From an uncultured Oscillospiraceae bacterium (GTDB lineage Bacteria > Bacillota > Clostridia > Oscillospirales > Oscillospiraceae), in contig CAKTPO010000008.1 in NCBI GenBank assembly GCA_934591845.1, positions 1 through 64,000 on the forward strand: DNA of 64,000 bases, given 5' to 3'. Position numbers and translations under genes: made by a program. Position 1 is the first letter of the stretch, and each line of letters opens with the position of its first letter. The notes beneath the pieces are model-generated. The model ran no database searches and was not told the origin of the DNA. It was given only the letters and a program-made list of their open reading frames with translations. This document shows, in pieces, positions 1-64,000 of this stretch.

Positions 1-8
1 ATGGGTGC

Positions 9-28
9 CACAGCGCCGCAGCGCTGTG
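9..28. other. Short perfect hairpin, role unclear
   Basis: An 8-bp stem CACAGCGC / GCGCTGTG closes a 4-nt loop. It has no clear T-run, so it is not called a terminator. The rest of bases 1-100, downstream of the minus-strand glycosyltransferase gene, shows nothing recognisable. Confidence 0.3.
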
Positions 29-100
29 AACTTTTCGTTAATTATTTCGTTGTCTACTTGACGGGGCGCAGTTCAGTTTTGTGTTTCCGGGGCGGTATGT

Positions 101-1039
101 TTATTTCAGTTTTTCCGCCTTTTCGTTGGCGGCACGGATCAGGTTGATTTCAAAGTCCTGCCGGTTTTTTTGCCGGATGGTCTCCAAGATCAGACCTGAA
201 AACAGGGATTGGAAACTGGCCATCACCGTAAAACCGCAGACGATCAGTGTGGGGAAGTTGGGTACCAGACCGGTCTGGGCGTAGGTATTCAGCACCGGGA
301 TAAAGAACAGGGCTGCCAGCAGGAAGAGAAACGCGGAAATCAGGCCGAAGAACCCCAGGGGCTTGTAGACCCGGTAGAGTTTGACGATGGTTTTCAGCAC
401 TTTCATGCCGTCAGAATAGGTGTTCAGCTTGGAAACGCTGCCCTCAGGCCGGTCCCGGTAGCCGATGATCACGTTTTCCAGGTGCATATTGGCGTTGACG
501 GCGTGAATGCTCATTTCCGTCTCGATTTCAAAGCCCTTGGAAATCACCGGGAAGGTCTTTACAAACTCATAGCTGAAAGCCCGGTAGCCCGTCATAATGT
601 CCTTGATGTTGTTGCGGAAGAGCAGCTGGATGCTGCCCCGGACCAGGCGGTTGCCCAGATTGTGGAAAGGCCGGGTGTTCTCCGTAAAATAGGTGGAGGA
701 AAGCCGGTCTCCTACCACCATGTCCGCTTGCTGTTCCAGCACCAGCCGGACCATTTCCGGGGCATCCTCCGCGGGGTAGGTGTCGTCACCGTCGGCCATG
801 ATGTAGCACTGGGCATCGATTTCCCGGAACATCCGGCGAATGACGTTGCCCTTGCCCTGCATGTACTCATTGCGGACTATTGCTCCGGCTTTTGCCGCCA
901 GTTCCGCTGTGCGGTCAGAAGAATTGTTGTTGTAAACGTAGACCACTGCCTCGGGCAGTACCCGCTTGAAGTCTGAGACCACTTTTTCTACGGTTTTTTC
1001 CTCGTTATAGCAGGGAATCAGTACGGCGATTTTATCCAT
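101..1039 (-). CDS. Family 2 glycosyltransferase, polyprenol-phosphate type
   Basis: A 312-residue protein. The N-terminal GT2 domain (about residues 1-220) opens with MDKIAVLIPCYNEE and carries the metal/nucleotide motif ADGDDTYP. Two hydrophobic segments follow near residues 235-300. This layout resembles DPM1/GtrB-like enzymes that load a sugar onto a lipid carrier at the inner membrane face; the exact sugar cannot be told. The ATG at 1039 has a GGAGG a few bases upstream on the minus strand. It overlaps the stop of the upstream membrane protein gene by 8 bp, so the two are probably co-translated, and the partner may use the lipid-linked sugar. Confidence 0.85.
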   Translation of the reverse strand: MDKIAVLIPCYNEEKTVEKVVSDFKRVLPEAVVYVYNNNSSDRTAELAAKAGAIVRNEYMQGKGNVIRRMFREIDAQCYIMADGDDTYPAEDAPEMVRLVLEQQADMVVGDRLSSTYFTENTRPFHNLGNRLVRGSIQLLFRNNIKDIMTGYRAFSYEFVKTFPVISKGFEIETEMSIHAVNANMHLENVIIGYRDRPEGSVSKLNTYSDGMKVLKTIVKLYRVYKPLGFFGLISAFLFLLAALFFIPVLNTYAQTGLVPNFPTLIVCGFTVMASFQSLFSGLILETIRQKNRQDFEINLIRAANEKAEKLK

Positions 1040-2321
1040 GGGAAGTTTCCTCCTGAGGGCGATGAAGCGAATAGGCAATGAAGCCGGAAAGGGCCAGTAT
1101 GGCGGCACTGAGGTTCCGGTGGGTCATCCAGTAGTGGACGGCGGAGTGGTTGCGCACCAGGGCGTACCAGACAAAGGGAACCAGGAAGCAAAGGAGCAGC
1201 GGGGCTACAAGACCCTTGTCCACCCGGAAAACCCGGCGTTTTTTGAGCAGCAGCCACAAAACCGCGGCTACCAGGCACAGGGCCAACAGAATATAGGCCG
1301 GAGTCCGGTAGGCGGAGAGGTTCTTGAGGATCACCTGGATAAGACCCACCTGCTCGGCCCCCTCATTGCCGGATAGCTGGCTGTTGGAGCGGTACTGGAC
1401 CTGGGTCATGGCATCGGAAAGCACATTCTGACCTGTCAGCAGATTGGCCACCAGCCATTTGCCGCTCCACATGCCGCCGTAGCCAAAGGCCCAGGCAGCC
1501 CCGGAGCCGATGCAGCCCAGTAGGGCGTTCGTCCCTTTTTTGCGGCCCAGGAGGACTTGGAGGGTCAGGCACACGCCCACCGCCGCGGCGGGGTAGGTGA
1601 GGAAATCAAAAAAGGCGGTGGCAATACCCAGGAACAAAAACACCAGGTACCCCCAGTCTTTATCCCAGGTTTCAAAGGCCAGCATTACAAGGACACCCCC
1701 CAGGGTGATGAGGTACATGCTGGTATACTGTAGGCTCATGGCGGTGGTAATGGGGTTGAGACTCATCATCATCAGGGACATGGGAATGACCAGTCGCAGA
1801 CCGCCTTTCCGATAGGCCAGCAGCAGCACCGCCAGGGTAAGGCAAAGCTGAAAACAGGCATCCATGGCCCGAATCTGGGGCAGGGTGAAAAACAGCAGCA
1901 AGGGCTTTAAAAACAGCAGATAGCCTCCCCAGTACCGGGCGTAGGACAGCACCGGACCCTCATATTCTCCGTAAACATAGCGGATGAGGGACTCGCTGGG
2001 ATTCCACTGTTCCGGGTAAAACTCCACCCGGGCGTGGAGCATGGCATCTTTCAAGGGATTGCCGGTGCCTTTATAAATGGCACTTTGGAGCATGATGCAG
2101 TCGGTATAGCCGTCTAACCGGGTGGTGACATCATCCGGGGGACACCAGTAAAAACCGTGGCCCTCATTTTCAAACAGAGGCCGGCTTGCGTCTACCTGGG
2201 TGTGCATCCGGCCCACCGGCAGAACGTAAACCGCCGTCATCAGCAAGACACCCACAAGAATGGAAAGGATCAGAAAGTCCACACAGCGGAACGCCTTGAC
2301 CCATAATTTGTTTTTGTTCAT
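1032..2321 (-). CDS. Polytopic membrane protein, GT-C-like, function unknown
   Basis: A 429-residue protein with a hydrophobic N-terminal segment (about residues 15-38), then a hydrophilic loop of about 100 residues, then roughly nine more membrane segments. One TM followed by a large external loop is reminiscent of GT-C glycosyltransferases, but no catalytic motif was recognised, so the family is not assigned. The ATG at 2321 is chosen because upstream codons precede the hydrophobic start and overlap the promoter. It is the first gene of a two-gene operon with the GT2 enzyme, which suggests a role in transferring a lipid-linked sugar to an outer-surface polymer (inference). Confidence 0.65.
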   Translation of the reverse strand: MNKNKLWVKAFRCVDFLILSILVGVLLMTAVYVLPVGRMHTQVDASRPLFENEGHGFYWCPPDDVTTRLDGYTDCIMLQSAIYKGTGNPLKDAMLHARVEFYPEQWNPSESLIRYVYGEYEGPVLSYARYWGGYLLFLKPLLLFFTLPQIRAMDACFQLCLTLAVLLLAYRKGGLRLVIPMSLMMMSLNPITTAMSLQYTSMYLITLGGVLVMLAFETWDKDWGYLVFLFLGIATAFFDFLTYPAAAVGVCLTLQVLLGRKKGTNALLGCIGSGAAWAFGYGGMWSGKWLVANLLTGQNVLSDAMTQVQYRSNSQLSGNEGAEQVGLIQVILKNLSAYRTPAYILLALCLVAAVLWLLLKKRRVFRVDKGLVAPLLLCFLVPFVWYALVRNHSAVHYWMTHRNLSAAILALSGFIAYSLHRPQEETSHG

Positions 2322-2355
2322 ACAAAGAAAGCCCTTTCTAATTCGCTTTAGGCCT

Positions 2356-2384
2356 ACTATACAGCATATTTCCCGAAAATGCAA
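2356..2384 (-). promoter_or_regulatory. Sigma-70/A promoter of the GT operon
   Basis: On the minus strand TTGCAT (2384-2379) and TATAGT (2361-2356) are separated by 17 bp. It lies about 30 bp before the membrane-protein start. Confidence 0.7.
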
Positions 2385-2471
2385 GACGGGGCTGGGGGAA
2401 GATGGGGAATTCCTCTGTTAGGTATGTGTGAAATTCATGGGGCAGACCCAATTATTTTTGGGGAATTTTAC

Positions 2472-2500
2472 TTGACAATTCCTGTTCTGACCGATACAAT
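2472..2500 (+). promoter_or_regulatory. Consensus promoter of rny
   Basis: TTGACA (2472-2477) and TACAAT (2495-2500) with an exact 17-bp spacer. It implies an untranslated leader of about 177 nt before rny. The leader holds a small hairpin CCGGC/GCCGG near 2540-2555 but matches no riboswitch class I know. Confidence 0.8.
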
Positions 2501-2683
2501 AAGGTGAGATGTGAGCGGCTCTTTGCGGGCTGCTCCCTTACCGGCGCATGAGCCGGGGTTTGCGTTTTGCGCCTTGTGGCGTTTTGCGATAGATTGGCAT
2601 TTGCCAAAATAAGCTCAATTTCACATGGAACGATCCGCAGCCCTCCTGCGCCAATTTTACGGAAGGAGGTGCGTTGTGGAATT

Positions 2684-4234
2684 ATGGAATGGTATACGAT
2701 TTTAGCAATCGTTTTAGGCGTTCTTGTGGCCGTTGCGCTGGCATTTTTCGGGGGGATCACCTACCGGAAGAAAATCGCCGAGCGGGAAATCGGTTCTGCC
2801 GAGGCAGAGGCGACCCGTCTGATCAACGAAGCCATCCGAAACGGTGAAAACCGGAAAAAGGAAATGCTGCTGGAAGCCAAAGACGAGATCCATAAATCCC
2901 GCACAGAACACGACAGAGAAGTCAAAGAACGCCGTGCCGAACTGACCAAACAGGAACGCCGGCTTGAGCAAAAAGAAACCACCCTGGACAAGAAAACAGA
3001 AGCCTTTGAACGCAAAGAAGAGGACCTGAACCGCCGCCTGGCAGCGGTGGCCCAGACCCAGGCGGAGGCGGAGAAAATCCGCACCCAGCAGCTGGAAACC
3101 CTGGAGCAGCTCTCCGGGCTGACCCAGGAACAGGCCAAGCAGTATTTGCTTGACAGCATCGAAAACGATGTCCGTCACGAGGCTGCCATGAAGATCAAGG
3201 AGATCGAGCAGCAGCTGAAAGACGAGGCCGAGGAAAAGGGCCGGGAGATCATCGCCACAGCCATTCAGCGTTGTGCCGCAGATCATGCCGCTGAGACCAC
3301 CGTCTCCGTGGTGGCCCTGCCCAACGATGAGATGAAAGGCCGCATCATCGGTCGGGAAGGCCGGAACATCCGGACTTTGGAGACCATCACCGGTGTAGAC
3401 CTGATCATTGACGACACCCCGGAAGCCATCACAGTCTCCAGCTTTGACCCGGTTCGCCGGGAGGTGGCAAGACTGGCCCTGGAAAAGCTGATCGTTGATG
3501 GCCGCATCCACCCCACCCGCATTGAGGATATGGTGGAAAAGGCCCGGAAAGAAGTGGACCGCACCATCCGGGAGGAGGGCGAGCGGGCCTGCTATGAGAC
3601 CGGTGTGCACAACCTGAATCCGGAACTCATTAAAATCCTGGGCCGTCAGAAGTACCGTACTTCCTACGGTCAGAACGTGCTGAACCACTCCATTGAGGTG
3701 GCCCATATTGCCGGACTCATGGCTTCCGAGCTGGGTGTAGACGTGGCTCTGGCCAAGCGGGCAGGACTGCTGCACGACCTGGGCAAGGCCATTGACCATG
3801 AGGTAGAGGGCAGCCATGTACAGCTGGGCGCAGATTTGGCCCGGAAGTACAAGGAGAACCCTGTCATCATCAATGCCATTGAGGCCCACCACGGGGATGT
3901 GGAACCCAAGACCGTCATCGCCGTGCTGATCCAGGCCGCCGATGCCATTTCCGCCGCCCGTCCCGGCGCACGCAGAGAGAATGTGGAAAACTACATTCGC
4001 CGTCTGCAAAAGCTGGAAGAACTCACCGGCTCCTATCCCGGTGTGGAAAAGGCTTACGCCATCCAGGCCGGCCGGGAAGTCCGCATTATGGTCAAGCCCG
4101 AGGTGGTCTCCGAGGACAACATGATCCTCCTGGCCCGGGACATTGCCAAGAAGATCGAAGCCGAGCTGGAATACCCCGGCCAGATCAAGGTCAACGTCAT
4201 TCGGGAAACTAAGGCTGTGGAATTCGCAAAATAA
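2684..4234 (+). CDS. rny: Ribonuclease Y
   Basis: A 516-residue endoribonuclease that initiates mRNA decay at the membrane. An N-terminal TM helix (about residues 4-25) is followed by a long charged coiled coil (about 30-200). A KH RNA-binding domain contains [10 protein letters not shown], and an HD metal-dependent hydrolase domain contains [13 protein letters not shown] and EAHHGD. Length and order match the family exactly. The ATG at 2684 lies 13 nt after AAGGAGGT, a long spacing, but no other start codon lies between in frame. It is monocistronic, with its own promoter and a strong terminator. Confidence 0.97.
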
Positions 4235-4240
4235 GCATTT

Positions 4241-4277
4241 CGCCTCCGAAAGCTACTGCTTTCGGAGGCGTTTTTTT
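4241..4277 (+). terminator. Intrinsic terminator after rny
   Basis: A perfect 12-bp stem CGCCTCCGAAAG / CTTTCGGAGGCG with a 6-nt loop, followed by seven T. Confidence 0.95.
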
Positions 4278-4391
4278 CTGTTTGGGTCCGATGGTGCCGC
4301 CTTAAATTTCTGAAATTCGGCATAAAAGGCTAGAAATTTTTCCGAAACTGTGGTAGAATGTGATTAAGTATACCATATGGAGAGGATACCT

Positions 4392-6476
4392 ATGTTGGAA
4401 TTGCTGGCCCCTGCGGGGTCGATGGATGCGCTGCGGGCTGCGGTGCAGAACGGTGCCAATGCCGTTTACCTGGGCGTTGGAGCCTTTAACGCCCGGCAAA
4501 GCGCAAAGAATTTTACGGTGGATACCCTGGCAGAGGCCCTGCGGTACTGTCATGTCCGGGGAGTCCAGGTCCACCTGACCTTGAATACCCTGGTGACGGA
4601 CCGGGAGCTGCAGCAGGTGCGGGACCTCATCCGTACCGCCGCCCAGGCGGGGGTGGATGCCTTTATCGTCCAGGACTGGGGCGTGGTGCAGCTGTGTCGG
4701 CAAATCGCCCCCCATGTACCCATTCACGGCTCTACCCAGATGACCGTCCACTCCCTGGCCGGTGTCCAGATGTGTGCCGCCATGGGCATGTCCCGGGTGG
4801 TGCTGAGCCGGGAGTTAAACCGGCAGGAAATCGCCTACATCTGCGAGAATGCCCCCATTGAAATTGAGATTTTTGGCCACGGTGCCCTGTGTATGTGCTA
4901 TTCCGGCCAGTGCTATCTGTCTGCCATGATCGGCTCCCGGTCCGGCAACCGGGGCCGCTGCGCCCAGCCCTGCCGCCAGAGCTACGGCTATTCCCGTTGG
5001 GAAAACAAGTATCCCCTGAGTCTCAAAGACAACTGCCTGGTGAAGTACGTGGAGCAGATCAAAAAGATGGGGGTGGCCTCCTTAAAGCTGGAGGGCCGGA
5101 TGAAAAGGCCAGAGTATGTGGCCGCCGTCACCAGAGTCTACCGGCAGGCCATTGACGGGGCACCGGTGACCCAGGAAATGATGGATACCCTTTTGGCCGC
5201 CTTTAACCGCCAGGGCTTTACCGCCGGGTACTACACCGGCAAGGTGGATAAGAAAATGTTCGGCGTCCATGAGGACGTGCCGGAGGATACGAAATTTTTA
5301 CAGGCCTGCCGCCAGAGCTATGAAAGCGGCGAGGCTCCCCTGGTGGATGTAAAATTCCGGGCGGTGGTCACGGTGGACGGCAGCAGTCTTACCGCCACGG
5401 ACCAGGAGGGCCACATGTGCATGGCCCAGGGACCGGCGCCGGAGCGGGCGGTGAATGTCCCCCTGACGGGGAAAGCTCTGGCCGAGCGCATCAGCAAAAC
5501 CGGCGGCACCCCCTTCCGCTGTGTGGAAGTCCGGACCCAGGTAGACCCGGGGCTGATGCTCCCTGCCGCGGCCATCAACGCCATGCGCCGGGATGTACTC
5601 AACCAGATGACGGCCCTCCGGGCCAGACGTTCGGACCATCCCGTGCGGCGGGCCAAGGAAGTTCCCTATCTGAAAGGCCCCACGGACCAGCCCGGTCTCA
5701 CGGTCCAGGTGTCCAGCCTGGAACAGCTGACCCCCCGGCTTTTGGAGTCTGAGGTCAGTATGCTCTATGTACCCCTGCATCTGCTGGCGGCGGATACAAA
5801 ACTCTGCCAGCTGCTGGCCGCCCGGGGCCGGGTGGCGGCGGTGCTTCCCAGAGTGGTTCACGATGATGAACTGCCCCGGCTCCGCAACCGCATGAGCCAG
5901 GTCCGGGCCTTGGGCATCCGGGACTGCCTGGTGGGGAATATGGGTCTGTTGATCCCCGCCATGGAGGCAGGATTCCGGCTGAGAGGGGATTTTGGCCTGA
6001 ATATTTTCAATTCCGTCTCCGCAAACGTGGCCCGGGAGTTAAAGCTTGCCTCGGCCACCCTGAGCTTTGAAATGACCCTGCCCCAGGTCCGGGACATCGG
6101 CAAGGCCGTGAACATGGAGCTGATCGCCTATGGCCGTCTGCCCCTGATGATCACGGAGCAGTGCCTCATTAAAAACAAAACCGGGGAGTGCGCCTGTCAA
6201 AGCGGCGTTCCCGTGAAGCTGACGGACAAAACCGGTGCGGATTTCCCGGTGATGAAAGAAGCGGATACCTGCCGTTCGGTGCTGCTCAACGGCAAAAAGC
6301 TCTACTGGCTGGACCGCCAGAACGACCTGGCCAAACTGGGCCTGTGGGCCATCCGCTTGAATTTCACCACGGAAAACGCCCGGGAAGTGGACCGGGTTCT
6401 GGAAGAATACCTGGTACCCACCTCCTTTGACCCCGGTGCCTGCACCAGAGGGCTGTACCTTAGAGGCGTGGAGTAA
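4392..6476 (+). CDS. U32 family peptidase / tRNA-rRNA hydroxylation-type protein
   Basis: A 694-residue protein beginning MLELLAPAGSMDAL, typical of the U32 family. The family signature is at about residues 160-180 (FGHGALCMCYSGQCYLS), with more cysteines nearby (CAQPC). A C-terminal half of DUF3656 type follows. U32 members include collagenase-like proteases and, in E. coli, RlhA and TrhP, which take part in RNA hydroxylation; the substrate here cannot be decided. The ATG at 4392 has GGAGAGG 6 nt upstream and is preferred over an ATG 15 bp earlier. A weak -10 (TAGAAT, 4354-4359) precedes it. It stands alone between rny and a repeat-filled gap. Confidence 0.88.
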   Translation: MLELLAPAGSMDALRAAVQNGANAVYLGVGAFNARQSAKNFTVDTLAEALRYCHVRGVQVHLTLNTLVTDRELQQVRDLIRTAAQAGVDAFIVQDWGVVQLCRQIAPHVPIHGSTQMTVHSLAGVQMCAAMGMSRVVLSRELNRQEIAYICENAPIEIEIFGHGALCMCYSGQCYLSAMIGSRSGNRGRCAQPCRQSYGYSRWENKYPLSLKDNCLVKYVEQIKKMGVASLKLEGRMKRPEYVAAVTRVYRQAIDGAPVTQEMMDTLLAAFNRQGFTAGYYTGKVDKKMFGVHEDVPEDTKFLQACRQSYESGEAPLVDVKFRAVVTVDGSSLTATDQEGHMCMAQGPAPERAVNVPLTGKALAERISKTGGTPFRCVEVRTQVDPGLMLPAAAINAMRRDVLNQMTALRARRSDHPVRRAKEVPYLKGPTDQPGLTVQVSSLEQLTPRLLESEVSMLYVPLHLLAADTKLCQLLAARGRVAAVLPRVVHDDELPRLRNRMSQVRALGIRDCLVGNMGLLIPAMEAGFRLRGDFGLNIFNSVSANVARELKLASATLSFEMTLPQVRDIGKAVNMELIAYGRLPLMITEQCLIKNKTGECACQSGVPVKLTDKTGADFPVMKEADTCRSVLLNGKKLYWLDRQNDLAKLGLWAIRLNFTTENAREVDRVLEEYLVPTSFDPGACTRGLYLRGVE

Positions 6477-6479
6477 GGA

Positions 6480-6540
6480 AGAAAAAAGCTTCCCCGCCGG
6501 GGAAGCTGGCAGGGCGCAGCCCTGACTGATGAGGGTGCGG
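6480..6540. repeat. GC-rich intergenic repeat with hairpin
   Basis: A near-perfect palindrome GCTTCCCC/GGGGAAGC is flanked by A6 on its left, so it can act as a terminator for minus-strand transcripts. It is joined to GGCAGGGCGCAGCCCTGACTG, a type of dispersed repeat seen in gut Clostridia. A related unit recurs at 6990-7040. Confidence 0.55.
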
Positions 6541-6600
6541 GGCAGCCTGAAACATTCCAGAAACAATAGGCGAATCCGTAGAAACGTAACCACAATAGAA

Positions 6601-6930
6601 CGTCCTTAGACCCACCGGTTGAAAAGTACCCCAAACAGCGAAACCGTAGGGAACGGCCTATGTGCCGTTCCGGGGCGTTGCGAATACAACCCCTGTGGAC
6701 AACCGAAACCACCCACCGATTATGTCATTCCGAGCGAACGCAGTGAGTCGAGGAATCCACGCAAGTAGCTGATTTTACCTTGTGGTGGTACTTTCCTGCC
6801 ACGTAGAAGATTCCTCCATTCCGCTTGCGCTCCGGTCGGAATGACAAGATGTGAGACGTTTCCGGTTTTTATCGGTCACGGTTCCGTTCTTCAACGTGCG
6901 GAACGGCACATAGGCCGTTCCCTACGGTGA
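6601..6930. repeat. Composite nested inverted-repeat element, copy 1
   Basis: The arms are CAGCGAAACC-GTAGGGAACGGC (left) and GGCCGTTCCCTACGG (right). They surround an inner inverted pair TGTCATTCCGAG (6723) and CTCCGGTCGGAATGACA (ending 6846). The same arm-core-arm order recurs at 43.5 kb and, inverted and degraded, at 22.7 kb. The gap 6477-7238 holds this element, two other repeat types and no convincing gene. Confidence 0.75.
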
Positions 6931-6939
6931 GACTCGGGA

Positions 6940-7137
6940 TGTTTCCCCTCTGCGCCCATTGTTCCTACAATGCGGAACGTGGTACTGCCCCTCATCCACC
7001 GCCTACGGCGGTCCCCCTTCCCCGGCGGGGAAGGTTTTGGCACTTTACCTCTGCGCCTGTTGTTCCTACAATGTTAAACGCCGTACCGCCCCTCACCGCC
7101 TATGGCGGCTCCCTTTCCATAAAAGGAAAGGTTTTTA
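6940..7137. repeat. Two tandem degenerate units of about 110 bp
   Basis: A stretch containing CTCTGCGCCCATTGTTCCTA and then CCGCCTACGGCGGT is followed by a diverged copy containing CTCTGCGCCTGTTGTTCCTA and CCGCCTATGGCGGC. Each ends in a palindrome-like CCTTCCCC..GGGGAAGG or CCTTTCC..GGAAAGG and a T-rich tail, so each could also terminate transcription. Confidence 0.55.
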
Positions 7138-7238
7138 GGCGCAGAATTCAAGAAATCTTCAAGAAGCGTTCGCAATTGGGCTGTAGAATAAGCCTTGAAA
7201 GAGAAACGCTGTCTTGTTACCGAAAGGAAAAAACAACG

Positions 7239-7811
7239 ATGCGGTTGATTTTGGCATCCGCTTCCCCCAGACGGCGGGAGTTGATGGGGGCCTTTGGGCA
7301 TCCCTTTGAGATTTTAAGCGCGGATATTGATGAAACCATGGATCCCGCCCGCCCTCCTGTTGAGGAGGTGGCCCGGGTCAGCAGGCTCAAAGCCCTGGCC
7401 ATCCCCCGGAATCAGGAGGATGTGGTGGTGGCGGCAGACACCATTGTGGTCTGTGGCGGCCAGGTACTGGGAAAGCCCAAGACCGTGGAACGGGCTCAGG
7501 AAATGCTGTCTATGCTCTCCGGCCGGGACCATCAGGTCATGACCGGCTGTACCGTCCTCCGGGGCGACTGGGCAGAGACCTTTACGGAAATTACCACCCT
7601 GCACTTTAGGTCATTGACCTCCGGAGAGATCCGCCGCTATGCCCAGAGCGGGGAACCCCTGGATAAGGCCGGGGCCTACGGCATCCAGGGCGGCGGCGCA
7701 CTGTTCTGCACCGGCATGGAGGGCGACTATTATAATGTGGTGGGTCTGCCCCTGTGCCATCTGGGGCAGGTTTTGAAAAAAATGGTCCCGGAATGGGATA
7801 TGGAGGCGTGA
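7239..7811 (+). CDS. maf: Maf family nucleotide pyrophosphatase
   Basis: A 190-residue protein starting MRLILASASPRRRELM, the Maf signature, with the conserved VAADTIV and GKP motifs that bind and hydrolyse dTTP/UTP-type or modified nucleoside triphosphates. Maf was first linked to septum inhibition in Bacillus. The ATG at 7239 follows AAAGG and gives the usual length; the frame stays open upstream to 6927 only through repeat sequence. It directly precedes mreC, as in many Firmicutes, so it probably leads the mre operon. Confidence 0.95.
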   Translation: MRLILASASPRRRELMGAFGHPFEILSADIDETMDPARPPVEEVARVSRLKALAIPRNQEDVVVAADTIVVCGGQVLGKPKTVERAQEMLSMLSGRDHQVMTGCTVLRGDWAETFTEITTLHFRSLTSGEIRRYAQSGEPLDKAGAYGIQGGGALFCTGMEGDYYNVVGLPLCHLGQVLKKMVPEWDMEA

Positions 7812-8732
7812 ATGAAACAGTTATTCAATACCAAGCTTCGCATCATTTTGGTTCTGGCGGTGCTGATCACCGCAGGCCTGTCCGTGCTGTCGGGGCTGAC
7901 CAATCAGAGTTTGCCGGATATGCTGATCCAGGGTGCCCTGACCCCTTTCCGCAGTGCGGCCACCAGCTTCACCAACACCGTGGAGCGGTACTACAGCTAC
8001 ATGTTCAAGTATGAGGCCCTGAAAGCGGAAAACGAAAAGCTGAAAGCGGACCTGGCCCAGATGGAGGATACGGCCCGTCAGGCCGATGCCACCACCCGTG
8101 AAAACGAACGTCTGCGGAAAATGAACAACCTGCTTACCAGCCATGACAGCTACGTCACCGTGGATGCCTATATCATCGGTTGGAGCTCCACGGACTTTAC
8201 AAATGTTCTGACCATCAACCGGGGCACCAACGCCGGTATTGAGACCAACATGTGCGCCATTACGGAAAACGGCGAAGTGGTGGGCCTGGTGACCCAGGTG
8301 GGCCCCAACTACGCCCAGGTCAAAACGGTGCTGGACTCCACTCTGGAAATCAGCTCCACCATATCGGACTCCGGCTACAACGGCATGGTCTCCGGCGGCT
8401 ACCTCAACGGCAACGAAAAGCTGCTGCGGATGAACTATCTGCCCTCTGCCGCCATTATCCGAAACAACCAGCAGGTGGTTACCTCCGGTTCCACGGTGTA
8501 CCCCAGAGGCCTGATCGTCGGCTCCATTGTGGATGCCGGTTTTGAAACCACCGGCGTGGCCAAATTTGCCCTGCTGCAAGCCGCTGCGGACATCGATGCT
8601 TTGGAGCAGGTGTTCATCATCACCCAGTACACCACGGATGCGGATGCTTCCGCCGCTTCTACCACCACCACGGAAACCACTGCCGACGGTACCGGGGAGA
8701 CTGCGGCCACGGAAGAAACCCTTCTCCCCTGA
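7812..8732 (+). CDS. mreC: Rod-shape-determining protein MreC
   Basis: A 306-residue protein anchored by an N-terminal TM helix (about residues 9-28). A coiled coil follows (about 65-105, YEALKAENEKLKADLAQME), then the paired beta-barrel domain (GTNAGIETNM.. and RGLIVGSIV). It scaffolds the elongasome outside the membrane. The tail (about 278-306) is Thr/Ala/Glu-rich and probably disordered. The ATG abuts the maf stop (TGA ATG), which indicates translational coupling. No mreB lies in this cluster. Confidence 0.95.
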   Translation: MKQLFNTKLRIILVLAVLITAGLSVLSGLTNQSLPDMLIQGALTPFRSAATSFTNTVERYYSYMFKYEALKAENEKLKADLAQMEDTARQADATTRENERLRKMNNLLTSHDSYVTVDAYIIGWSSTDFTNVLTINRGTNAGIETNMCAITENGEVVGLVTQVGPNYAQVKTVLDSTLEISSTISDSGYNGMVSGGYLNGNEKLLRMNYLPSAAIIRNNQQVVTSGSTVYPRGLIVGSIVDAGFETTGVAKFALLQAAADIDALEQVFIITQYTTDADASAASTTTTETTADGTGETAATEETLLP

Positions 8733-8740
8733 GGTCACAT

Positions 8741-9436
8741 ATGGCAGAACAACAACGTAAACGGCGGCCCCAGCAGCCGCCTCAAAGACGTCGCCGCCGG
8801 AAGCGGAAAAAGGGCAATGCCTTTGCCCGGTGGCTGGTGGATACCGTCGATAAAATCCAGGCCTCCAAGGCGGAGTTCCAGCCGGACCGGCAGGGCTCCT
8901 CCCTGGCAAAGACCCTGCATTTTACCAGGCAGCAGCGGATGAATCTGCTGCGAGGGGGGCTCCTGGTCTTCACCTGTGTCATGGCCCTGGTGATTCAGGA
9001 CTGCATTATGAGCCGCATCCACCTGTTTGGTGCCACCACCGACTTGGGCGTGGCGGCAGTATTGCTGGTGGCATTGCTGGAAGGCACGGAAACCGGCAGC
9101 ATCTTTGCTTTGGCAGCCGGTATTGTCTATTACTTTTCCGGCTCTGCCCCCGGGGCTTACTGTGTGGGGCTGATGACCGTTCCGGCATTGCTCTGCGGCC
9201 TGTTCCGGCAGAAATTCTGGCGGCGCAGCACCGGCTCCATGATTCTGTGCAGTGCCATTGCCATGCTGATCTATGAGCTGGGGCTCTACGGCACCGCCAT
9301 TTTCCTGGGTCTGACCCGCTGGAACCGTATTTCTTATTTCCTGCTGACAGCGCTGTACTCCATTTTGGCGATGATCCCGCTGTATCAGCTCATCTACCGC
9401 ATTGGATCCATAGGAGGTCATGTATGGAACGAGTAA
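8741..9436 (+). CDS. mreD: Rod-shape-determining protein MreD
   Basis: A 231-residue membrane protein. The first 65 residues form a strongly basic, Gln/Pro/Arg-rich cytoplasmic region (RRRRRKRKKG), then five to six TM segments as in MreD. The family is usually about 165-175 residues, so the N-terminal extension is unusual. The ATG at 8741 is kept because no later start with a good ribosome site was seen. It overlaps the mrdA start by 13 bp and works with MreC and PBP2 in sidewall growth. Confidence 0.85.
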   Translation: MAEQQRKRRPQQPPQRRRRRKRKKGNAFARWLVDTVDKIQASKAEFQPDRQGSSLAKTLHFTRQQRMNLLRGGLLVFTCVMALVIQDCIMSRIHLFGATTDLGVAAVLLVALLEGTETGSIFALAAGIVYYFSGSAPGAYCVGLMTVPALLCGLFRQKFWRRSTGSMILCSAIAMLIYELGLYGTAIFLGLTRWNRISYFLLTALYSILAMIPLYQLIYRIGSIGGHVWNE

Positions 9437-11562
9437 CCAAACTGAGAGCCAGTATTTTTTTAGGGCTGTTCACCTGCATCATGGTGCTGTACGCCATGCG
9501 GCTGTTTAAGCTGCAAATCATCGATACCGACGGCAACACCGATAACACCACCCTGTACTCCACCGTTACCACCGTCCGAGCCGCCCGGGGCGACATCCTG
9601 GACCGAAACGGCAAGGTTTTGGTTGGCAACCGTGCCAGTTATGATTTGGTGTTCAACCACTTCGTTATCAAGTCTGCGGACAACCGAAACGAATACCTGT
9701 ACACCCTGCTTAAAAAGTGTGAGGAGCTGGGGGTATCCCACCAGGACCATCTGCCCATTACGGCCAGCCGTCCCTTTGAGTATACCCTGAGCCAGTATTC
9801 TACCGCCTGGCAGGGCTATTTCCAGAACTACATGGTAGACAGAAGCTGGGACCCGGATATTACCGCCCCCTTGCTGATCCAGAAAATGCGGGAGATTTAC
9901 AAAATCCCCGAAACCTGGACGGAGGAGGAGGCCCGGGCGGTCATTGGTCTAAGATATGAATTTGACCTGCGAGGCGTTACCAACCTGCCCAGCTACGTGT
10001 TCATCTCCGACGTGAACAGTGAAAACCTGGCGGCCATTCTGGAGCTGAACACCCCCGGCCTGATGGTGGAATCCTCCACCGTCCGGGAATACCACACCCA
10101 GTACGCCGCCCACATCCTGGGCTACATGGGCGGCATGGATGACGACGACTGGGCCAAGTACAAAAAAGAGGGCTACGCCATGGATGCCCTTATCGGCCAG
10201 TCCGGCTTTGAGGAAGCCTTTGAGGGCTACCTTCACGGCATTGACGGCCAGCGACTGGACAAGGTTACCAAGGAAGGCACCATCGTCTCCCAGGAGTATA
10301 CTGAAGGCAAAGAGCCCATTGCGGGCAACAACGTGGAAACCACCATTGACATCAACATCCAGAAAATCGCCGAGGATGCCCTGGCCCAGCGGATGAAAGA
10401 ACTCACCGACCCTCAAATCAATATAGAAAAAGGCGAGCATACGGGCCTGGATGCCCAGGGCGCGGCGGTCATCGTCATGAAAGTGAAGACCGGTGAAATC
10501 CTGGCCTGTGCCAGCTACCCCACCTTCAACCTGGCCACCATGAACGAGGACTGGGAGGAGATCACCAAGGATGACTTGAACCCCTTCTTCAACCGGGCCT
10601 TCGGTGCCACCTACGCCCCCGGTTCCACCTATAAAATGTGTACCCTGGTGGCGGCCATGGAGAATACGGACAAGACCGGCACCCCCATTTACCAGGCCGG
10701 AGAGATCATCAAGGATACGGGCTACTTTAACCACGATGACTTCTCTGGATTCCATCCCACCTGTCTGTACTATTCCAGCACCAAGGGCATGGCCACCCAC
10801 GGCGACCTGATCGCCCAGGATGCGTTGAAAGTGTCCTGCAACCTGTTCTTCTATGAATTGGGCTACAAGATGACCATCGAAATGATGGATGACACCGCCA
10901 AGGCCATGGGCTTGGGAGAACCTACCGGCATTGAGCTGGTGGAGAAAGTGGGTTGGCGGGCCAACCGGGAAAGTAAGAAAAAGTCCTATACGGGCGTTGA
11001 CGCGGCCTGGAACGGCGGCGACCGGGTACTTTGCGCCATCGGTCAGTCCGAGAACCGTTTTACCCCCTTGCAGCTGGCGGTCTATGTTTCCACCCTGGCA
11101 AACCAGGGCACCCGGTATAGAGCCACCTTCTTAAACCGGGTCACATCTTCGGACTACCGGACCCTGGTCTATTCCAACAGCCCGGAGATCGTCAGCGAAC
11201 TGAAGATTTCCGACACCACCTACGCCACCTATGTAGACGGCATGCGCCGGGTCGTCACCATGCCCGGCGGCACCGCCACCAAGTGGTTCGGCGGTATCAA
11301 GGACGAGGACAACACCCAGTGGCCCTCCAAAATCACCGTCTGCGCCAAAACCGGTACCGCCCAGCACTCCTCCGGCGGCTCTGACCACGGTGCTTTCGTG
11401 TGCTTCGCCCCCATGGAAGACCCGGAAATCGCCATTGCCGTCTACGGCGAAAAAGTCGCCCACGGCGCCTCCATGGCCGCCGTGGCCGAACCCATCCTGA
11501 AAGCCTATTTTGAGGCCGTCGATGCCAGTGAGGTCTACACCTACGAAAACCGCCTGAGCTAA
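9424..11562 (+). CDS. mrdA: Penicillin-binding protein 2 (elongasome transpeptidase)
   Basis: A 712-residue class B PBP. A TM helix lies at about residues 13-31 and the pedestal/dimer domain begins ARGDILDRNGKVL. The transpeptidase domain carries the catalytic SxxK (GSTYK, near residue 402), SxN (SCN, about 472) and KTG (KTGTAQ, about 641). It cross-links peptidoglycan during elongation. The ATG at 9424 lies inside the mreD end, with GGAGG upstream. It is the last gene of the maf-mreC-mreD-mrdA operon. Partner RodA is not in the window. Confidence 0.95.
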   Translation: MERVTKLRASIFLGLFTCIMVLYAMRLFKLQIIDTDGNTDNTTLYSTVTTVRAARGDILDRNGKVLVGNRASYDLVFNHFVIKSADNRNEYLYTLLKKCEELGVSHQDHLPITASRPFEYTLSQYSTAWQGYFQNYMVDRSWDPDITAPLLIQKMREIYKIPETWTEEEARAVIGLRYEFDLRGVTNLPSYVFISDVNSENLAAILELNTPGLMVESSTVREYHTQYAAHILGYMGGMDDDDWAKYKKEGYAMDALIGQSGFEEAFEGYLHGIDGQRLDKVTKEGTIVSQEYTEGKEPIAGNNVETTIDINIQKIAEDALAQRMKELTDPQINIEKGEHTGLDAQGAAVIVMKVKTGEILACASYPTFNLATMNEDWEEITKDDLNPFFNRAFGATYAPGSTYKMCTLVAAMENTDKTGTPIYQAGEIIKDTGYFNHDDFSGFHPTCLYYSSTKGMATHGDLIAQDALKVSCNLFFYELGYKMTIEMMDDTAKAMGLGEPTGIELVEKVGWRANRESKKKSYTGVDAAWNGGDRVLCAIGQSENRFTPLQLAVYVSTLANQGTRYRATFLNRVTSSDYRTLVYSNSPEIVSELKISDTTYATYVDGMRRVVTMPGGTATKWFGGIKDEDNTQWPSKITVCAKTGTAQHSSGGSDHGAFVCFAPMEDPEIAIAVYGEKVAHGASMAAVAEPILKAYFEAVDASEVYTYENRLS

Positions 11563-11570
11563 TATTTTCC

Positions 11571-11652
11571 TGCCCCACCCCCAAAAGGTGGGGCAGCTGC
11601 CGTTTTGAGACCCCTGCCGGAGATGTTCCCGCCTCCCGGCGGGGCTTTTTTC
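11571..11652 (+). terminator. Tandem hairpins after mrdA
   Basis: A first hairpin TGCCCCACC/GGTGGGGCA (11571-11597) lacks a good T-run. A second, CCCGCC/GGCGGG (11628-11644), is followed by CTTTTTT and looks like the real terminator. Confidence 0.8.
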
Positions 11653-11719
11653 TTCCACATAGATTTTACCACTCTTTTACCGTCCCGGGGTTTTCGGTTT
11701 TACATGAATGCAGTATCAT
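11653..11719 (+). promoter_or_regulatory. Candidate Pho boxes and promoter of pstS
   Basis: TTTTACC (11664), TTTTACC (11675) and TTTTACA (11698) lie in steps of 11 and 23 bp, with a weaker TTCCAC at 11653, also one 11-bp step. The -10-like TATCAT (11714-11719) follows. Firmicute PhoP binds TT(A/C/T)ACA-like repeats every 11 bp. The same geometry recurs before the phosphatase gene at 57.7 kb. Confidence 0.6.
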
Positions 11720-11774
11720 GCTTCCTGTAAACAAGAAATCCAAAAATTAAAGAGAAATCTTAGGAGGAAAAAAC

Positions 11775-12650
11775 ATGAAACTGAAAAACTTGTTCTGCCT
11801 GGGTCTGGCGGGCTGCCTGGCTCTTTCCATGGCGGCTTGCGGCGGCAAGACCGAGACCCCGGATACCACTGCTGCCACTACCGCCGCTGCCACTGTCGCC
11901 ACGGAAGCCAAGCTTTCCGGCACCGTGACCCTGGCCGGTTCCACTTCCATGCAGAAGCTGTGCGAGGCCATGATTGAGAGCTTTGAGCAGGTTACTCCCG
12001 ACATCACCGTAACCGCCGAGTACACCGGCTCCGGTGCGGGCCTGGAAGCTCTGGCTGGGGGCAAGACCGACATCGGCAACGCTTCCCGGAGTCTCAAAGA
12101 CGGCGAAAAGCAGTCCGGTGCTGTGGAAAACATTGTGGCCATTGACGGTATCGCCGTGATCACCCACAAGGATAGCGTTGTGTCCGACCTGACCGCTCAG
12201 CAGCTGACCGACATCTACACCGGCAAAATCACCAACTGGAAAGACCTGGGCGGCACGGACGAGGCCATTGTGGTTCTGGGCCGTGAAGCCGGCTCCGGCA
12301 CCCGGGGTGCTTTTGAGGAGCTGCTGAAAATCGAAGATCAGTGCGCCTACGCCCAGGAGCTGGACTCCACCGGCGGTGTACTGGCCAAGGTGGCTGCGAC
12401 CCCCGGCTCTATCGGTTATGTGTCCTTGGATGTGGTAGATGACACCGTAAAGGCCCTGAGCCTGGAAGGCGTGGCTCCCACCGAAGAGAACATCGTGGCC
12501 GGTTCCTACAAGCTGTCCCGTCCGTTCGTCATGGCCACTCTGGGTACCATTGAGGAGCAGAACGACCTGGTAAAGACCTGGTTTGGCTACGTGCAGTCCG
12601 ATGAGGGCCAGGCCGTCATCAAGGCCATGGGTCTGATCCTTCCCCAGTAA
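11775..12650 (+). CDS. pstS: Phosphate ABC transporter substrate-binding lipoprotein PstS
   Basis: A 291-residue protein with a lipoprotein signal peptide ending LSMAAC (lipobox Cys near residue 23), a short Thr/Ala linker, and a PBP-like domain with the phosphate-binding patterns GSTSM, DIGNASR and GREAGSGTRGAFEE. It captures phosphate outside the membrane for PstCA. The ATG at 11775 sits 7 nt after AGGAGG. It is the first gene of pstSCAB-phoU, probably induced by phosphate starvation through the upstream TTTAC boxes. Confidence 0.96.
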   Translation: MKLKNLFCLGLAGCLALSMAACGGKTETPDTTAATTAAATVATEAKLSGTVTLAGSTSMQKLCEAMIESFEQVTPDITVTAEYTGSGAGLEALAGGKTDIGNASRSLKDGEKQSGAVENIVAIDGIAVITHKDSVVSDLTAQQLTDIYTGKITNWKDLGGTDEAIVVLGREAGSGTRGAFEELLKIEDQCAYAQELDSTGGVLAKVAATPGSIGYVSLDVVDDTVKALSLEGVAPTEENIVAGSYKLSRPFVMATLGTIEEQNDLVKTWFGYVQSDEGQAVIKAMGLILPQ

Positions 12651-13577
12651 ATGAAGAAAACCAAGGGCATTCCGGGCCATGCCGCTTTCACCGCAGAGCG
12701 TCTGGCTCGGGCCTTTCTGTTGATCTGTGGGGCGGTGGCGATTTTCGCGGTGTGTGCCATTACCTTTTACCTCTTTGCCAAGGGCCTGCCCGCCCTCCAT
12801 CGGGTGGGTGTGGGAGAGCTGCTGTTAGGCACGGTCTGGAAGCCCACGGCGGCGGAGCCTCGCTTTGGCATTGCCTATATCATTCTCTCCTCCATCGCCG
12901 GTACGGCCCTCAGCGTTCTGGTGGGGGTCCCCGTGGGACTTTTGACGGCGGTGTTTCTTACGGAGGTCTCCGGCAAGCGTCTGTCGGCGATTGTTCAGCC
13001 CGCCGTAGAGCTGCTGGCAGCCATCCCCTCGGTGATTTACGGTCTGCTTGGCATGATGCTTTTGAATCCCGTCCTTTATAAGCTGGAAAAAATCATCTTC
13101 GCCGGCAGCACAACCCACCAGTATACCGGCGGTGCGGATTTATTGGCGGCGGTGATCGTCCTAGCCATTATGATTTTGCCTACGGTCATCAGCGTCAGTG
13201 CTTCCGCCATCCGGGCAGTACCGGGGCAGCTGCGGGCGGCCTCTCTGGCCCTGGGGGCCAGCAAAATGCAGACCATCTGGGGTGTCACCGTTCCCGCCGC
13301 CAAGTCCGGCATTCTCACCGGCGTGGTTCTGGGTATTGGCAGAGCCTTGGGGGAGGCCATGGCCATCAACATGGTGGCGGGCGGCTCTGTCAATCTGCCC
13401 CTGCCTTTTAACTCCGTTCGGTTCCTCACCACCCAGCTGGTCAGCGAAATGGGCTACGCCGAGGGCATCCACCGGCAGGTCCTCTTTACTGTGGGGTTGG
13501 TGCTGTATCTGTTTATTATGACCGTCAATCTGGTGCTGCTGCGGCTGCGCCGGGAAGGAGGAAAAGACCATGAGTGA
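12651..13577 (+). CDS. pstC: Phosphate ABC transporter permease PstC
   Basis: A 308-residue inner-membrane permease with six TM segments and the cytoplasmic EAA-like loop (ALGASKMQTIWGVTVPAAKSGI). It forms the channel with PstA. The ATG follows the pstS stop directly (TAAATG) and no clear Shine-Dalgarno is visible, so translation probably depends on coupling to pstS. The 3' end overlaps pstA by 8 bp. Confidence 0.94.
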   Translation: MKKTKGIPGHAAFTAERLARAFLLICGAVAIFAVCAITFYLFAKGLPALHRVGVGELLLGTVWKPTAAEPRFGIAYIILSSIAGTALSVLVGVPVGLLTAVFLTEVSGKRLSAIVQPAVELLAAIPSVIYGLLGMMLLNPVLYKLEKIIFAGSTTHQYTGGADLLAAVIVLAIMILPTVISVSASAIRAVPGQLRAASLALGASKMQTIWGVTVPAAKSGILTGVVLGIGRALGEAMAINMVAGGSVNLPLPFNSVRFLTTQLVSEMGYAEGIHRQVLFTVGLVLYLFIMTVNLVLLRLRREGGKDHE

Positions 13578-14445
13578 ATCCCTGACCCTGGGCCGGAAAC
13601 GGCCTGCGGATACCATTCTTTACGGACTTATTTATTTCTGCGCCCTGTTGTCCGTGGCCCTGCTGGCCCTGATTCTCCTGTATGTGCTGATCCGGGGTGT
13701 GGGCAGTGTCAACTGGGCATTCCTCACCACCGTGACCTCCAAACTCAAAGGCACCGTGGGCATTGCGGGTAACCTCTTAAACACATTGATGATCGTGGTG
13801 CTGACCATGCTGGCGGCCCTGCCCATCGGTGTGGGGGCGGCGGTATACCTCAATGAATACGCCAAGCCCGGAAAGCTGGTAAGCCTGATTGAATTCGCCA
13901 CGGAGACTCTCTCCGGCATCCCCTCCATCCTCTTTGGCCTCTTCGGCAGCATGTTCTTTGGGGAGACCCTGGGCCTGGGCTACTCCTTGCTGACCGGTGC
14001 CTTGACCTTGATGCTCATGGTGCTGCCCCTCATTACCAGAAACACCCAGGAAGCCCTGAAAACCGTGCCGGACAGCTACCGCTTCGGTGCCGTAGGCCTG
14101 GGGGCAGGGAAGTGGTACACCATCCGCACCATTTTACTGCCCTCTGCCATGCCCGGCATTCTGACGGGGGCGATTCTGGCCATTGGCCGCATCGTCGGCG
14201 AGTCTGCCGCCCTGCTCTTTACTGCCGGTGCCGCCAAGACCCTGCCCAAGACCCTGGCGAAATTCTTCGCCAAAATCTTCCAGTCCGGCGGCACCCTGAC
14301 CATCCAGCTCTACCTCAGTGCTACCAGCGAAGGAGACTTCTCCACCGCTTTCGGCATCGCCGTGGTACTGCTTGTCCTGGTCCTCCTCATCAACATGGGC
14401 GCAAAGGCGTTGGCAAAACGGCTGGACGTTCAAAATCGCACGTAA
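13570..14445 (+). CDS. pstA: Phosphate ABC transporter permease PstA
   Basis: A 291-residue permease with six TM segments. It has the conserved ETLSGIPSILFGLFG region and the loop LGAGKWYTIRTILLPSAMPGI that contacts the ATPase. The ATG at 13570 overlaps pstC and is preceded by GGAAGGAGG. A 213-bp gap with heptamer repeats separates it from pstB, odd inside a pst operon. Confidence 0.94.
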   Translation: MSESLTLGRKRPADTILYGLIYFCALLSVALLALILLYVLIRGVGSVNWAFLTTVTSKLKGTVGIAGNLLNTLMIVVLTMLAALPIGVGAAVYLNEYAKPGKLVSLIEFATETLSGIPSILFGLFGSMFFGETLGLGYSLLTGALTLMLMVLPLITRNTQEALKTVPDSYRFGAVGLGAGKWYTIRTILLPSAMPGILTGAILAIGRIVGESAALLFTAGAAKTLPKTLAKFFAKIFQSGGTLTIQLYLSATSEGDFSTAFGIAVVLLVLVLLINMGAKALAKRLDVQNRT

Positions 14446-14474
14446 TAACGTTGAACAAACGTATACCGGGGGGA

Positions 14475-14600
14475 AATTGACAATTGACAATGAACAATTG
14501 ACAATTATGGTATCCCTGTGGGATAAAAATCAAATATTTTCATACTCATTTCCGGAGGAAATACCTCAATTGTCAACTGTCAATTGTCAATTGTCAATTT
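14475..14600. repeat. Inverted pair of heptamer arrays between pstA and pstB
   Basis: A run of TTGACAA-type 7-mers (14475-14508) faces a run of the complementary TTGTCAA/CTGTCAA 7-mers (14567-14600). Together they can form one long stem enclosing 58 nt. The enclosed part has small hairpins ATCCC/GGGAT and TTTCC/GGAAA. The structure lies in the transcribed leader of pstB and could modulate expression of the distal genes. Confidence 0.7.
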
Positions 14601-14658
14601 CGGTTCGGTTTATCAGATGGGTATCAAATTTCAAAACAACGTAACAGGAGAACATCAC

Positions 14659-15417
14659 ATGTTGGAACCAAAAATCCAAGTGCGGGATTTGTCGCTGTTT
14701 TATGGGCAGAATCAGGCACTGAAAGGAATCAATATGGACATTGCACCCAATACGGTGACGGCTTTTATTGGGCCGTCCGGGTGCGGCAAGTCTACGTTTT
14801 TAAAGACGCTGAACAGGATGAATGATCTGGTGGACGGGGTGAAAATCACAGGCTCTGTGGAGCTGGACGGGGAGAATATTTATAGCCCCAACGCGGATAC
14901 CACCGTGCTGCGCCGCCGGGTGGGCATGGTGTTTCAGCAGCCCAACCCATTCCCCATGAGCATTTACGACAACGTGGCCTACGGCCCTCGGGTCCATGGC
15001 ATCCGGAGCAAGGGGAAACTTGACGACATCGTAGAAGAAAGCCTCCGGGGGGCGGCGATTTTTGACGAGGTAAAGGACCGGCTGAAAAAATCCGCCCTGG
15101 GCCTGTCCGGCGGTCAGCAGCAGCGGCTGTGCATCGCCAGAGCCTTGGCGGTGGAGCCGGAAGTGCTGCTGATGGACGAGCCCACCTCTGCCCTGGACCC
15201 TATTTCCACGGCAAAAATCGAAGATCTGATGGAAACACTGAAAAAGAAATACACCGTGGTGGTGGTGACCCACAACATGCAGCAGGCTACCCGGGTATCG
15301 GATTTCACCGCCTTTTTCCTGCTGGGAGAGCTGATTGAGTTTGGACAGACCCGTGAGGTGTTCTCCTACCCCAGGGAAAAGAAGACAGAGGATTATATTA
15401 CGGGGAGGTTTGGATGA
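14659..15417 (+). CDS. pstB: Phosphate ABC transporter ATP-binding protein PstB
   Basis: A 252-residue ATPase. Walker A is GPSGCGKST (about residues 35-43), the Q-loop region is VFQQPNPFP (typical of PstB), the signature is [10 protein letters not shown], Walker B is [11 protein letters not shown] and the switch His is in [10 protein letters not shown]. It powers PstCA. The ATG at 14659 has ACAGGAG 8 nt upstream; an in-frame start 75 bp earlier falls in repeat DNA and is rejected. The stop overlaps the phoU start. Confidence 0.97.
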
Positions 15418-16064
15418 TGCGCATTCGCTTTGATGCCCAGCTCAAGCAGCTGGGAGAGGAAATGACCCATATGGGCGGCCTGATCGAGTCTGCCATTCAG
15501 GATGCCACCCAGGCGTTTCTGAACCAGGATGTGGAAACCGCCAAGCGCATTATGGCCGAGGACGAGTACATCGATCAGGCCCAGAAGAAAATCGAAAACA
15601 TCTGCTTCCAGCTGCTCATCCAGCAGCAGCCTGTGGCCCGGGACCTGCGGACCATTACGGCGGCCATGAAAATGGTCACGGATATGGAGCGGATCGGAGA
15701 CCACGCCGCGGATATTTCCGAGCTGACCATTGCCATGGCGGGAACCCCCTACCGGCTCCGGGGGGACAACATCAAGCGCATGGCAGCCGAGACCATTGTC
15801 ATGCTCTTGGGTGCGGTGGACTCCTATGTGAACAAGGACATGGAAAAGGCCCGGAACGTCATTGCCCACGATGACGTGGTAGACGGCCTGTTTGTCAAGG
15901 TCAAGGCAGACCTGATTTCCGTCATCCGGGAGAACCCGGAATACGGCGAGTACGCCGCGGACCTGTTGCTTGTCAACAAGTATTTGGAGCGCATCGGAGA
16001 CCACGCCACCAACATCGCCGAGTGGGTGATCTTCGCCCTGGATAATAAGGGAAGCTCTGATTAA
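15414..16064 (+). CDS. phoU: Phosphate signalling regulator PhoU
   Basis: A 216-residue all-helical protein made of two PhoU repeats, each with the metal-binding pattern [10 protein letters not shown] / [13 protein letters not shown]. It links the Pst transporter to the PhoR kinase and limits phosphate uptake. Two tandem ATGs (15414, 15417) overlap the pstB stop. The last residues and the TAA (GSSD, stop) are read from GGAAGCTCTGATTAA, the end sequence of the hairpin elements at 30.4 and 54.2 kb, so the C-terminus may have been trimmed or replaced by that repeat. Confidence 0.95.
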
Positions 16065-16067
16065 ATC
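16049..16067 (+). repeat. Terminal fragment of the 165-bp hairpin element
   Basis: GGGAAGCTCTGATTAAATC is identical to the first bases of the element copy at 54134 and, less the leading G, to the copy at 30354. It ends there and continues into unrelated sequence. It carries the phoU stop codon. Confidence 0.6.
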
Positions 16068-16082
16068 ACGTTTTACAACACG

Positions 16083-16115
16083 CAAAGGTATTTCAAACTG
16101 AAATACCTTTGCTTT
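16083..16115 (+). terminator. Terminator of the pst-phoU operon
   Basis: A perfect 14-bp stem GCAAAGGTATTTCA / TGAAATACCTTTGC with a 3-nt loop, followed by TTTTTT. Confidence 0.95.
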
Positions 16116-16159
16116 TTTGCCTTTTTTCGAAAAATTAAGGAATTTTTATAGGTTATTCC

Positions 16160-16188
16160 TTTACATTACCGGGAAAATCTGATACAAT
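16160..16188 (+). promoter_or_regulatory. Promoter of the UPF0104-pssA-psd operon
   Basis: TTTACA (16160-16165) and TACAAT (16183-16188), spacer 17 bp. Confidence 0.7.
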
Positions 16189-16278
16189 GAACCAATCTTT
16201 GAGTCTATGTTGCCCCAGCCGGGTAAGGGGCCGTTTTTCCCGGCTGTACAGGTGGTTTTCCGGCCCGGAGGTCTTTTT

Positions 16279-17313
16279 GTGAAAAATATGTCCAAGAAAG
16301 TGGGAAATATCCTGTTCCTGCTGCTGGTATTCGGGCTGACGGTCTGGGCGGTGTTCCGGGAGCAGGATCTGGGAGCCATCCGGCAGGGATTGGGGCAAGC
16401 GAACCCGCTGTGGCTGATCCCGGCGGTGGGATGTGTCATCGCCTTTATTCTGGGGGAGTCCCTGGCCATCTTCTTTTTGACCCACCATATGAACTACGGT
16501 GTCCGGCTCCGGCGGTGCTGCCTGTATTCCTTTATCGGCTTTTTCTACTGCGCCATTACCCCCTCGGCTTCCGGGGGCCAGCCCATGCAGGTGGTGGCCA
16601 TGCGCGCTGACGGCATTCCCGTGGCGGTGTCCACGGTGGTACTGGCGGTGGTCACCATTCTCTACAAGCTGGTGCTGGTGCTGCTGGGGGCGGCGGTGTG
16701 CATTCTAAAGCCCAGAAGTCTCATGGGCTACCTGGACCCGGCCCTGCCCCTCATCCATCTGGGTATGGGGCTCAACGTGGTGTTCATTGGGGCGCTGCTG
16801 CTGGTGGTGTTCCATCCGGGGCTGGCCCGGGCCATGGTAGGCGGCATTCTCTCCTTCCTCTCCCGGTTCCGGACCTTCCGGAACAGCGAGCATTCCGGCA
16901 AGCGTTTGGAGCGGATTTTAGACCAGTATCAGGGCACGGCGGTATTTTTCCGGCAGCACCGGCATTTGATTTTCCGGGTGTTTCTCATTACGGTATTACA
17001 GCGGATGTCGTTGTTCCTGGTGACCTGGTTTACATACAAAAGCTTTGGCCTCCATGGCCACAGTCTGGGGCAGATCGTGTTCTTGCAGGCCATGATCTCC
17101 GTGGCGGCGGATATGCTGCCTCTGCCCGGAGGAATGGGCATCAGTGAAGCCATGTTCCTGGATATATTCGGTGGTATTTTTGGCAGCACCCTGCTGCTTC
17201 CGGCCATGGTCATCAGCCGGGGCATCAGCTACTACACCCAGCTGGTGCTGTGCGGCCTGGTGACCGCTGCCGCGGCAATGGCCCAAGGGCTGAAAAAGAG
17301 AAAGGTGAACTGA
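16279..17313 (+). CDS. UPF0104 / LPG-synthase-TM family membrane protein
   Basis: A 344-residue membrane protein with about eight TM segments, of the family of the flippase half of MprF (lysylphosphatidylglycerol synthase TM region). Recognisable patterns include YCAITPSASGGQPMQ and LPLPGGMGISEA. It lacks the aminoacyl-transferase domain, so it probably moves or senses a lipid rather than synthesising LysPG. The start is GTG at 16279, 7 nt after GGAGG; the next ATG (16288) is too far from the site. It is followed 3 nt later by pssA, which supports a role in phospholipid handling. Confidence 0.82.
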   Translation: MKNMSKKVGNILFLLLVFGLTVWAVFREQDLGAIRQGLGQANPLWLIPAVGCVIAFILGESLAIFFLTHHMNYGVRLRRCCLYSFIGFFYCAITPSASGGQPMQVVAMRADGIPVAVSTVVLAVVTILYKLVLVLLGAAVCILKPRSLMGYLDPALPLIHLGMGLNVVFIGALLLVVFHPGLARAMVGGILSFLSRFRTFRNSEHSGKRLERILDQYQGTAVFFRQHRHLIFRVFLITVLQRMSLFLVTWFTYKSFGLHGHSLGQIVFLQAMISVAADMLPLPGGMGISEAMFLDIFGGIFGSTLLLPAMVISRGISYYTQLVLCGLVTAAAAMAQGLKKRKVN

Positions 17314-17316
17314 AAA

Positions 17317-18033
17317 ATGCGTTTTATTGGGGTTTATGACTATACGGTAATACTGACCAACTTAGGTCTTATCAGTGCGGTGCTGGGCATCACCCAGGCC
17401 ATCCATGGGGATTACAAGCTGGCGGTGCTGTGCCTGTGCCTGTCTGGTGTCTGCGATGCCTTTGACGGCCGGGTGGCCCGGAGCAAGAAGAACCGGACGG
17501 AGACGGAAAAGAGCTATGGCATCCAGCTGGACAGCCTCTGTGACGTGGTATGCTTCGGCGTGTTCCCGGCCCTGCTGTGCTATCTCATGGGGATGCGGGG
17601 CTGGCTGGGGCTTGCCATCGAGTTTTTCTACTGCTTCAGTGCCGTAACAAGGCTTGCCTACTTTAACGTGCTGGAATCCCAGCGGCAGCAGACCGAGGGG
17701 GGCTGCAACAAGACCTATCACGGGCTGCCTGTGACCTCCATTTCCTTTTTGCTGCCTGTGGCCTTTTTGAGCCAATTTTTCATTTCCGAACTGGCCTTTT
17801 TAAGACTGCTGCACATTCTGCTTTTGGTGGTGGGATTCCTGTTCATTCTGGATTTCCCCATGCCCAAGCCGGGGCTCAAGCAGATTCTGGTGCTGATTGC
17901 CATTATGCTCTCTGCCGCCGGGGTGGTGCTGGGCTACGCCCGGTATCGGGTTCCCGGCCCCCATTACCGCAGCAATCCCGTTGTGGAGGAGTGGAAGGAT
18001 GAATTGCAAGAAGACGTCCCGGCCCAGCCCTGA
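17317..18033 (+). CDS. pssA: CDP-diacylglycerol-serine O-phosphatidyltransferase
   Basis: A 238-residue membrane enzyme that condenses CDP-diacylglycerol with serine to phosphatidylserine. It carries the CDP-alcohol phosphotransferase signature: CDAFDGRVAR, then GIQLDSLCD. The spacer between AR and G is 12 residues, not the 8 of the standard motif, which fits a divergent PssA subclass. About seven TM helices follow. It overlaps psd by 35 bp, so the two steps to phosphatidylethanolamine are encoded together. Confidence 0.9.
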   Translation: MRFIGVYDYTVILTNLGLISAVLGITQAIHGDYKLAVLCLCLSGVCDAFDGRVARSKKNRTETEKSYGIQLDSLCDVVCFGVFPALLCYLMGMRGWLGLAIEFFYCFSAVTRLAYFNVLESQRQQTEGGCNKTYHGLPVTSISFLLPVAFLSQFFISELAFLRLLHILLLVVGFLFILDFPMPKPGLKQILVLIAIMLSAAGVVLGYARYRVPGPHYRSNPVVEEWKDELQEDVPAQP

Positions 18034-18859
18034 AAACACCCAGGAGCGGGTGCTTTCCGCCCTGTATGACCACGCCGCCGGACGGGCGGTGCTGAAAGTC
18101 CTTACCGCCCCCTGGGTCTCCCGGGCGGGCGGCGCGGTATTAAGCACCAAAGCCTCCCGGGTGTTTATAAAGCCCTTTGTTCGCCGGGCGGGCATCCCTC
18201 TGGAGGACTTTCTGGGCGCGCCTTACAATAGCTACAATGATTTCTTTTGCCGGAAAATCAAGCCCGAACTGCGGCCTGTGTCCATGGACCCGGAAGAATT
18301 CATCAGCCCCTGCGACAGCCGCCTGACGGCCCTGGCCATTACCCCGGAACAGCGGTTTTTCCTGAAAGGAAGCACCTACACCCTGGAATCCCTGCTGCGT
18401 GACCCGGATTTGGGGCAGCAGTTCTCCGGGGGCTGGTGCCTGATTTTTAGGCTTTGCGTGGATGACTACCACCGGTACTGCTATGTGGACGATGGAGAAA
18501 AGGGCGAAAATGTGGTCCTTCCCGGCGTGCTGCATACGGTGAACCCCATTGCCTGTGACCACTACCCCATTTACAAGGAAAACGCCCGAGAGTATTCTGT
18601 TCTGCAAACAAAGCAGTGGGGTCCCATCCTGATGATGGAGGTGGGTGCGCTGATGGTTGGAAAGATCGTCAACCACCACGGGGCGGCCCAGGTATTCCGG
18701 GGCCAGGAAAAGGGCTATTTCCAATTCGGCGGCTCCACAGTGGTGCTGCTGGTGGGAAAAGACCGGCTGGCACTGAATGAAGAAATCCTGGAAAACTCCC
18801 AAAAGGGCCTGGAAACCCGGGTGCTGTATGGGCAGTCCATCGGTAGAAAAACAAAATAA
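17999..18859 (+). CDS. psd: Phosphatidylserine decarboxylase
   Basis: A 286-residue proenzyme that decarboxylates phosphatidylserine to phosphatidylethanolamine. Conserved parts are NDFFCRKIKP, FRLCVDDYHRY (catalytic Asp-His region), the histidine in VNPIACDHYPIYKENARE and the self-cleavage motif FGGST near residue 249, where Ser becomes the pyruvoyl group. It lacks an N-terminal TM, as in type II enzymes. The ATG at 17999 has GGAGG 9 nt upstream inside pssA. Its stop lies 2 bp from the stop of the convergent carboxypeptidase gene, so there is no room for a terminator. Confidence 0.92.
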   Translation: MNCKKTSRPSPENTQERVLSALYDHAAGRAVLKVLTAPWVSRAGGAVLSTKASRVFIKPFVRRAGIPLEDFLGAPYNSYNDFFCRKIKPELRPVSMDPEEFISPCDSRLTALAITPEQRFFLKGSTYTLESLLRDPDLGQQFSGGWCLIFRLCVDDYHRYCYVDDGEKGENVVLPGVLHTVNPIACDHYPIYKENAREYSVLQTKQWGPILMMEVGALMVGKIVNHHGAAQVFRGQEKGYFQFGGSTVVLLVGKDRLALNEEILENSQKGLETRVLYGQSIGRKTK

Positions 18860-18861
18860 TC

Positions 18862-20007
18862 CTACTCTTTTGCCATGGAAGCCTTCCGCAGGATCAGCAC
18901 CAGCTGGTCCAGGAAGGTTTTTCGTTTTACCTCCCGGGCGGCAACCAGCGGCACTTCCAGCAGGGTTTCTTCCCCGGAGCGGAGGGTCAGGGTTCCTAAA
19001 ACCGTTCCTTTTTCCACAGGGGCTGTGCAGAACTCTTCCAGCTGAACTTTTGTGGTCAGCCCCGCTTTTTGGGCCTTTGGAATCAGAACAGAGGATTCCC
19101 CCTGCAATACTGCCTCCACCTGGGCTTCTTTCCCCAACCGCACCGGCACCTGGGCAGGTTCCAGGGTGGGGGATACCAGGGCGAAGCCTGCAAAGCCATA
19201 GTCCAGCAGCGTTTTACAGGCGGCATTCCGGATCTTGCTGCTCTCGGCCCCCATGGTCACGGCAATGAGCTCCAAATCCTCCCGCTTCGCGCTGGCCGAC
19301 AGGCAGTACCCGGCCCCGGATGTAAAGCCGGTTTTCAGCCCCGTGGCCCCGGGGTAAAACCTTACGAGCTTGTTGGTGTTGGACAGACCGAAGGAACCGT
19401 TCCGGATGGTGTCCATCCAGATGGTGGTGAATTTCCGGATGTCCGGGTGCTTTCCCAGCAGCTCCCGGGACATGAGGGCCACGTCATAGGCACTGGTTTT
19501 GTGGCTTTTGGCTTCCGGGCTGTCATCCAGGCCGGTGCAGTTGACAAAATGGGTGTCCTCCATGGAAAGCTCCTGGGCTTTTTGGTTCATCCGCTCCACA
19601 AAAGCCTCCTCGCTGCCACATAAGTGTTCCGCCATGGCACAGGCGCAGTCGTTGGCCGAGGACACGGCAATGGACTTGAGCATTTCTTCCACGCTCATTT
19701 GCTCCCCCACCTTGAGGTACACCTGACTGCCCCCTTTTTTGGCGGCGGCTTCGGAGGTGGTCACGATGTCCCCGTAGCCCAAAGTGCCGGAGTCAATGGC
19801 CTCCATAATGAGCAGCATGGTCATAACCTTGGTCACACTGGCAGGGGCCAGGGCCTCATGGGCGTTCTTTTCATACAGCACCGTCCCCGTGGCCACATCC
19901 ATCAGTACCGCACTTTTGACCGGCACATCCAGCCCCTCCCCGGAAACGCCTGAAATAAGTGTCGGAAGAACCAAAACCAGCATCAGCAACACCGTGATTC
20001 GTTTCAT
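18862..20007 (-). CDS. dacF: D-alanyl-D-alanine carboxypeptidase (class C low-mass PBP)
   Basis: A 381-residue exported enzyme trimming the terminal D-Ala of peptidoglycan stems. It has a signal peptide (about residues 1-23), then the S11 peptidase domain with SxxK (SVTK), SxN (SAN) and KTG (KTGFTSG). A C-terminal PBP5-like beta domain and an amphipathic tail for membrane attachment follow. The start at 20007 has GGGAGGG upstream; the earlier ATGs at 20046 and 20040 do not. The symbol is by similarity to spore-former DacF; it could equally be dacA or dacB. Confidence 0.88.
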   Translation of the reverse strand: MKRITVLLMLVLVLPTLISGVSGEGLDVPVKSAVLMDVATGTVLYEKNAHEALAPASVTKVMTMLLIMEAIDSGTLGYGDIVTTSEAAAKKGGSQVYLKVGEQMSVEEMLKSIAVSSANDCACAMAEHLCGSEEAFVERMNQKAQELSMEDTHFVNCTGLDDSPEAKSHKTSAYDVALMSRELLGKHPDIRKFTTIWMDTIRNGSFGLSNTNKLVRFYPGATGLKTGFTSGAGYCLSASAKREDLELIAVTMGAESSKIRNAACKTLLDYGFAGFALVSPTLEPAQVPVRLGKEAQVEAVLQGESSVLIPKAQKAGLTTKVQLEEFCTAPVEKGTVLGTLTLRSGEETLLEVPLVAAREVKRKTFLDQLVLILRKASMAKE

Positions 20008-20095
20008 AGAGCCATCCCTCCCACATTTCTGGAAAAGCATATGCACACGTAAGAATTTCTAATACATCTATCAATTTTTTGTATGGGAAACGGCC

Positions 20096-20124
20096 TTGAA
20101 GTATGATGTCAATTTTGTTATAAT
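20096..20124 (+). promoter_or_regulatory. Promoter of the hydrogenase gene
   Basis: TTGAAG (20096-20101) and TATAAT (20119-20124), spacer 17 bp. Confidence 0.75.
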
Positions 20125-20180
20125 AACTTCAAAATTACCGGTGGTATCGGAAAAACTACCGATTTTGGAGGAAAAAATCT

Positions 20181-21686
20181 ATGCGAGGAATCCCGTCCCT
20201 GATCACTGACATCCGCAAAAAGGTTTTTACGGAAGTGGCCCGCATGGCCTATGCCGGAAACGACTATACCAAGGCCGAGGACCTGCCCTATGTCATCGTC
20301 CCCGGTGACCAGCCGCTGCACCGGGAGTCTGTGTTCCTGGAACGGGCCATTGCCGGTGAGCGGGTGCGGCTGGCCATGGGCCTGTCCGTCCGGTCTGTTC
20401 AGACCCGGTCTCTGCTGACCGAGGGCATGGACCATGCCGCTATTGCCCAGCAGTATTATGAGCCGCCTCTCATCAACATCATCCCCTACGCTTGCCACGC
20501 CTGCCCCACCAACCAGTACAAGGTCACGGAAAACTGCCAGAACTGTCTGGCAGCCTCCTGCCAGCAGGTCTGCCCCCGGGATGCCATCAGCTTTGTCAAC
20601 GGCAAAAGCTTTATTGACCCCGGCAAGTGCATCAAGTGCGGCAAGTGCGCCCAGGCCTGTGATTACAATGCCATCATCCACTTGGAGCGGCCCTGCCAGG
20701 CAGCCTGCGGCATGGATGCCATCGGCATGGACGAAAACGGCAAGGCCCTGATCAATCAGGACAAGTGCGTTTCCTGCGGCCAGTGCCTGGTGTCCTGCCC
20801 CTTCGGTGCCATTGTGGACAAGGGCCAGATCTACCAGGTGGTTCGCTCCATTATGGAGGGGGAAGAAGTTTACGCCATTGCCGCCCCGGCCTTTGCCAGC
20901 CAATTTGGCAAGGATGTGACCGTAGGCCGTCTCCGGGCCGCCATCCAGGCCCTGGGTTTTAAAGACATGGTGGAAGTAGCCGTAGGCGCAGACATCTGCA
21001 CCGTGGAAGAGGCCCGGGACTTTGTGGAAAAGGTTCCCGCGGAGCAGCCCTATATGGCCACCTCCTGCTGCCCCGCCTGGCATGCCATGGTTCACAAGCT
21101 GTTTCCCGCCCAGGCCAAGAACATCTCCATGACTCTGACTCCCATGGTCTACACCGCCCGGATGGTGAAGAAAGACCACCCGGGCGCCAAAATCGTCTTC
21201 GTAGGACCCTGCGCCGCCAAGAAGCTGGAAGCCATTCGGGAGAACATTCGCTCTGATGTGGACTTTGTACTGACCTTTGAGGAGCTGCAGGGCATGTTTG
21301 AAGCCAAGGAAGTGGACTTTGAAGCTCTGCCGGAGGTTGGCTCCCTGGACGAGGGTACCGCCGCAGGCCGTGGCTTTGCGGTGGCCGGTGGCGTTGCCCA
21401 GGCTGTGGTAGACGTGGTTCACGAGACCCACCCGGATATGGACATCAAAGTGGCCAACGCCCAGGGACTCCGGGAGTGCCGGAAGCTCATGAACATGGCC
21501 AAGGTGGGCAAGTACAACGGCTATCTTCTGGAAGGCATGGCCTGCCCCGGCGGCTGCGTGGCCGGTGCCGGAACCATCCTCCCCGTAGCGGAAGCCAACA
21601 AGGCCATCGCCCAGGCCATGAAGAGTGCCACCAAAAAGAACCCCCTGGAATCCCAGTACGCCGACCTGGCCGAGAAACTGGACTAA
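20181..21686 (+). CDS. [FeFe] hydrogenase, group-B-like, monomeric
   Basis: A 501-residue protein. After about 90 residues come cysteine clusters for [4Fe-4S] centres (CHACP, CQNC..CQQVCP, CIKCGKCAQACDYNA, CVSCGQCLVSCPFGA). The H-cluster domain follows with motifs L1 TSCCPAW, L2 GPCAAKK and L3 EGMACPGGC. L1 with Ala and L2 without the usual MPC match group B rather than bifurcating group A enzymes. It probably couples ferredoxin to H2. No partner subunits or HydEFG maturases are adjacent; it has its own promoter and terminator. Confidence 0.9.
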   Translation: MRGIPSLITDIRKKVFTEVARMAYAGNDYTKAEDLPYVIVPGDQPLHRESVFLERAIAGERVRLAMGLSVRSVQTRSLLTEGMDHAAIAQQYYEPPLINIIPYACHACPTNQYKVTENCQNCLAASCQQVCPRDAISFVNGKSFIDPGKCIKCGKCAQACDYNAIIHLERPCQAACGMDAIGMDENGKALINQDKCVSCGQCLVSCPFGAIVDKGQIYQVVRSIMEGEEVYAIAAPAFASQFGKDVTVGRLRAAIQALGFKDMVEVAVGADICTVEEARDFVEKVPAEQPYMATSCCPAWHAMVHKLFPAQAKNISMTLTPMVYTARMVKKDHPGAKIVFVGPCAAKKLEAIRENIRSDVDFVLTFEELQGMFEAKEVDFEALPEVGSLDEGTAAGRGFAVAGGVAQAVVDVVHETHPDMDIKVANAQGLRECRKLMNMAKVGKYNGYLLEGMACPGGCVAGAGTILPVAEANKAIAQAMKSATKKNPLESQYADLAEKLD

Positions 21687-21740
21687 TGCACCTCTGAATC
21701 AGTTGTTTCGCTCTCAATAAGATGATTCATTGCGTATAAA

Positions 21741-21779
21741 AATCCCTCACACCGCTTTTGTTGGTGTGAGGGATTTTAT
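21741..21779 (+). terminator. Terminator after the hydrogenase
   Basis: Stem AATCCCTCACACC / GGTGTGAGGGATT with a 9-nt loop, then TTT. The left A-run lets it work in both directions. Confidence 0.9.
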
Positions 21780-21791
21780 AGGCAAATATGC

Positions 21792-21820
21792 TTGCAATCC
21801 GTTGCATGATGTGTTATGCT
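21792..21820 (+). promoter_or_regulatory. Promoter of the holin-like toxin mRNA
   Basis: TTGCAA (21792-21797) and TATGCT (21815-21820), spacer 17 bp. The predicted start near 21827 begins with GGTGCTACCAGTA, giving a leader of about 97 nt with a hairpin CTACC/GGTAG. Confidence 0.6.
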
Positions 21821-21923
21821 GTCGTTGGTGCTACCAGTACCCCGGTAGGCGGTTCCCCCTCGATCCTTTTCGGGGGTGATATACTTCTTTTGCCCCTGAT
21901 CGTAAAGAGAGGGGGTGACAGAC

Positions 21924-22016
21924 ATGAATATTACATGGGAAGAAATCTTCCAGTTTTGTACGCTCATTGTCGCTGTCATTAATCTGGTTCTCCAGACGAA
22001 TAACAAAAAGAAGTAA
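21924..22016 (+). CDS. Small holin-like type I toxin peptide
   Basis: A 30-residue peptide beginning MNITWEEIFQFCTLIVAVIN, with one hydrophobic stretch (about residues 8-24) and the tail NNKKK. Size, single TM and Lys-rich end fit the putative holin-like toxin family (Hol_Tox; TxpA/BsrG-like), which depolarises the membrane when not silenced. A strong AGGGGGTG lies 6 nt before the ATG. The mRNA ends in hairpin AAGTAACTG/CAGTTACTT, the same sequence used by the opposing antisense RNA, as in txpA/RatA. The 3' part recurs as a relic at 50175-50216. Confidence 0.72.
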   Translation: MNITWEEIFQFCTLIVAVINLVLQTNNKKK

Positions 22017-22095
22017 CTGCCTAAAGCTCCCCAGCTAACAGTTACTTCTTTTAGCAACACGGGGGGACCGACCTACTGGTAGCACCCTCTGTATC
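22000..22095 (-). ncRNA. Antisense RNA antitoxin (RatA-like)
   Basis: The minus-strand transcript is predicted to begin near 22092 from the promoter at 22127-22099 and end at the hairpin AAGTAACTG / CAGTTACTT followed by CTTTTT (about 22005). It is fully complementary to the 3' end and terminator of the toxin mRNA. Its 5' part carries GGTGCTACCAGTA, also present at the predicted 5' end of the toxin mRNA itself. Confidence 0.6.
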
Positions 22096-22098
22096 TAT

Positions 22099-22127
22099 AC
22101 TATACCCCAGTTTTGCAGTTTTGTCAA
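22099..22127 (-). promoter_or_regulatory. Strong promoter of the antisense RNA
   Basis: On the minus strand TTGACA (22127-22122) and TATAGT (22104-22099), spacer 17 bp. It is closer to consensus than the toxin promoter, as expected for an antitoxin made in excess. Confidence 0.75.
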
Positions 22128-22160
22128 CCTAGACGTTATAAGACAAAGGACCCTACCACC

Positions 22161-22679
22161 ATGATCCTTAAAACCGACAGACTTACCATTCGCCACATTG
22201 TAGCGGAGGATTGGAAAAGCATTAAAGATATTTGGGCAGATTTTAACACGTCCGCCCTTTCACGCTACGACAAACCCCACATCACCGATGATGCCGACGT
22301 TCAGCCGAGAATTGCAAAGTGGGCGGCGGCCAACAGCAGCACGGAGCATATGTTTTTCGCTGTTTGCCTTCATGATGCCGTGATCGGATACATTGCCTTT
22401 AACATCCGGGAGAACGGACATGAGATCGGCTACTGTTTCCATTCCGCATATCACGGCAAGGGCTATGCTAAGGAAAGCCACTTGGCACTCATTGACTATA
22501 TGCGCAATCTTGGCATCAAAAGGCTGACCGCCGGCACGGCACTTCAGAATAGGCCCTCCGTTGCGCTGCTCAACTCCCTGGGCTTTGAGCAGATCGAGAC
22601 AGAAAAGGTATCCTTTTACAAGGATGCGGGCGGCAAGGATATTGTGTTCGATGGCGGTGTTTTTGAGCTGCTGCTGTAA
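22161..22679 (+). CDS. GNAT family N-acetyltransferase
   Basis: A 172-residue acetyltransferase of the RimJ/RimL type (MILKTDRLTIRHIVAEDW at the N-terminus). The acetyl-CoA loop region is GYCFHSAYHGKGYAKES and the C-terminal pattern is NRPSVALLNSLGFEQIETE. It transfers acetyl from acetyl-CoA to an amine; the substrate is unknown. The ATG at 22161 has AAAGGA 10 nt upstream; the frame runs open upstream into the antitoxin promoter, which is not taken as coding. It stands alone. Confidence 0.85.
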   Translation: MILKTDRLTIRHIVAEDWKSIKDIWADFNTSALSRYDKPHITDDADVQPRIAKWAAANSSTEHMFFAVCLHDAVIGYIAFNIRENGHEIGYCFHSAYHGKGYAKESHLALIDYMRNLGIKRLTAGTALQNRPSVALLNSLGFEQIETEKVSFYKDAGGKDIVFDGGVFELLL

Positions 22680-22925
22680 GCGGGGACGGAACCGTTCCCG
22701 ATAAAAACCAGATGCGTCCCCCATTGTGTCATTCCGACCGCAGCGCCAGCGGAGTGGAGGAATCCACTACGTTGGATAATGAACCACCACAAGATAAAAC
22801 CAGCTACTCGGGAAGATTCCTCGACTCACTGCGTTCGCTCGGAATGACATGCCGGGGGGCGGTCCCGGTTGTCCGCAGGGGTTATATCCGCCACGCAGCA
22901 CAACGGCATGTAGACCGTTCCTTTT
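22680..22925. repeat. Composite nested inverted-repeat element, copy 2 (inverted, degraded)
   Basis: The core is bounded by TGTCATTCCGA (22727) and CTCGGAATGACA (ending 22849). It is flanked by GGACGGAACCGTTCCCGATA and by GTTGTCCGCAGGGGTTATA / CACAACGGCATGTAGACCG. These match the 6.6 and 43.5 kb copies in reverse orientation with more substitutions. No gene is seen here. Confidence 0.7.
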
Positions 22926-22929
22926 TCTC

Positions 22930-24669
22930 TCATTGTGCCAACTTTCCAGGAATCAAAATGACTGTACTGCTGTCTTTTTCCTGAACCAGCCATGTTTGGA
23001 CTGCCGGATTTCCCAAATCGTAGACGAAAACATATGGCTCCGTTATGGACTCCAAGGCCTCTTTTCCGGCGTTTTCAAGCTGGCGAACAGAGGCGGACAT
23101 CAGGGAATACCGAAGCTTGAAATGAAGCAACCCGTTATCCCCTTTAGGTACTAGAATACAATGTTGGCTGTTGGACGGGATGTTCTCCTCCTGTATGAGC
23201 CTGTTCATCTCCTGCCGCACAGGATCCTCCTGTGGGCCGTAACGCACAAAGAGCAGTTTTTCCCCGCAAAGCCACATTCTGCATGGAAGCAGCATCAGCA
23301 ACGCAGCCACGCACATGGTCTGCCTTTTATCAGCCATGTTCGCCTGAGATATTTCCCGAACGCACAGACTGAACAGCACATAGTTGATCACTGCCAGTGC
23401 CGTATTGGTGTACCGTACCGCACTGGGCAGTCCCTCACTTTCGATTGTACCCATGGAAAAAATATACATTGCCAAAAGGAAAAACATATAGACCCCGTAA
23501 AAACAGGCCCCAAATATCGCCGCCCGTCTTAATAGTCTCCGGTCTTTCTTCCACACCCACAAAATCAGCACCGCAACCAACATAAAGCACACGGCGCAAG
23601 CAATCGTTTTGCGGAACGTAAAAGCAAAGCGCAGCAGCTCCATTGCAATTTGCCCGATTTTTCCAATGGGGTTGTCAAAGAACGTCCTTTTGTAATTGCT
23701 CAAGGTCATTGCGTGATAAGAATTTTCCGCCGATGTATATACATTTCCATAACGCTTTCGCCACAAAAACCACGCAGCCACCGGCGAGGCGGCAAGGAGC
23801 AGTCTTTGCACATTGTTCCGGGCCGATTTCCCATTCCACAAGATCCCCGCCGAGCAAATCAGCACCATCAGCATTGCGGAGTTTTTGATTTGGGACAGTG
23901 CCACCATGTAACAGGCTCCCAGCCAGAATTCCTTGGTTCCGGTTTCTTTCAGGCAGTGATCGTTTACATACAGCAGTGTACATCCGGCAGCGACTCCTAA
24001 AACCACATCTACCCGCAAATCCAGAATGCCCAGACTGATCGAAACAAAAAACAGCATGGCAATGGCCATAAATGCGCTGACCGCTGCCATATTCTTTTTC
24101 GCCCTGCTAAAAAGTGCCGCCTCAAAGCAGAGGATCATATAGGTCTGCAAAAACATGGCCATATCCTCTGCCATGCCCATTCCAAGAAAAGACAACCCAA
24201 AATATAGATAAGTCGCAGTCCCCAGAGGATAGGCCTGGAACATAATAACCGGGTCCCGGTAGTCCGGGAAATGATGCTCTGTCACCATCTGTTTAGCGAC
24301 AAGGCCCCAGTGGGTAAAATTATCATATTCCAGCAGTACCTTCCCATAGCAGCCTACAAACGAGGCAACGGTAAAAAAGGCGAGCATGATAAATACCGGT
24401 TTCCCGTAGAATTTCAGGAATCTCACGGAACGTTCCTGTCTGATACGATTACCCAGATAGAAAAAGCCCGTCAACCACAGGCCCCAGGATGCTTCTCTCA
24501 AAAAATTCAAAATACCCGCCAGATAAAGGATGCTGATGGTCAGCACCACCGTAAGGCTAGGAAAATACGCCGGGTCAATTCGCAGTTTCCTACGAAAAAG
24601 CTCCCAGTAGCCCAAATTACATAGGCCAAATGCTGTCAGCCAGCAGAGCAATCTCAGGCAGTGTCCCAT
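22930..24669 (-). CDS. Large polytopic membrane protein, GT-C-like, unassigned
   Basis: A 579-residue protein with about 12-13 hydrophobic segments and a C-terminal hydrophilic domain of about 110 residues. An early external loop holds YDNFTHWGL, and Asp/Glu near the first loop recalls lipid-linked sugar transferases, but family membership is not proven. The ATG at 24669 has GGAGAG 7 nt upstream; ATGs at 24684 and 24696 are possible. It is read divergently from the XRE regulator across a palindromic AT-rich region, so it may be that regulator's target. AT content is higher than in neighbouring genes, which hints at transfer. Confidence 0.6.
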   Translation of the reverse strand: MGHCLRLLCWLTAFGLCNLGYWELFRRKLRIDPAYFPSLTVVLTISILYLAGILNFLREASWGLWLTGFFYLGNRIRQERSVRFLKFYGKPVFIMLAFFTVASFVGCYGKVLLEYDNFTHWGLVAKQMVTEHHFPDYRDPVIMFQAYPLGTATYLYFGLSFLGMGMAEDMAMFLQTYMILCFEAALFSRAKKNMAAVSAFMAIAMLFFVSISLGILDLRVDVVLGVAAGCTLLYVNDHCLKETGTKEFWLGACYMVALSQIKNSAMLMVLICSAGILWNGKSARNNVQRLLLAASPVAAWFLWRKRYGNVYTSAENSYHAMTLSNYKRTFFDNPIGKIGQIAMELLRFAFTFRKTIACAVCFMLVAVLILWVWKKDRRLLRRAAIFGACFYGVYMFFLLAMYIFSMGTIESEGLPSAVRYTNTALAVINYVLFSLCVREISQANMADKRQTMCVAALLMLLPCRMWLCGEKLLFVRYGPQEDPVRQEMNRLIQEENIPSNSQHCILVPKGDNGLLHFKLRYSLMSASVRQLENAGKEALESITEPYVFVYDLGNPAVQTWLVQEKDSSTVILIPGKLAQ

Positions 24670-24717
24670 GTTTTTTCTCTCCATTTCCCGTGTCATCCCT
24701 ACTTGGATGCTTAATTA

Positions 24718-24753
24718 TTAACTGTATAGGCATATAATAGCCTATACAGTTAA
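24718..24753. promoter_or_regulatory. Palindromic operator between the membrane protein and XRE regulator
   Basis: A perfect 14-bp inverted repeat TTAACTGTATAGGC / GCCTATACAGTTAA encloses ATATAATA. A further half-like site TGCCTATATA (24771) lies closer to the XRE gene, next to a -10-like TATAAT (24788-24793). It probably controls both divergent genes. Confidence 0.6.
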
Positions 24754-24817
24754 TTTTATTCTAGCATCTATGCCTATATAATTCAAGTATAATTTTACTA
24801 CACAGGCAGGAACAGCG

Positions 24818-25150
24818 ATGGATTATTACAAAATCGGGCAGCAGATCCGCAAAATACGCAAGGCCCACGGTCTTTCCCAGGAAGAGTTGGCGGAAAAAAT
24901 AGAAATTTCCGTAACTCACATGAGCCACATTGAAACAGGCAATACCAAACTGAGTCTGCCGGTATTCCTGGACATTGCACAGGTTTTAGAGGTCAGCACA
25001 GACGAACTGCTGGGAGATGCAGGATATGAAAGCAGCAGTAAAGCACTTTCGGAAATTGCCGCAGTTCTGGAACATTGCAGCGCAAAAGAAGCAAAGGTCA
25101 TTGCAGAAATCGTAAAGGCCGCAAAAGTGTCTATGGACAAATATTTATAA
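24818..25150 (+). CDS. XRE family transcriptional regulator
   Basis: A 110-residue DNA-binding protein. The HTH_3 domain occupies about residues 6-66 (IGQQIRKIRKAHGLSQEELA, then VTHMSHIETGNTKLSLPVFL). A C-terminal helical part of about 40 residues could dimerise. The ATG at 24818 has AGGAA upstream. The palindrome at 24718-24753 in its promoter is the likely operator, so autoregulation and control of the divergent membrane protein are proposed (inference). Confidence 0.88.
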   Translation: MDYYKIGQQIRKIRKAHGLSQEELAEKIEISVTHMSHIETGNTKLSLPVFLDIAQVLEVSTDELLGDAGYESSSKALSEIAAVLEHCSAKEAKVIAEIVKAAKVSMDKYL

Positions 25151-25170
25151 TTGAAGCTGCATTTAAGAAA

Positions 25171-25224
25171 AACAGGAAGCGCATCCTGCCTGGAAAATCA
25201 GGTGAGATGCGCTTCCTGTTTTTT
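25171..25224. terminator. Bidirectional terminator shared by the XRE gene and degV
   Basis: A 15-bp stem AACAGGAAGCGCATC / GATGCGCTTCCTGTT with A-run and T-run on the two sides, between convergent genes. Confidence 0.92.
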
Positions 25225-25245
25225 GAGGTTATACAGGCAGGGCCT

Positions 25246-26109
25246 TTACCGCTCCGTGCCGTAGAAGAACAGGGCCAGCATACCGGGTCCTACGTGGGCA
25301 CCGGAGAAGGGTTCGTGGGGGACGATAATTAGTTCTTTGGGTTCTGCGATGGCCCGGACCCGCTGGGAGAGCAGCTCCGCTTCTTCCGGGCAGTCTCCGT
25401 GGGAGATGGCCACCAGCCGGTGTTCCGCCCCCAGCTGCTTCTTTTCGTACATGTCTGCCAGGGCTTCAATGGCTTTTTTCCGGCCCCGGACCTTGCCGCA
25501 GGAGACGATATGGCCGTCGGCGGTGCCGTAGAGGATGGGCTTGATGTTCAGCACCGTGCCGATCATGGCGGTGGCGCCGCTGACCCGGCCGCTGCGTTTC
25601 AGGAAGTTCAGGTCGTCCACAGTAAAATACTGGCACATATGGGGTACCTCTTCGTCAAGGATCGCCCCGGCTTCTTTTGCGCTGAGGCCCTGACGGCTCA
25701 GTTCGGCGGCACGCATGGCCAGCATTCCGCTGCCAAAACCGCAGCCCCGGGAATCCACGATATGGACATACCGGTCCGGGAATTCCTCAGATAGTTCTTC
25801 CTTGGCGTTCATGGCCGCCTGATAGGTGCCGCTGATGCCGGAGGACATGGAGACATACACCGCATCCTGGCCCTGAGACAGAACCTGGCGAAAATGCTCC
25901 AGGAACAGATGGGTATTTAACAGGCTGGTGGTGATCTTGCTGCCCTGGCGCAGGGCGTCATAGTAGCTCCTGGCGTCAAAATGGTCCACGTCCCCAAGAT
26001 ATTCTTTCTGAACACCCTCTACGCAGTAGGTGCAGGGCAGCAGGGTGATGCCCTCCAAACAGGATGCGGGCAGATTGGCACTGCCGTCTGCGAATACAGT
26101 AAAAGACAT
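25246..26109 (-). CDS. DegV family fatty-acid-binding protein
   Basis: A 287-residue protein of the DegV/FakB family, which binds a fatty acid and presents it to FakA kinase. Features are the N-terminal FADGSANLP, the loop SSGISGTYQAAMNA that holds the carboxylate, VDSRGCGFGSGMLA and FLKRSGRVSGATAMIG. No fakA is in the window. The start at 26109 has GGAGG 7 nt upstream. Confidence 0.9.
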   Translation of the reverse strand: MSFTVFADGSANLPASCLEGITLLPCTYCVEGVQKEYLGDVDHFDARSYYDALRQGSKITTSLLNTHLFLEHFRQVLSQGQDAVYVSMSSGISGTYQAAMNAKEELSEEFPDRYVHIVDSRGCGFGSGMLAMRAAELSRQGLSAKEAGAILDEEVPHMCQYFTVDDLNFLKRSGRVSGATAMIGTVLNIKPILYGTADGHIVSCGKVRGRKKAIEALADMYEKKQLGAEHRLVAISHGDCPEEAELLSQRVRAIAEPKELIIVPHEPFSGAHVGPGMLALFFYGTER

Positions 26110-26139
26110 AGGTCTACCTCCGAAAGTTCTTTTCTCTTA

Positions 26140-26168
26140 AGTATAGGCGTTTTTGCCCCCAAGGGCAA
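26140..26168 (-). promoter_or_regulatory. Promoter of degV
   Basis: On the minus strand TTGCCC (26168-26163) and TATACT (26145-26140), spacer 17 bp. Confidence 0.6.
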
Positions 26169-26202
26169 GGAAAACCGTGCAGTCCCCATTCGACTGCACG
26201 GT
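26168..26202 (-). terminator. Terminator of the ricT-side operon
   Basis: Stem ACCGTGCAGT / ACTGCACGGT with a 9-nt loop, followed on the minus strand by TTTTCC. A second palindrome CCAACTCTACC/GGTAGAGTTGG lies at 26230-26254, just after the ricT stop. Confidence 0.75.
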
Positions 26203-26255
26203 CTCTACGCTCTACTCTACGGCTCTACCCCAACTCTACCAGGGGTAGAGTTGGC

Positions 26256-27569
26256 TTATTCCCCAGAATTACCTTGATTATTCTGGGGTATACCCTTGTT
26301 TTTCCGGTAATTCCGATAGTTTCCACGGCGGCGGGGCTTTTGCTCTGTCCGTTTCTCTCCCTCCTGAGGTGCCTCCTGGGCTACCGGGCGATTCTCCTTT
26401 TGGGGGCGGTCAGGACGGGGGCGGCGGCGATCCGGCCGGCGGTCACCGGTGTCCGGCTGCTGCTTTTGTTCCTCTTTACCATCCGCTTTTTGCTCTTTTC
26501 CCTCAGGCCGGGGGCCTCTGGGCTTTCGCTTGGGCTTTTGGGGTTTTTCGGAAACCTCCCGCTGGGGCTGCTGCTCCGGCTCCTCTACCACCGACTCGGT
26601 GCTGTAGCGGAAACGAATCGGCTCCAGAACCATGGGGTCTTCCTCTTTCCGCTCCGGCTTCTGCCGAACACCGGAGCCTGAAATAGGGGCCAAATCATTG
26701 GGAATGGGCGGGTCGCTCTTCTTGGCCTTGCCGCTGCGAAGAATGGCCACTTCCTCATTGGGGAAGACGCTGATGGTTTCAGGATTGCTTTCCATGCGGA
26801 CTTTCACCCGCTGGCGCAGAATATCCGCCTCCACCACAGTTCCCCGGCCCTCCGGGGTGTCCACAAAGGATTCCAGTTTGGGGCTGGTACGGATCAGGGC
26901 CTCATAGGTATCCTGCTCGTATTTCAGGCAGCACATGAGCCTGCCGCAGGTGCCGGAGATTTTGGTGGGGTTCAGGCTGAGATTCTGGGACTTGGCCATT
27001 TTAATGGACACCGGCTGAAAATCATCCAGGAAGCTGGCACAGCAGAATGGTCTGCCGCAAATGCCCAGGCCGCCTACCATTTTGGCCTTGTCCCGGACGC
27101 CGATCTGCCGCAGCTCAATGCGGGTATGGAAGACGCTGGCCAGGTCCTTTACCAGTTCCCGGAAGTCCACCCGCTCATCGGCGGTGAAGTAGAACAGGAT
27201 CTTGCTGCCGTCAAAGGCGCACTCGGCGCAGACGAGCTGCATGTCCAGACCATGGGTCTGGATTTTCTGGATGCAGACCGCCTGAGCCTTGGCCTCCTTG
27301 GCCCGGTTGTCCGCCACGATCCGCTCATCCTGGGCCGTGGCCTTGCGCAGCACCTTCCGCAGCGGGGCCACCACATCCTTTTGGGCAATGCGGTGAACGC
27401 CGCTGGCGCAGATGCCAAATTCCTCCCCCCGGGCGGTGTCCATGATCACATGGTCCCCCTGGGTCAGGTGAAAACCGGCAGGGTCAAAGAAGTAGATCTT
27501 CTGGCCGGGCCGGAACTGAATATCCACCACGGAAACCATTTCCGGGGTGTCTTTGGAGATTTCTTCCAT
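26256..27569 (-). CDS. ricT: PSP1-domain protein RicT (YaaT)
   Basis: A 437-residue protein. The conserved PSP1/RicT part (about residues 1-275) has the cysteine patterns CAECAF, GRPFCCASFL and GTCGRLMCCLKYE. In Bacillus RicT works with RicA and RicF to bind [4Fe-4S] clusters and stimulate RNase Y maturation cleavage. Residues about 300-437 form a Pro/Arg/Lys/Glu-rich disordered tail, far longer than in Bacillus (about 275 in total) and RNA-binding-like in composition. The start at 27569 has AGGAG 6 nt upstream. It lies downstream of holB, as in Bacillus. Confidence 0.92.
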   Translation of the reverse strand: MEEISKDTPEMVSVVDIQFRPGQKIYFFDPAGFHLTQGDHVIMDTARGEEFGICASGVHRIAQKDVVAPLRKVLRKATAQDERIVADNRAKEAKAQAVCIQKIQTHGLDMQLVCAECAFDGSKILFYFTADERVDFRELVKDLASVFHTRIELRQIGVRDKAKMVGGLGICGRPFCCASFLDDFQPVSIKMAKSQNLSLNPTKISGTCGRLMCCLKYEQDTYEALIRTSPKLESFVDTPEGRGTVVEADILRQRVKVRMESNPETISVFPNEEVAILRSGKAKKSDPPIPNDLAPISGSGVRQKPERKEEDPMVLEPIRFRYSTESVVEEPEQQPQREVSEKPQKPKRKPRGPRPEGKEQKADGKEEQKQQPDTGDRRPDRRRPRPDRPQKENRPVAQEAPQEGEKRTEQKPRRRGNYRNYRKNKGIPQNNQGNSGE

Positions 27570-27627
27570 GATAAGCTCCTAACTATTATTCTGAAGGGTG
27601 GGTAAAAACCATAGGAAACGGCGAATA

Positions 27628-27737
27628 AATTGACAATGGACAATTTACAATTGACAATTATTGGGGCGACCAACGTTGTCCATTTTGACCCGTCCGGTAA
27701 AGGATGTAGGGAACGGCCTATGTGCCGTTCCGGTGAC
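27628..27737. repeat. Heptamer array plus GTAGGGAACGG palindrome
   Basis: An array of TTGACAA/TGGACAA units (27628-27660) is joined to a linker with CGACCAACGTTGTCC and ending in GTAGGGAACGGCC / GTGCCGTTCCG. The same order of modules forms the left arm of the 43.5 kb element, so this is a solo arm. It fills the gap between holB and ricT. Confidence 0.7.
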
Positions 27738-27740
27738 GTG

Positions 27741-28694
27741 CTACCGCAATGCCCACACCAGATGGCCGCAGACGGCGGCGGGGGAAACGTTGGACAGGGT
27801 GTATTCCCTGGATTTTTTGAGAATCTCATAGTAGCGGTACAGGCTTCGGCTGTCCCGGGCGGCGGCCAGACGGCGGGCCGGGGCAGAGACCGTGGGCATG
27901 CCGCAGGCGGCGGTGAGGGCGTTTTCCATCAGCTCCTGCCACTCCCGCAAAAGGTCTGCCAATTGGTCCCGCTTGGCCTTTTCCAGAGGTACCAGCAGTT
28001 GGGTCAGCAGCAGACCGTCCTTGCGGCACAGGGCTTCTACCAGCTTTTCCGTCTCCTCCCGGGTCTTCCCGTCCTCCTCCAAAAGGGCCTTGGCCTGGCC
28101 CCAAAAACCGCCGCTGCGCTCTGCCGCCGCCCCAATGGCATCCGGAGACTTTCCAGGGTACGCCTGGGTCAGAGTGGACACCAGCAGGGGTTTTGCCAAA
28201 GGCTGCATTCTCAGCTCCGTACAGCGGGAGCGGACCGTAGGCAGCAGGGCATCGGCATTGGTGGTCAGCAGCAGGAACACGCCGTAGGCCGGGGGCTCCT
28301 CCAACACTTTTAACAAGGCATTCTGTCCCGGAATGCCCATGTCCTGGGCCCGGGGAAACAGGTAGATTTTATGTTCCGACTCATTGGGCTGCACGTAAAT
28401 ATCCGCCCGGGCCTGACGGATCAAATCCACGGTGACGGTTTTCTTTTCCGGGTCGTCCACGGTGATAAAATCCGGGTGCAGTCCCTCCCGGACTTTCCGG
28501 CAGGGGGTGCAATGGCCGCAGGGCTTGTTCTTTCCCTGGCAGAGGATGGCAGAAGCCAGGAGTCTGGCCAGGGTCCGCTTCCCGGAGCCTTCCGGGCCGG
28601 AAATCAGGTAAAAATGGGAAATATGTCCTTTTTCCAGACTGCGGGCCAGATTTTCCTTGATATGCTCGTTGCCAAGCAGGGCATCCTTTTCCAT
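27741..28694 (-). CDS. holB: DNA polymerase III subunit delta'
   Basis: A 317-residue clamp-loader subunit. It has an AAA+ P-loop (GPEGSGKRTL), the zinc module C-x6-C-x2-C-x2-C (CQGKNKPCGHCTPC), ENALLKVLEEP-type sensor region (QNALLKVLEEPP) and LRMQPL. Delta' loads the beta clamp with delta and DnaX. The ATG at 28694 lies 2 nt after the stop of the pyrophosphatase gene; a GTG 12 bp earlier is an alternative. Gene order holB-ricT matches the Bacillus holB-yaaT pair. Confidence 0.92.
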   Translation of the reverse strand: MEKDALLGNEHIKENLARSLEKGHISHFYLISGPEGSGKRTLARLLASAILCQGKNKPCGHCTPCRKVREGLHPDFITVDDPEKKTVTVDLIRQARADIYVQPNESEHKIYLFPRAQDMGIPGQNALLKVLEEPPAYGVFLLLTTNADALLPTVRSRCTELRMQPLAKPLLVSTLTQAYPGKSPDAIGAAAERSGGFWGQAKALLEEDGKTREETEKLVEALCRKDGLLLTQLLVPLEKAKRDQLADLLREWQELMENALTAACGMPTVSAPARRLAAARDSRSLYRYYEILKKSREYTLSNVSPAAVCGHLVWALR

Positions 28695-28696
28695 AT

Positions 28697-30310
28697 TTAG
28701 CCCCACAAAGCGGACAGCATGGGAATGATCTGCTTCTTCCGGCTCATGACCCTAGGCAGGAACACCGTATTGTCCTTGGGGGTCACGCCAAAGGCCTGCT
28801 GAATGGTATCGTCATCGCCCACATAAAGCAGCTGGGTTCCCTCCAGCAGCACATCCGTCAGCATGAGGATGACCATGATGAGGCCCTCTTTCTTGGCCTG
28901 ACGGTTCATGTGGTCTAAGAACTCGGTTTTCCGCTGCAACATACTGGGGCTATCCACACAGGTGATCTGGGAGACGGCGAAGTCGTGGCCTGCGATATGG
29001 AATTCCTTATAGTCCGTGAACAGCAGTTCCTGGGCGGTCTTGTTGCCGATGGAGCCGGAGAAAATGGCCTTGCCCAGTTCGTCCAGGGAGATATCCGCCA
29101 TTCTGGCCAGTCGCTCCGCCATTTTCCGGTCCCGCTCCGTACAGGTGGGGGACTTGAACATAACGGTATCCGAGAGGATGGCTGCCGCCATCATGCCCGC
29201 CATGCCCTTGGAGGGCATGAGACCCCGGTCCTGGTACATGCCGGCCAAGATGGTATTGGTGGAGCCCACCGGCTCATTGCGGACATAAATGGGGTTGGTG
29301 GTCTGAATATCTGCCAGACGGTGGTGGTCAATGATTTCCAGAATCTCCGCCTCGTCCAGGCCCGGTACAGACTGGGCCGCCTCGTTGTGGTCCACCAGCA
29401 CCACCCGTTTCCGGCGGGGCCGCAGCAGATGATACCGGCTGAGGATGCCTACGATTTTTTCGTTTTCATCCAGAATGGGGTAGCAGGATTCCCGGTGTTT
29501 CAGCACCGTTTCCTTTACATCGTCCACCCGGTCTTCCAGATGGAAGCAGACCAGATCCTCTTTCCGGCAAATTCTGCCAATAGGGGTAGACTGGAAAATC
29601 ACCCGGGTGGCCCGGTAGGCGGCAAAGGGGGTGGAGATGATGCAGGTGGTGGTAGGCAGGTTCCGCAGTTCCTCGTCCAACTCCGCCTGACACAGCACCA
29701 CGGCGGTGACGTTCATTTCCAACGCCCGGCGAATCATATCCGGCTGATGGCCGCAGAATACAATGGAATCCTTTCGGCTCCACAGCAGACTCTCCCGGTT
29801 CTGGGGCAGGGCGATGGTCACCTTGCCGGAAATGGTATCCACCTGGTCTCCGGCCTCGTTCAGCACCCGGCCTTCCAGCACGGAGAGCACATTGAACAGG
29901 GGCACATCCGCCAGTTCCGCACCGGCGATCAAATCCATATTGTAGGTGGCAATGTAGTCCCGGGACAGCATGCCGTAAAGGGTGCCGTCCTCATTGGCAA
30001 CCGGCAGGGCGGGAATGCTGGGCTGAGCCTGGAATGTTTTCCAGGCCTGGGCCACGGTCACGTTGGCATCCAGCACCGGGGGCGTATCGAAATCCAGGTC
30101 CTGAACCTGGGTGTACATGCTGTTGATGCGCTTGGGGGCCTCAAAACCGAACCGGTCCAGCACCAGCTGGGTTTCGTCCGACACCCGGCCCAGGCAAGCG
30201 GCCTTGTATTCCCGGTCTCCCAGGGCGTTGCGCAGGGCGGCATAGGCCATGGCCGCCACAATGGAGTCGGTATCCGGATTTCTGTGTCCGGTCACATAAA
30301 TAGGGTCCAT
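28697..30310 (-). CDS. Manganese-dependent inorganic pyrophosphatase with CBS and DRTGG domains
   Basis: A 537-residue CBS-type family II pyrophosphatase. The DHH core is split: GHRNPDTDS at the N-terminus, then CBS (about 70-130), DRTGG (about 150-245), second CBS (about 245-300), then VDHNE, EIIDHHRL and the DHHA2 domain with the RKK-type substrate site (SRKKQIIP) at the C-terminus. It hydrolyses PPi; the regulatory domains bind adenine nucleotides, often diadenosine polyphosphates. The ATG at 30310 follows AAGGAGGAG. It is probably co-transcribed with holB and ricT. Confidence 0.95.
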   Translation of the reverse strand: MDPIYVTGHRNPDTDSIVAAMAYAALRNALGDREYKAACLGRVSDETQLVLDRFGFEAPKRINSMYTQVQDLDFDTPPVLDANVTVAQAWKTFQAQPSIPALPVANEDGTLYGMLSRDYIATYNMDLIAGAELADVPLFNVLSVLEGRVLNEAGDQVDTISGKVTIALPQNRESLLWSRKDSIVFCGHQPDMIRRALEMNVTAVVLCQAELDEELRNLPTTTCIISTPFAAYRATRVIFQSTPIGRICRKEDLVCFHLEDRVDDVKETVLKHRESCYPILDENEKIVGILSRYHLLRPRRKRVVLVDHNEAAQSVPGLDEAEILEIIDHHRLADIQTTNPIYVRNEPVGSTNTILAGMYQDRGLMPSKGMAGMMAAAILSDTVMFKSPTCTERDRKMAERLARMADISLDELGKAIFSGSIGNKTAQELLFTDYKEFHIAGHDFAVSQITCVDSPSMLQRKTEFLDHMNRQAKKEGLIMVILMLTDVLLEGTQLLYVGDDDTIQQAFGVTPKDNTVFLPRVMSRKKQIIPMLSALWG

Positions 30311-30350
30311 AATCTCCTCCTTTTAAGGTTTTCACATTTCAAATAGGCCC

Positions 30351-30517
30351 TAAGGAAGCTCTGATTAAATCGGCAAGAGCTGACGGCGAAAGATTTTGGT
30401 TCCAGACAAGCTTCTAAAAGTGGAGGAATACTTTGTGTATTTCCCACTTTTAGAAGCGCAGTCTGGGAGCAAAAGATTCGCCGCTCAGCCGCAGACGATT
30501 TGATCAGAGTTTCCTTA
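30351..30517. repeat. Hairpin element (MITE-like), copy 1
   Basis: A 167-bp imperfect palindrome. The outer ends are TAAGGAAGCTCTGATTAAAT and its near-complement; inner arms include CCAGAC/GTCTGG and GCTTCTAAAAGTGG/CCACTTTTAGAAGC. The tip is GGAATAC-TTTGT-GTATTTCC. The ansA stop codon (TAA) lies in its edge. Copy 2 at 54134 keeps the tip and outer parts but has a different, still complementary inner stem. Confidence 0.85.
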
Positions 30518-31510
30518 TAGTTCCAGGGTGATCTCCCCGGCCAGATCTTTTGCGAAAAGGGCGGTAATCTGCTTCTGGTCCAGGCCCTGGCCCAGGCCCC
30601 ACATGAGCTTGGTATAGGCGGCTTCCGAGGTCATGTCCAGGCCTTGAATAACCCCCAGTTCCAATAGCTTCTTGCCCACCTGATAGACCCGCAGGTCCGC
30701 GCTGTCATAAAGGCACTGGGTGGTGACCACCACGGAAATCCCGTCCTCCACCGCCCGACGGATGCCCCGCAGGCCCTTGTGCAGCACATTGACCCCGCCC
30801 AGACCAAAGGCCTCAATGACGATGCCCCGGTAGCCCATGGCCGCCAGCATGTCAAATACCGCCGGGTTGAGACCTGGAGTCAGTTTCAGCAGAAACACAT
30901 CCCGGCAAAGGGCAGGCTCCAGCCGCGCTTCCCCCGCCGGAGTGCGGAGCATGGTTTCATCTACCAGAAGCCCCCGGTTTGTCACCGTGGCCACATATCT
31001 GGCATTGATGCTTTCAAAAGCGGAAAAGCCGGAAGCCCGGACTTTCACTGCCCGACAGCCCAGCATGACCTTTCGGTCAAAGGCCAGAAACACCCCGGAA
31101 TACCCGGAAGCCGCCATGGCAAAGGCCGTCCGCAGATTGGAGGGTCCGTCAGACAGAAAATCCGTCAGGGGCAGCTGGGAGCCGGTAAACACCACCGGCA
31201 AGTCGATTTCCGGCAGCTGAAAGGTCACGGCAGAGGCGGTATAGGCCATGGTATCGGTGCCGTGGGACACCACGATGCCGTCAAAGCCCTTGCGGTTTTC
31301 AAAAATCGCCCCGGCGATCAACTGCCATTCCTCCGGGGTCATGTTGGAGGAATCCAGGCAGATCACATCTTTCACGGTAATATCATAATAAGACCGAAGC
31401 TGTTCCAGCTCCCGCTCCATAATACCGCTGTGCTGAGGCTCCAACCCCTCTCCCCCAGGGACACAGGCAATGGTTCCGCCGGTGGTCAGCAGCAGAATGT
31501 GTTTTTTCAT
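30515..31510 (-). CDS. ansA: Type I L-asparaginase
   Basis: A 331-residue cytoplasmic asparaginase, hydrolysing asparagine to aspartate and ammonia. The nucleophile motif TTGGTIA is near the N-terminus and the second catalytic motif VSHGTDTMAYTA follows. The C-terminal domain is of the type I form. The start at 31510 has GGAGG 5 nt upstream; upstream in-frame codons are non-coding. The stop lies at the edge of the hairpin element. It has its own promoter. Confidence 0.93.
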   Translation of the reverse strand: MKKHILLLTTGGTIACVPGGEGLEPQHSGIMERELEQLRSYYDITVKDVICLDSSNMTPEEWQLIAGAIFENRKGFDGIVVSHGTDTMAYTASAVTFQLPEIDLPVVFTGSQLPLTDFLSDGPSNLRTAFAMAASGYSGVFLAFDRKVMLGCRAVKVRASGFSAFESINARYVATVTNRGLLVDETMLRTPAGEARLEPALCRDVFLLKLTPGLNPAVFDMLAAMGYRGIVIEAFGLGGVNVLHKGLRGIRRAVEDGISVVVTTQCLYDSADLRVYQVGKKLLELGVIQGLDMTSEAAYTKLMWGLGQGLDQKQITALFAKDLAGEITLEL

Positions 31511-31544
31511 AATTCCTCCAACAAACAGAAAATCTCTACGTAGC

Positions 31545-31573
31545 ATTATATCCCTAACCATAGGAAATAGCAA
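31545..31573 (-). promoter_or_regulatory. Promoter of ansA
   Basis: On the minus strand TTGCTA (31573-31568) and TATAAT (31550-31545), spacer 17 bp. Confidence 0.7.
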
Positions 31574-31587
31574 GTATTTTCTGCAAA

Positions 31588-31617
31588 ACGAAAACCGCCT
31601 CCCGGGAGGGAGGCGGT
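31588..31617 (-). terminator. Terminator of the DUF4160/DUF2442 operon
   Basis: Stem ACCGCCTCCC / GGGAGGCGGT followed on the minus strand by TTTTCG. Confidence 0.8.
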
Positions 31618-31649
31618 CGGGAGGGGAGACGGAATAGAATGGAGCGAAA

Positions 31650-31943
31650 CTACATTGCCATGCTCTCATAGGCATAGCTGTCACGGTAAACGGTTTCCGG
31701 CGCAATGTCAATTTCCCCATTGTTCCACGTGATCACTCCATGAAACAAAACCGGGTTCATAAATATCTGTTCATCCGCCAGGGGCGCAAATGCAGTCCCC
31801 TCCAGAACCGTTGTATCAAACAGTCTTTTTTCTCCTGTTGAGAATGTTACAAGCATCATGCCACCGCGCAGAGGCTTCACCTGTGTGACCTTGATGCCCT
31901 CCTGCATTTCTCCAGCATAGCAAATATCATTCATAACGTACAT
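31650..31943 (-). CDS. DUF2442 domain protein
   Basis: A 97-residue protein matching the DUF2442 pattern: KVTQVKPLRGGMMLVTFSTGEKRLFD, a hydrophobic middle, then VITWNNGEIDIAPETVY. DUF2442 proteins have no proven activity and often sit beside DUF4160 genes, as here, so the pair has been suspected of toxin-antitoxin-like behaviour; this is not established. The ATG at 31943 has GAGG 8 nt upstream; a GTG at 31952 and an ATG at 31934 are alternatives. Confidence 0.75.
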   Translation of the reverse strand: MYVMNDICYAGEMQEGIKVTQVKPLRGGMMLVTFSTGEKRLFDTTVLEGTAFAPLADEQIFMNPVLFHGVITWNNGEIDIAPETVYRDSYAYESMAM

Positions 31944-31953
31944 TCCGATCACC

Positions 31954-32220
31954 TCAATTCATGGGGGGTATCTTGTCAAAATGCTCACCCTGAACAGCAA
32001 GATTCCACGCCTTATAAGCTTCTTCCTCGTGGAACGCAAGCCAACCTGTTACGATTTTCAACTGCTTCCGTGGAAGCGAACCCGCCAGTAATTCCCCGTC
32101 TATTGCGATTGCGGCTTCATATTCTCCATAATAAACGTGAACGTGCGGTTTGTTATGCTGTCCTGTATCTCGAAACAGCATATAAATAACCATTCCACCA
32201 AAACGGCTTAATTCCGGCAT
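31954..32220 (-). CDS. DUF4160 domain protein
   Basis: An 88-residue protein with the DUF4160 hallmark: PELSRFGGMVIYMLFRD followed by HNKPHVHVYYGEYEAAIAID, then a C-terminal part that matches the usual helix with W and HEEE. The conserved HxHV suggests a metal or catalytic site. It sits 10 bp upstream of the DUF2442 gene and is the first gene of that operon. The ATG at 32220 follows AAAGGGGTG. Confidence 0.78.
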   Translation of the reverse strand: MPELSRFGGMVIYMLFRDTGQHNKPHVHVYYGEYEAAIAIDGELLAGSLPRKQLKIVTGWLAFHEEEAYKAWNLAVQGEHFDKIPPMN

Positions 32221-32275
32221 GGTACAACACCCCTTTGTTGTGAAGTGAAGCTGGGATAGCATCTATTACATCATT

Positions 32276-32304
32276 ATGATACCAAAAACCTGTCTGATTC
32301 TCAA
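32276..32304 (-). promoter_or_regulatory. Promoter of the DUF4160/DUF2442 operon
   Basis: On the minus strand TTGAGA (32304-32299) and TATCAT (32281-32276), spacer 17 bp. Confidence 0.65.
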
Positions 32305-32384
32305 TAGAGATTTTTGTAAATTTTTCGCAGTCTCCTTTGTGTCGGGTGGCGGATTGCAGTCGCAATGCAGAAAACAGGTACTCT

Positions 32385-32515
32385 TAGAATGCCCCGGTCG
32401 AAGAATACACGTATCAGCGAAACCGTAGGGAACGGCACATAGGCCGTTCCCTACGGTTTCGCTGATTGGTGGACGTTTTCAACCGGGGGATTCTAAGGAC
32501 GGGCGGGGCAACGTT
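32385..32515. repeat. Repeat element with a perfect 23-bp-arm palindrome
   Basis: Bases 32414-32465 form two 23-nt arms beginning TCAGCGAAACCGTAGGGAAC, with the 6-nt loop ACATAG, all paired. The flanks carry TTAGAATGCCCCGGTCGAA and CAACCGGGGGATTCTAAGG, themselves inverted, so the stem is longer with interruptions. It is homologous to the left arm of the 6.6 kb element. With the arrays at 32564-32635 it fills the gap 32221-32689, which holds no gene. Confidence 0.75.
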
Positions 32516-32563
32516 TCATATTGCGGGAACAACAGACACAAAGGAACCACGTCCGTCCCCCAA

Positions 32564-32635
32564 AAATTGTCAATTGTCCATTGTCAATTGTCAATTCGGA
32601 AATAACTGTCAACTGTCCACTGTCAACTGTCAACT
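32564..32635. repeat. Two adjacent heptamer arrays
   Basis: Units TTGTCAA/TTGTCCA (32564-32597) and CTGTCAA/CTGTCCA (32604-32635) lie in the same orientation, both of period 7. Confidence 0.75.
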
Positions 32636-32637
32636 AA

Positions 32638-32690
32638 AAACCCCGCCCCAAGCCTTCGGATTCTCTCCATTGTCTAGGGGCGGGGTTCAT
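32638..32690 (-). terminator. Terminator of the capsule/larC operon
   Basis: Stem AACCCCGCCCC / GGGGCGGGGTT with a loop of about 26 nt; on the minus strand it is followed by TTTTTAG. Confidence 0.8.
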
Positions 32691-33523
32691 TACGCTTCGC
32701 TCTCCCCCAGCATTGCCCGGAGGCAGTTGGCGGCGGGGAAATCTTTGGTACCCAGGCCGTAGCCGATGGCGTTTACGGTCATGGTAGGGAGGACATCGTA
32801 GGCGGTGACGAACTGGCGCAGCAGGGCGGCGCCGGTGGGGGTGCACAGTTCGCCGGGGATGTCACCGGCCCGGATGGGGATGCCCAGGAGAATTTGGGCG
32901 GTGGCAGGGGCGGGAACCGGGAGAATGCCGTGGGCGCAGCGGATCTTGCCGTAGCCCACCTGCACCGGGGAAGCAACGATTTTCTCCGGAGCCAGCTGCT
33001 CCAACAGATAGCACACGGCGGTAATATCCGCCAGGGCATCCAGGGAACCCACCTCGTGGAAGTGGATTTGGTCTACGGGGACCCCGTGAACCTGACTCTC
33101 TGCCTGGGCGATGTGCGCATAAACCCCCAGGACCTGGGCCTTTACGGCATCGGATACGGACAGGGCCTGAACCGCCTGACGGATGTCTGCCATGGCGGTA
33201 TGGCTGTGGTGGTGTCCGTGGCTGTGGTCATGGTGGTGGCCATGGTCGTGTTCATGTTCATGCGCATGCTCATGCTCATGGTGGTGCTCGTGCTGGGGTA
33301 GATCCTGGCAGGGCTGTTCCTCCTGGCCCAGGACGGTGACGTGGATGTGGGTGCCGGAAATGCCGCATTTGCTGCCCCGTTCCATGGAAAATTGGGTGTG
33401 GGGCAGTCCCAGGTGGTTCAGCTGTTCCAGGGCTGCTTCCCGATCCGGCATCAGTTCCAGCAGTGCCCCGGTGAGCATGTCACCGGCGGCCCCCATGCCC
33501 AGGTCCAGATAAAGGGTTTTCAT
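32690..33523 (-). CDS. LarC1-like nickel insertion protein (no LarC2 part)
   Basis: A 277-residue protein starting MKTLYLDLGMGAAGDMLTGA, the LarC N-terminal signature. A His/Glu/Asp-rich metal-binding stretch runs about residues 78-109. IHFHEVGSLDALADI and CTPTGAALL follow. LarC inserts nickel into the pincer cofactor of lactate racemase and related enzymes; in Lactobacillus LarC1 and LarC2 are joined by frameshifting. Here the frame stops in ESEA and a terminator follows, leaving no room for LarC2. No larA, larB or larE is nearby. It starts 8 nt after capF, with AGGAGG, so it is in the polysaccharide operon. Confidence 0.8.
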   Translation of the reverse strand: MKTLYLDLGMGAAGDMLTGALLELMPDREAALEQLNHLGLPHTQFSMERGSKCGISGTHIHVTVLGQEEQPCQDLPQHEHHHEHEHAHEHEHDHGHHHDHSHGHHHSHTAMADIRQAVQALSVSDAVKAQVLGVYAHIAQAESQVHGVPVDQIHFHEVGSLDALADITAVCYLLEQLAPEKIVASPVQVGYGKIRCAHGILPVPAPATAQILLGIPIRAGDIPGELCTPTGAALLRQFVTAYDVLPTMTVNAIGYGLGTKDFPAANCLRAMLGESEA

Positions 33524-33531
33524 AACGCCTC

Positions 33532-34728
33532 CTATACGGGTTCAAAGAAGGTGTCAGGCCGTTCCGGGTCGAAGATTTCGTTGCAGGTCATGACCGTCAC
33601 CAGGTTTTCGGTTTGACTCAGGTTGATGATGCTGTGTGTCCAGCCGGGGATCATGTGGACGGCCTCGATGTGGTCGCCGCTGACCCGGAACTCTACCGTT
33701 TCCCCGGTGTGGATGTTCCGTTCCCGGATCAGGCCCTGGCCGCTGACCACGATAAACAGCTCCCACTTGGAGTTGTGCCAGTGCTGGCCCTTGGTAATGC
33801 CGGGCCGTGAAATATTCACGCTGACCTGGCCGCAGTCGGCGGTGTGGAGTAGCTCTGTAAAGCTGCCCCGGTCATCCCGGTTCATGGTCAGGGGGAACTT
33901 GAATTTGTCGGTGGGCAGATAGGTCAGGTACAGGGAATAGAGCTTTTTGGCAAAGCTGCCCTGGGGCATTTTGGGCATCAGAAGGGTCTGGGGCTGGGCC
34001 TTGAAAGACAGCAGCAGCTCCACGATCTCCCCCAAAGTGACCTTGTGAGTCACGGGGACACAGCAGTACCGGCCCTGGGGGGTCAACACCGTCTCCACCC
34101 CCTCAAATTCGCAGCGTTGGGGCTTCCCTTCCAGCAAATCAAAGAGGCCCTCGATGAGATCGTCAATGTATAATAGCTCCAATTCCGTAGAGGGGTCGTT
34201 GACGGTATAGGGCTGGTCGTTGGCCACGGCCCAGCAGAAGGTGGACACGGCACTGTTATACTTGGGGCGGCTGTGGCCCATCAGGTTGGGGAACCGGTAG
34301 ACAAATACCGGAGCCCCGGTTTCTCTGCCATAGTCAAAGAACAGTTCCTCCCCGGCCTTTTTGCTCTTGCCGTATTCGCTGGTGCCGAAGCGGCCGGACA
34401 GGGTGGCCTGGATGGAGGAGGAGAGCATCATGGGGGCTTTGTTGCCGTGTTTTTTCAGGCATTCCAGCAGCTGGGAGGCAAAGCCAAAGTTGCCCTTCAT
34501 AAAGTCCTCCGGGTTTTCCGGACGGTTGACCCCTGCCAGATTGAACACAAAGTCTGCCTTCCGGCAGTATTCGTCCAGTTCTTCCGGGGTGGAGGACAGG
34601 TCATATTCGTAGATTTCCCGGATGTCCAGGTTGGGCCGGGTGCGGTTTTTGCCGTCCCGGAGATTTTTCAGGTTGTCTACCAGGGCGGTTCCCACCATGC
34701 CCTTGGCACCGGTGACGAGAATATTCAT
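33532..34728 (-). CDS. capF: CapF-like bifunctional reductase/epimerase (UDP-L-FucNAc pathway)
   Basis: A 398-residue two-domain enzyme. An N-terminal SDR domain (NILVTGAKGMVGTAL, YGKSK as the catalytic Tyr-Lys pair) is joined to a C-terminal cupin (about residues 280-398, with KGQHWHNSKWELF as metal-binding His/Glu). CapF epimerises at C3 and reduces C4 of the CapE product to give UDP-N-acetyl-L-talosamine-type sugar for CapG. It is about 30 residues longer than the S. aureus enzyme. It lies between capG and larC in one operon. Confidence 0.9.
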   Translation of the reverse strand: MNILVTGAKGMVGTALVDNLKNLRDGKNRTRPNLDIREIYEYDLSSTPEELDEYCRKADFVFNLAGVNRPENPEDFMKGNFGFASQLLECLKKHGNKAPMMLSSSIQATLSGRFGTSEYGKSKKAGEELFFDYGRETGAPVFVYRFPNLMGHSRPKYNSAVSTFCWAVANDQPYTVNDPSTELELLYIDDLIEGLFDLLEGKPQRCEFEGVETVLTPQGRYCCVPVTHKVTLGEIVELLLSFKAQPQTLLMPKMPQGSFAKKLYSLYLTYLPTDKFKFPLTMNRDDRGSFTELLHTADCGQVSVNISRPGITKGQHWHNSKWELFIVVSGQGLIRERNIHTGETVEFRVSGDHIEAVHMIPGWTHSIINLSQTENLVTVMTCNEIFDPERPDTFFEPV

Positions 34729-34732
34729 TGTC

Positions 34733-35908
34733 TCAGCCCTTTCTCCAAACCATTTTGTTGACCACGCCTACGTAGCTCTGAATGAGCTTGACCACCTTGT
34801 CCGATACGTTTTCGTCCACGTAGTTGGGCACGGGCAGACCGTAACAGCCGTCCTTTACCATTTCCACGGCCACGTCCACGGCTTGCAGCAGACCCTTTTC
34901 GTCAATACCGGAGAGGATGAAGCCCGCCTTGTCCAGAGATTCTGGCCTCTCGGTGGAGGTGCGGATGCACACGGCGGGGAAGGGATGACCTACGGAAGTA
35001 AAGAAGCTGCTTTCCTCCGGCAGGGTGCCGGAATCGGAGACCACGCAAAAGGCGTTCATTTGCAGGCAGTTGTAGTCATGGAAGCCCAGAGGCTCATGCT
35101 GGATGACCCGGCGGTCCAACTGGAAGCCGGAGCTTTCCAGCCGCTTTTTAGACCGGGGATGGCAGGAATAGAGAATGGGCAAATCGTACTTTTCCGCCAT
35201 GGCGTTGACGGCCCGGAACAGGGACAGGAAATTCTTTTCCGTGTCGATGTTCTCCTCCCGGTGGGCAGAGAGGAGGATGTATTTTCCTTTTTGAAGCCCC
35301 AGTCGGGCGTGAATGTCAGAGCTTTCGATATAGGGAAGATTCTGGTGCAGCACCTCTGCCATGGGGGAGCCGGTGACATAGGTCCGCTCCTTAGGAAGCC
35401 CCGTGTCTGCCAGATACCGGCGGGCGTGTTCGGAGTAGGCCATGTTCACATCGGAGATGATGTCCACGATCCGGCGGTTGGTCTCCTCCGGCAGGCACTC
35501 ATCTTTGCAGCGGTTGCCTGCCTCCATGTGGAAAATGGGGATGTGCAGCCGCTTGGCCCCGATGACAGACAGGCAGCTGTTGGTATCCCCCAGCACCAGC
35601 ACCGCATCGGGCTGGGTGGCCACCATCAGCTTATAGGACTCGGCAATGATATTGCCCATGGTCTCCCCCAGGTCTGCGCCTACGGCGTTGAGGTAGACCT
35701 CCGGGTCTTCCAGATGCAGGTCGTGGAAGAAGACACCGTTCAGGTTATAGTCGTAGTTCTGCCCGGTATGGGCCAGGAGCACGTCAAAATACCGGCGGGT
35801 CTTGTTGATGACTGCCGCCAGCCGGATGATCTCCGGCCGGGTGCCTACGATGATGAGAAGTTTTAATTTTCCGTCATTGCGGAAAGAGACATTGCTGTAA
35901 TCTGCCAT
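34733..35908 (-). CDS. capG: UDP-N-acetylglucosamine 2-epimerase family enzyme (CapG type)
   Basis: A 391-residue non-hydrolysing 2-epimerase. Motifs are IIVGTRPEIIRLA at the start of the Rossmann fold, HTGQNYDYNLNGVFF, LVLGDTNSCLS, HMEAGNRCKDECLPEETNRRIVD and SAHREENID. Next to capE and capF it should convert UDP-N-acetyl-L-talosamine-type intermediate to UDP-N-acetyl-L-fucosamine, not UDP-ManNAc. The ATG at 35908 follows AAAGG; the frame is open further upstream but without motif. A 53-bp gap separates it from the acyltransferase. Confidence 0.9.
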   Translation of the reverse strand: MADYSNVSFRNDGKLKLLIIVGTRPEIIRLAAVINKTRRYFDVLLAHTGQNYDYNLNGVFFHDLHLEDPEVYLNAVGADLGETMGNIIAESYKLMVATQPDAVLVLGDTNSCLSVIGAKRLHIPIFHMEAGNRCKDECLPEETNRRIVDIISDVNMAYSEHARRYLADTGLPKERTYVTGSPMAEVLHQNLPYIESSDIHARLGLQKGKYILLSAHREENIDTEKNFLSLFRAVNAMAEKYDLPILYSCHPRSKKRLESSGFQLDRRVIQHEPLGFHDYNCLQMNAFCVVSDSGTLPEESSFFTSVGHPFPAVCIRTSTERPESLDKAGFILSGIDEKGLLQAVDVAVEMVKDGCYGLPVPNYVDENVSDKVVKLIQSYVGVVNKMVWRKG

Positions 35909-35961
35909 GAGACAACAACCTTTCGTTTTATATGATCGACTGCCACTCCGGGGCAGCGGGG

Positions 35962-36636
35962 TCAGATGCGTTCCTGTGCCCAGTCCACATTCTGTCGGAC
36001 CTCCCGGGCGGGGGTGCCTGCCAGAACGCAGTTGGGGGTGGTATATTCTTTGCACAGCAGCCCCCGGGCACCTACCACGCAGCCGTCGGGAACCGTTGTT
36101 CCCTTTAAGATGGTAACCTCCGTGCCCACCCAAACATGGTCGCCAATGGTCACAGACCGGGAGGGGTTGATGCGCTGGCCAGTCTCTTTATCCAAAAGGC
36201 TGTGGGAATCTCCGGTGCGGATGCGGATGGAGCGGGAAAACAGGCAGTCCCGGCCCACGGTGATGCTGGTGCCCTCCATGGCAGCCAGTTGAATATCTCC
36301 CCGCAGGGCGGTGTGCTCTCCCAGGGTGATGGTGTTTCCGCTGTCCTCGATCCAGAAGTCGGCATTGTCACAGCGGCACCAGGGGCCGATGACCACGGTG
36401 TTTCCGGTGCCCTCCATGTGGAACCGGCAGTTTGTCAGCCAGGCATAGTCTCCCACCACCAGGGTGTTGCCCGGGCCGCCGGTGACGGTGCAGCCTTTCA
36501 TATAGGACAGCCCCATATCCAGCTTGACTTTTCCGCTAAACTTGTTTACAAAGGGAAACCGGTTGTGCAGGGAAAAGAGAAACCCCAAAAGGCCCTTGTG
36601 GCCTTGGGTCAGGGCCAGTGCCTGTTCCTTGTTCAT
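35962..36636 (-). CDS. Left-handed beta-helix acyltransferase
   Basis: A 224-residue protein made of hexapeptide repeats from about residue 45 on, ending with the usual DHVWVGTEVTILKGTTVPDG and VLAGTPAREVR of acetyl/acyltransferases. It probably adds an O- or N-acyl group to a sugar of the exported polysaccharide using acetyl-CoA. It lies between capE and capG, 11 nt after capE. Confidence 0.85.
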   Translation of the reverse strand: MNKEQALALTQGHKGLLGFLFSLHNRFPFVNKFSGKVKLDMGLSYMKGCTVTGGPGNTLVVGDYAWLTNCRFHMEGTGNTVVIGPWCRCDNADFWIEDSGNTITLGEHTALRGDIQLAAMEGTSITVGRDCLFSRSIRIRTGDSHSLLDKETGQRINPSRSVTIGDHVWVGTEVTILKGTTVPDGCVVGARGLLCKEYTTPNCVLAGTPAREVRQNVDWAQERI

Positions 36637-36647
36637 AGCCGGGCTCC

Positions 36648-37694
36648 TTACAGGTGACGGATGCCGGCCAGTTCTTCCCGAACATAGTCGGTGGTCAACA
36701 GTTTCTTGACAGTGCCCTCTACATCCAGTCTTACGGTATTGTGGCTGGTGTAGGCCTCGTCGGCCTCGGTGTGTACCTGGCCCTGAACCACGAATTTGTC
36801 ATAGTTTAAGTCCCGGCTGTCGGCGGCCACCCGGAAATAATTTCCCATATCCTGGGCACGGAGCCGCTCCTCCCGGGTCATCAGGGTCTCATAGAGCTTT
36901 TCGCCGTGGCGGGTGCCGATGATGTTGGTACCGGTGTCACCGAACAGCTGCTGCACAGCCTTGGCCAGGTCTCCAATGGTGGAGGCATCGGCCTTCTGGA
37001 TAAACAGGTCACCGGGATTGGCGTGGAGGAAGGCAAAGCGCACCAGTTCCACCGCCTCGTCCAGGTTCATGAGAAACCGGGTCATGTTGGGGTCGGTAAT
37101 GGTAATGGGCTTGCCTGCGTGGATCTGGTCAATGAAAAGGGGAATCACGCTGCCCCGGGAGCACATGACGTTGCCGTAGCGGGTACAGCAGATGGTGGTG
37201 CCCCCCCGCTCCGCAGCCACCCGGGCGTTGGCGTAAATCACATGCTCCATCATGGCCTTGGAAATGCCCATGGCGTTGATGGGATAGGCGGCCTTGTCGG
37301 TGGACAGGCACACCACCCGCTTGACCCCGGCATCGATGGCGGCGTGGAGCATATTGTCGGTGCCCTCAATATTGGTTTTAACCGCCTGCATGGGGAAAAA
37401 CTCGCAGGAGGGCACCTGTTTCAGGGCGGCGGCATGGAAAATATAGTCCACCCCGGGCATGGCATCCCGGATGGATTGGAGATCACGGACGTCGCCAACG
37501 TAGAATTTGACCTTGGAGGCGGTATCCGGGTGGGTGGCCTGAAGCTGGTGGCGCATGTCGTCCTGCTTTTTCTCATCCCGGGAGAAAATGCGGATCTGGC
37601 CAATGTCGCTGTCCAGGAAGTGCTTTAAGACGGTGTTGCCGAAGGAGCCGGTACCGCCGGTGATCATCAAAGTTGCGCCGGAAAATTCTGACAT
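36648..37694 (-). CDS. capE: UDP-GlcNAc 4,6-dehydratase/5-epimerase (CapE type)
   Basis: A 348-residue extended SDR enzyme. NAD(P) motif TGGTGSFGN at residues 13-21, STDKAAYPINAMGISKAMME with Met-x3-Lys in place of Tyr-x3-Lys, as in CapE/WbjB/FlaA1-like dehydratases. It takes UDP-GlcNAc to the 4-keto-6-deoxy sugar that starts UDP-L-FucNAc synthesis. The gene lies 2 nt after the glycosyltransferase stop. Confidence 0.92.
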   Translation of the reverse strand: MSEFSGATLMITGGTGSFGNTVLKHFLDSDIGQIRIFSRDEKKQDDMRHQLQATHPDTASKVKFYVGDVRDLQSIRDAMPGVDYIFHAAALKQVPSCEFFPMQAVKTNIEGTDNMLHAAIDAGVKRVVCLSTDKAAYPINAMGISKAMMEHVIYANARVAAERGGTTICCTRYGNVMCSRGSVIPLFIDQIHAGKPITITDPNMTRFLMNLDEAVELVRFAFLHANPGDLFIQKADASTIGDLAKAVQQLFGDTGTNIIGTRHGEKLYETLMTREERLRAQDMGNYFRVAADSRDLNYDKFVVQGQVHTEADEAYTSHNTVRLDVEGTVKKLLTTDYVREELAGIRHL

Positions 37695-37696
37695 CG

Positions 37697-38812
37697 TTAT
37701 GTTCCTTTCTGTAGGTCCGCCAGAATGCGCAGGTGGTCGGCGGCCATGGTTTCAATGGTATAGGGGCGAATAGATCGAAGCGCTGCAGCCCCCAGGGCGG
37801 CAGTGTTGGGTGTTGCATCCACAATGGCCCCCCGCAGGGCGTGGACATTTTCAGCGGGTACCAGATAGCCGTTTTCGCCGTTTTTGATCAGCTCCAACCC
37901 GGCGTTGCAGCGGTTGGTGGTAATGACCCCCAGGCCGTAGGCCATGGCTTCCGCCACCACCAGGCCCCAGATGTCCTCCCGGGTGGGGAGCACAAACAGG
38001 TCTGCTGCCAGGTAGTAGTCTTCCAGCTGTTCCTTGGTCTTGAAGCCCACGAAATGGACGTTGGTCAAATCGTTTTCCCGGGCGTAGGTCATGTATTCTT
38101 CCGTAGGCTCTCCGCCGACGATGTAAACGCCGATGTGCTTGTCCAGGGTGTTGACCGCCCCCAGAAGAATGTCAAAGCCTTTCCGGGGAATGAACTGGCC
38201 GACGGAGAGAATCATTTTCTCCTCCGGGATTTGAAGCTTCTTCCGGTAGCTGGCCTTGCTCTCCGGGGACAGAGGTGCCGGGAGAATATCGCAGGCCCGC
38301 AGGGAAGAAAAATGATACCGCCGCAGGGCCTCCTGGGTGGCACCGTAGTGCAGATAATACCGGTCCAGCTCCCGGCAGGTGGACAAATACAGCCGTGCCC
38401 CCCGGATGGACTGGGCTTTCAGCCACTCCTTTGGCCCGCCACCGGTTTTCACAAAGGCACCGTCTGCCTCCAGGCAGTAGGGAATGCGCCGGACTTTGCA
38501 CCAGAAAATGGCCAGAAGCTCTGTAGGCGAAGAATTGCCGGAAATAATAATGGCATCCCAGTCCTTTGTCAGCCAGGGTAGCACCCCGGGACAGATGGCC
38601 TTGTCCACATCCGTGGAGCGGCCCTTTAGAAACACGGTCTCGTAGCGCCCCTGCTGCTGGGCTGTCCACTTCCTGTCCCGCTCTGCGGAGGCATGAAGCT
38701 GATAGAGCACGGTGAGCTGACAGAACCGACTCAACTCGTCAAAAAACGCCACCCGATACGGTGACGGCACATTGGCCAAAAACAAAATCCGGGGCATCAA
38801 GTTTTCCCCCAT
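37697..38812 (-). CDS. Glycosyltransferase family 4
   Basis: A 371-residue GT-B enzyme. N-terminal acceptor domain PRILFLANVPSPYRV; C-terminal nucleotide-sugar domain with LSVGQFIPRKGFDILL and the E-x7-E motif PTREDIWGLVVAEAMAYGLGVI. It probably adds a sugar to a lipid-linked repeat unit, possibly FucNAc given its operon. ATG 38812 has GGAGG 4 nt upstream; ATG 38797 (MPRIL) is equally plausible. It is the first gene of the operon behind a strong promoter. Confidence 0.87.
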   Translation of the reverse strand: MGENLMPRILFLANVPSPYRVAFFDELSRFCQLTVLYQLHASAERDRKWTAQQQGRYETVFLKGRSTDVDKAICPGVLPWLTKDWDAIIISGNSSPTELLAIFWCKVRRIPYCLEADGAFVKTGGGPKEWLKAQSIRGARLYLSTCRELDRYYLHYGATQEALRRYHFSSLRACDILPAPLSPESKASYRKKLQIPEEKMILSVGQFIPRKGFDILLGAVNTLDKHIGVYIVGGEPTEEYMTYARENDLTNVHFVGFKTKEQLEDYYLAADLFVLPTREDIWGLVVAEAMAYGLGVITTNRCNAGLELIKNGENGYLVPAENVHALRGAIVDATPNTAALGAAALRSIRPYTIETMAADHLRILADLQKGT

Positions 38813-38863
38813 TCGGCCTCCCCCTTCCGCCGCTTTTCCAAGACGGCATCCTATACTAAAGAG

Positions 38864-38893
38864 ATTATACCACAGTAAAACGGAACGTGTCAA
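38864..38893 (-). promoter_or_regulatory. Strong promoter of the FucNAc/capsule operon
   Basis: On the minus strand TTGACA (38893-38888) and TATAAT (38869-38864), spacer 18 bp. Confidence 0.8.
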
Positions 38894-38917
38894 TAAGATG
38901 GCAGCGGCCCAGTTCAA

Positions 38918-38955
38918 ATTGACAATTGACAATTCTTGGAGCGACAGGTACTTTT
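38918..38955. repeat. Heptamer-array remnant
   Basis: TTGACAA units and a linker TTGGAGCGACAGGTAC resembling the start of the linker at 27660 and 43541. It lies between divergent operons. Confidence 0.6.
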
Positions 38956-39003
38956 TGCCTTGTTTGTTACAAATTCACGTTATACAATTTTCACAGGAAT
39001 TTC

Positions 39004-39032
39004 TTGACTTCTTTCCGGTTTCCTCCTATAAT
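39004..39032 (+). promoter_or_regulatory. Promoter of trmB-mnmG
   Basis: TTGACT (39004-39009) and TATAAT (39027-39032), spacer 17 bp. Confidence 0.8.
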
Positions 39033-39078
39033 AAAGTGTTAAATTCTGCACAAAGCCCTTATTATGGAGGATCAACAT

Positions 39079-39759
39079 ATGCGAATGCGAAAAATGAAGA
39101 ACCTGGAACCCCGGATGGAGAAATGTGCCGCCCTGCGGATCCAGGAGCCGGCGGCCCGCTTGGGCCACTGGCGGGAATTAAAGCCGGACTGCACCGCCCT
39201 CTGGGTGGAGGTGGGCTGCGGCAAGGGCAAATTCACGGCGGAGACCGCCCAAAAAAATCCCACGGTGCTGCTCATCGCCGTGGAGCGGTGCCGGGAGGCC
39301 ATGGTGGTGGCCATGGAAAAGGCCCAGGCCATGGGGCTTACCAATGTGTTCTTTATTGATATGGACGTGGCGGAAATTGAAAGTGTCTTTGCACCCGAGG
39401 AAATTGACCGGCTGTTTATCAACTTTCCCGACCCCTGGCCCCGGAAAAAGAACGCCAAACGCCGCCTGACCCATCGGGGCTTCCTGGACAAATACTGCCG
39501 GGTGGTGCGGCAGGGTGGAGAATTCCACTTTAAGACCGACAACGCCCCCCTCTTTGCATTCTCTTTGGAGGAGTTTGCCGCCTGTGGTCTGGAAACCAAG
39601 GCCGTCACCGATGATCTGCACAAAGACGGGGTGGTGGGCATTATGACCGGTTACGAAGAAAAGTTCCACGCCCTGGGAACCCCCATCCACCGCTGCGAGG
39701 TGGTTTGCAAGCCCTTTGTCCTCCCCAAGGAAGAAAAGGCGGAACCCCAGGAGGCTTGA
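39079..39759 (+). CDS. trmB: tRNA (guanine-N7-)-methyltransferase
   Basis: A 226-residue SAM-dependent enzyme methylating G46 of tRNA. Features are the SAM-binding [10 protein letters not shown], the catalytic/tRNA region [19 protein letters not shown] and a C-terminal YEEKF pattern. The ATG at 39079 has GGAGG 8 nt upstream; an ATG at 39064 overlaps that site and is rejected. The stop precedes the mnmG start by 2 nt. Confidence 0.95.
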
Positions 39760-39761
39760 CC

Positions 39762-41627
39762 ATGGGCTATTTTTTGGGAAGCTGTGATGTGGCCGTCATC
39801 GGAGCGGGCCATGCGGGCATTGAAGCTGCTCTGGCCGCTGCCCGGTTGGGGCTGCACACCATCCTCTTTACCATCAACTTGGATGCCGTAGGGAATCTTC
39901 CCTGCAATCCCGCCATCGGCGGCACCGGCAAGGGTCATCTGGTGCGGGAACTGGATGCCCTGGGCGGGGAAATGGGTCTGGCGGCAGATGCCAGCTGCAT
40001 TCAGTACCGGATGCTGAACCGGGGCAAAGGCCCGGCGGTCCATTCCCTCCGCGCCCAGGCAGACCGGCGGCGGTATCAGGAGTATATGAAACACGCCCTG
40101 GAACGGCAGGAACACCTGGAACTCAAACAGGCCCAGATCACCCGTGTGCTGACGGAAAACGGAGCCGTTACTGGGGTTCAGACCGACTTGGGCGCAGAGT
40201 ACGCCGCCAAGGCCGTGGTTGTGGCCACGGGAACCTACTTGGACTCGGATATTATCATCGGTTCCAGCGTCATCCCCTCCGGCCCCGACGGCATGCACCC
40301 CAGCATCGGTCTGGGGGACAGTCTGCGGGCCTTGGGCCTGTCTCTCCGGCGGTTCAAAACCGGTACGCCCCCCCGGGTGAACCGGCGGAGCATTGATTTT
40401 TCCAAAATGGAGCTGCAGCCGGGAGACGACACCGTGGAGCCCTTCTCGTTCCGCACCGCCCACAAGGTCAATAATTCCGCGGTGTGCTATCTGACCTACA
40501 CCACCCAGGAGACCCACCGGATCATCCGGGAAAACCTGGACAGGAGCCCCATTTATGACGGCACCATTTCCGGGGTTGGCCCGCGGTACTGCCCCAGTAT
40601 TGAAACAAAAATCGTCCGGTTCCCGGATAAAGAGCGGCACCAGCTGTTTATTGAGCCCTGCGGTCTCAACACCGAGGAAATGTATATCCAGGGCTTTTCT
40701 TCCAGTCTGCCGGAGGATGTGCAGCTGCAAATGCTGCGCTCCGTACCGGGCCTTGAACATGCGGAAATGATGCGGCCTGCCTATGCCATTGAATACGAGT
40801 GTGTCGACCCCACCCAGTTAAAGCCCACCCTGGAATGCAAGCTGGTTTCCGGCCTGTATGGCGCGGGCCAGTTCAACGGCACCTCCGGCTATGAGGAGGC
40901 GGCGGTTCAGGGGTTGGTGGCGGGCATCAATGCCGCCCTGAAAATTGAGGGGAAGCCCCCCCTGATCCTGACCCGGGATACCAGCTACATCGGCACCCTC
41001 ATTGACGACCTGGTGACCAAAGGTACCCAGGAGCCTTACCGGATCATGACCAGCCGCTCGGAATATAGGCTATTGCACCGGCAGGACAACGCCGACCAGC
41101 GGCTCACCGCCCTGGGGGCCGCCGTGGGGTTGGTACCCCAAAGCCGGTTGGAGGAAGTGGAGGAAAAATACCGGGCAGTGAAAGGGGAAATTGCCCGGTT
41201 GGAGGGCAGCGGTGTCCCCGGAAGTCCGGCCCTCAATGACATGCTCGCCGCCCGGGATACGGCTCCCGTGGCAAACTCCGCCCGGTTGGCAGACCTGCTG
41301 CGCCGCCCCCAGGTGACCTATGAGGACCTAACCCCCTTTGACACCCAGCGGCCGGAACTGCCCCGGAGTGTGACAGACGAGGTGGAAATTCAGCTGAAAT
41401 ACGCAGGCTACCTGGCAAGGCAGGAAAAGCAGGTGGCGGAATTCAAAAAAGAGGAATCCCGGCTGCTGCCGGAGAACCTGGATTATTCCGCCATTCAGGG
41501 TCTGCGGCTGGAAGCCCGGCAAAAGCTGCAAGAGATCCGCCCGGTATCTCTGGGCCAGGCGGGGCGTATTTCCGGTGTCAGCCCCGCGGACATCGCCGTG
41601 CTGATGATTTATCTGGAACAAAAATAA
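39762..41627 (+). CDS. mnmG: tRNA uridine-5-carboxymethylaminomethyl modification enzyme MnmG
   Basis: A 621-residue FAD protein that with MnmE modifies wobble uridine 34. It has the dinucleotide motif [40 protein letters not shown], the [19 protein letters not shown] second nucleotide region and the C-terminal helical domain ending [17 protein letters not shown]. The ATG at 39762 has AGGAGG 7 nt upstream. mnmE, usually near, is not in the window. It is in an operon with trmB. Confidence 0.97.
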
Positions 41628-41681
41628 GGTCTACCGCATATCCTGTTAGGGAAAAATCCCTTTTCCCTCAGGAGGTGCGCT

Positions 41682-42608
41682 ATGTCCATTGTACCAACCA
41701 ATGCGCCCATGACCTATGGACGCTGCCGGGAAACCATTCAAAAAATCGTGGATGCCTACCCCGTCTGCCGCAGCCGCTGCATCGGTACTACCGCCTTTGG
41801 CCGGGAGATCCAGGCCCTGGCAATCGGCAGTGGAGAGCGGACGGTGCTCTTTACCGCCGCCCACCATGCCAACGAGTGGATCACCGCCACGGTACTGCTG
41901 CAATTTGCGGAAGATCTGTCCCGGGCCATCATGGAGGGCGGCAGTCTTTACGGCATTCCCGGTACCCTTTTTGAGCAGAACTGTCAGATTTTCCTGGTGC
42001 CCATGGTGAACCCTGACGGAGTGGATCTGGTTGCCGGGGGCATTCCCAAAGGAAGCCTGGAATGGGAAAAGGCCAGATCTCTTGCAGAGAACTATCCCAA
42101 GATTCCCTTCCCTTCTGGCTGGAAAGCCAATCTATTGGGGGTGGATCTCAACTTGCAGTACCCCGCCGGTTGGCTCCAGGCCCGGGAAATCAAATTCATC
42201 CAGGGCTACACCCGGCCCGGACCCCGGGACTATGTGGGCAAGGCCCCCTTGGCCCAGCGGGAAAGCAGGGCATTGGCGGCCTTTACCCAATACTTAGACC
42301 CCGCCCTGGTGCTGGCCTACCATACCCAGGGGCGGCTCATCTATTGGAATTTTGATGACATCGAGGTAACGGGTGCCCAGGCCCTGGGCCAGGAATTCGC
42401 AAGGCTTTCCGGCTATTCTTTGGAAGACACTCCCTACGCTTCCGGCTTTGCCGGGTACAAAGACTGGTTTATCAAGGCGTTCCGCCGCCCGGGCTTTACC
42501 ATTGAAGCAGGGCTGGGGGAAAATCCCCTGCCCTTGGAGCAATTTGACACCATTTACTCAAACAACCTGGGAATTCTCACCACCGCGGCCCTGGGCCTGC
42601 CGGAGTAG
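41682..42608 (+). CDS. M14 family zinc carboxypeptidase
   Basis: A 308-residue peptidase of the gamma-D-glutamyl-diaminopimelate peptidase type. Zinc ligands are HHANE (HxxE, about residues 61-65) and the His in AYHTQG (about 213); the catalytic Glu is in FTIEAGLG (about 275). VNPDGVDLV and LLGVDLNLQYP are also conserved. It has no signal peptide, so it probably acts on internalised muropeptides. AGGAGGTG lies 5 nt before the ATG. It follows mnmG by 54 bp and precedes the phosphatase by 34 bp. Confidence 0.87.
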   Translation: MSIVPTNAPMTYGRCRETIQKIVDAYPVCRSRCIGTTAFGREIQALAIGSGERTVLFTAAHHANEWITATVLLQFAEDLSRAIMEGGSLYGIPGTLFEQNCQIFLVPMVNPDGVDLVAGGIPKGSLEWEKARSLAENYPKIPFPSGWKANLLGVDLNLQYPAGWLQAREIKFIQGYTRPGPRDYVGKAPLAQRESRALAAFTQYLDPALVLAYHTQGRLIYWNFDDIEVTGAQALGQEFARLSGYSLEDTPYASGFAGYKDWFIKAFRRPGFTIEAGLGENPLPLEQFDTIYSNNLGILTTAALGLPE

Positions 42609-42642
42609 TCTTTCCAGAAACCCATACAAAAGAGGAACCACT

Positions 42643-43428
42643 ATGGTCATTTTTTTCGACATTGACGGCACCATCGTAGACGATGGCACCCAAATCATTC
42701 CACGCTCCACTGTAGATTCTGTGGAAAAACTCCGGGCCTTGGGCCACATCCCCGTGGTCAATACCGGAAGACCCTATTCCCACATTGACCCCCGGGTGCG
42801 CTCCATGGCCTTTTCCGCCTTTGTCTGCGGCTGCGGCATGGAAATTTTCCTGGAAAATCGCTGGCTGGTGCGGAAAAGCCCAGACCTTGCCCTTTGCGAG
42901 TTTGTCCGGCAACAGGCAAAGAAACAAGGGGTGCTGCCCCTGTATGAGACCGATGACGGGGCCATTCTCTACGAGCCGGAGTTGGTGGCGCACCCCTCCC
43001 AAAAGCGGGAAATGGAGCGGATGGAGGCCAAAGGCTTCCGGGTCTGCCCGGCCCAGGAGCATCCCCAGTTTATGAAATTTGTGATTTGGAGCCAGAATGC
43101 GGCGGCAGCCCAGGCTTTTTACCGGGAAATGGAGCCTTATTTTGAAATCATCTACCGGGGCAACGACAGCTTTGCGGAGTTCGTTCTCAAGGGCTGCTCC
43201 AAAGCCGTAGGCATGGAAACCCTGCTCTCGGCCCTGGGGGTATCCCGGGAGGACACCCTGGCCATTGGCGACAGCACCAACGACCTGCCCATGTTCTCCG
43301 TAGCCGCCCACACCGCCTGCCTGGGCGACGGCATGGAGGAACTGAAAGCCGTATCGGAATACGTGACAGCCCCGGTGCTGGAAGACGGCATTCAGAAAGC
43401 ACTGGAACACTTTGGACTGCTGCGGTAA
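42643..43428 (+). CDS. Cof-type HAD-IIB phosphatase
   Basis: A 261-residue HAD hydrolase. Motif I FFDIDGTIVDD (nucleophile Asp), motif II region VVNTGRPY, a cap domain of type C2B in the middle, motif III Lys in LKGCSKAVGM and motif IV IGDSTNDLPMF. It removes phosphate from sugar phosphates or related small molecules. The ATG at 42643 has AGAGGA upstream; the frame continues open upstream across the peptidase gene but without family residues. Confidence 0.92.
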   Translation: MVIFFDIDGTIVDDGTQIIPRSTVDSVEKLRALGHIPVVNTGRPYSHIDPRVRSMAFSAFVCGCGMEIFLENRWLVRKSPDLALCEFVRQQAKKQGVLPLYETDDGAILYEPELVAHPSQKREMERMEAKGFRVCPAQEHPQFMKFVIWSQNAAAAQAFYREMEPYFEIIYRGNDSFAEFVLKGCSKAVGMETLLSALGVSREDTLAIGDSTNDLPMFSVAAHTACLGDGMEELKAVSEYVTAPVLEDGIQKALEHFGLLR

Positions 43429-43430
43429 AG

Positions 43431-43475
43431 AATTCAGCGGGGCCTCCCCACGTTCGGGAGGCTCCGCTGAATTTT
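43431..43475 (+). terminator. Terminator of the trmB-to-Cof operon
   Basis: A long stem AATTCAGCGGGGCCTCCC / GGGAGGCTCCGCTGAATT with one mismatch, loop of about 8 nt, followed by TT. Bidirectional in appearance. Confidence 0.88.
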
Positions 43476-43500
43476 ATGTATCCCCTCGCTGGGGGCGCAG

Positions 43501-43958
43501 TTGACAGTTGACAGTTGACAGTGGACAGTTGACAGTTGACAGTTATTAGAACGACCTACGTTGTTTCTTTTCATCCGTCTGATAAAGTATGTAGGGAACG
43601 GCCTGTGTGCCGTTCCGCTGCGTGGCAATAATAACCCGTGTGGACAAAACAAAACCGCCCCCCGATTATGTCATTCCGAGCGAAACGCAGTGAGTCGAGA
43701 AATCTTCCCGAGTTGCTGGTTTTATCTTGTGTTGGTTCTTCATCCCACGTGGTGGATTCCTCCACTCCGCTACCGCTACGGTCGGAATGACACAACGGGG
43801 GGACGTTTTTTGTGTTTTCGGTAACGGTTCCGTCCTTTGGGGTGCGGAACGGCACATAGGCCGTTCCCTACATACTTTACCGGACGGGTACAGATGAATA
43901 ACGTTGGTTGCCTCAATAATTGTCAATTGTCAATTGTCAATTGTCCATTGTCAATTTT
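43501..43958. repeat. Composite nested inverted-repeat element, copy 3 (best preserved)
   Basis: Order: heptamer array TTGACAG (43501-43544), linker with CGACCTACGTTGT, palindrome GTAGGGAACGG..CCGTTCC, CGTGTGGACAA, core TGTCATTCCGAG (43669) to GTCGGAATGACA (43792), then GTGCGGAACGGC..GCCGTTCCCTAC, linker with ACGTTGGTTG, and an array TTGTCAA (43917-43958). The outer arms of about 120 bp are inverted copies. It lacks a transposase, so it is MITE-like. Another fragment CCGTTCCCTACGGTTTCGCTG follows at 43967. The whole gap 43429-44273 holds this, the Crp-type site and the rnf promoter. Confidence 0.82.
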
Positions 43959-44140
43959 TCCCGCCGTTCCCTACGGTTTCGCTGGTAGGAAAATTTTTCA
44001 ACCAACGTGTTCTGAGAACGTCTGTTTTTGCAATTTTGGAATGGGCGGCGCGGTGCTTGGGAAAATTGGTTTTTCGTGCAAAATGTATCAATATAAAATG
44101 ACTGATTTAGTAGAAATGTGCAAAATCCACGAAAAAGTTT

Positions 44141-44154
44141 GTTGCTATGGCAAC
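44141..44154. promoter_or_regulatory. Inverted repeat GTTGC-N4-GCAAC upstream of rnf
   Basis: GTTGC-TATG-GCAAC. Its half-sites and spacing are identical to the palindrome between the Crp/Fnr gene and ABC operon at 55022-55035. Its centre lies about 60 bp before the predicted rnf start, a class I activator position. Confidence 0.6.
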
Positions 44155-44172
44155 GAAAATGCGGAATAGAGG

Positions 44173-44201
44173 TTGATTCTTTGTGACGAATAAATTACAA
44201 T
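44173..44201 (+). promoter_or_regulatory. Promoter of the rnf operon
   Basis: TTGATT (44173-44178) and TACAAT (44196-44201), spacer 17 bp. A small hairpin GCGGGG/CCCCGC follows at 44222-44236 in the leader. Confidence 0.7.
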
Positions 44202-44273
44202 AAAACGGTAGTATGCCATGTGCGGGGAAACCCCGCCTGACAGAAAATTTGAATGAAGATAGGAGAGATACAC

Positions 44274-45602
44274 ATGGACATCAAAACGTTCCATGGCGGT
44301 GTCCATCCGGCGGGAAACAAGGCGCTTTCCCAGGACTGCCCCCTGACGGCCCTGCTTCCCAAGGGTGAGCTGGTTTATATGACCAACCAGCATATTGGCA
44401 AACCGGCAACTCCCGTGGTCAAAAAAGGCGACCATGTGCTGGCCGGTCAGCTGATTGCAGAAGCGGGAGGCTTTGTCTCCGCCAATATTTACGCTTCCGT
44501 ATCCGGCACTGTAAAGGCAGTGGAGCCCAGAAAGAACGCCTCCGGCGGCTCTGCCACGGCCATTGTGGTGGAAAATGACGGGGAATACACCCTGGCTGAG
44601 GGCATCGGTCAGGAGACAGACCCCAAAGAACTTACCAATCAGGATATTCTGTCCCGGATCCAGAAGGCCGGTATTGTCGGTATGGGCGGCGCAGGTTTTC
44701 CCACCCACGTCAAGCTCACCGTAAAAGAGCCGGAGAAAATCGATTACATCATTGCCAACGGCGCCGAGTGCGAGCCCTACATCACCTGTGACGACCAGCT
44801 GATGCGCTCCAAATCCCGGGAGATCGTCACGGGGTTGGAGCTGATTTTGCGGCTGTTCCCCAACGCCAAGGGCGTGGTGGTCATTGAAAACAACAAGCCC
44901 CAGGCCATTGCCGCTATGGAAGAAGCGGTCAAGGGCCATGACCGGGTATATGTGCAGCCGGTGCTGACCAAGTACCCCCAGGGCGGTGAACGCTCTTTGA
45001 TCACCGTGATCACCCAGAAGCACCTGAAGCTGGGCATGCTCCCGGCGGATGCAGGCTGCGTTGTGGACAACGTGGGTACGATTTACGCCATTTACCGGGC
45101 GGTGTGTTTCAATGAGCCTTTGATGGAGCGTGGCTTTACGGTGTCCGGCGATGCCGTGGAGAAACCCGGCAACTTCTGGGTCAAAATCGGCACCAGCCAC
45201 CAGGAAGTGGTGGATGCCTGCGGCGGCTTCCGGGAAGAACCCAAGAAAGTTCTCAGCGGCGGCCCCATGATGGGCTTTGCCATGACCGGGCTGGAAGCCC
45301 CCATCTGCAAGAACAACAACGCCCTGACCGCCCTGGTGGTGGACGAGGTGGCCGTTGCGGAGGAAGAAATGACCGCCTGTCTGCGCTGCGGACGGTGCAG
45401 TCGGGCCTGCCCCCTGGGCCTGTCTCCCCAGCTGATGCAGGTGGCCGCCATCCGGAAGGACTATGACCGCTATGAGCACAAGCTCTACGGCCTGGACTGC
45501 ATCGGCTGCGGTTGCTGCACCTATGGCTGTCCTGCCAAGCGGCCCCTTATGCAGCTGTTCAAAACCACCAAGGCCGAAATCATGGCTATGAAGAAACGAT
45601 AA
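44274..45602 (+). CDS. rnfC: Rnf complex subunit RnfC
   Basis: A 442-residue subunit that binds NADH and FMN and passes electrons to the Fe-S clusters. It has the RnfC N-terminal domain (TFHGGVHPAGNK), the GMGGAGFPTHVK nucleotide site, and two [4Fe-4S] motifs CLRCGRCSRACPLGLSP and CIGCGCCTYGCPAKRP. The complex couples ferredoxin:NAD+ electron transfer to Na+ or H+ pumping. The ATG at 44274 has AGGAG 8 nt upstream. It is the first gene of rnfC-DG-E-A-B. Confidence 0.96.
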   Translation: MDIKTFHGGVHPAGNKALSQDCPLTALLPKGELVYMTNQHIGKPATPVVKKGDHVLAGQLIAEAGGFVSANIYASVSGTVKAVEPRKNASGGSATAIVVENDGEYTLAEGIGQETDPKELTNQDILSRIQKAGIVGMGGAGFPTHVKLTVKEPEKIDYIIANGAECEPYITCDDQLMRSKSREIVTGLELILRLFPNAKGVVVIENNKPQAIAAMEEAVKGHDRVYVQPVLTKYPQGGERSLITVITQKHLKLGMLPADAGCVVDNVGTIYAIYRAVCFNEPLMERGFTVSGDAVEKPGNFWVKIGTSHQEVVDACGGFREEPKKVLSGGPMMGFAMTGLEAPICKNNNALTALVVDEVAVAEEEMTACLRCGRCSRACPLGLSPQLMQVAAIRKDYDRYEHKLYGLDCIGCGCCTYGCPAKRPLMQLFKTTKAEIMAMKKR

Positions 45603-45618
45603 GGAGGGGGACGGACAT

Positions 45619-47151
45619 ATGGATAACCTTTACAATGTATCTTCTTGCCCCCATGTAAGAAGCAAACTCACCACCCAGGCCGTTATGACCGATGTACTCA
45701 TTGCCCTGTTGCCCACGGCAGCTTTGGGCGTGGTGTTCCACGGCTACCGGGCCCTGCTGGTGATCCTCCTGTCCATGGCCAGTGCCGTGGCAACGGAGTA
45801 TCTGTTCAACCTGGTGACCCACCGGAAGCAGACCGTGTATGACCGCAGTGCCATGGTAACGGGTCTGCTGCTGGCCCTGACCCTGCCCGCCAGAGTGCCG
45901 CTGTACCTGCCGGTTCTGGGCGCAGTGTTTGCCATTCTCGTGGTCAAGTGCCTCTTTGGCGGCCTGGGCCACAATATTATGAACCCTGCCCTGACCGGTC
46001 GGAGCTTCCTGCTGATTTCCTTCGGCAACATGATGACCGTTTACTCCGCCGGCGTAGACGGTGTTACCTCTGCCACCCCTCTGGCTCTGCTGGCTGACGG
46101 CCAGATCCCCAGCCTGTTCCCCATCTTAATGGGCAGCGCCAGCGGCGTGATCGGCTCCTCTGCCATTGCCCTGATCCTGGGCGGCCTGTACCTCCTGGCC
46201 AGACGGGGCATCACCTGGGAAATTCCCGTTTCCATGATCGGCGTGACCTGGCTGTTCCTGGTGATTTTTGGCGGCCACGGCTTTAATCCCAACTACATCC
46301 TGCCCCAGCTCTTTGGCGGCGGTCTGATGATGGCAGCGTTCTTCATGGCAACGGATCCCGTGTCCTGCCCCTCTACAAGAGACGGCCAGCTGGTGTTCGG
46401 TGCCTTCGCTGGTCTGCTGATTGGCCTGTTCCGGGTCAAGAGCGTGTCCCCGGACTCCACCACCTACGCCATTCTGATTGCGGACCTGGTAGGCCCTGTG
46501 ATCGATGACCTGATCATCCCCACTCCCTTTGGCTACCGCATTCCCAAGGAGCGGAAAAAGGCCATTCCCAAGCCTGTGATCATCCTGCTGGTCATTACCA
46601 TCATTGCGGGCCTGGCCCTCAGCGGTGTGTACGTCAACACCAAGGACACCATTGCCGCCAACAAGGCCGCTGCCCAGAAAGCCGCTTTCCTGGAAGTGGT
46701 TCCCGATGCGGCAGACTTTACCGAGGACGAAACCTTCCAGCAGGCCCTGGCCTCCTTTGATGCCTCTGCCTACGGCAAGGTCACCATTGACTCCGCTGTG
46801 GTGGGTACCGATGCCTCCGGCAATGTGGTGGGCTATGCCATCATCGTCTCCAACGCCGACAGCTATGACGGCGGTGTGAGCCTGGTAGTGGGCGTTGCCG
46901 CCGACGGCACCGTCAACGGCATCTCCTTTACGGAACTCCACGAGACCCCGGGCATGGGCATGCGCTGCGGTGACCCGGAGTTTATGGACCAGTTCTCCGG
47001 CGTGAAGGTCTCCAAGTTCACCTTGAATAAGAGCGGCGGCTCCACCGCAGACGACACCATCGACTCCGTTTCCGGTGCCACCGTGTCCTCTCGTGCCGTG
47101 GTCAATGCCGTCAATGCCGCGCTGGACTTCGTATCCGGCCGGATCGGTTAA
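45619..47151 (+). CDS. rnfD: Fused RnfD-RnfG subunit of the Rnf complex
   Basis: A 510-residue protein. Residues about 1-315 are RnfD: nine or so TM helices, with the covalent-FMN region DGVTSATPLALL and GGGLMMAAFFMATDP. A short linker RIPKERKKAIPK leads at about residue 318 into RnfG: one TM helix, then the FMN-binding domain with DSVSGATVSSRAV, where Thr in SGAT takes FMN. Most genomes encode RnfD and RnfG as separate genes. The coding frame is continuous with no stop or frameshift. AGGAGG precedes the ATG by about 10 nt. Confidence 0.93.
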   Translation: MDNLYNVSSCPHVRSKLTTQAVMTDVLIALLPTAALGVVFHGYRALLVILLSMASAVATEYLFNLVTHRKQTVYDRSAMVTGLLLALTLPARVPLYLPVLGAVFAILVVKCLFGGLGHNIMNPALTGRSFLLISFGNMMTVYSAGVDGVTSATPLALLADGQIPSLFPILMGSASGVIGSSAIALILGGLYLLARRGITWEIPVSMIGVTWLFLVIFGGHGFNPNYILPQLFGGGLMMAAFFMATDPVSCPSTRDGQLVFGAFAGLLIGLFRVKSVSPDSTTYAILIADLVGPVIDDLIIPTPFGYRIPKERKKAIPKPVIILLVITIIAGLALSGVYVNTKDTIAANKAAAQKAAFLEVVPDAADFTEDETFQQALASFDASAYGKVTIDSAVVGTDASGNVVGYAIIVSNADSYDGGVSLVVGVAADGTVNGISFTELHETPGMGMRCGDPEFMDQFSGVKVSKFTLNKSGGSTADDTIDSVSGATVSSRAVVNAVNAALDFVSGRIG

Positions 47152-47162
47152 GGAGGGATACC

Positions 47163-47825
47163 ATGAAACCCTGTGTAGAACGTATTTACAACGGCCTGGT
47201 AAAAGAGAACCCGGTATTCGTGCTGATGCTGGGCATGTGTCCCACCCTGGCCGTTACCACCTCTGCCATCAATGGCTTCGGCATGGGCATGTCCTCGCTG
47301 GTGGTTCTGGCGGTTTCCAACCTGGTTATTTCCATGCTCCGCAAGATCATTCCCGATGAAGTCCGTCTTCCGGCCTTTATCGTGGTGGTTGCCTCTTTCG
47401 TCACCGTGGTGGAGCTGCTGATGGAAGCTTATTTGCAGTCGCTCTATGCCGCTCTGGGCATTTACATTCCTTTGATCGTGGTCAACTGCATCATCCTGGG
47501 CCGGGCAGAGGCCTACGCTTCCAAGAACCCGCCCCTTTTGAGTCTGTTTGACGGCATTGGCATGGGCCTGGGCTTCACCGTGGGCCTGACCATCATCGGT
47601 GCCATCCGGGAAATTCTGGGCAGCGGCAGCATTTTTGGCATCACCATTCCCGGCTACGAGCCTATGGCATTCTTCATCCGCGCCCCCGGTGCGTTCCTGG
47701 TGCTGGCGGTGCTGGTGGCCATTATGAATGCCGTAGGCATCAAGAACCGTGCCAACAAGATCACCGAGGGCTGCGATGGCTGCTGCGCCAGCTGCTCTAC
47801 GGGCTGCGAAAAAAAGGAGGGCTAA
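47163..47825 (+). CDS. rnfE: Rnf complex subunit RnfE
   Basis: A 220-residue membrane subunit of the NqrD/RnfE family with six TM helices. It begins ERIYNGLVKENPVFVLMLGMCP, whose Cys is a ligand of the buried [2Fe-2S] centre shared with RnfA, and has VVNCIILGRAEAYASKN. The C-terminal tail is Cys-rich (CDGCCASCSTGC), which is uncommon and could bind metal. AGGAGG lies 5 nt before the ATG. Confidence 0.95.
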   Translation: MKPCVERIYNGLVKENPVFVLMLGMCPTLAVTTSAINGFGMGMSSLVVLAVSNLVISMLRKIIPDEVRLPAFIVVVASFVTVVELLMEAYLQSLYAALGIYIPLIVVNCIILGRAEAYASKNPPLLSLFDGIGMGLGFTVGLTIIGAIREILGSGSIFGITIPGYEPMAFFIRAPGAFLVLAVLVAIMNAVGIKNRANKITEGCDGCCASCSTGCEKKEG

Positions 47826-47828
47826 GGG

Positions 47829-48404
47829 ATGTCCAGTTTAATTCTCATCATCGTCACCACAGCCCTGGTCAACAACGTGGTTTTGAGCCAGTTTTTGGGC
47901 ATCTGCTCTTTCCTGGGCGTATCCTCCCAGAAAAAGGCCTCCTTGTCCTTAGGCTTGGCCGTTACCGCCGTTCTGACGGTTTCCTCGGCTGTCGCCAGCA
48001 TTCTCTATGACCATGTGCTGCTGCCTCTGGGCCTGGATTACCTGAAGACCATCGTGTTCATTCTGGTTATTGCCGCCCTGGTGCAGATGGTGGAAATGTA
48101 CCTGAAAAAGAATGCCCACGCCATTTACCAGTCTCTGGGCATTTATCTGCCGCTGATCACCACCAACTGCGCCGTTCTGGGCGTGGCCTTGACCAACGTA
48201 CAGAATGGGTATAACCTGCTGGAAAGCATTTTTGCGGGCCTGGGTACCGCCATTGGCTACACCGTGGCAATTGTTTTGCTGGCCGTCGTCCGGGAACACC
48301 TGGACGAGGAGGCCATTCCCGCCCCTTTCCGGGGCGCACCCATTGTGCTGCTGTGCGCAACGCTGATGGCCATGGCGTTCATGGGCTTCAGCGGCCTGGC
48401 CTAA
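47829..48404 (+). CDS. rnfA: Rnf complex subunit RnfA
   Basis: A 191-residue membrane subunit of the NqrE/RnfA family with six TM helices. Conserved parts are NNVVLSQFLGICSFLGVS and ITTNCAVLGVAL, each with a Cys for the membrane Fe-S centre. It starts 3 nt after rnfE, with GGAGG upstream. Confidence 0.96.
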   Translation: MSSLILIIVTTALVNNVVLSQFLGICSFLGVSSQKKASLSLGLAVTAVLTVSSAVASILYDHVLLPLGLDYLKTIVFILVIAALVQMVEMYLKKNAHAIYQSLGIYLPLITTNCAVLGVALTNVQNGYNLLESIFAGLGTAIGYTVAIVLLAVVREHLDEEAIPAPFRGAPIVLLCATLMAMAFMGFSGLA

Positions 48405-48416
48405 GGAGGAGAGAAT

Positions 48417-49208
48417 ATGCAGGGAATTATTGTGGCAACGCTGGTGATTGGTGTGGTGGGCCTGGTTCTGGGCCTGGCACTGGTCACCGCCAGTAAGAAA
48501 TTCTATGTGGAAGTAGACGACCGGGTCACCCGTGTCCGGGAGTGTCTGCGGGGTGCCAACTGCGGTGCCTGCGGCTACGCCGGTTGTGATGCGGTGGCAG
48601 AGGCCATGGTAAAGGGTGAGGCGAGAATCGATGCCTGCCCCGGCAATAGCTCGGAGAACATTGCCAAAATCGCCGCCATCCTGGGCAAGGAGAGCGTGGA
48701 CCAGGATCCCCAGGTGGCCTATGTCCGCTGTGCCGGTACCTGTGAGACCACCAAGGCCAAGGCCAACTATGTGGGTTTGCAGGATTGCCGCGCCGCGGTA
48801 CTCTCCGGCGGTCTGGGCTTTATGTCCTGCGACTATGGCTGTATCGGCCTGGGCAGCTGCGTCAAGGTCTGCCCTGAGGGCGGTATCTCCATCCGCAACG
48901 GCATTGCCCATGTGGACCAGTCCAAGTGCGTGGGCTGCGGCATGTGCGCCAAGACCTGCCCCAAACATGTGATTGAAATGCACGACCGGGTAAGCAAGGT
49001 GGCCGTCAGCTGCTCCAACCACGACCGTGGCCCCGCGGTCAAGAAAGTCTGCACCGCCGGTTGTATCGGCTGCGGCATCTGCGTCAAGCAGTGTGAGCAG
49101 GGTGCCGTGACCCTCCAAAACAACCTGGCCGTGGTAGACCCGGAAAAATGCGTGGCCTGTGGCAAATGCGTGGAAAAGTGTCCCACCAAGGCCATTCACT
49201 TCCTGTAA
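48417..49208 (+). CDS. rnfB: Rnf complex subunit RnfB
   Basis: A 263-residue ferredoxin-like subunit that accepts electrons from reduced ferredoxin. An N-terminal TM anchor (about 4-24) is followed by the Fe-S domain with CLRGANCGACGYAGCD..ACPG and then [4Fe-4S] motifs CDYGCIGLGSCVKVCP, CVGCGMCAKTCP, CIGCGICVKQCEQ and CVACGKCVEKCP. It is the last gene of the operon. Confidence 0.96.
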   Translation: MQGIIVATLVIGVVGLVLGLALVTASKKFYVEVDDRVTRVRECLRGANCGACGYAGCDAVAEAMVKGEARIDACPGNSSENIAKIAAILGKESVDQDPQVAYVRCAGTCETTKAKANYVGLQDCRAAVLSGGLGFMSCDYGCIGLGSCVKVCPEGGISIRNGIAHVDQSKCVGCGMCAKTCPKHVIEMHDRVSKVAVSCSNHDRGPAVKKVCTAGCIGCGICVKQCEQGAVTLQNNLAVVDPEKCVACGKCVEKCPTKAIHFL

Positions 49209-49230
49209 GCTTTGGCACATACACAATTCC

Positions 49231-49261
49231 GTCCCGGCAGTCCTATCTGCCGGGACTTTTC
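49231..49261 (+). terminator. Terminator of the rnf operon
   Basis: A 10-bp stem GTCCCGGCAG / CTGCCGGGAC with a 6-nt loop, then TTTTC. Confidence 0.93.
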
Positions 49262-49269
49262 TTGCTTAA

Positions 49270-49441
49270 GGCGGGAAGACCTTCTCAGTCACCTGCGGTG
49301 ACAGCTCTCCCAGAGGGAGAGCCAAGGGGCTGCGCCCTGGTATAGTGTGCGTTGGCAAGATTTATGAAGCGTGTCTGGCAAGCCTCCCTTGCCTCTCCCT
49401 CTGGGAGAGGTGGCCGAGTGCAGCGAGGTCGGAGAGGGGAA
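49270..49441. repeat. CTCTCCC-type intergenic repeats, two units
   Basis: A unit with TGACAGCTCTCCCAGAGGGA (inverted repeat CTCTCCC/GGGAGAG) is followed by a second with GCCTCTCCCTCTGGGAGAGG and GGCCGAGTGCAGCGAGGTCG. The second recurs almost unchanged at 50847-50905. They fill most of the gap 49209-49532. Confidence 0.75.
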
Positions 49442-49532
49442 GCTCCGAAACCGACCCTAATATGCCATGCAAAGATTCTTTGCGTGACATTTTGTTGCTT
49501 TTATGGTATGGTTTTGTTGAGGGGTGAAGCAT

Positions 49533-50174
49533 ATGACAGACATTGGTTCCACGATTCAACGGCTCCGGGAAGCGAAAGGGTATACACAAGACCAGCTGGC
49601 GGAAAAGCTGTTTGTATCCCGGCAGACTGTTTCCAATTACGAGCGAAACAAGTCCCAGCCCAGCTTGGAAATGCTTGAGATGATAGCTGATATATTTGAT
49701 ATGGATACGGCATCGTTTTTGACAGCACCAAGAGACAAAAAAGCAGAAGTGAAGCATCTGGCGATGCAGGGCGGCATTTGTCTGGTTCTTTTGGTTTCCT
49801 ACATTTTTCTGCATCGACTGGCACTGATACGGAAAGAAGAATGCTACGATTCCCGTCTGCTGTATTGGGTCAATATTCTGCTGAGGCCCGGCCTTTGGGG
49901 TTGGTTGGGATATTTTTCTATAAGCGTTATTGCTACTGCCACGAGTATTCAATTCAAGGAAAAAAGATGGCATCGATTCATTTATCCCATAACCATAGTT
50001 GTTGGAATATCCTATTTCATCATCATGTTTCCGTTTTTGGTTTCCTGGGATACATCCCGGAATTGGTCACATGTTGCCTATTGGATATTAGGTGCTACCT
50101 GGCATCACGGTTTTCCTGGTGCTTATTTGGCTGCTGCTTTTTTGCTTGGTGCCGCATGGTTTATCTGTCATTAA
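49533..50174 (+). CDS. HTH regulator fused to a membrane domain
   Basis: A 213-residue protein. An XRE-type HTH lies at about residues 4-58 (IGSTIQRLREAKGYTQDQLA, QTVSNYERNKSQPSL). The C-terminal part has four or so TM segments (about 75-92, 106-135, 150-170, 190-210). Membrane-bound XRE regulators of this form occur in Firmicutes, often sensing envelope or metal signals; no ligand is inferred. The ATG at 49533 has GAGGGG 8 nt upstream. The last residues and stop (TGTCATTAA) read into the truncated toxin relic, so the 3' end arose by junction with that locus. AT content is higher than in neighbours. Confidence 0.75.
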   Translation: MTDIGSTIQRLREAKGYTQDQLAEKLFVSRQTVSNYERNKSQPSLEMLEMIADIFDMDTASFLTAPRDKKAEVKHLAMQGGICLVLLVSYIFLHRLALIRKEECYDSRLLYWVNILLRPGLWGWLGYFSISVIATATSIQFKEKRWHRFIYPITIVVGISYFIIMFPFLVSWDTSRNWSHVAYWILGATWHHGFPGAYLAAAFLLGAAWFICH

Positions 50175-50216
50175 CCCAGTCCTCCAGGCGAACAACAAAA
50201 AGAAGTAACTGCCTAA
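50166..50216 (+). pseudogene. Relic of the holin-like toxin gene (C-terminal part only)
   Basis: Read from GTC at about 50168, the frame gives VINPVLQANNKKK and stop, matching VINLVLQTNNKKK of the intact toxin at 21924-22016. The N-terminal half, start codon and ribosome site are absent, replaced by the HTH-membrane gene. Confidence 0.7.
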
Positions 50217-50290
50217 GCTCCCCAGCCTACAGTTACTTCTTTTAGCGCAAGTTGGGGAACCGTCCTACTGGTAGCACCCCTCTTGTATCT
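50200..50290 (-). ncRNA. Orphan antisense RNA (antitoxin relic still with promoter)
   Basis: The minus-strand sequence repeats the layout of the 22.0 kb antitoxin: GGTGCTACCAGTAGGACGG, then the terminator hairpin AAGTAACTG / CAGTTACTT with CTTTTT. It would be complementary to the 3' end of the HTH-membrane mRNA. Confidence 0.55.
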
Positions 50291-50292
50291 AT

Positions 50293-50321
50293 ACTGTACC
50301 CCAATTTTGATTTTTTGTCAA
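50293..50321 (-). promoter_or_regulatory. Intact antisense promoter of the relic locus
   Basis: On the minus strand TTGACA (50321-50316) and TACAGT (50298-50293), spacer 17 bp, preserved although the toxin is gone. Confidence 0.7.
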
Positions 50322-50378
50322 CTGTCTGGCTTTTGCGTTTGAACGGCGTAAAGCACCCAAAAGAAAGGATATATATCC

Positions 50379-50846
50379 ATGGGCAGATTTTCAAGTTTTC
50401 TGGGACAATCACTGTCCTACAAAGGAAGCAAAGCGGCAACGGATGCGGTTTGGGCTACAGGCAACGGAACCGCTGCCTATCACCTGGGCGGAAAGATTTT
50501 AATTGGATGCGGTATCGGGTGGGGGCTGCTGTCCCTCATTCCGATTTTCTGCGGAACGCCTATCAGAGAATGGGTGTGGATGGTCGTTGTGGCGGCAATC
50601 CAAATCCTTCCCGGAACAGCAGCCCTGATTTTGAGTAAAAAATCCAAAAGGTTTCAAAAATGGGCTGAGCGGGATTTTAGAAAAGGGCTTGAAAAGAAGA
50701 AAAACTTGGAGAAAAAAGCGAAAATCGGGAAGGTGACACTGCCAATGACCAATGGAGATGTGTTGGCCCTAAAAATTCTGGGTGTTCTTGCGCTTCTCCT
50801 CGTGGCAATATTGGGCATCGGATATGTGCAGGGATGGGTGGTGTAA
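50379..50846 (+). CDS. Small membrane protein, unknown function
   Basis: A 155-residue protein with hydrophobic segments at about residues 40-60, 65-85 and 132-152, and a basic Lys-rich stretch between them (KKSKRFQKWAERDF, KKKNLEKKAKIGK). No family was recognised. The ATG at 50379 has AAAGGA about 10 nt upstream. Its neighbours are the HTH-membrane gene and an MFS gene, each separated by repeat DNA, so no operon can be claimed. Confidence 0.65.
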   Translation: MGRFSSFLGQSLSYKGSKAATDAVWATGNGTAAYHLGGKILIGCGIGWGLLSLIPIFCGTPIREWVWMVVVAAIQILPGTAALILSKKSKRFQKWAERDFRKGLEKKKNLEKKAKIGKVTLPMTNGDVLALKILGVLALLLVAILGIGYVQGWVV

Positions 50847-50905
50847 GGCCACCCCTTGCCTCTCCCTCTGGGAGAGGTGGCCGAGCGCAGCGAGGTCGGA
50901 GAGGG
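50847..50905. repeat. CTCTCCC-type repeat, third unit
   Basis: GCCTCTCCCTCTGGGAGAGG followed by GGCCGAGCGCAGCGAGGTCG, nearly identical to 49389-49437. The hairpin CCTCTCCC/GGGAGAGG could end transcription of the small membrane protein gene. Confidence 0.75.
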
Positions 50906-50911
50906 TCACCG

Positions 50912-50940
50912 TTGCAATTTTATTTCCGGTACGATATAAT
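50912..50940 (+). promoter_or_regulatory. Promoter of the MFS gene
   Basis: TTGCAA (50912-50917) and TATAAT (50935-50940), spacer 17 bp, starting a few bases after the repeat. Confidence 0.75.
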
Positions 50941-50973
50941 GGGCGGCGAGACTTGAAAACCAGGAGTATACAC

Positions 50974-52125
50974 ATGAGCTTTTTATTGGGGATCATTTAT
51001 CTGTCGTTTATCAGCCTGGGGCTGCCGGATGCGGTGCTGGGGGCGGCTTGGCCCAGTATGTATCCGGAGTTTGGGGTGCCGGTGTCTTACGCCGGGGCAA
51101 TTTCCATGATCATTGCCTTTGGAACCATTGTTTCCAGTCTGCAAAGTGACCGGCTTACACGAACGTTTGGAACCGGGGTGGTCACGGCGGTTAGCGTTGG
51201 GATCACGGCACTGGCCCTGTGGGGCTTTTCCGTCAGCCATGGGTTTTTGTTCCTGTGCCTGTGGGCGATCCCCTACGGCCTGGGGGCCGGCAGCGTGGAT
51301 GCTTCTTTGAATAATTATGTGGCCCTGCATTATGCCAGCAAACACATGAGCTGGCTGCACTGCATGTGGGGCATCGGCGCAACCCTTGGGCCATATATGA
51401 TGGGAGCCGCCCTTACCGGTGGATTCACATGGAATGCCGGGTATCGCATGATTTCCCTGCTGCAAATTCTCCTGACGGTGGTACTTGTATTCAGTCTGTC
51501 CAAATGGACGAAACAGAGCAAGGGGTCAGAGGAAAACGATAGTCCAAAGGCACTGAAGCTTCAAGAAATTTTCAGGATTCCCGGGGCCAAGGAAATCATG
51601 GTCTGCTTCTTTTGCTATTGTGCCATTGAGCAGACGGCCATGCTGTGGGCCAGCAGCTATCTAAATTTGGCAAAGGGGGTCGAGCCAAAGACGGCGGCGT
51701 CCTTTGCCGGGATGTTCTGCATCGGCATTACAATTGGCCGGGGCATCAACGGATTCATTGCCATGAAGCTGCAAGACCGTCAGATGATCCGCATGGGGCA
51801 GGCCATTATTCTGCTGGGTGTTGCCGCAATGTTCCTGCCCTTTGGGCCTGTGGTTTCATTGATCGGCTTTTCTCTCATCGGCCTGGGCTGTGCGCCCATC
51901 TATCCCTGCATCATTCATTCCACCCCGGCGCATTTTGGTGCGGAACGTTCCCAGGCCATGATTGGCGTGCAGATGGCCAGTGCCTATGTTGGAAACTGCC
52001 TGATGCCGCCGCTGTTTGGCTTTCTCGCTGACCATGTTTCCATTGGGATTTTGCCGCTGTATCTGCTGATCCTCCTTGGCCTGATGGCCGCCATGCACGA
52101 AATGCTGGAACAGAAGACCGCTTAA
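50974..52125 (+). CDS. Major facilitator superfamily transporter
   Basis: A 383-residue transporter with 12 TM segments. It has the FucP/YfkF-like start SFISLGLPDAVLGAAWP, conserved in MFS members related to sugar transporters and the Bacillus YfkF group, and the cytoplasmic motif SDRLTRTFGTG between TM2 and TM3. The substrate is unknown. The ATG at 50974 has CAGGAG 7 nt upstream; the open frame further up runs through the CTCTCCC repeat and is not coding. Confidence 0.85.
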   Translation: MSFLLGIIYLSFISLGLPDAVLGAAWPSMYPEFGVPVSYAGAISMIIAFGTIVSSLQSDRLTRTFGTGVVTAVSVGITALALWGFSVSHGFLFLCLWAIPYGLGAGSVDASLNNYVALHYASKHMSWLHCMWGIGATLGPYMMGAALTGGFTWNAGYRMISLLQILLTVVLVFSLSKWTKQSKGSEENDSPKALKLQEIFRIPGAKEIMVCFFCYCAIEQTAMLWASSYLNLAKGVEPKTAASFAGMFCIGITIGRGINGFIAMKLQDRQMIRMGQAIILLGVAAMFLPFGPVVSLIGFSLIGLGCAPIYPCIIHSTPAHFGAERSQAMIGVQMASAYVGNCLMPPLFGFLADHVSIGILPLYLLILLGLMAAMHEMLEQKTA

Positions 52126-52159
52126 GCAGAAGGAAACAGCAGCCAAGTTCATAAATCAG

Positions 52160-52195
52160 AAACCCCCAGCCTTTTTGGCTGGGGGCAATCTTTTG
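52160..52195. terminator. Bidirectional terminator between the MFS and DUF1292 genes
   Basis: Stem CCCCCAGCC / GGCTGGGGG with a 5-nt loop, between convergent genes. Confidence 0.85.
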
Positions 52196-52196
52196 C

Positions 52197-52487
52197 TTAC
52201 TCAAAAGTCAGAACGTCTTTATACTTCTCCTTGAAGATGTCGTAGACGGCGTTCAGCAGGTCTTCGTCCTGGACGGAGAGATAGTTTTCGTTTTCCTCGT
52301 CCACAGGCTCCACTTCCAGGATGACCACGTTGGTCTCGGCTTCGTCGGCGGGCAGGAGAACCAGGTATTCTTTGTCCTGGTAGGGGATGCAGTCTAAGTA
52401 CTCAAAATCCGTCTCCACGCCGTTTTCATCGGTCAGGGTCAGGATGCTGACTTCATCTTCTTCGTTGTTCAAAATTTCGTTGTCCAT
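52197..52487 (-). CDS. DUF1292 family protein
   Basis: A 96-residue acidic protein of the DUF1292 (YrzB-like) family: SILTLTDENGVETDFEYLD, then YLVLLPADE and VVILEVEPVDEENENYLSVQDEDLLNAVYDIFKEKY. In Firmicutes it is usually next to ruvX (yrrK) and alaS, but here it is beside cdsA. Its function is not known. The ATG at 52487 follows AGGAG; the longer frame overlapping cdsA is not used. Confidence 0.85.
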   Translation of the reverse strand: MDNEILNNEEDEVSILTLTDENGVETDFEYLDCIPYQDKEYLVLLPADEAETNVVILEVEPVDEENENYLSVQDEDLLNAVYDIFKEKYKDVLTFE

Positions 52488-52552
52488 AGTGCGAACTCCT
52501 TTAATAGGTTTTCTTCGATTATAGAGTATCCTGTGGAAAAAAGCAAGATGTG

Positions 52553-53341
52553 TCAGGCAAAAATCCAGATTTTGAAGCAAAATAGCAGCCAGGTAAAGGA
52601 CAGCGGGTAAATAAGGCTGTCACACCGGTCCAGAATGCCGCCGTGGCCCGGGAAAATCTTTCCAAAATCCTTGACCCCCGCCACCCGCTTTACGGCGGAC
52701 ATGGAAAGGTCTCCGAACTGCCCCAACAGGGACACTGCCGCGAGATACAGGGCAAGTCCCCAGTTATTGGCAAAGAACCGGCCAAAGACCAGCAGCAGCA
52801 GGGTCACGGCCATGGCAAGACCGCCGATGGCTCCCTCGATGCTTTTGCCGGGACTGACCTTGGGGGCCAGCTTGTGGCGGCCAAAGCGGCTGCCCACCAG
52901 GTAGGCAAAAATATCCGTCAGGGCGCAGACCAGGCCCGTCAGACACAGATAAAAGGCTCCGTTGGGAATGTCCCCGTAGGAGGAAACGGCCCGGAGCAGG
53001 CTCAGGGTGAAGAAGATTTCCGCCCCGATCACCCAGGGCCGGGGTTCCTCACGGCCGATTTGGCGCATCAGGTATGTAAAAAAGCCCAGGCCACCCAGAA
53101 GCACTGCCAGCACCCACCATTTGTTTTCCGTAAAGGAAAACAGGGGAATCATTACCGCCAGGGCAAAGCCCGGGATGAGACAGCCTTTTTTCGTCAGATG
53201 ATGGATGTCCAGAAGCTCCCAAACCGCCCCACTGCACAGAACAATGGCGGTAAGCTGGGGTACCCAGGGCAGATGGAAGCTGCCGAGCAGCACCATGGCC
53301 ATCAGGGCCAGAACAACGCCGGTCAGAGTCCGCTGCTTCAT
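52553..53341 (-). CDS. cdsA: Phosphatidate cytidylyltransferase
   Basis: A 262-residue membrane enzyme making CDP-diacylglycerol from CTP and phosphatidic acid, the substrate of PssA encoded at 17.3 kb. The CDP-DAG synthase signature is complete: SAVKRVAGVKDFGKI and FPGHGGILDRCDSL. It has about seven TM segments. The start overlaps the upstream membrane gene by 4 bp (ATGA). Confidence 0.94.
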   Translation of the reverse strand: MKQRTLTGVVLALMAMVLLGSFHLPWVPQLTAIVLCSGAVWELLDIHHLTKKGCLIPGFALAVMIPLFSFTENKWWVLAVLLGGLGFFTYLMRQIGREEPRPWVIGAEIFFTLSLLRAVSSYGDIPNGAFYLCLTGLVCALTDIFAYLVGSRFGRHKLAPKVSPGKSIEGAIGGLAMAVTLLLLVFGRFFANNWGLALYLAAVSLLGQFGDLSMSAVKRVAGVKDFGKIFPGHGGILDRCDSLIYPLSFTWLLFCFKIWIFA

Positions 53342-54048
53342 TGGTCTGCCTCCTTTTCGCCTGTCAGGGTGGGAATATACCAGCCCTTGCCTTTTTTAAT
53401 GGAGTCGTAGCCGATGACGGAGGCCAGCAGAGAACCCAACACGTCTACGATCATATCTTTCATGGTGTCCCCCAGGGCGGCGTGGCCCACCAGGAGGGTG
53501 CCGTCGGCCAGCATGAATTTCTGCATGTTCATGCCGAACAGGCCGTCGGCGGCAAACTCATAGATTTCCCAGATGGAGCCCAGGGATACGGAGAAGCAGA
53601 ACGCAAACAGGCACACAAAGAAAGGAGACAGGCTGACGGACAGGTGGTTGTCCCGATTCAGGATGGTCACCACCATCAGGCCAAAGAAGCCCATCATCAT
53701 ACTGCTGCAAAAATGGCACACCGTATCCCACTGGGGTACCAGATAGTAAAAGCTCCGGACCTCCCCCAGGAAAATGGCGCAGTAGAGGAAAACGATATAA
53801 AAGCCGTAGAGCAGACTGGGCAGCTCAAAGCGCAGCTTCCGCTCCAAAATACTGGGCAGATGGATGGTCACCAGACCCAGGACGCACTGCATGAGCATCA
53901 GCAGGTAATCCGACTCCGAGTGAAACCCCGCCTCGTTCTGACTGCCGGAGCCCAAAATCATCCGGAGAATCAAGTAGACGATGGGGAACGCGAAGCTGAG
54001 GGTGACGGTGATGTATAAAAATTTGCCGAACCAAGTTTTTTGTTTCAT
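53338..54048 (-). CDS. YjdF-like (DUF2238) membrane protein
   Basis: A 236-residue protein with about seven TM segments. The conserved part WDTVCHFCSSMMMGFFG and SVSLGSIWEIYEFAADG, followed by GDTMKDMIVDVLGS, matches the YjdF/DUF2238 family of unknown function, which keeps acidic and His residues inside the membrane. The ATG at 54048 follows AAAGGA; starts at 54057 and 54072 are possible. It is coupled to cdsA, so a lipid-related job is a guess. Confidence 0.75.
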   Translation of the reverse strand: MKQKTWFGKFLYITVTLSFAFPIVYLILRMILGSGSQNEAGFHSESDYLLMLMQCVLGLVTIHLPSILERKLRFELPSLLYGFYIVFLYCAIFLGEVRSFYYLVPQWDTVCHFCSSMMMGFFGLMVVTILNRDNHLSVSLSPFFVCLFAFCFSVSLGSIWEIYEFAADGLFGMNMQKFMLADGTLLVGHAALGDTMKDMIVDVLGSLLASVIGYDSIKKGKGWYIPTLTGEKEADQ

Positions 54049-54133
54049 GGCAGCCATCCTTTCCAGGGCCATTCTATCATTCTTATTTCTTAGGAATATC
54101 TTAATGGTTCTTCCTAAACCGAAAAGAAACCAG

Positions 54134-54296
54134 GGGAAGCTCTGATTAAATCGGCAAGAGCTGACGGCGAAAGATTTTGGTTCCAGGCAAGGTTTGGAAA
54201 ATGAGGGAATACTTTGTGTATTTCCCATTTTTCAAACCGCAGACTGGGAGCAAAAGATTCGCCGCTCAGCCGCAGACGATTTATTCAGAGTTTCCC
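54134..54296. repeat. Hairpin element (MITE-like), copy 2
   Basis: 163 bp. Same ends (GGGAAGCTCTGATTAAATCG and near-complement), same inner GAGCTGACGGCGAAAGATTT and same tip GGAATAC-TTTGT-GTATTTCC as copy 1. The inner stem is GGTTTGGAAAATG / CATTTTTCAAACC, replacing GCTTCTAAAAGTGG / CCACTTTTAGAAGC of copy 1. It follows the Crp/Fnr gene by 13 bp. Confidence 0.85.
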
Positions 54297-54309
54297 AAGG
54301 GAAAATCAG

Positions 54310-55002
54310 TCAGTTGATGTCCTGCCGCAGCTTTTCCAAATCCAGGATTCGGAAGGTGTCTTTATAGTAGTCCAGAATTCCGGCTTCTTTCATCCGCCCG
54401 ATTTCCCGGGACAGGGCGCTGCGGTTGGCCCCTAAGAAATCCGCCAGGTCTTCCCGGGTACCACCTAAGGAGAAGGTCAGGCTGCCGGTGCGGCGGTATT
54501 CGTCAAACAACCGCAGGGCGATGCGCTGCCGCAGGGACTTGGCCGAGAGGTACAGCACCCGCTGCCGCTGCATCCAGAATTTGGCGGCGATTTCCGACAC
54601 CAGATTTTCCCGAAGCCGGGTGTGCCAGGCGCAGCAGTCGGCGCAGCTGTGCATGATCCGGTGATAAGGAAGAAACAGCAGCTCCGTTTCCTCCGAAGCC
54701 ACCACATACACAGGGCTTCTGCCCCCTGGGGTGGCCATCAGCACATCCCCCACCAGGGCACCGGGGCCGTGGGTGGCCATGAGCTGGTGTTCCCCGGCGG
54801 CGTTGACGGATTCTGCCCGCAACGCACCGGACAGCACCAGGGCGCAGGATTGGAGGGTGTCTCCAATGTTCCAGACCACGGTGTTTTTTTCGTATCGCTC
54901 CTGCCGGGCTTTCAGGCACCCCAGCATGGTGTCGATTTGTTCCGGGGCAATGCCGGAAAAGAGTCCGCAGTGATATAATATGCTGCGCTGCTGCTGATTC
55001 AT
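54310..55002 (-). CDS. Crp/Fnr family transcriptional regulator
   Basis: A 230-residue protein. A cyclic-nucleotide-fold sensor domain (about 10-125), a dimer helix (about 126-150) and a winged HTH (about 165-225) with TREDLADFLGANRSALSREI as helix-turn-helix. Cys120, Cys123 and Cys124 (CADCC) lie at the start of the dimer helix and could form a redox or Fe-S site; this is inference. The start at 55002 follows AGGGGTG. It is divergent from the ABC operon, with the palindrome GTTGC-AATT-GCAAC between them, its probable binding site. Confidence 0.88.
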   Translation of the reverse strand: MNQQQRSILYHCGLFSGIAPEQIDTMLGCLKARQERYEKNTVVWNIGDTLQSCALVLSGALRAESVNAAGEHQLMATHGPGALVGDVLMATPGGRSPVYVVASEETELLFLPYHRIMHSCADCCAWHTRLRENLVSEIAAKFWMQRQRVLYLSAKSLRQRIALRLFDEYRRTGSLTFSLGGTREDLADFLGANRSALSREIGRMKEAGILDYYKDTFRILDLEKLRQDIN

Positions 55003-55021
55003 GTAACACCCCTGATTTTAC

Positions 55022-55035
55022 GTTGCAATTGCAAC
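55022..55035. promoter_or_regulatory. Candidate Crp/Fnr operator GTTGC-N4-GCAAC
   Basis: The palindrome CGTTGCAATTGCAACG is centred at 55028.5. For the ABC operon, whose -10 is TACAAT (55059-55064), this is about -42, a class II activator position. For the regulator gene it lies about +16, fitting autorepression. Confidence 0.65.
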
Positions 55036-55051
55036 GGACTTTATAGGAGCA

Positions 55052-55080
55052 AGTATAGTACAATCCCTGTAGAAAGTCAA
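55052..55080 (-). promoter_or_regulatory. Promoter of the Crp/Fnr gene
   Basis: On the minus strand TTGACT (55080-55075) and TATACT (55057-55052), spacer 17 bp. Confidence 0.75.
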
Positions 55081-55121
55081 GGATGGGCAGCAGCTTTGCC
55101 TGTCCGGAAAGAGGAACCATG

Positions 55122-56174
55122 ATGAAAAAGTGGATTGCTTGTATTTGCTTGCTGGCCCTGACCCTGGGGCTGCTGGGGGGCTGCGGAACGGCCCCAACCC
55201 CGGAGACCATCCCGGAGACCGCCCCGGAGACCACAGTGGAAACCACCGCCGCCCCGGAGACTGCAGCCCCTGCCCAGGAGGCTGTGACCGTTCGCTTAGG
55301 TGCCATGACCGGCCCTACCGGTATGGGCATGGTGCGGCTCTTTGAAACCGCCGATGAAAACCCTGATTCCGGCTACACCTATTCCATCAAGGGCGCGGCG
55401 GACGAACTGACCCCGCTGCTGCTGCAAGGGGAACTGGACATTGTTTCGGTTCCTGCCAACCTGGCCTCCGTCCTGTACAACAAGACCCAGGGCAAGGTGA
55501 CGGCCTTGGCGGTAAATGTGCTGGGAGTCCTTTATATTGGGGAGTACGGCGGGGAAACCGTGAAAACTCTGGAGGATTTAAAGGGCAAGACCCTTTACGC
55601 CACCGGCAAGGGGGCCACCCCGGAATATTTCCTGCGGTATGTCCTCAGTGAAAACGGACTGGATGCGGACAAGGACTTGGACATTCAGTGGAAAAGCGAA
55701 CCCAGTGAGGTGGTGGCCACGCTGAACGCCCAGGGCCAGGGCATTGCCATGCTGCCCCAGCCCTATGTCACCGCCGCCGGTGTCCAGCTGGGCGAGGGCT
55801 TCCATGTGGCATTGTCCATTTCGGAGGAATGGGAAAAACTGGGTGGCGGCAGCCTGTGTACCACGGCCTGCATTCTGGCCAGAACGGAATTTGTGGAGTC
55901 CCACCCCCAGGCGGTGGAAGCGTTTCTGAAAGACTTTGAAGAAAGTGTTGCCTGGGTCAACGAAAATCCCGACCAGGCCGGGGAACTGTGCGGAAGCTTT
56001 TCCATCGTCAAGGCCCCCATTGCCAAAAAGGCCATCCCCCAGTGCAATCTGGTGTGCATTACGGGAGAAGAAATGAAGACCGCCCTGAGTGGCTGCCTGG
56101 AAGTGCTGCTGGGCCAGAACCCGGCAGCGGTAGGCGGGGCCCTGCCTGGGGATGATTTCTACTATGGCGCATAA
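55122..56174 (+). CDS. NitT/TauT-type ABC transporter substrate-binding lipoprotein
   Basis: A 350-residue lipoprotein. Signal peptide with lipobox LLGGC (Cys near residue 21), a Thr/Pro/Glu-rich linker (about 25-55), then an SsuA/NMT1-like binding domain (RLGAMTGPTGMGMVRL, LDIVSVPANLASVLYN, GKTLYATGKGATPEYFLRY). Such proteins bind nitrate, sulfonates, thiamine precursors or similar small molecules; the ligand is not known. ATG 55122 lies 7 nt after GAGG; ATG 55119 is adjacent and possible. It is the first gene of a three-gene operon divergent from the Crp/Fnr gene. Confidence 0.85.
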   Translation: MKKWIACICLLALTLGLLGGCGTAPTPETIPETAPETTVETTAAPETAAPAQEAVTVRLGAMTGPTGMGMVRLFETADENPDSGYTYSIKGAADELTPLLLQGELDIVSVPANLASVLYNKTQGKVTALAVNVLGVLYIGEYGGETVKTLEDLKGKTLYATGKGATPEYFLRYVLSENGLDADKDLDIQWKSEPSEVVATLNAQGQGIAMLPQPYVTAAGVQLGEGFHVALSISEEWEKLGGGSLCTTACILARTEFVESHPQAVEAFLKDFEESVAWVNENPDQAGELCGSFSIVKAPIAKKAIPQCNLVCITGEEMKTALSGCLEVLLGQNPAAVGGALPGDDFYYGA

Positions 56175-56940
56175 AAAAACCGATGTCCAGAATCAAAAGG
56201 CGGCAAAACTCCTTGCCGCCTTTTTGGCGTTGTGTCTGTGGCTGCTGGCGGCGGTGCTGGTGGATAACCGGCTGCTGCTGGCAGGCCCTTTGCAAGTGGC
56301 GGAGCGGCTGTGGCAATTATTGGGGGAACAAACCACCTGGCAGGCCCTGGGATGCAGCTTTGGCCGGATCAGTCTGGGCTTTTTCCTGGCCTTTGCCCTG
56401 GCCCTGGTATTGGCGGCAGTGTCCGCCCGGTTTTCCCTGGCAGAAATCCTGCTGCGGCCCTATGTGTTGGCCATCCAGACCGTGCCGGTGGCCTCCTTTA
56501 TTGTCATTGCCCTGCTGTGGCTCTCCGGTCGGCATTTGAGCATTTTTATTTCGTTCCTTATGGTGCTGCCGGTGCTGTACGCCAACGCCTTACAGGGCTT
56601 CCGGGCCGCAGACCGGCAGCTGCTGGAAATGGCCCAGGTGTTCCGGATGCCCCGTTTTCGCCGTGTCCGGTGCATTTTCCTGCCTGCCCTGGCCCCTTAC
56701 CTGAAATCCGCCTGTCATGTGGCCCTGGGCCTGTGCTGGAAAGCGGGGGTGGCGGCAGAGGTCATTGCGGTGACGGAAAAGTCTGTAGGCGGCATGCTGT
56801 ATGATGCCAAGGTCTATCTGGAAATTCCGGATTTGTTCTCCTGGACGGTGCTGATCGTGGCGGTGAGCCTGGGCTTTGAAAAGCTGTTTCTGGCTCTGCT
56901 GAACCGGGCTATGAACCGACTTATCCAATGGGAGGGGTAG
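56164..56940 (+). CDS. NitT/TauT-type ABC transporter permease
   Basis: A 258-residue permease with six TM segments. It resembles SsuC/TauC: CSFGRISLGFFLAFALAL, ILLRPYVLAIQTVPVASFIVIAL and the coupling loop AAEVIAVTEKSVGGMLYDA. The start at 56164 overlaps the lipoprotein end by 11 bp; an ATG at 56152 is an alternative. It forms the channel with the next ATPase. Confidence 0.88.
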   Translation: MAHKKTDVQNQKAAKLLAAFLALCLWLLAAVLVDNRLLLAGPLQVAERLWQLLGEQTTWQALGCSFGRISLGFFLAFALALVLAAVSARFSLAEILLRPYVLAIQTVPVASFIVIALLWLSGRHLSIFISFLMVLPVLYANALQGFRAADRQLLEMAQVFRMPRFRRVRCIFLPALAPYLKSACHVALGLCWKAGVAAEVIAVTEKSVGGMLYDAKVYLEIPDLFSWTVLIVAVSLGFEKLFLALLNRAMNRLIQWEG

Positions 56941-56943
56941 CAT

Positions 56944-57510
56944 ATGGCGTTGACAGTCAAGAACATCTATAAGGCCTATGATGGAAAACCGGTGCTGGAA
57001 GATTTTTCAGCCCTCTTTGTCCCCGGAAAGACCTATGCCATTATGGGTCCCTCCGGCAGGGGAAAAACCACATTGCTTCGGCTGATTCTGGGTCTAGAAA
57101 AGCCGGACGCCGGGGAAATCTCCGGTGTTCCCCAGCGGAAAGCCGCCGTGTTTCAGGAAAGCCGCCTGTGTCCGGAATTGACCGCCCGGCAAAACATCGG
57201 CCTGGTGCTGGAACGGGGGCAGGAGGAGTCTATTTCCGGAATGCTGGAAATGCTTCACTTGACGGACTGCCAGAAAACCAAAGCCGCCGCCCTCTCCGGG
57301 GGCCAGCAGCGCCGTGCCGCTTTGGCAAGAGCGCTTCTGTACAATGGGGAGCTGCTGGTACTGGACGAACCCTTTACCGGCCTGGACGAAGAAACCAAAT
57401 CCCAGGCCCTGGCCGCCATCCGCACCGCCCGGGGAAGGGCCACCGTCCTTCTGGTCACCCACAACCGGGAAGATGCCGCCGCCCTGGGGGCGGAAATCAT
57501 CGAGCTATAG
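56944..57510 (+). CDS. ABC transporter ATP-binding protein, short
   Basis: A 188-residue ATPase with Walker A GPSGRGKTT, signature LSGGQQRRAALARAL, Walker B LLVLDEPFTGLD and switch His in LLVTHNRED. It is about 60 residues shorter than SsuB/TauB, ending straight after the switch region, so the C-terminal part is missing but all catalytic motifs are kept. GGAGG lies 8 nt before the ATG. It is the third gene of the operon. Confidence 0.9.
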   Translation: MALTVKNIYKAYDGKPVLEDFSALFVPGKTYAIMGPSGRGKTTLLRLILGLEKPDAGEISGVPQRKAAVFQESRLCPELTARQNIGLVLERGQEESISGMLEMLHLTDCQKTKAAALSGGQQRRAALARALLYNGELLVLDEPFTGLDEETKSQALAAIRTARGRATVLLVTHNREDAAALGAEIIEL

Positions 57511-57611
57511 ACCGATGCTGCATCTGCGCCCGGGGCCTGAATGCGCTGCGTACCGCAGCTTTTGTGGGGCGCCGTCTTTACATCTGAAATCTTGTAAAAT
57601 TCAAGCGAAAA

Positions 57612-57667
57612 TTTTACATTTCCTTTACTTTATTGCTCCAACGGCCTTTACATGGCGGTGCTAAGCT
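57612..57667 (+). promoter_or_regulatory. Pho-box-like array before the NagD-type gene
   Basis: TTTTACA (57612), CTTTACT (57623) and CTTTACA (57646) in steps of 11 and 23 bp, with TAAGCT at 57662 in the place held by TATCAT before pstS. The box steps and distance to the -10 position equal those at 11664-11719. Confidence 0.5.
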
Positions 57668-57701
57668 GGAGACAAATGAGTGATATAAAGGAGAGATGAA
57701 G

Positions 57702-58487
57702 ATGAAAATCGATTTTGAAGCCAAGAAGGGCTTTATCTGTGATATGGACGGGGTGCTGTACCATGGCAACCGGATTTTGCCGGGGGCAGCGGATTTTGTG
57801 CAGTGGCTGCAAAGCAACAACAAGGAATACTTGTTCCTGACCAACAATTCCGGCATGACCCCCAGGGAGTTGCAGCAGAAGCTGGCACGGATGGGGCTGG
57901 ATGTGCCGGAGGCCCATTTTTACACCAGCGCCTTGGCCACGGCGGCGTTTTTAAAGGCCCAGGCCCCCGGGTGTTCTGCCTTTGTCATTGGGGAAGCGGG
58001 GCTTCTCAACGCGTTGTATGATGCGGGGATCACCATGAATGATGTGAACCCGGAGTATGTGGTCATCGGCGAGGGCCGGACCTATTCTCTGGATACCCTG
58101 ACCCGGGCGGTGAACCTGGTACTGGGTGGGGCCAAGCTGATTGGGGCCAACTCCGATGTATCCGGCAACATTGAAAAAGGCATTGCCCCGGCCTGTCGGG
58201 CCTTGATCGCCCCGGTGGAAATGGCCACCGGGAAACAGGCCTATTTCTGCGGTAAGCCCAACCCTTTGATGATGCGCACCGGTCTGCGGCTGCTGGGCTG
58301 CCACTCCGAGGAGGCGGTGGTCATTGGGGACCGGATGGATACGGACATCATCGCCGGTACGGAAAGCGGCATCGACACGGTGCTGGTACTCTCCGGCGTG
58401 TCGGACCGGGACACCCCCAAGACCTTTGCCTACCAGCCCACGGAAATTCTGGAGGGCGTTGGGGACATCTGCCGGGCGGCAAAGTAA
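57702..58487 (+). CDS. NagD-like HAD-IIA phosphatase
   Basis: A 261-residue HAD hydrolase of subfamily IIA. Motif I CDMDGVLYHGN with the nucleophile Asp, motif II LTNNSGMTPRE, a C2A cap in the middle, motif III Lys in CGKPNPLMM and motif IV VIGDRMDTDIIAG. Related enzymes release phosphate from nucleotides or sugar and glycerol phosphates. ATG 57702 lies 8 nt after AAAGGAG; ATG 57696 is too close to it. With the upstream TTTAC boxes, phosphate-starvation induction is proposed. Confidence 0.9.
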   Translation: MKIDFEAKKGFICDMDGVLYHGNRILPGAADFVQWLQSNNKEYLFLTNNSGMTPRELQQKLARMGLDVPEAHFYTSALATAAFLKAQAPGCSAFVIGEAGLLNALYDAGITMNDVNPEYVVIGEGRTYSLDTLTRAVNLVLGGAKLIGANSDVSGNIEKGIAPACRALIAPVEMATGKQAYFCGKPNPLMMRTGLRLLGCHSEEAVVIGDRMDTDIIAGTESGIDTVLVLSGVSDRDTPKTFAYQPTEILEGVGDICRAAK

Positions 58488-58492
58488 ACAAA

Positions 58493-58533
58493 ACCCCGAA
58501 ACCTGGGTTTTCCCAGATTTCGGGGATTTTTTG
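58493..58533. terminator. Bidirectional terminator between the phosphatase and permease genes
   Basis: Stem CCCCGAAA / TTTCGGGG extended inside by CTGGG/CCCAG, followed by ATTTTTT, between convergent genes. Confidence 0.9.
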
Positions 58534-58536
58534 GAC

Positions 58537-60450
58537 TTATTTGGTCACGGCATCCATGGCCTTTTTCTTTCCGCCGAATTTTGCCAGGAATTTCTCCCGG
58601 CGTTTTCTACGGCGGTCCTTGATTTCCAACCGCTCGCCCAGGTCACGGCTGCCCACGCCGTAAACCAGGTAGAGAATCAGGCCGGAGACCAGCATGATGA
58701 ACACGGTGCTGGCGCAGCGGCGGCCGGAGGCGTTGATGTTGTAGCCGTACATGCCCTCCTCGGCGCACATGCTCTGAATGACCATGGCATAGGTGGTGCC
58801 GTAGGAGCTGGCGAAAGTGGCGGACATGTCGTACTCCGTAAACAGGGCGTTAAAGTTCAGGGCAAAGACCGCCAGAACGCTGGAGAGGATAATGGGCAGC
58901 TTCACTTTCAGGAATGTCCGGACCGCACTGGAACCCAGGTTCCGGGCGGCTTCTTCCAGTTCCTCGTCAATGGTGTAGAAGCTGGCCTTGATCATCCGCA
59001 GGGAGAAGGGCAGCTTGGTGACGGTGTAGGCCATGACAATGAGCAGCCGCACATTCTGGGCATAGTAAAGGTTTTTGCCGCCCACGTAAAAGACACTTTC
59101 GGAATTGAAGAAGGTCCGGTAGGAGTAGCAGATCAGAATGGTGGGCAGCAGCCAGGGGAACAGCAGGGTGTATTCCAGGGCCTTGCCGCTCATCCTTTTC
59201 CGGTTCTTGAAAATATAGTTGCAGGCCACCACTACAATGATACAGGCCAGGGCCGCAGCAATCACGGACATGATAAAGCTGAGCTTGATGCCGCCCAGGG
59301 TCGCTTCATTGGAAAACAGGCCGGAAATGGCGTTTTTCCGCAGTTTGTAGGTGCCCCGGTTGGTGAGATACTCATAGTCCCGGGAGCCGAAGAAGTTCAG
59401 CATGCTCCAGGAGGTCAGATCCAGTTGCTTCATCCGAATGGCCTTGTAGGTCTGGAAAGAGAACAGAATGATCATCACCACCGGGGTCATGTAGATGACA
59501 AACAGCACATAGGCGTAAACGTGGGCCAGGATGTTGCCGAGCCTGCTGTTGATTTTCTGCTTTACAAGCTTTGCCTTGGTCTTGGACACGGAGAGGTAGT
59601 GGCCCTTGGATTCATAGGCCGTCAGCACCGTGAGAAGCACGATGGTGAAAATCGCCAGCATGACCGACAGCAATGCCGCCCGGGCCTGGGGGAAGGCTTC
59701 GTCTGCCGCCGAGGAACCGGCCAACCGGACGATTTCCGGGTTGATGGAGTCATAGCCAAGCAGCGTGGGGGCAGACATGGCGCAAAGACCTGTAATAAAG
59801 GTCATAACGGTGAGGGAAAACAATGTGGGTACCAGGGTGGGGAATACCACCTTTAACAGCACCTTAAAAGGCCCCGCACCCATATTCCGGGCGGCTTCCA
59901 CGGTATTGTAGTCAATGCCCCGGATGGCGTTCCGCAGGAACAGGGCGTGGTTGCTGGTGCAGGCAAAGGTCATGGTAAACAGCACCGCCCGGAAGCCGGA
60001 AAACCAGTTTTTGTTCATGTTGGGGAAAAGGTTTACCAGCTGGGTGGTGATGATGCCGTCACTGTCATAGAGGAACAGGTACCCGGTGACCAGGGCCACG
60101 CCGGAGTAGATCATGGTGGTCATGTAGCCAAGCCTCAGAATACGGGCACCTTTGATGTCAAAATACTCCGTCAGCAGCACGATGGAAATGCCCACGATGT
60201 TCACGGTGACAACAAGGCACACCGCCAGTTTCAGAGAGTTCAGCACATACCGGCCCATGTTTCCGGCGAAGAAAAACCGGATCACGGCCCAGGGGTCCCG
60301 GGTGCCGTCAGGCTTGACGGTGGTAAAGACACTGGCCAGGGTGTTGAAGCAGGGAATCAGCATAAACCCCAAAAACAAGTAAGCATACAGCAAAAACCCG
60401 ATGATTTTTGGGACAGTCCGCTTGTCCAGACGGATGGGGGTGGTTTTCAT
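58537..60450 (-). CDS. ABC transporter permease, fused two-domain (Fe3+/AEP type)
   Basis: A 637-residue protein made of two permease units, each with about six TM segments and an EAA loop (EAARNMGAGPFKVLLKVVFP near residue 193 and EAARNLGSSAVRTFLKVKLP near 520). This form is typical of FbpB/ThiP/PhnV-type importers for Fe3+, thiamine or 2-aminoethylphosphonate; the cargo is not decided. Its C-terminal tail is very basic (RRRKRREKF, KKK). It overlaps the ATPase gene by 4 bp. Confidence 0.9.
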   Translation of the reverse strand: MKTTPIRLDKRTVPKIIGFLLYAYLFLGFMLIPCFNTLASVFTTVKPDGTRDPWAVIRFFFAGNMGRYVLNSLKLAVCLVVTVNIVGISIVLLTEYFDIKGARILRLGYMTTMIYSGVALVTGYLFLYDSDGIITTQLVNLFPNMNKNWFSGFRAVLFTMTFACTSNHALFLRNAIRGIDYNTVEAARNMGAGPFKVLLKVVFPTLVPTLFSLTVMTFITGLCAMSAPTLLGYDSINPEIVRLAGSSAADEAFPQARAALLSVMLAIFTIVLLTVLTAYESKGHYLSVSKTKAKLVKQKINSRLGNILAHVYAYVLFVIYMTPVVMIILFSFQTYKAIRMKQLDLTSWSMLNFFGSRDYEYLTNRGTYKLRKNAISGLFSNEATLGGIKLSFIMSVIAAALACIIVVVACNYIFKNRKRMSGKALEYTLLFPWLLPTILICYSYRTFFNSESVFYVGGKNLYYAQNVRLLIVMAYTVTKLPFSLRMIKASFYTIDEELEEAARNLGSSAVRTFLKVKLPIILSSVLAVFALNFNALFTEYDMSATFASSYGTTYAMVIQSMCAEEGMYGYNINASGRRCASTVFIMLVSGLILYLVYGVGSRDLGERLEIKDRRRKRREKFLAKFGGKKKAMDAVTK

Positions 60451-61478
60451 TGGGCCGTCGCCTCCTGTTCCGGGGGATAGGCCATAATATCCCGGGGGTT
60501 CAGCACAGCCTTGACCCGCTGGCCGGACTCGTAGATATTGATGCCGTCATTCTTTTCAATGACCTTGATGATCTGGCTGCCCAAATCAATGGAATACTTG
60601 ATGTAAAGGCCGTAATATTCCCGGCTTTTCACGGTACCCTCCAGCACCACGTCCCCCTCCTTGGCGGGGACGTTGACATGAATGCGTTCCAGGCGCATGT
60701 AGTTGTGCATGGAAAGGTCCGCGCCCAAGGCCCGGCCCACGTCATCAGAGAGCCGGTTGATGTCACCGATGAAATTACAGACAAACTCCGTGGCGGAGTG
60801 ATTATAGACCTCGTTGGGGGTTCCGATCTGTTCGATGGAGCCTTTGTTGAATACCGCGATCCGGTCAGAAAGGGTCAGGGCTTCTTCCTGGTCGTGGGTT
60901 ACATAGATGGTGGTGATGCCGAATTCCTGCTGCATCCGTTTCAGTTCATTGCGCAGCTGCACCCGGAGTTTGGCATCCAGGTTGGAAAGAGGTTCATCCA
61001 TACAGATGATGGCGGGTCCGGTGACAAGAGCCCGGGCAATGGCCACCCGCTGCTGCTGGCCGCCGGAAAGCTGAGAAACCGCTTTTCCCAGCTGTTCGTC
61101 GGAAAGGTCTACTTTTTTGGCAATTTCCCGTACCCGTTTGTCAAGCTCTGCCTTTTTCAGTTTCTTGATTTTCAGGCCAAAGGCGATGTTGTCATAAACG
61201 GTCATAGTGGGGAACAAAGCATAGCTCTGGAACACAATGCCGATGTTCCGCTCCTCAATGGGAACATGGGTAATGTCCTGACCCTTGACCCGGATAGAGC
61301 CGGAAACAGGGTCAATAAATCCGGTAATGGTCCGCAAGGTGGTGGTTTTTCCGCAGCCGGAGGGGCCCAGGAAAGTGAAGAACTCTCCTTCTCCCACGGT
61401 AACATTGATGTTGTGCAGGGCCTCGAAAGTCCCGAAACGGACCACGATGTTGTCCAGCTGGATCATTTTTTCATTCAT
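60447..61478 (-). CDS. ABC transporter ATP-binding protein (PotA/FbpC type)
   Basis: A 343-residue ATPase: Walker [26 protein letters not shown], signature [15 protein letters not shown], Walker [17 protein letters not shown], switch [15 protein letters not shown], then a C-terminal TOBE-like regulatory domain (about 250-343). It powers the fused permease. The ATG at 61478 follows AAAGGGTG. Confidence 0.93.
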
Positions 61479-61537
61479 GGGGCGGCACCCTTTCTTGTGT
61501 AATGTTTTCATGTGGTATGCTGGGGAAAGAAACGGAT

Positions 61538-61565
61538 GGCGAGCCGGCCAGAACCGGCTCGCCAA
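61538..61565 (-). other. 3' stabilising hairpin between binding-protein and ATPase genes
   Basis: Stem GGCGAGCCGG / CCGGCTCGCC with a 6- to 8-nt loop and no proper T-run. Such hairpins after binding-protein genes often protect the upstream mRNA and lower expression of the distal genes. Confidence 0.6.
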
Positions 61566-61582
61566 GGTGTTGAAACGTTGGG

Positions 61583-62881
61583 TTATGCCTTTGCCTGGGT
61601 CAGGGCAGCCCAGTCCAGGGTGTCCCAGTTGGGTTCTGCGGAGGCGGAAGCATCGTCCTTCCAGAAGAAGCCCAGGTTGGTCATAATGTTGGTCCACTCG
61701 GCGCTGTGGGCGGCAACATACTCGGCATAGGTCAGGCCGGTATCACCAACGGTGGTACGGGCAAAGTTCTTGATCTGGTAAATGGCGGGTACGCCATCGG
61801 GGTACAGAATAGCGGCAGCGTCCTGGTTGCAGGGATAGGTGTCGAACTCGTCACCCCAGGCGGCCTGTACTTCGGCGGAGCCGAACCACTCGGCGAAGGC
61901 CTTGACGGCCTCGGTCTGCTCGTCAGTCCGTCCGGCCTTGTCCAGAATGCCTAAGTACTCGGCGATGTAGTAAGTGCCGTCGTCAATGTCTACCAGGGCC
62001 CAGTTTTCAGGCTGCATGGTGCCCTTCAGGGGGTTGGCGGAACCCTCAGCTGCGGCATCGATCTTGCCGTAGAGGGAGGAGGAGTAGTAGGTGGAAACCT
62101 GAACGTCACCCTTGTTCAGAGGATCAAAACCGTACTTGTAGTCGTCGCCGCCGAACTTGCCATCCTGGCAGTACTTCCACAGGGTCTTCCAGCCGTCAAC
62201 GGAAATGCCGCCGGCGGGGGAGGTGGGGTCGGTGAAAGCGTAGAGAATGGCGGAGTTGATGTTGGAGTTGGTGGTGCCGCCGACCTTGTTCTGACGGTAC
62301 CAGGTGTAGCCGCAGTTCACCACATCGGCCCAGTGCTGGAAGTGAAGCTTTTCGCCCTTGGTACCCAGATCATCGGTACGGTAGAGCATCAGCACGTTCT
62401 GAATGACCAGACCGTAGGCCTGACCGGGGTAGCTGTACTCGCCAATCTTATCGGCCCAGGTGGGGGTCCAGTCCACCAGTTTCAGGTTTTCATACTGGCC
62501 CTTGACCACCTGGCTCCAACGGGTCTCGTTGAGGCCAAAGAGGATGTCGCCGTCCTTGTTCTCGTTGGCGGCCTGGATGGCCTTGTCGTCACCGGAGATG
62601 ACGGTGTTGTCGTCAATGGAGATGTTGAAGCCGGCGTCCTTGGCTTCGTTAATGAGCCAAGTGGTACGCTCGGTGGAGTTGGAGTTGGAGTAGATCCGGA
62701 TGGTGTAGCCGGAGTAATCCTTGGCTTCCTCGGCAGGAGCTGCCTCAGTTGCGGCCTGGGTCTCCTGGGGGGCTTCGGTAGCGGGGGCGGGATCGTCCCG
62801 TACAGGCTCCTTAGAATCGGCGCAGGCGGCCAGAGACAGGATCATGCAGGCAGCCAGCAGCAAAGCGAGCAATTTTTTCAT
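61583..62881 (-). CDS. ABC transporter extracellular solute-binding lipoprotein
   Basis: A 432-residue lipoprotein: signal peptide with lipobox LSLAAC (Cys near residue 21), an acidic Ala/Glu/Thr linker (about 25-55) and a class 1/6-like binding domain (YTIRIYSNSNSTERTTWLIN, GDILFGLNETRW). The form is like Fe3+ or 2-aminoethylphosphonate binding proteins that work with FbpB-type permeases. The ATG at 62881 has AAGGAGA about 9 nt upstream. It is the first gene of the operon. Confidence 0.9.
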   Translation of the reverse strand: MKKLLALLLAACMILSLAACADSKEPVRDDPAPATEAPQETQAATEAAPAEEAKDYSGYTIRIYSNSNSTERTTWLINEAKDAGFNISIDDNTVISGDDKAIQAANENKDGDILFGLNETRWSQVVKGQYENLKLVDWTPTWADKIGEYSYPGQAYGLVIQNVLMLYRTDDLGTKGEKLHFQHWADVVNCGYTWYRQNKVGGTTNSNINSAILYAFTDPTSPAGGISVDGWKTLWKYCQDGKFGGDDYKYGFDPLNKGDVQVSTYYSSSLYGKIDAAAEGSANPLKGTMQPENWALVDIDDGTYYIAEYLGILDKAGRTDEQTEAVKAFAEWFGSAEVQAAWGDEFDTYPCNQDAAAILYPDGVPAIYQIKNFARTTVGDTGLTYAEYVAAHSAEWTNIMTNLGFFWKDDASASAEPNWDTLDWAALTQAKA

Positions 62882-62997
62882 GATACATCTTCTCCTTTTT
62901 GAAGTGGGGGAGGTCATCCCCGTTTGGAATATTATATAGGAAGTAGTATCCAAAAGAAAACAGGAGAATCCTGCGATTGTTATAAAATATCTGTTAA

Positions 62998-63037
62998 AAA
63001 GGCACAGCGGCTCTGAAAAGAACGCTGTGCCTTTTAT
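62998..63037. terminator. Terminator downstream of the AraC-type gene
   Basis: A 13-bp stem AAAAGGCACAGCG / CGCTGTGCCTTTT; on the minus strand it ends in TTTTT. Confidence 0.9.
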
Positions 63038-63056
63038 GCATAATCAACAATGTGCG

Positions 63057-63761
63057 TCAAAATCTTGTAAAACAGCCGGAACGCCCGCTTTGATATTCCG
63101 AGGGAGAAATGCCCGTGGCCTTTTTGAACGTGGCACTGAAATAGGCCACATCCCGATAGCCCACCAGTTCCGCCACCTCATAGATTTTCCGGCGGCAGTC
63201 CGAAAGCAGCTCCATGGCCTTGGTCATCCGCACCTGGGTCAGGTAGGCAATGACCGTGGAGCCGGTCTCCTTTTTGAACATATGGCTCAGGTGTCCCTCA
63301 CTGAGTTGTAGGCTGCCCGCAATGGTGGCAATGCTGATGCCCGTATCGGCATAGTGCCGGGCAATATAGGCCATGGCCTCTCGGACATACTTGTTTCCCT
63401 GGGCCTCCCAGGGGATTTCCGGGGGCCGGAACCGATCCAGGGCTTCCAGAAGCTCCTGGGTGTCAAAGGGGGTGGTCAGATAGTCGTTGGCCCCCAATCG
63501 CAGGGCTTGCAGCACCCAGCGGTAGTTTTCCCGGGGGGCCGCCAGAATGCAGGGGGCCATGCCGCCGGAGGAGCGGTAGTGAGATAGCAGTTCCAGGCCG
63601 TTGCAGGCAGGAGGCTCCATAGCAAAGAAAACCAGGTCCGGGTCAGAAACCAGGGCGGTTTCCAAGGCATCCGTGGTTCCGGGCAGGGGAGCCAGGGGGC
63701 AGCAGTCCAGGGCGGCCCAGTCCATTTCCGGCATTGGGCCAATGAGAAGGACTTTCAGCAC
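63057..63761 (-). CDS. AraC-type regulator with degenerate receiver domain
   Basis: A 234-residue protein. The N-terminal CheY-like fold (about 1-112) lacks the catalytic residues: the N-terminal acidic pair is GP (VLLIGPM), the phospho-acceptor position is Ala (VFFAMEPPACNG) and the usual Lys is Thr (DYLTTPFD). The C-terminal AraC HTH (about 125-230) is intact (ISIATIAGSLQLSEGHLSHMF, GYRDVAYFSATFKKATGISPSEYQ). It probably binds DNA without phosphorylation. The start is GTG at 63761, after GGAGG, overlapping the ABC gene by 7 nt. It lies just upstream of the ABC importer operon and may control it. Confidence 0.85.
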   Translation of the reverse strand: MLKVLLIGPMPEMDWAALDCCPLAPLPGTTDALETALVSDPDLVFFAMEPPACNGLELLSHYRSSGGMAPCILAAPRENYRWVLQALRLGANDYLTTPFDTQELLEALDRFRPPEIPWEAQGNKYVREAMAYIARHYADTGISIATIAGSLQLSEGHLSHMFKKETGSTVIAYLTQVRMTKAMELLSDCRRKIYEVAELVGYRDVAYFSATFKKATGISPSEYQSGRSGCFTRF

Positions 63762-64000
63762 AAATCCTCCGCCCCTTTCAGATCTTCCAGGGCCAGGGCA
63801 TTCTGGGTGTTGTAGAGATTTGCGTAAACGCCGCCGGTTTTCAGCAGCTCCTCATGGGTGCCGCTTTCGGTGATCACACCGTCGGCAATGGAAATAATGC
63901 GGCTGGCGGAGCGGATGGTGCTGAGCCGGTGGGCAATGATCAGGGTGGTCCGGCCACGGCTCAGGTTGTCAAAGGCCTGCTGGATTCTGGCCTCGGTCAC
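63755..64000 (-). CDS. ABC exporter ATPase, C-terminal part (cut by window edge)
   Basis: The last 81 or so residues of an ABCB-type exporter ATPase. VTEARIQQAFDNLSRGRTTLIIAHRLSTIRSASRI is the region after Walker B with the switch His in IAHRLSTI, then GTHEELLKTGGVYANLY, as in MsbA/LmrA-like half-transporters. The gene starts beyond base 64000. It is directly followed by the AraC-type gene. Confidence 0.85.
   Translation of the reverse strand: MTEARIQQAFDNLSRGRTTLIIAHRLSTIRSASRIISIADGVITESGTHEELLKTGGVYANLYNTQNALALEDLKGAEDLC

Follow-up and report, generated by a model that had tools for sequence, protein, structure and literature searches.

A predicted operator of an HcpR2-like Crp/Fnr regulator upstream of an ABC importer operon and, in a small lineage, of the rnf operon

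We have good confidence that GTTGCnnnnGCAAC is the operator of an HcpR2-like Crp/Fnr activator encoded at 54310-55002 of a 64,000-nucleotide stretch of DNA from an uncultured Oscillospiraceae bacterium (hereafter, the window). As predicted from its sequence and relatives, this activator probably represses its own gene, and its regulon would include a NitT/TauT-type ABC importer and, in a small lineage, the Rnf complex. The operator is almost certainly real at the regulator and importer promoters, and very probably so at the rnf promoter. The kind of regulator is already known; its target set and layout we did not find described in the literature searched, which also yielded little on the control of Rnf in gut clostridia. 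If the prediction is true, Rnf is tied to an HcpR-type circuit, which would tell when these anaerobes spend or build their ion gradient under stress.

Two exact matches in the window and their promoter positions

The motif GTTGC-N4-GCAAC has exactly two exact matches in the window, one 5′ of rnfC and the other between the regulator gene and the ABC operon, which verifies the claim of a first-pass annotation that the same half-sites and spacing recur at both places. The features on which the following analysis is based are:

44141..44154, no strand assigned: operator 5′ of rnfC, GTTGCTATGGCAAC (exact match; half-sites kept in relatives G001 and G002)
44173..44178, + strand: predicted –35 region of the rnf promoter, TTGATT (from the sequence; TTGAT kept in G001 and G002)
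44196..44201, + strand: predicted –10 region of the rnf promoter, TACAAT, operator centre at –60.5 (ungapped alignment: TACAAT in G001, TAGAAT in G002)
44274..45602, + strand: rnfC (start assigned from the ribosome site and from homologs; the listed ORF begins at 44253; TIGR01945 over cut-off)
45619..47151, + strand: rnfD-rnfG fusion (TIGR01946 at residues 11-305 and TIGR01947 at residues 320-505, both over cut-off)
47163..47825, + strand: rnfE (TIGR01948 over cut-off)
47829..48404, + strand: rnfA (TIGR01943 over cut-off)
48417..49208, + strand: rnfB (TIGR01944 over cut-off)
54310..55002, – strand: Crp/Fnr regulator, HcpR2-like, recognition helix NRSALSRE (PF00027 and PF13545 over cut-off)
55022..55035, no strand assigned: operator between the Crp/Fnr regulator gene and the ABC operon, GTTGCAATTGCAAC (exact match; conserved in relatives)
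55052..55057, – strand: predicted –10 region of the regulator promoter, TATACT (from the sequence)
55059..55064, + strand: predicted –10 region of the ABC operon, TACAAT, operator centre at –42.5 (from the sequence)
55075..55080, – strand: predicted –35 region of the regulator promoter, TTGACT, 17 bp from the –10 region (from the sequence)
55119..56174, + strand: lipoprotein-like substrate-binding protein, NitT/TauT/SsuA type (the listed ORF begins at 55083; PF13379 and PF09084 over cut-off; fold)
56152..56940, + strand: ABC permease (PF00528 over cut-off)
56944..57510, + strand: ABC ATPase (PF00005 over cut-off)

The regulator belongs to the Crp/Fnr superfamily by both of its domains (PF00027, 49.2 bits; PF13545, 51.3 bits), and a structure model agrees. 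An NMT1/SsuA-like binding protein, a permease and an ATPase in one operon identify the importer as NitT/TauT-type, and none of the NCBIfam substrate models scored over cut-off for its binding protein or permease. All subunits of the Rnf complex (rnfC, D, G, E, A and B) are encoded in one cluster with every subunit model over cut-off; RnfD and RnfG form a single reading frame of 510 residues. The interval from a HAD gene to the rnf promoter contains a nest of inverted repeats (43431-43954), in which outer arms of 111 nt (43508-43618 and 43844-43954; 79% complementary) enclose inner arms at 43651-43687 and 43774-43810. This nest resembles small mobile repeats and is accompanied by short tandem CAGTTGA/CAATTGT repeats.

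Activators of the CRP/FNR type in E. coli act from operator centres near –41.5 (class II) and –61.5 (class I), and both –41.5 and –60.5 read as classical activator positions. With transcription start points inferred from the –10 hexamers, and the distance for the regulator counted by hand from coordinates, the operator is centred at –42.5 for the ABC operon, at –60.5 for rnf (TTGATT-N17-TACAAT) and at about +17 for the regulator (TTGACT-N17-TATACT). These values agree with the distances of about –42, –60 and +16 claimed previously, and with the class II and class I positions assigned to ABC and rnf, respectively; an alternative ABC –10 hexamer, TATAGT, would place the centre at –37.5. The system is like E. 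coli CRP and FNR in its centres (–41.5/–42.5 and –60.5) and unlike them in operator sequence.

From this layout, we infer both binding by the regulator and the direction of its effect. A dimer at –42.5 would contact polymerase and activate the divergent ABC operon from the class II position, and the same dimer at 55022-55035 would get in the way of the start of the regulator gene, and the switch would thereby limit itself. Because it would sit about 17 bases downstream of that start, and because the divergent regulator and ABC promoters overlap, it is expected to limit expression of the regulator gene. At rnf, where the centre is displaced upstream by one to two helical turns, to –60.5, a dimer would activate rnfC-DG-E-A-B as a class I activator.

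Taken alone, the window is a lead and no proof, and its two matches could have arisen by chance: shuffled versions contain on average 0.21 exact sites, and two of 100 contain at least two. Sites with up to one mismatch (3 versus 2.88 by chance) or up to two mismatches (39 versus 37.5) show no excess in the window.

Conservation of the operator in relatives

A scan of one genome per species returned 180 stretches encoding a relative of the regulator, of which the best 80 were kept. Because one of the two scan patterns was the recognition helix, this helix is common to the 80 loci largely by construction and other helices were not sampled; upstream DNA had no role in choosing the loci. The exact site adjoins 70 of these best 80 of 180 regulator genes, being located ≤320 bp upstream in 64 and ≤250 bp downstream in 11 (70 with at least one of these). 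When every 5-mer is considered with a 4-bp spacer, the second commonest repeat turns up at 3 of the 80 loci, and among spacings of 0-20, shifted readings of the same site appear in 28, 26, 10 and 8 loci, with everything else at ≤6. The remainder of the 80 loci, 1.22 Mb in total, contains nine exact sites. No site is present in the regulator-flanking stretches of L006 (109 bp upstream examined), L010, L016, L022, L024, L029, L056, L059, L070 and L076; it is located about 500-700 bp upstream of the regulator in L010, L016 and L022, and 3.5 kb upstream, before frdX-hcp, in L029.

Importer homologues were collected from 25 genomes with the window's binding protein as query and without use of the motif. 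This protein is encoded in 19 genomes; the sequence before the operon is available in 18 of them (L246 is truncated), and every one of the 18 has the exact site no more than about 300 bp upstream. The next 5-N4-5 repeat occurs in three. Seven of the 18 operons lie beside the regulator and 11 on another contig. Seven regulators (L060, L062, L069, L072, L073, L075, L079) are followed in tandem by the importer or by its binding protein, with a site between regulator and importer. Since the exact site is present at unlinked as well as tandem importers, it tracks the importer promoter rather than a fixed spot beside the regulator. Judged by these sites, the importer is a widely shared predicted target, the most widely shared in the window's branch, and it therefore gives a starting point for finding the signal of the circuit.

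With the best –10 match within 50 bp past the operator as reference, the centre lies at –41.5 in 15 of the 18 importer operons, at –42.5 in two and at –40.5 in one. It also lies at –41.5 for 17 of 27 sites in hcp- or frdX-linked loci, again by best –10 match (22 of 23 loci, L045 omitted). These positions, together with –60.5 at rnf, make it improbable that the regulator acts from its sites as a repressor of ABC and rnf, an arrangement that the operator downstream of the start of the regulator's own gene would fit. We therefore keep activation of both operons as the preferred reading.

The link to Rnf is narrow. An RnfC search in the 25 genomes returned 30 loci, 26 of them with upstream sequence, and the exact site precedes two: those of G001 (RnfC 89% identical) and G002 (82%). 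RnfC is found at E 1e-120 or better in six of 136 genomes of the group given as G001's genus, and the four other than G001 and G002 (74%, 74%, 63% and 63%) show no exact site within 300-350 bp upstream. Conservation before rnf, the lack of which the first-pass annotation had named as grounds for rejection, is hence present in G001 and G002 and absent, in the 25-genome and six-genome sets, where RnfC is 74% identical or less. With three examples from close kin, Rnf would be an added target, so far confined to the window and the two relatives nearest to it.

The rnf match could be a palindrome of chance origin that these close relatives have not yet had time to lose, only the regulator/ABC site being real. 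Two sites do arise in 2 of 100 window shuffles, and the rnfC family has the exact site at only 2 of 26 loci. However, the alignment of the three rnfC upstream regions is ungapped between the operator and the –10 region. Around the operator, the half-sites are invariant (10/10) while the spacer has changed (1/4 invariant) and the flanks are invariant at 34 of 60 positions on the left and 27 of 60 on the right (45-57%). The GTTGC repeat is, moreover, the only 5-N4-5 repeat common to the three promoters, and it stands at a class I distance. We consider the chance explanation unlikely and favour a functional operator at rnf. The earlier proposal of one Crp/Fnr protein for both promoters receives good support from footprinting, in 70 of 80 loci for the regulator, in all 18 importer operons, and in the window plus two relatives with RnfC 82-89% identical.

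A genome-wide motif search, also proposed previously, looked negative when counted: the genomes of 25 relatives contain 70 exact sites versus 84 for a reversed-pattern control, i.e. no excess. In G001, three of four exact sites could be matched to targets (regulator/importer, rnfC and a truncated frdX-like gene 370 bp away), and in G002 four of five (regulator, unlinked importer, rnfC and a second frdX-like copy). The sites appear to be informative by place and conservation, not by number. The remaining sites in these nearest relatives are G001:C4:8729 and G002:C43:16878. The truncated frdX-like ferredoxin gene of G001 (L135:3371-3949) lies under a GTTGC site and is followed by an hcp-like piece out of frame; G001 also encodes an intact frdX-like gene and hcp elsewhere.

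Kinship with HcpR and recognition of the operator

Among the best 80 of 180 loci, hcp lies near the regulator in 18. The hcp- or frdX-linked loci span Ruminiclostridium, Tissierellales, Lachnospiraceae, Gastranaerophilales and Peptostreptococcaceae. The exact site precedes frdX-like genes in 3 of 14 loci, and in five relatives the 350 bp before the full-length hcp gene are free of it. Because relatives with the same helix have the operator before hcp or frdX-like genes, we call the window regulator HcpR2-like, a kinship absent from the first-pass annotation. All of the best 80 of 180 relatives carry Arg-Ser at the residues that our own alignment to CRP places as 180 and 181.

The HcpR2 proteins of clostridia and Bacteroides recognize GTAACnnnnGTTAC and target hcp and frdX, and motifs differ in the members with Ser at 181, which come from C. 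thermocellum and C. difficile, according to the available part of PMC1274295. Given Ser181 in the relatives, the motif class described here may already be published in that paper. As far as this partial source allows comparison, the window system is like HcpR2 in its 5-N4-5 palindrome, Crp/Fnr fold, and retained Arg180 with the Ser181 variant, as well as in the 18 of 80 hcp-adjoining loci whose regulators share helix and operator. It is unlike HcpR2 in its half-site (GTTGC, not GTAAC), so that GTTGCnnnnGCAAC departs from the HcpR2 operator, and in its predicted targets, importer and Rnf. In a quick tree without a published HcpR2 reference, the window regulator groups with importer-linked regulators, outside a fork of 49 rows (98, SH-aLRT only) that contains all 18 hcp-linked rows.

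Of the affected genes in C. difficile, only frdX-hcp is reported to be preceded by an HcpR site (PMC12915319, available part). The Desulfovibrio HcpR1 operator, TGTGA-N6-TCACA, is CRP-like and in this respect unlike that of the window (PMC5701242, available part). This HcpR-named regulator offers a loose parallel: in nitrate-grown D. desulfuricans, an HcpR1 species, the Rnf-like cluster Ddes_1238-1244 is induced, HcpR1 control of the cluster not being stated in that part of the source.

We searched 12 of the genomes for PF13545 and obtained 24 hits, of which 19 were readable and five were not. The exact site occurs ≤400 bp upstream of 11 of the 12 Crp/Fnr genes with helix NRSALSRE, all 12 belonging to the 80 regulator loci, versus none of seven with other helices. 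These counts bear on the possibility that a paralogous Crp/Fnr protein, for example one beside frdX-hcp, binds the sites instead of the window regulator. A second Crp/Fnr gene near hcp is indeed present in G001, G002 and G004, but the site tracks NRSALSRE, and paralog loci with a related palindrome show GTTGG, GTTGA or GTTGT; binding by a paralog is very unlikely, and the window regulator stays our candidate.

The variant half-sites are found near frdX-hcp paralogs of G004 and G024 (GTTGG), G020 (GTTGA) and G006 (GTTGT), and paralogs in G001, G002, G013 and G025 have no such palindrome. Upstream of frdX-like genes close to HcpR-like paralogs, L289, L294, L292 and L291 carry GTTGG-N4-CCAAC, GTTGA-N4-TCAAC and GTTGT-N4-ACAAC, which suggests that the fifth half-site base is changeable. 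The corresponding helices are ERSAMSAE (G004), DRSGLSVE (G020) and DRSAMSNE (G006), each pair being a single example from one genome. Such helix and operator pairs make the family a natural data set for Crp/Fnr DNA recognition.

Candidate sensor residues

The window regulator has a CADCC motif, which had been placed at the dimer helix. The motif does occupy residues 120-124, and the long dimer helix begins at 125 on the structure model. Cys29, Cys120 and Cys124 occur together in 46 of the best 80 of 180 relatives, always with His127, and in all 18 hcp-linked ones; at least one of the three is missing in 34, many of which keep the operator, and the earlier description of the regulator as redox-responsive is conjecture. 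Cys53 is present in the seven nearest loci (L001-L007) and in none of 44 loci of other groups counted. We regard the conserved Cys3-His set as a candidate sensor, and kinship with HcpR points to reactive nitrogen, or a redox stress related to it, as a possible signal.

The HcpR of Porphyromonas gingivalis (PDB 9day), to which the window regulator is 24% identical, has Met68 as proposed heme ligand (PMC12750200, available part); the window branch instead has Cys29, Cys53, Cys120 and Cys124. Met68 aligns with Ser65 of the window regulator (with an inferred tag offset of 14), and none of the 18 hcp-linked relatives has Met at this position.

A joint reading, which we offer as speculative, would have HcpR-type regulators in one cell insulated by a single operator base (GTTGC for importer/Rnf; GTTGG, GTTGA and GTTGT for frdX-hcp) with matching helices (NRSALSRE; ERSAMSAE, DRSGLSVE and DRSAMSNE). 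The importer/Rnf branch would sense via Cys3-His (plus Cys53) and not via the heme ligand of P. gingivalis HcpR, and Rnf would come under nitrosative or redox stress control so as to supply low-potential electrons.

A group of ten rows (L009, L010, L012, L015-L019, L021, L022) is without the cysteines. Its operator lies ≤320 bp from the regulator in seven and farther upstream in three, and because this group keeps the operator, the signal may differ among branches. In nine of these loci (all except L017), a gene for an acyltransferase-3 type membrane protein is divergent from the gene of the cysteine-free regulator, and in those genomes in which the importer was found, importer and site are unlinked.
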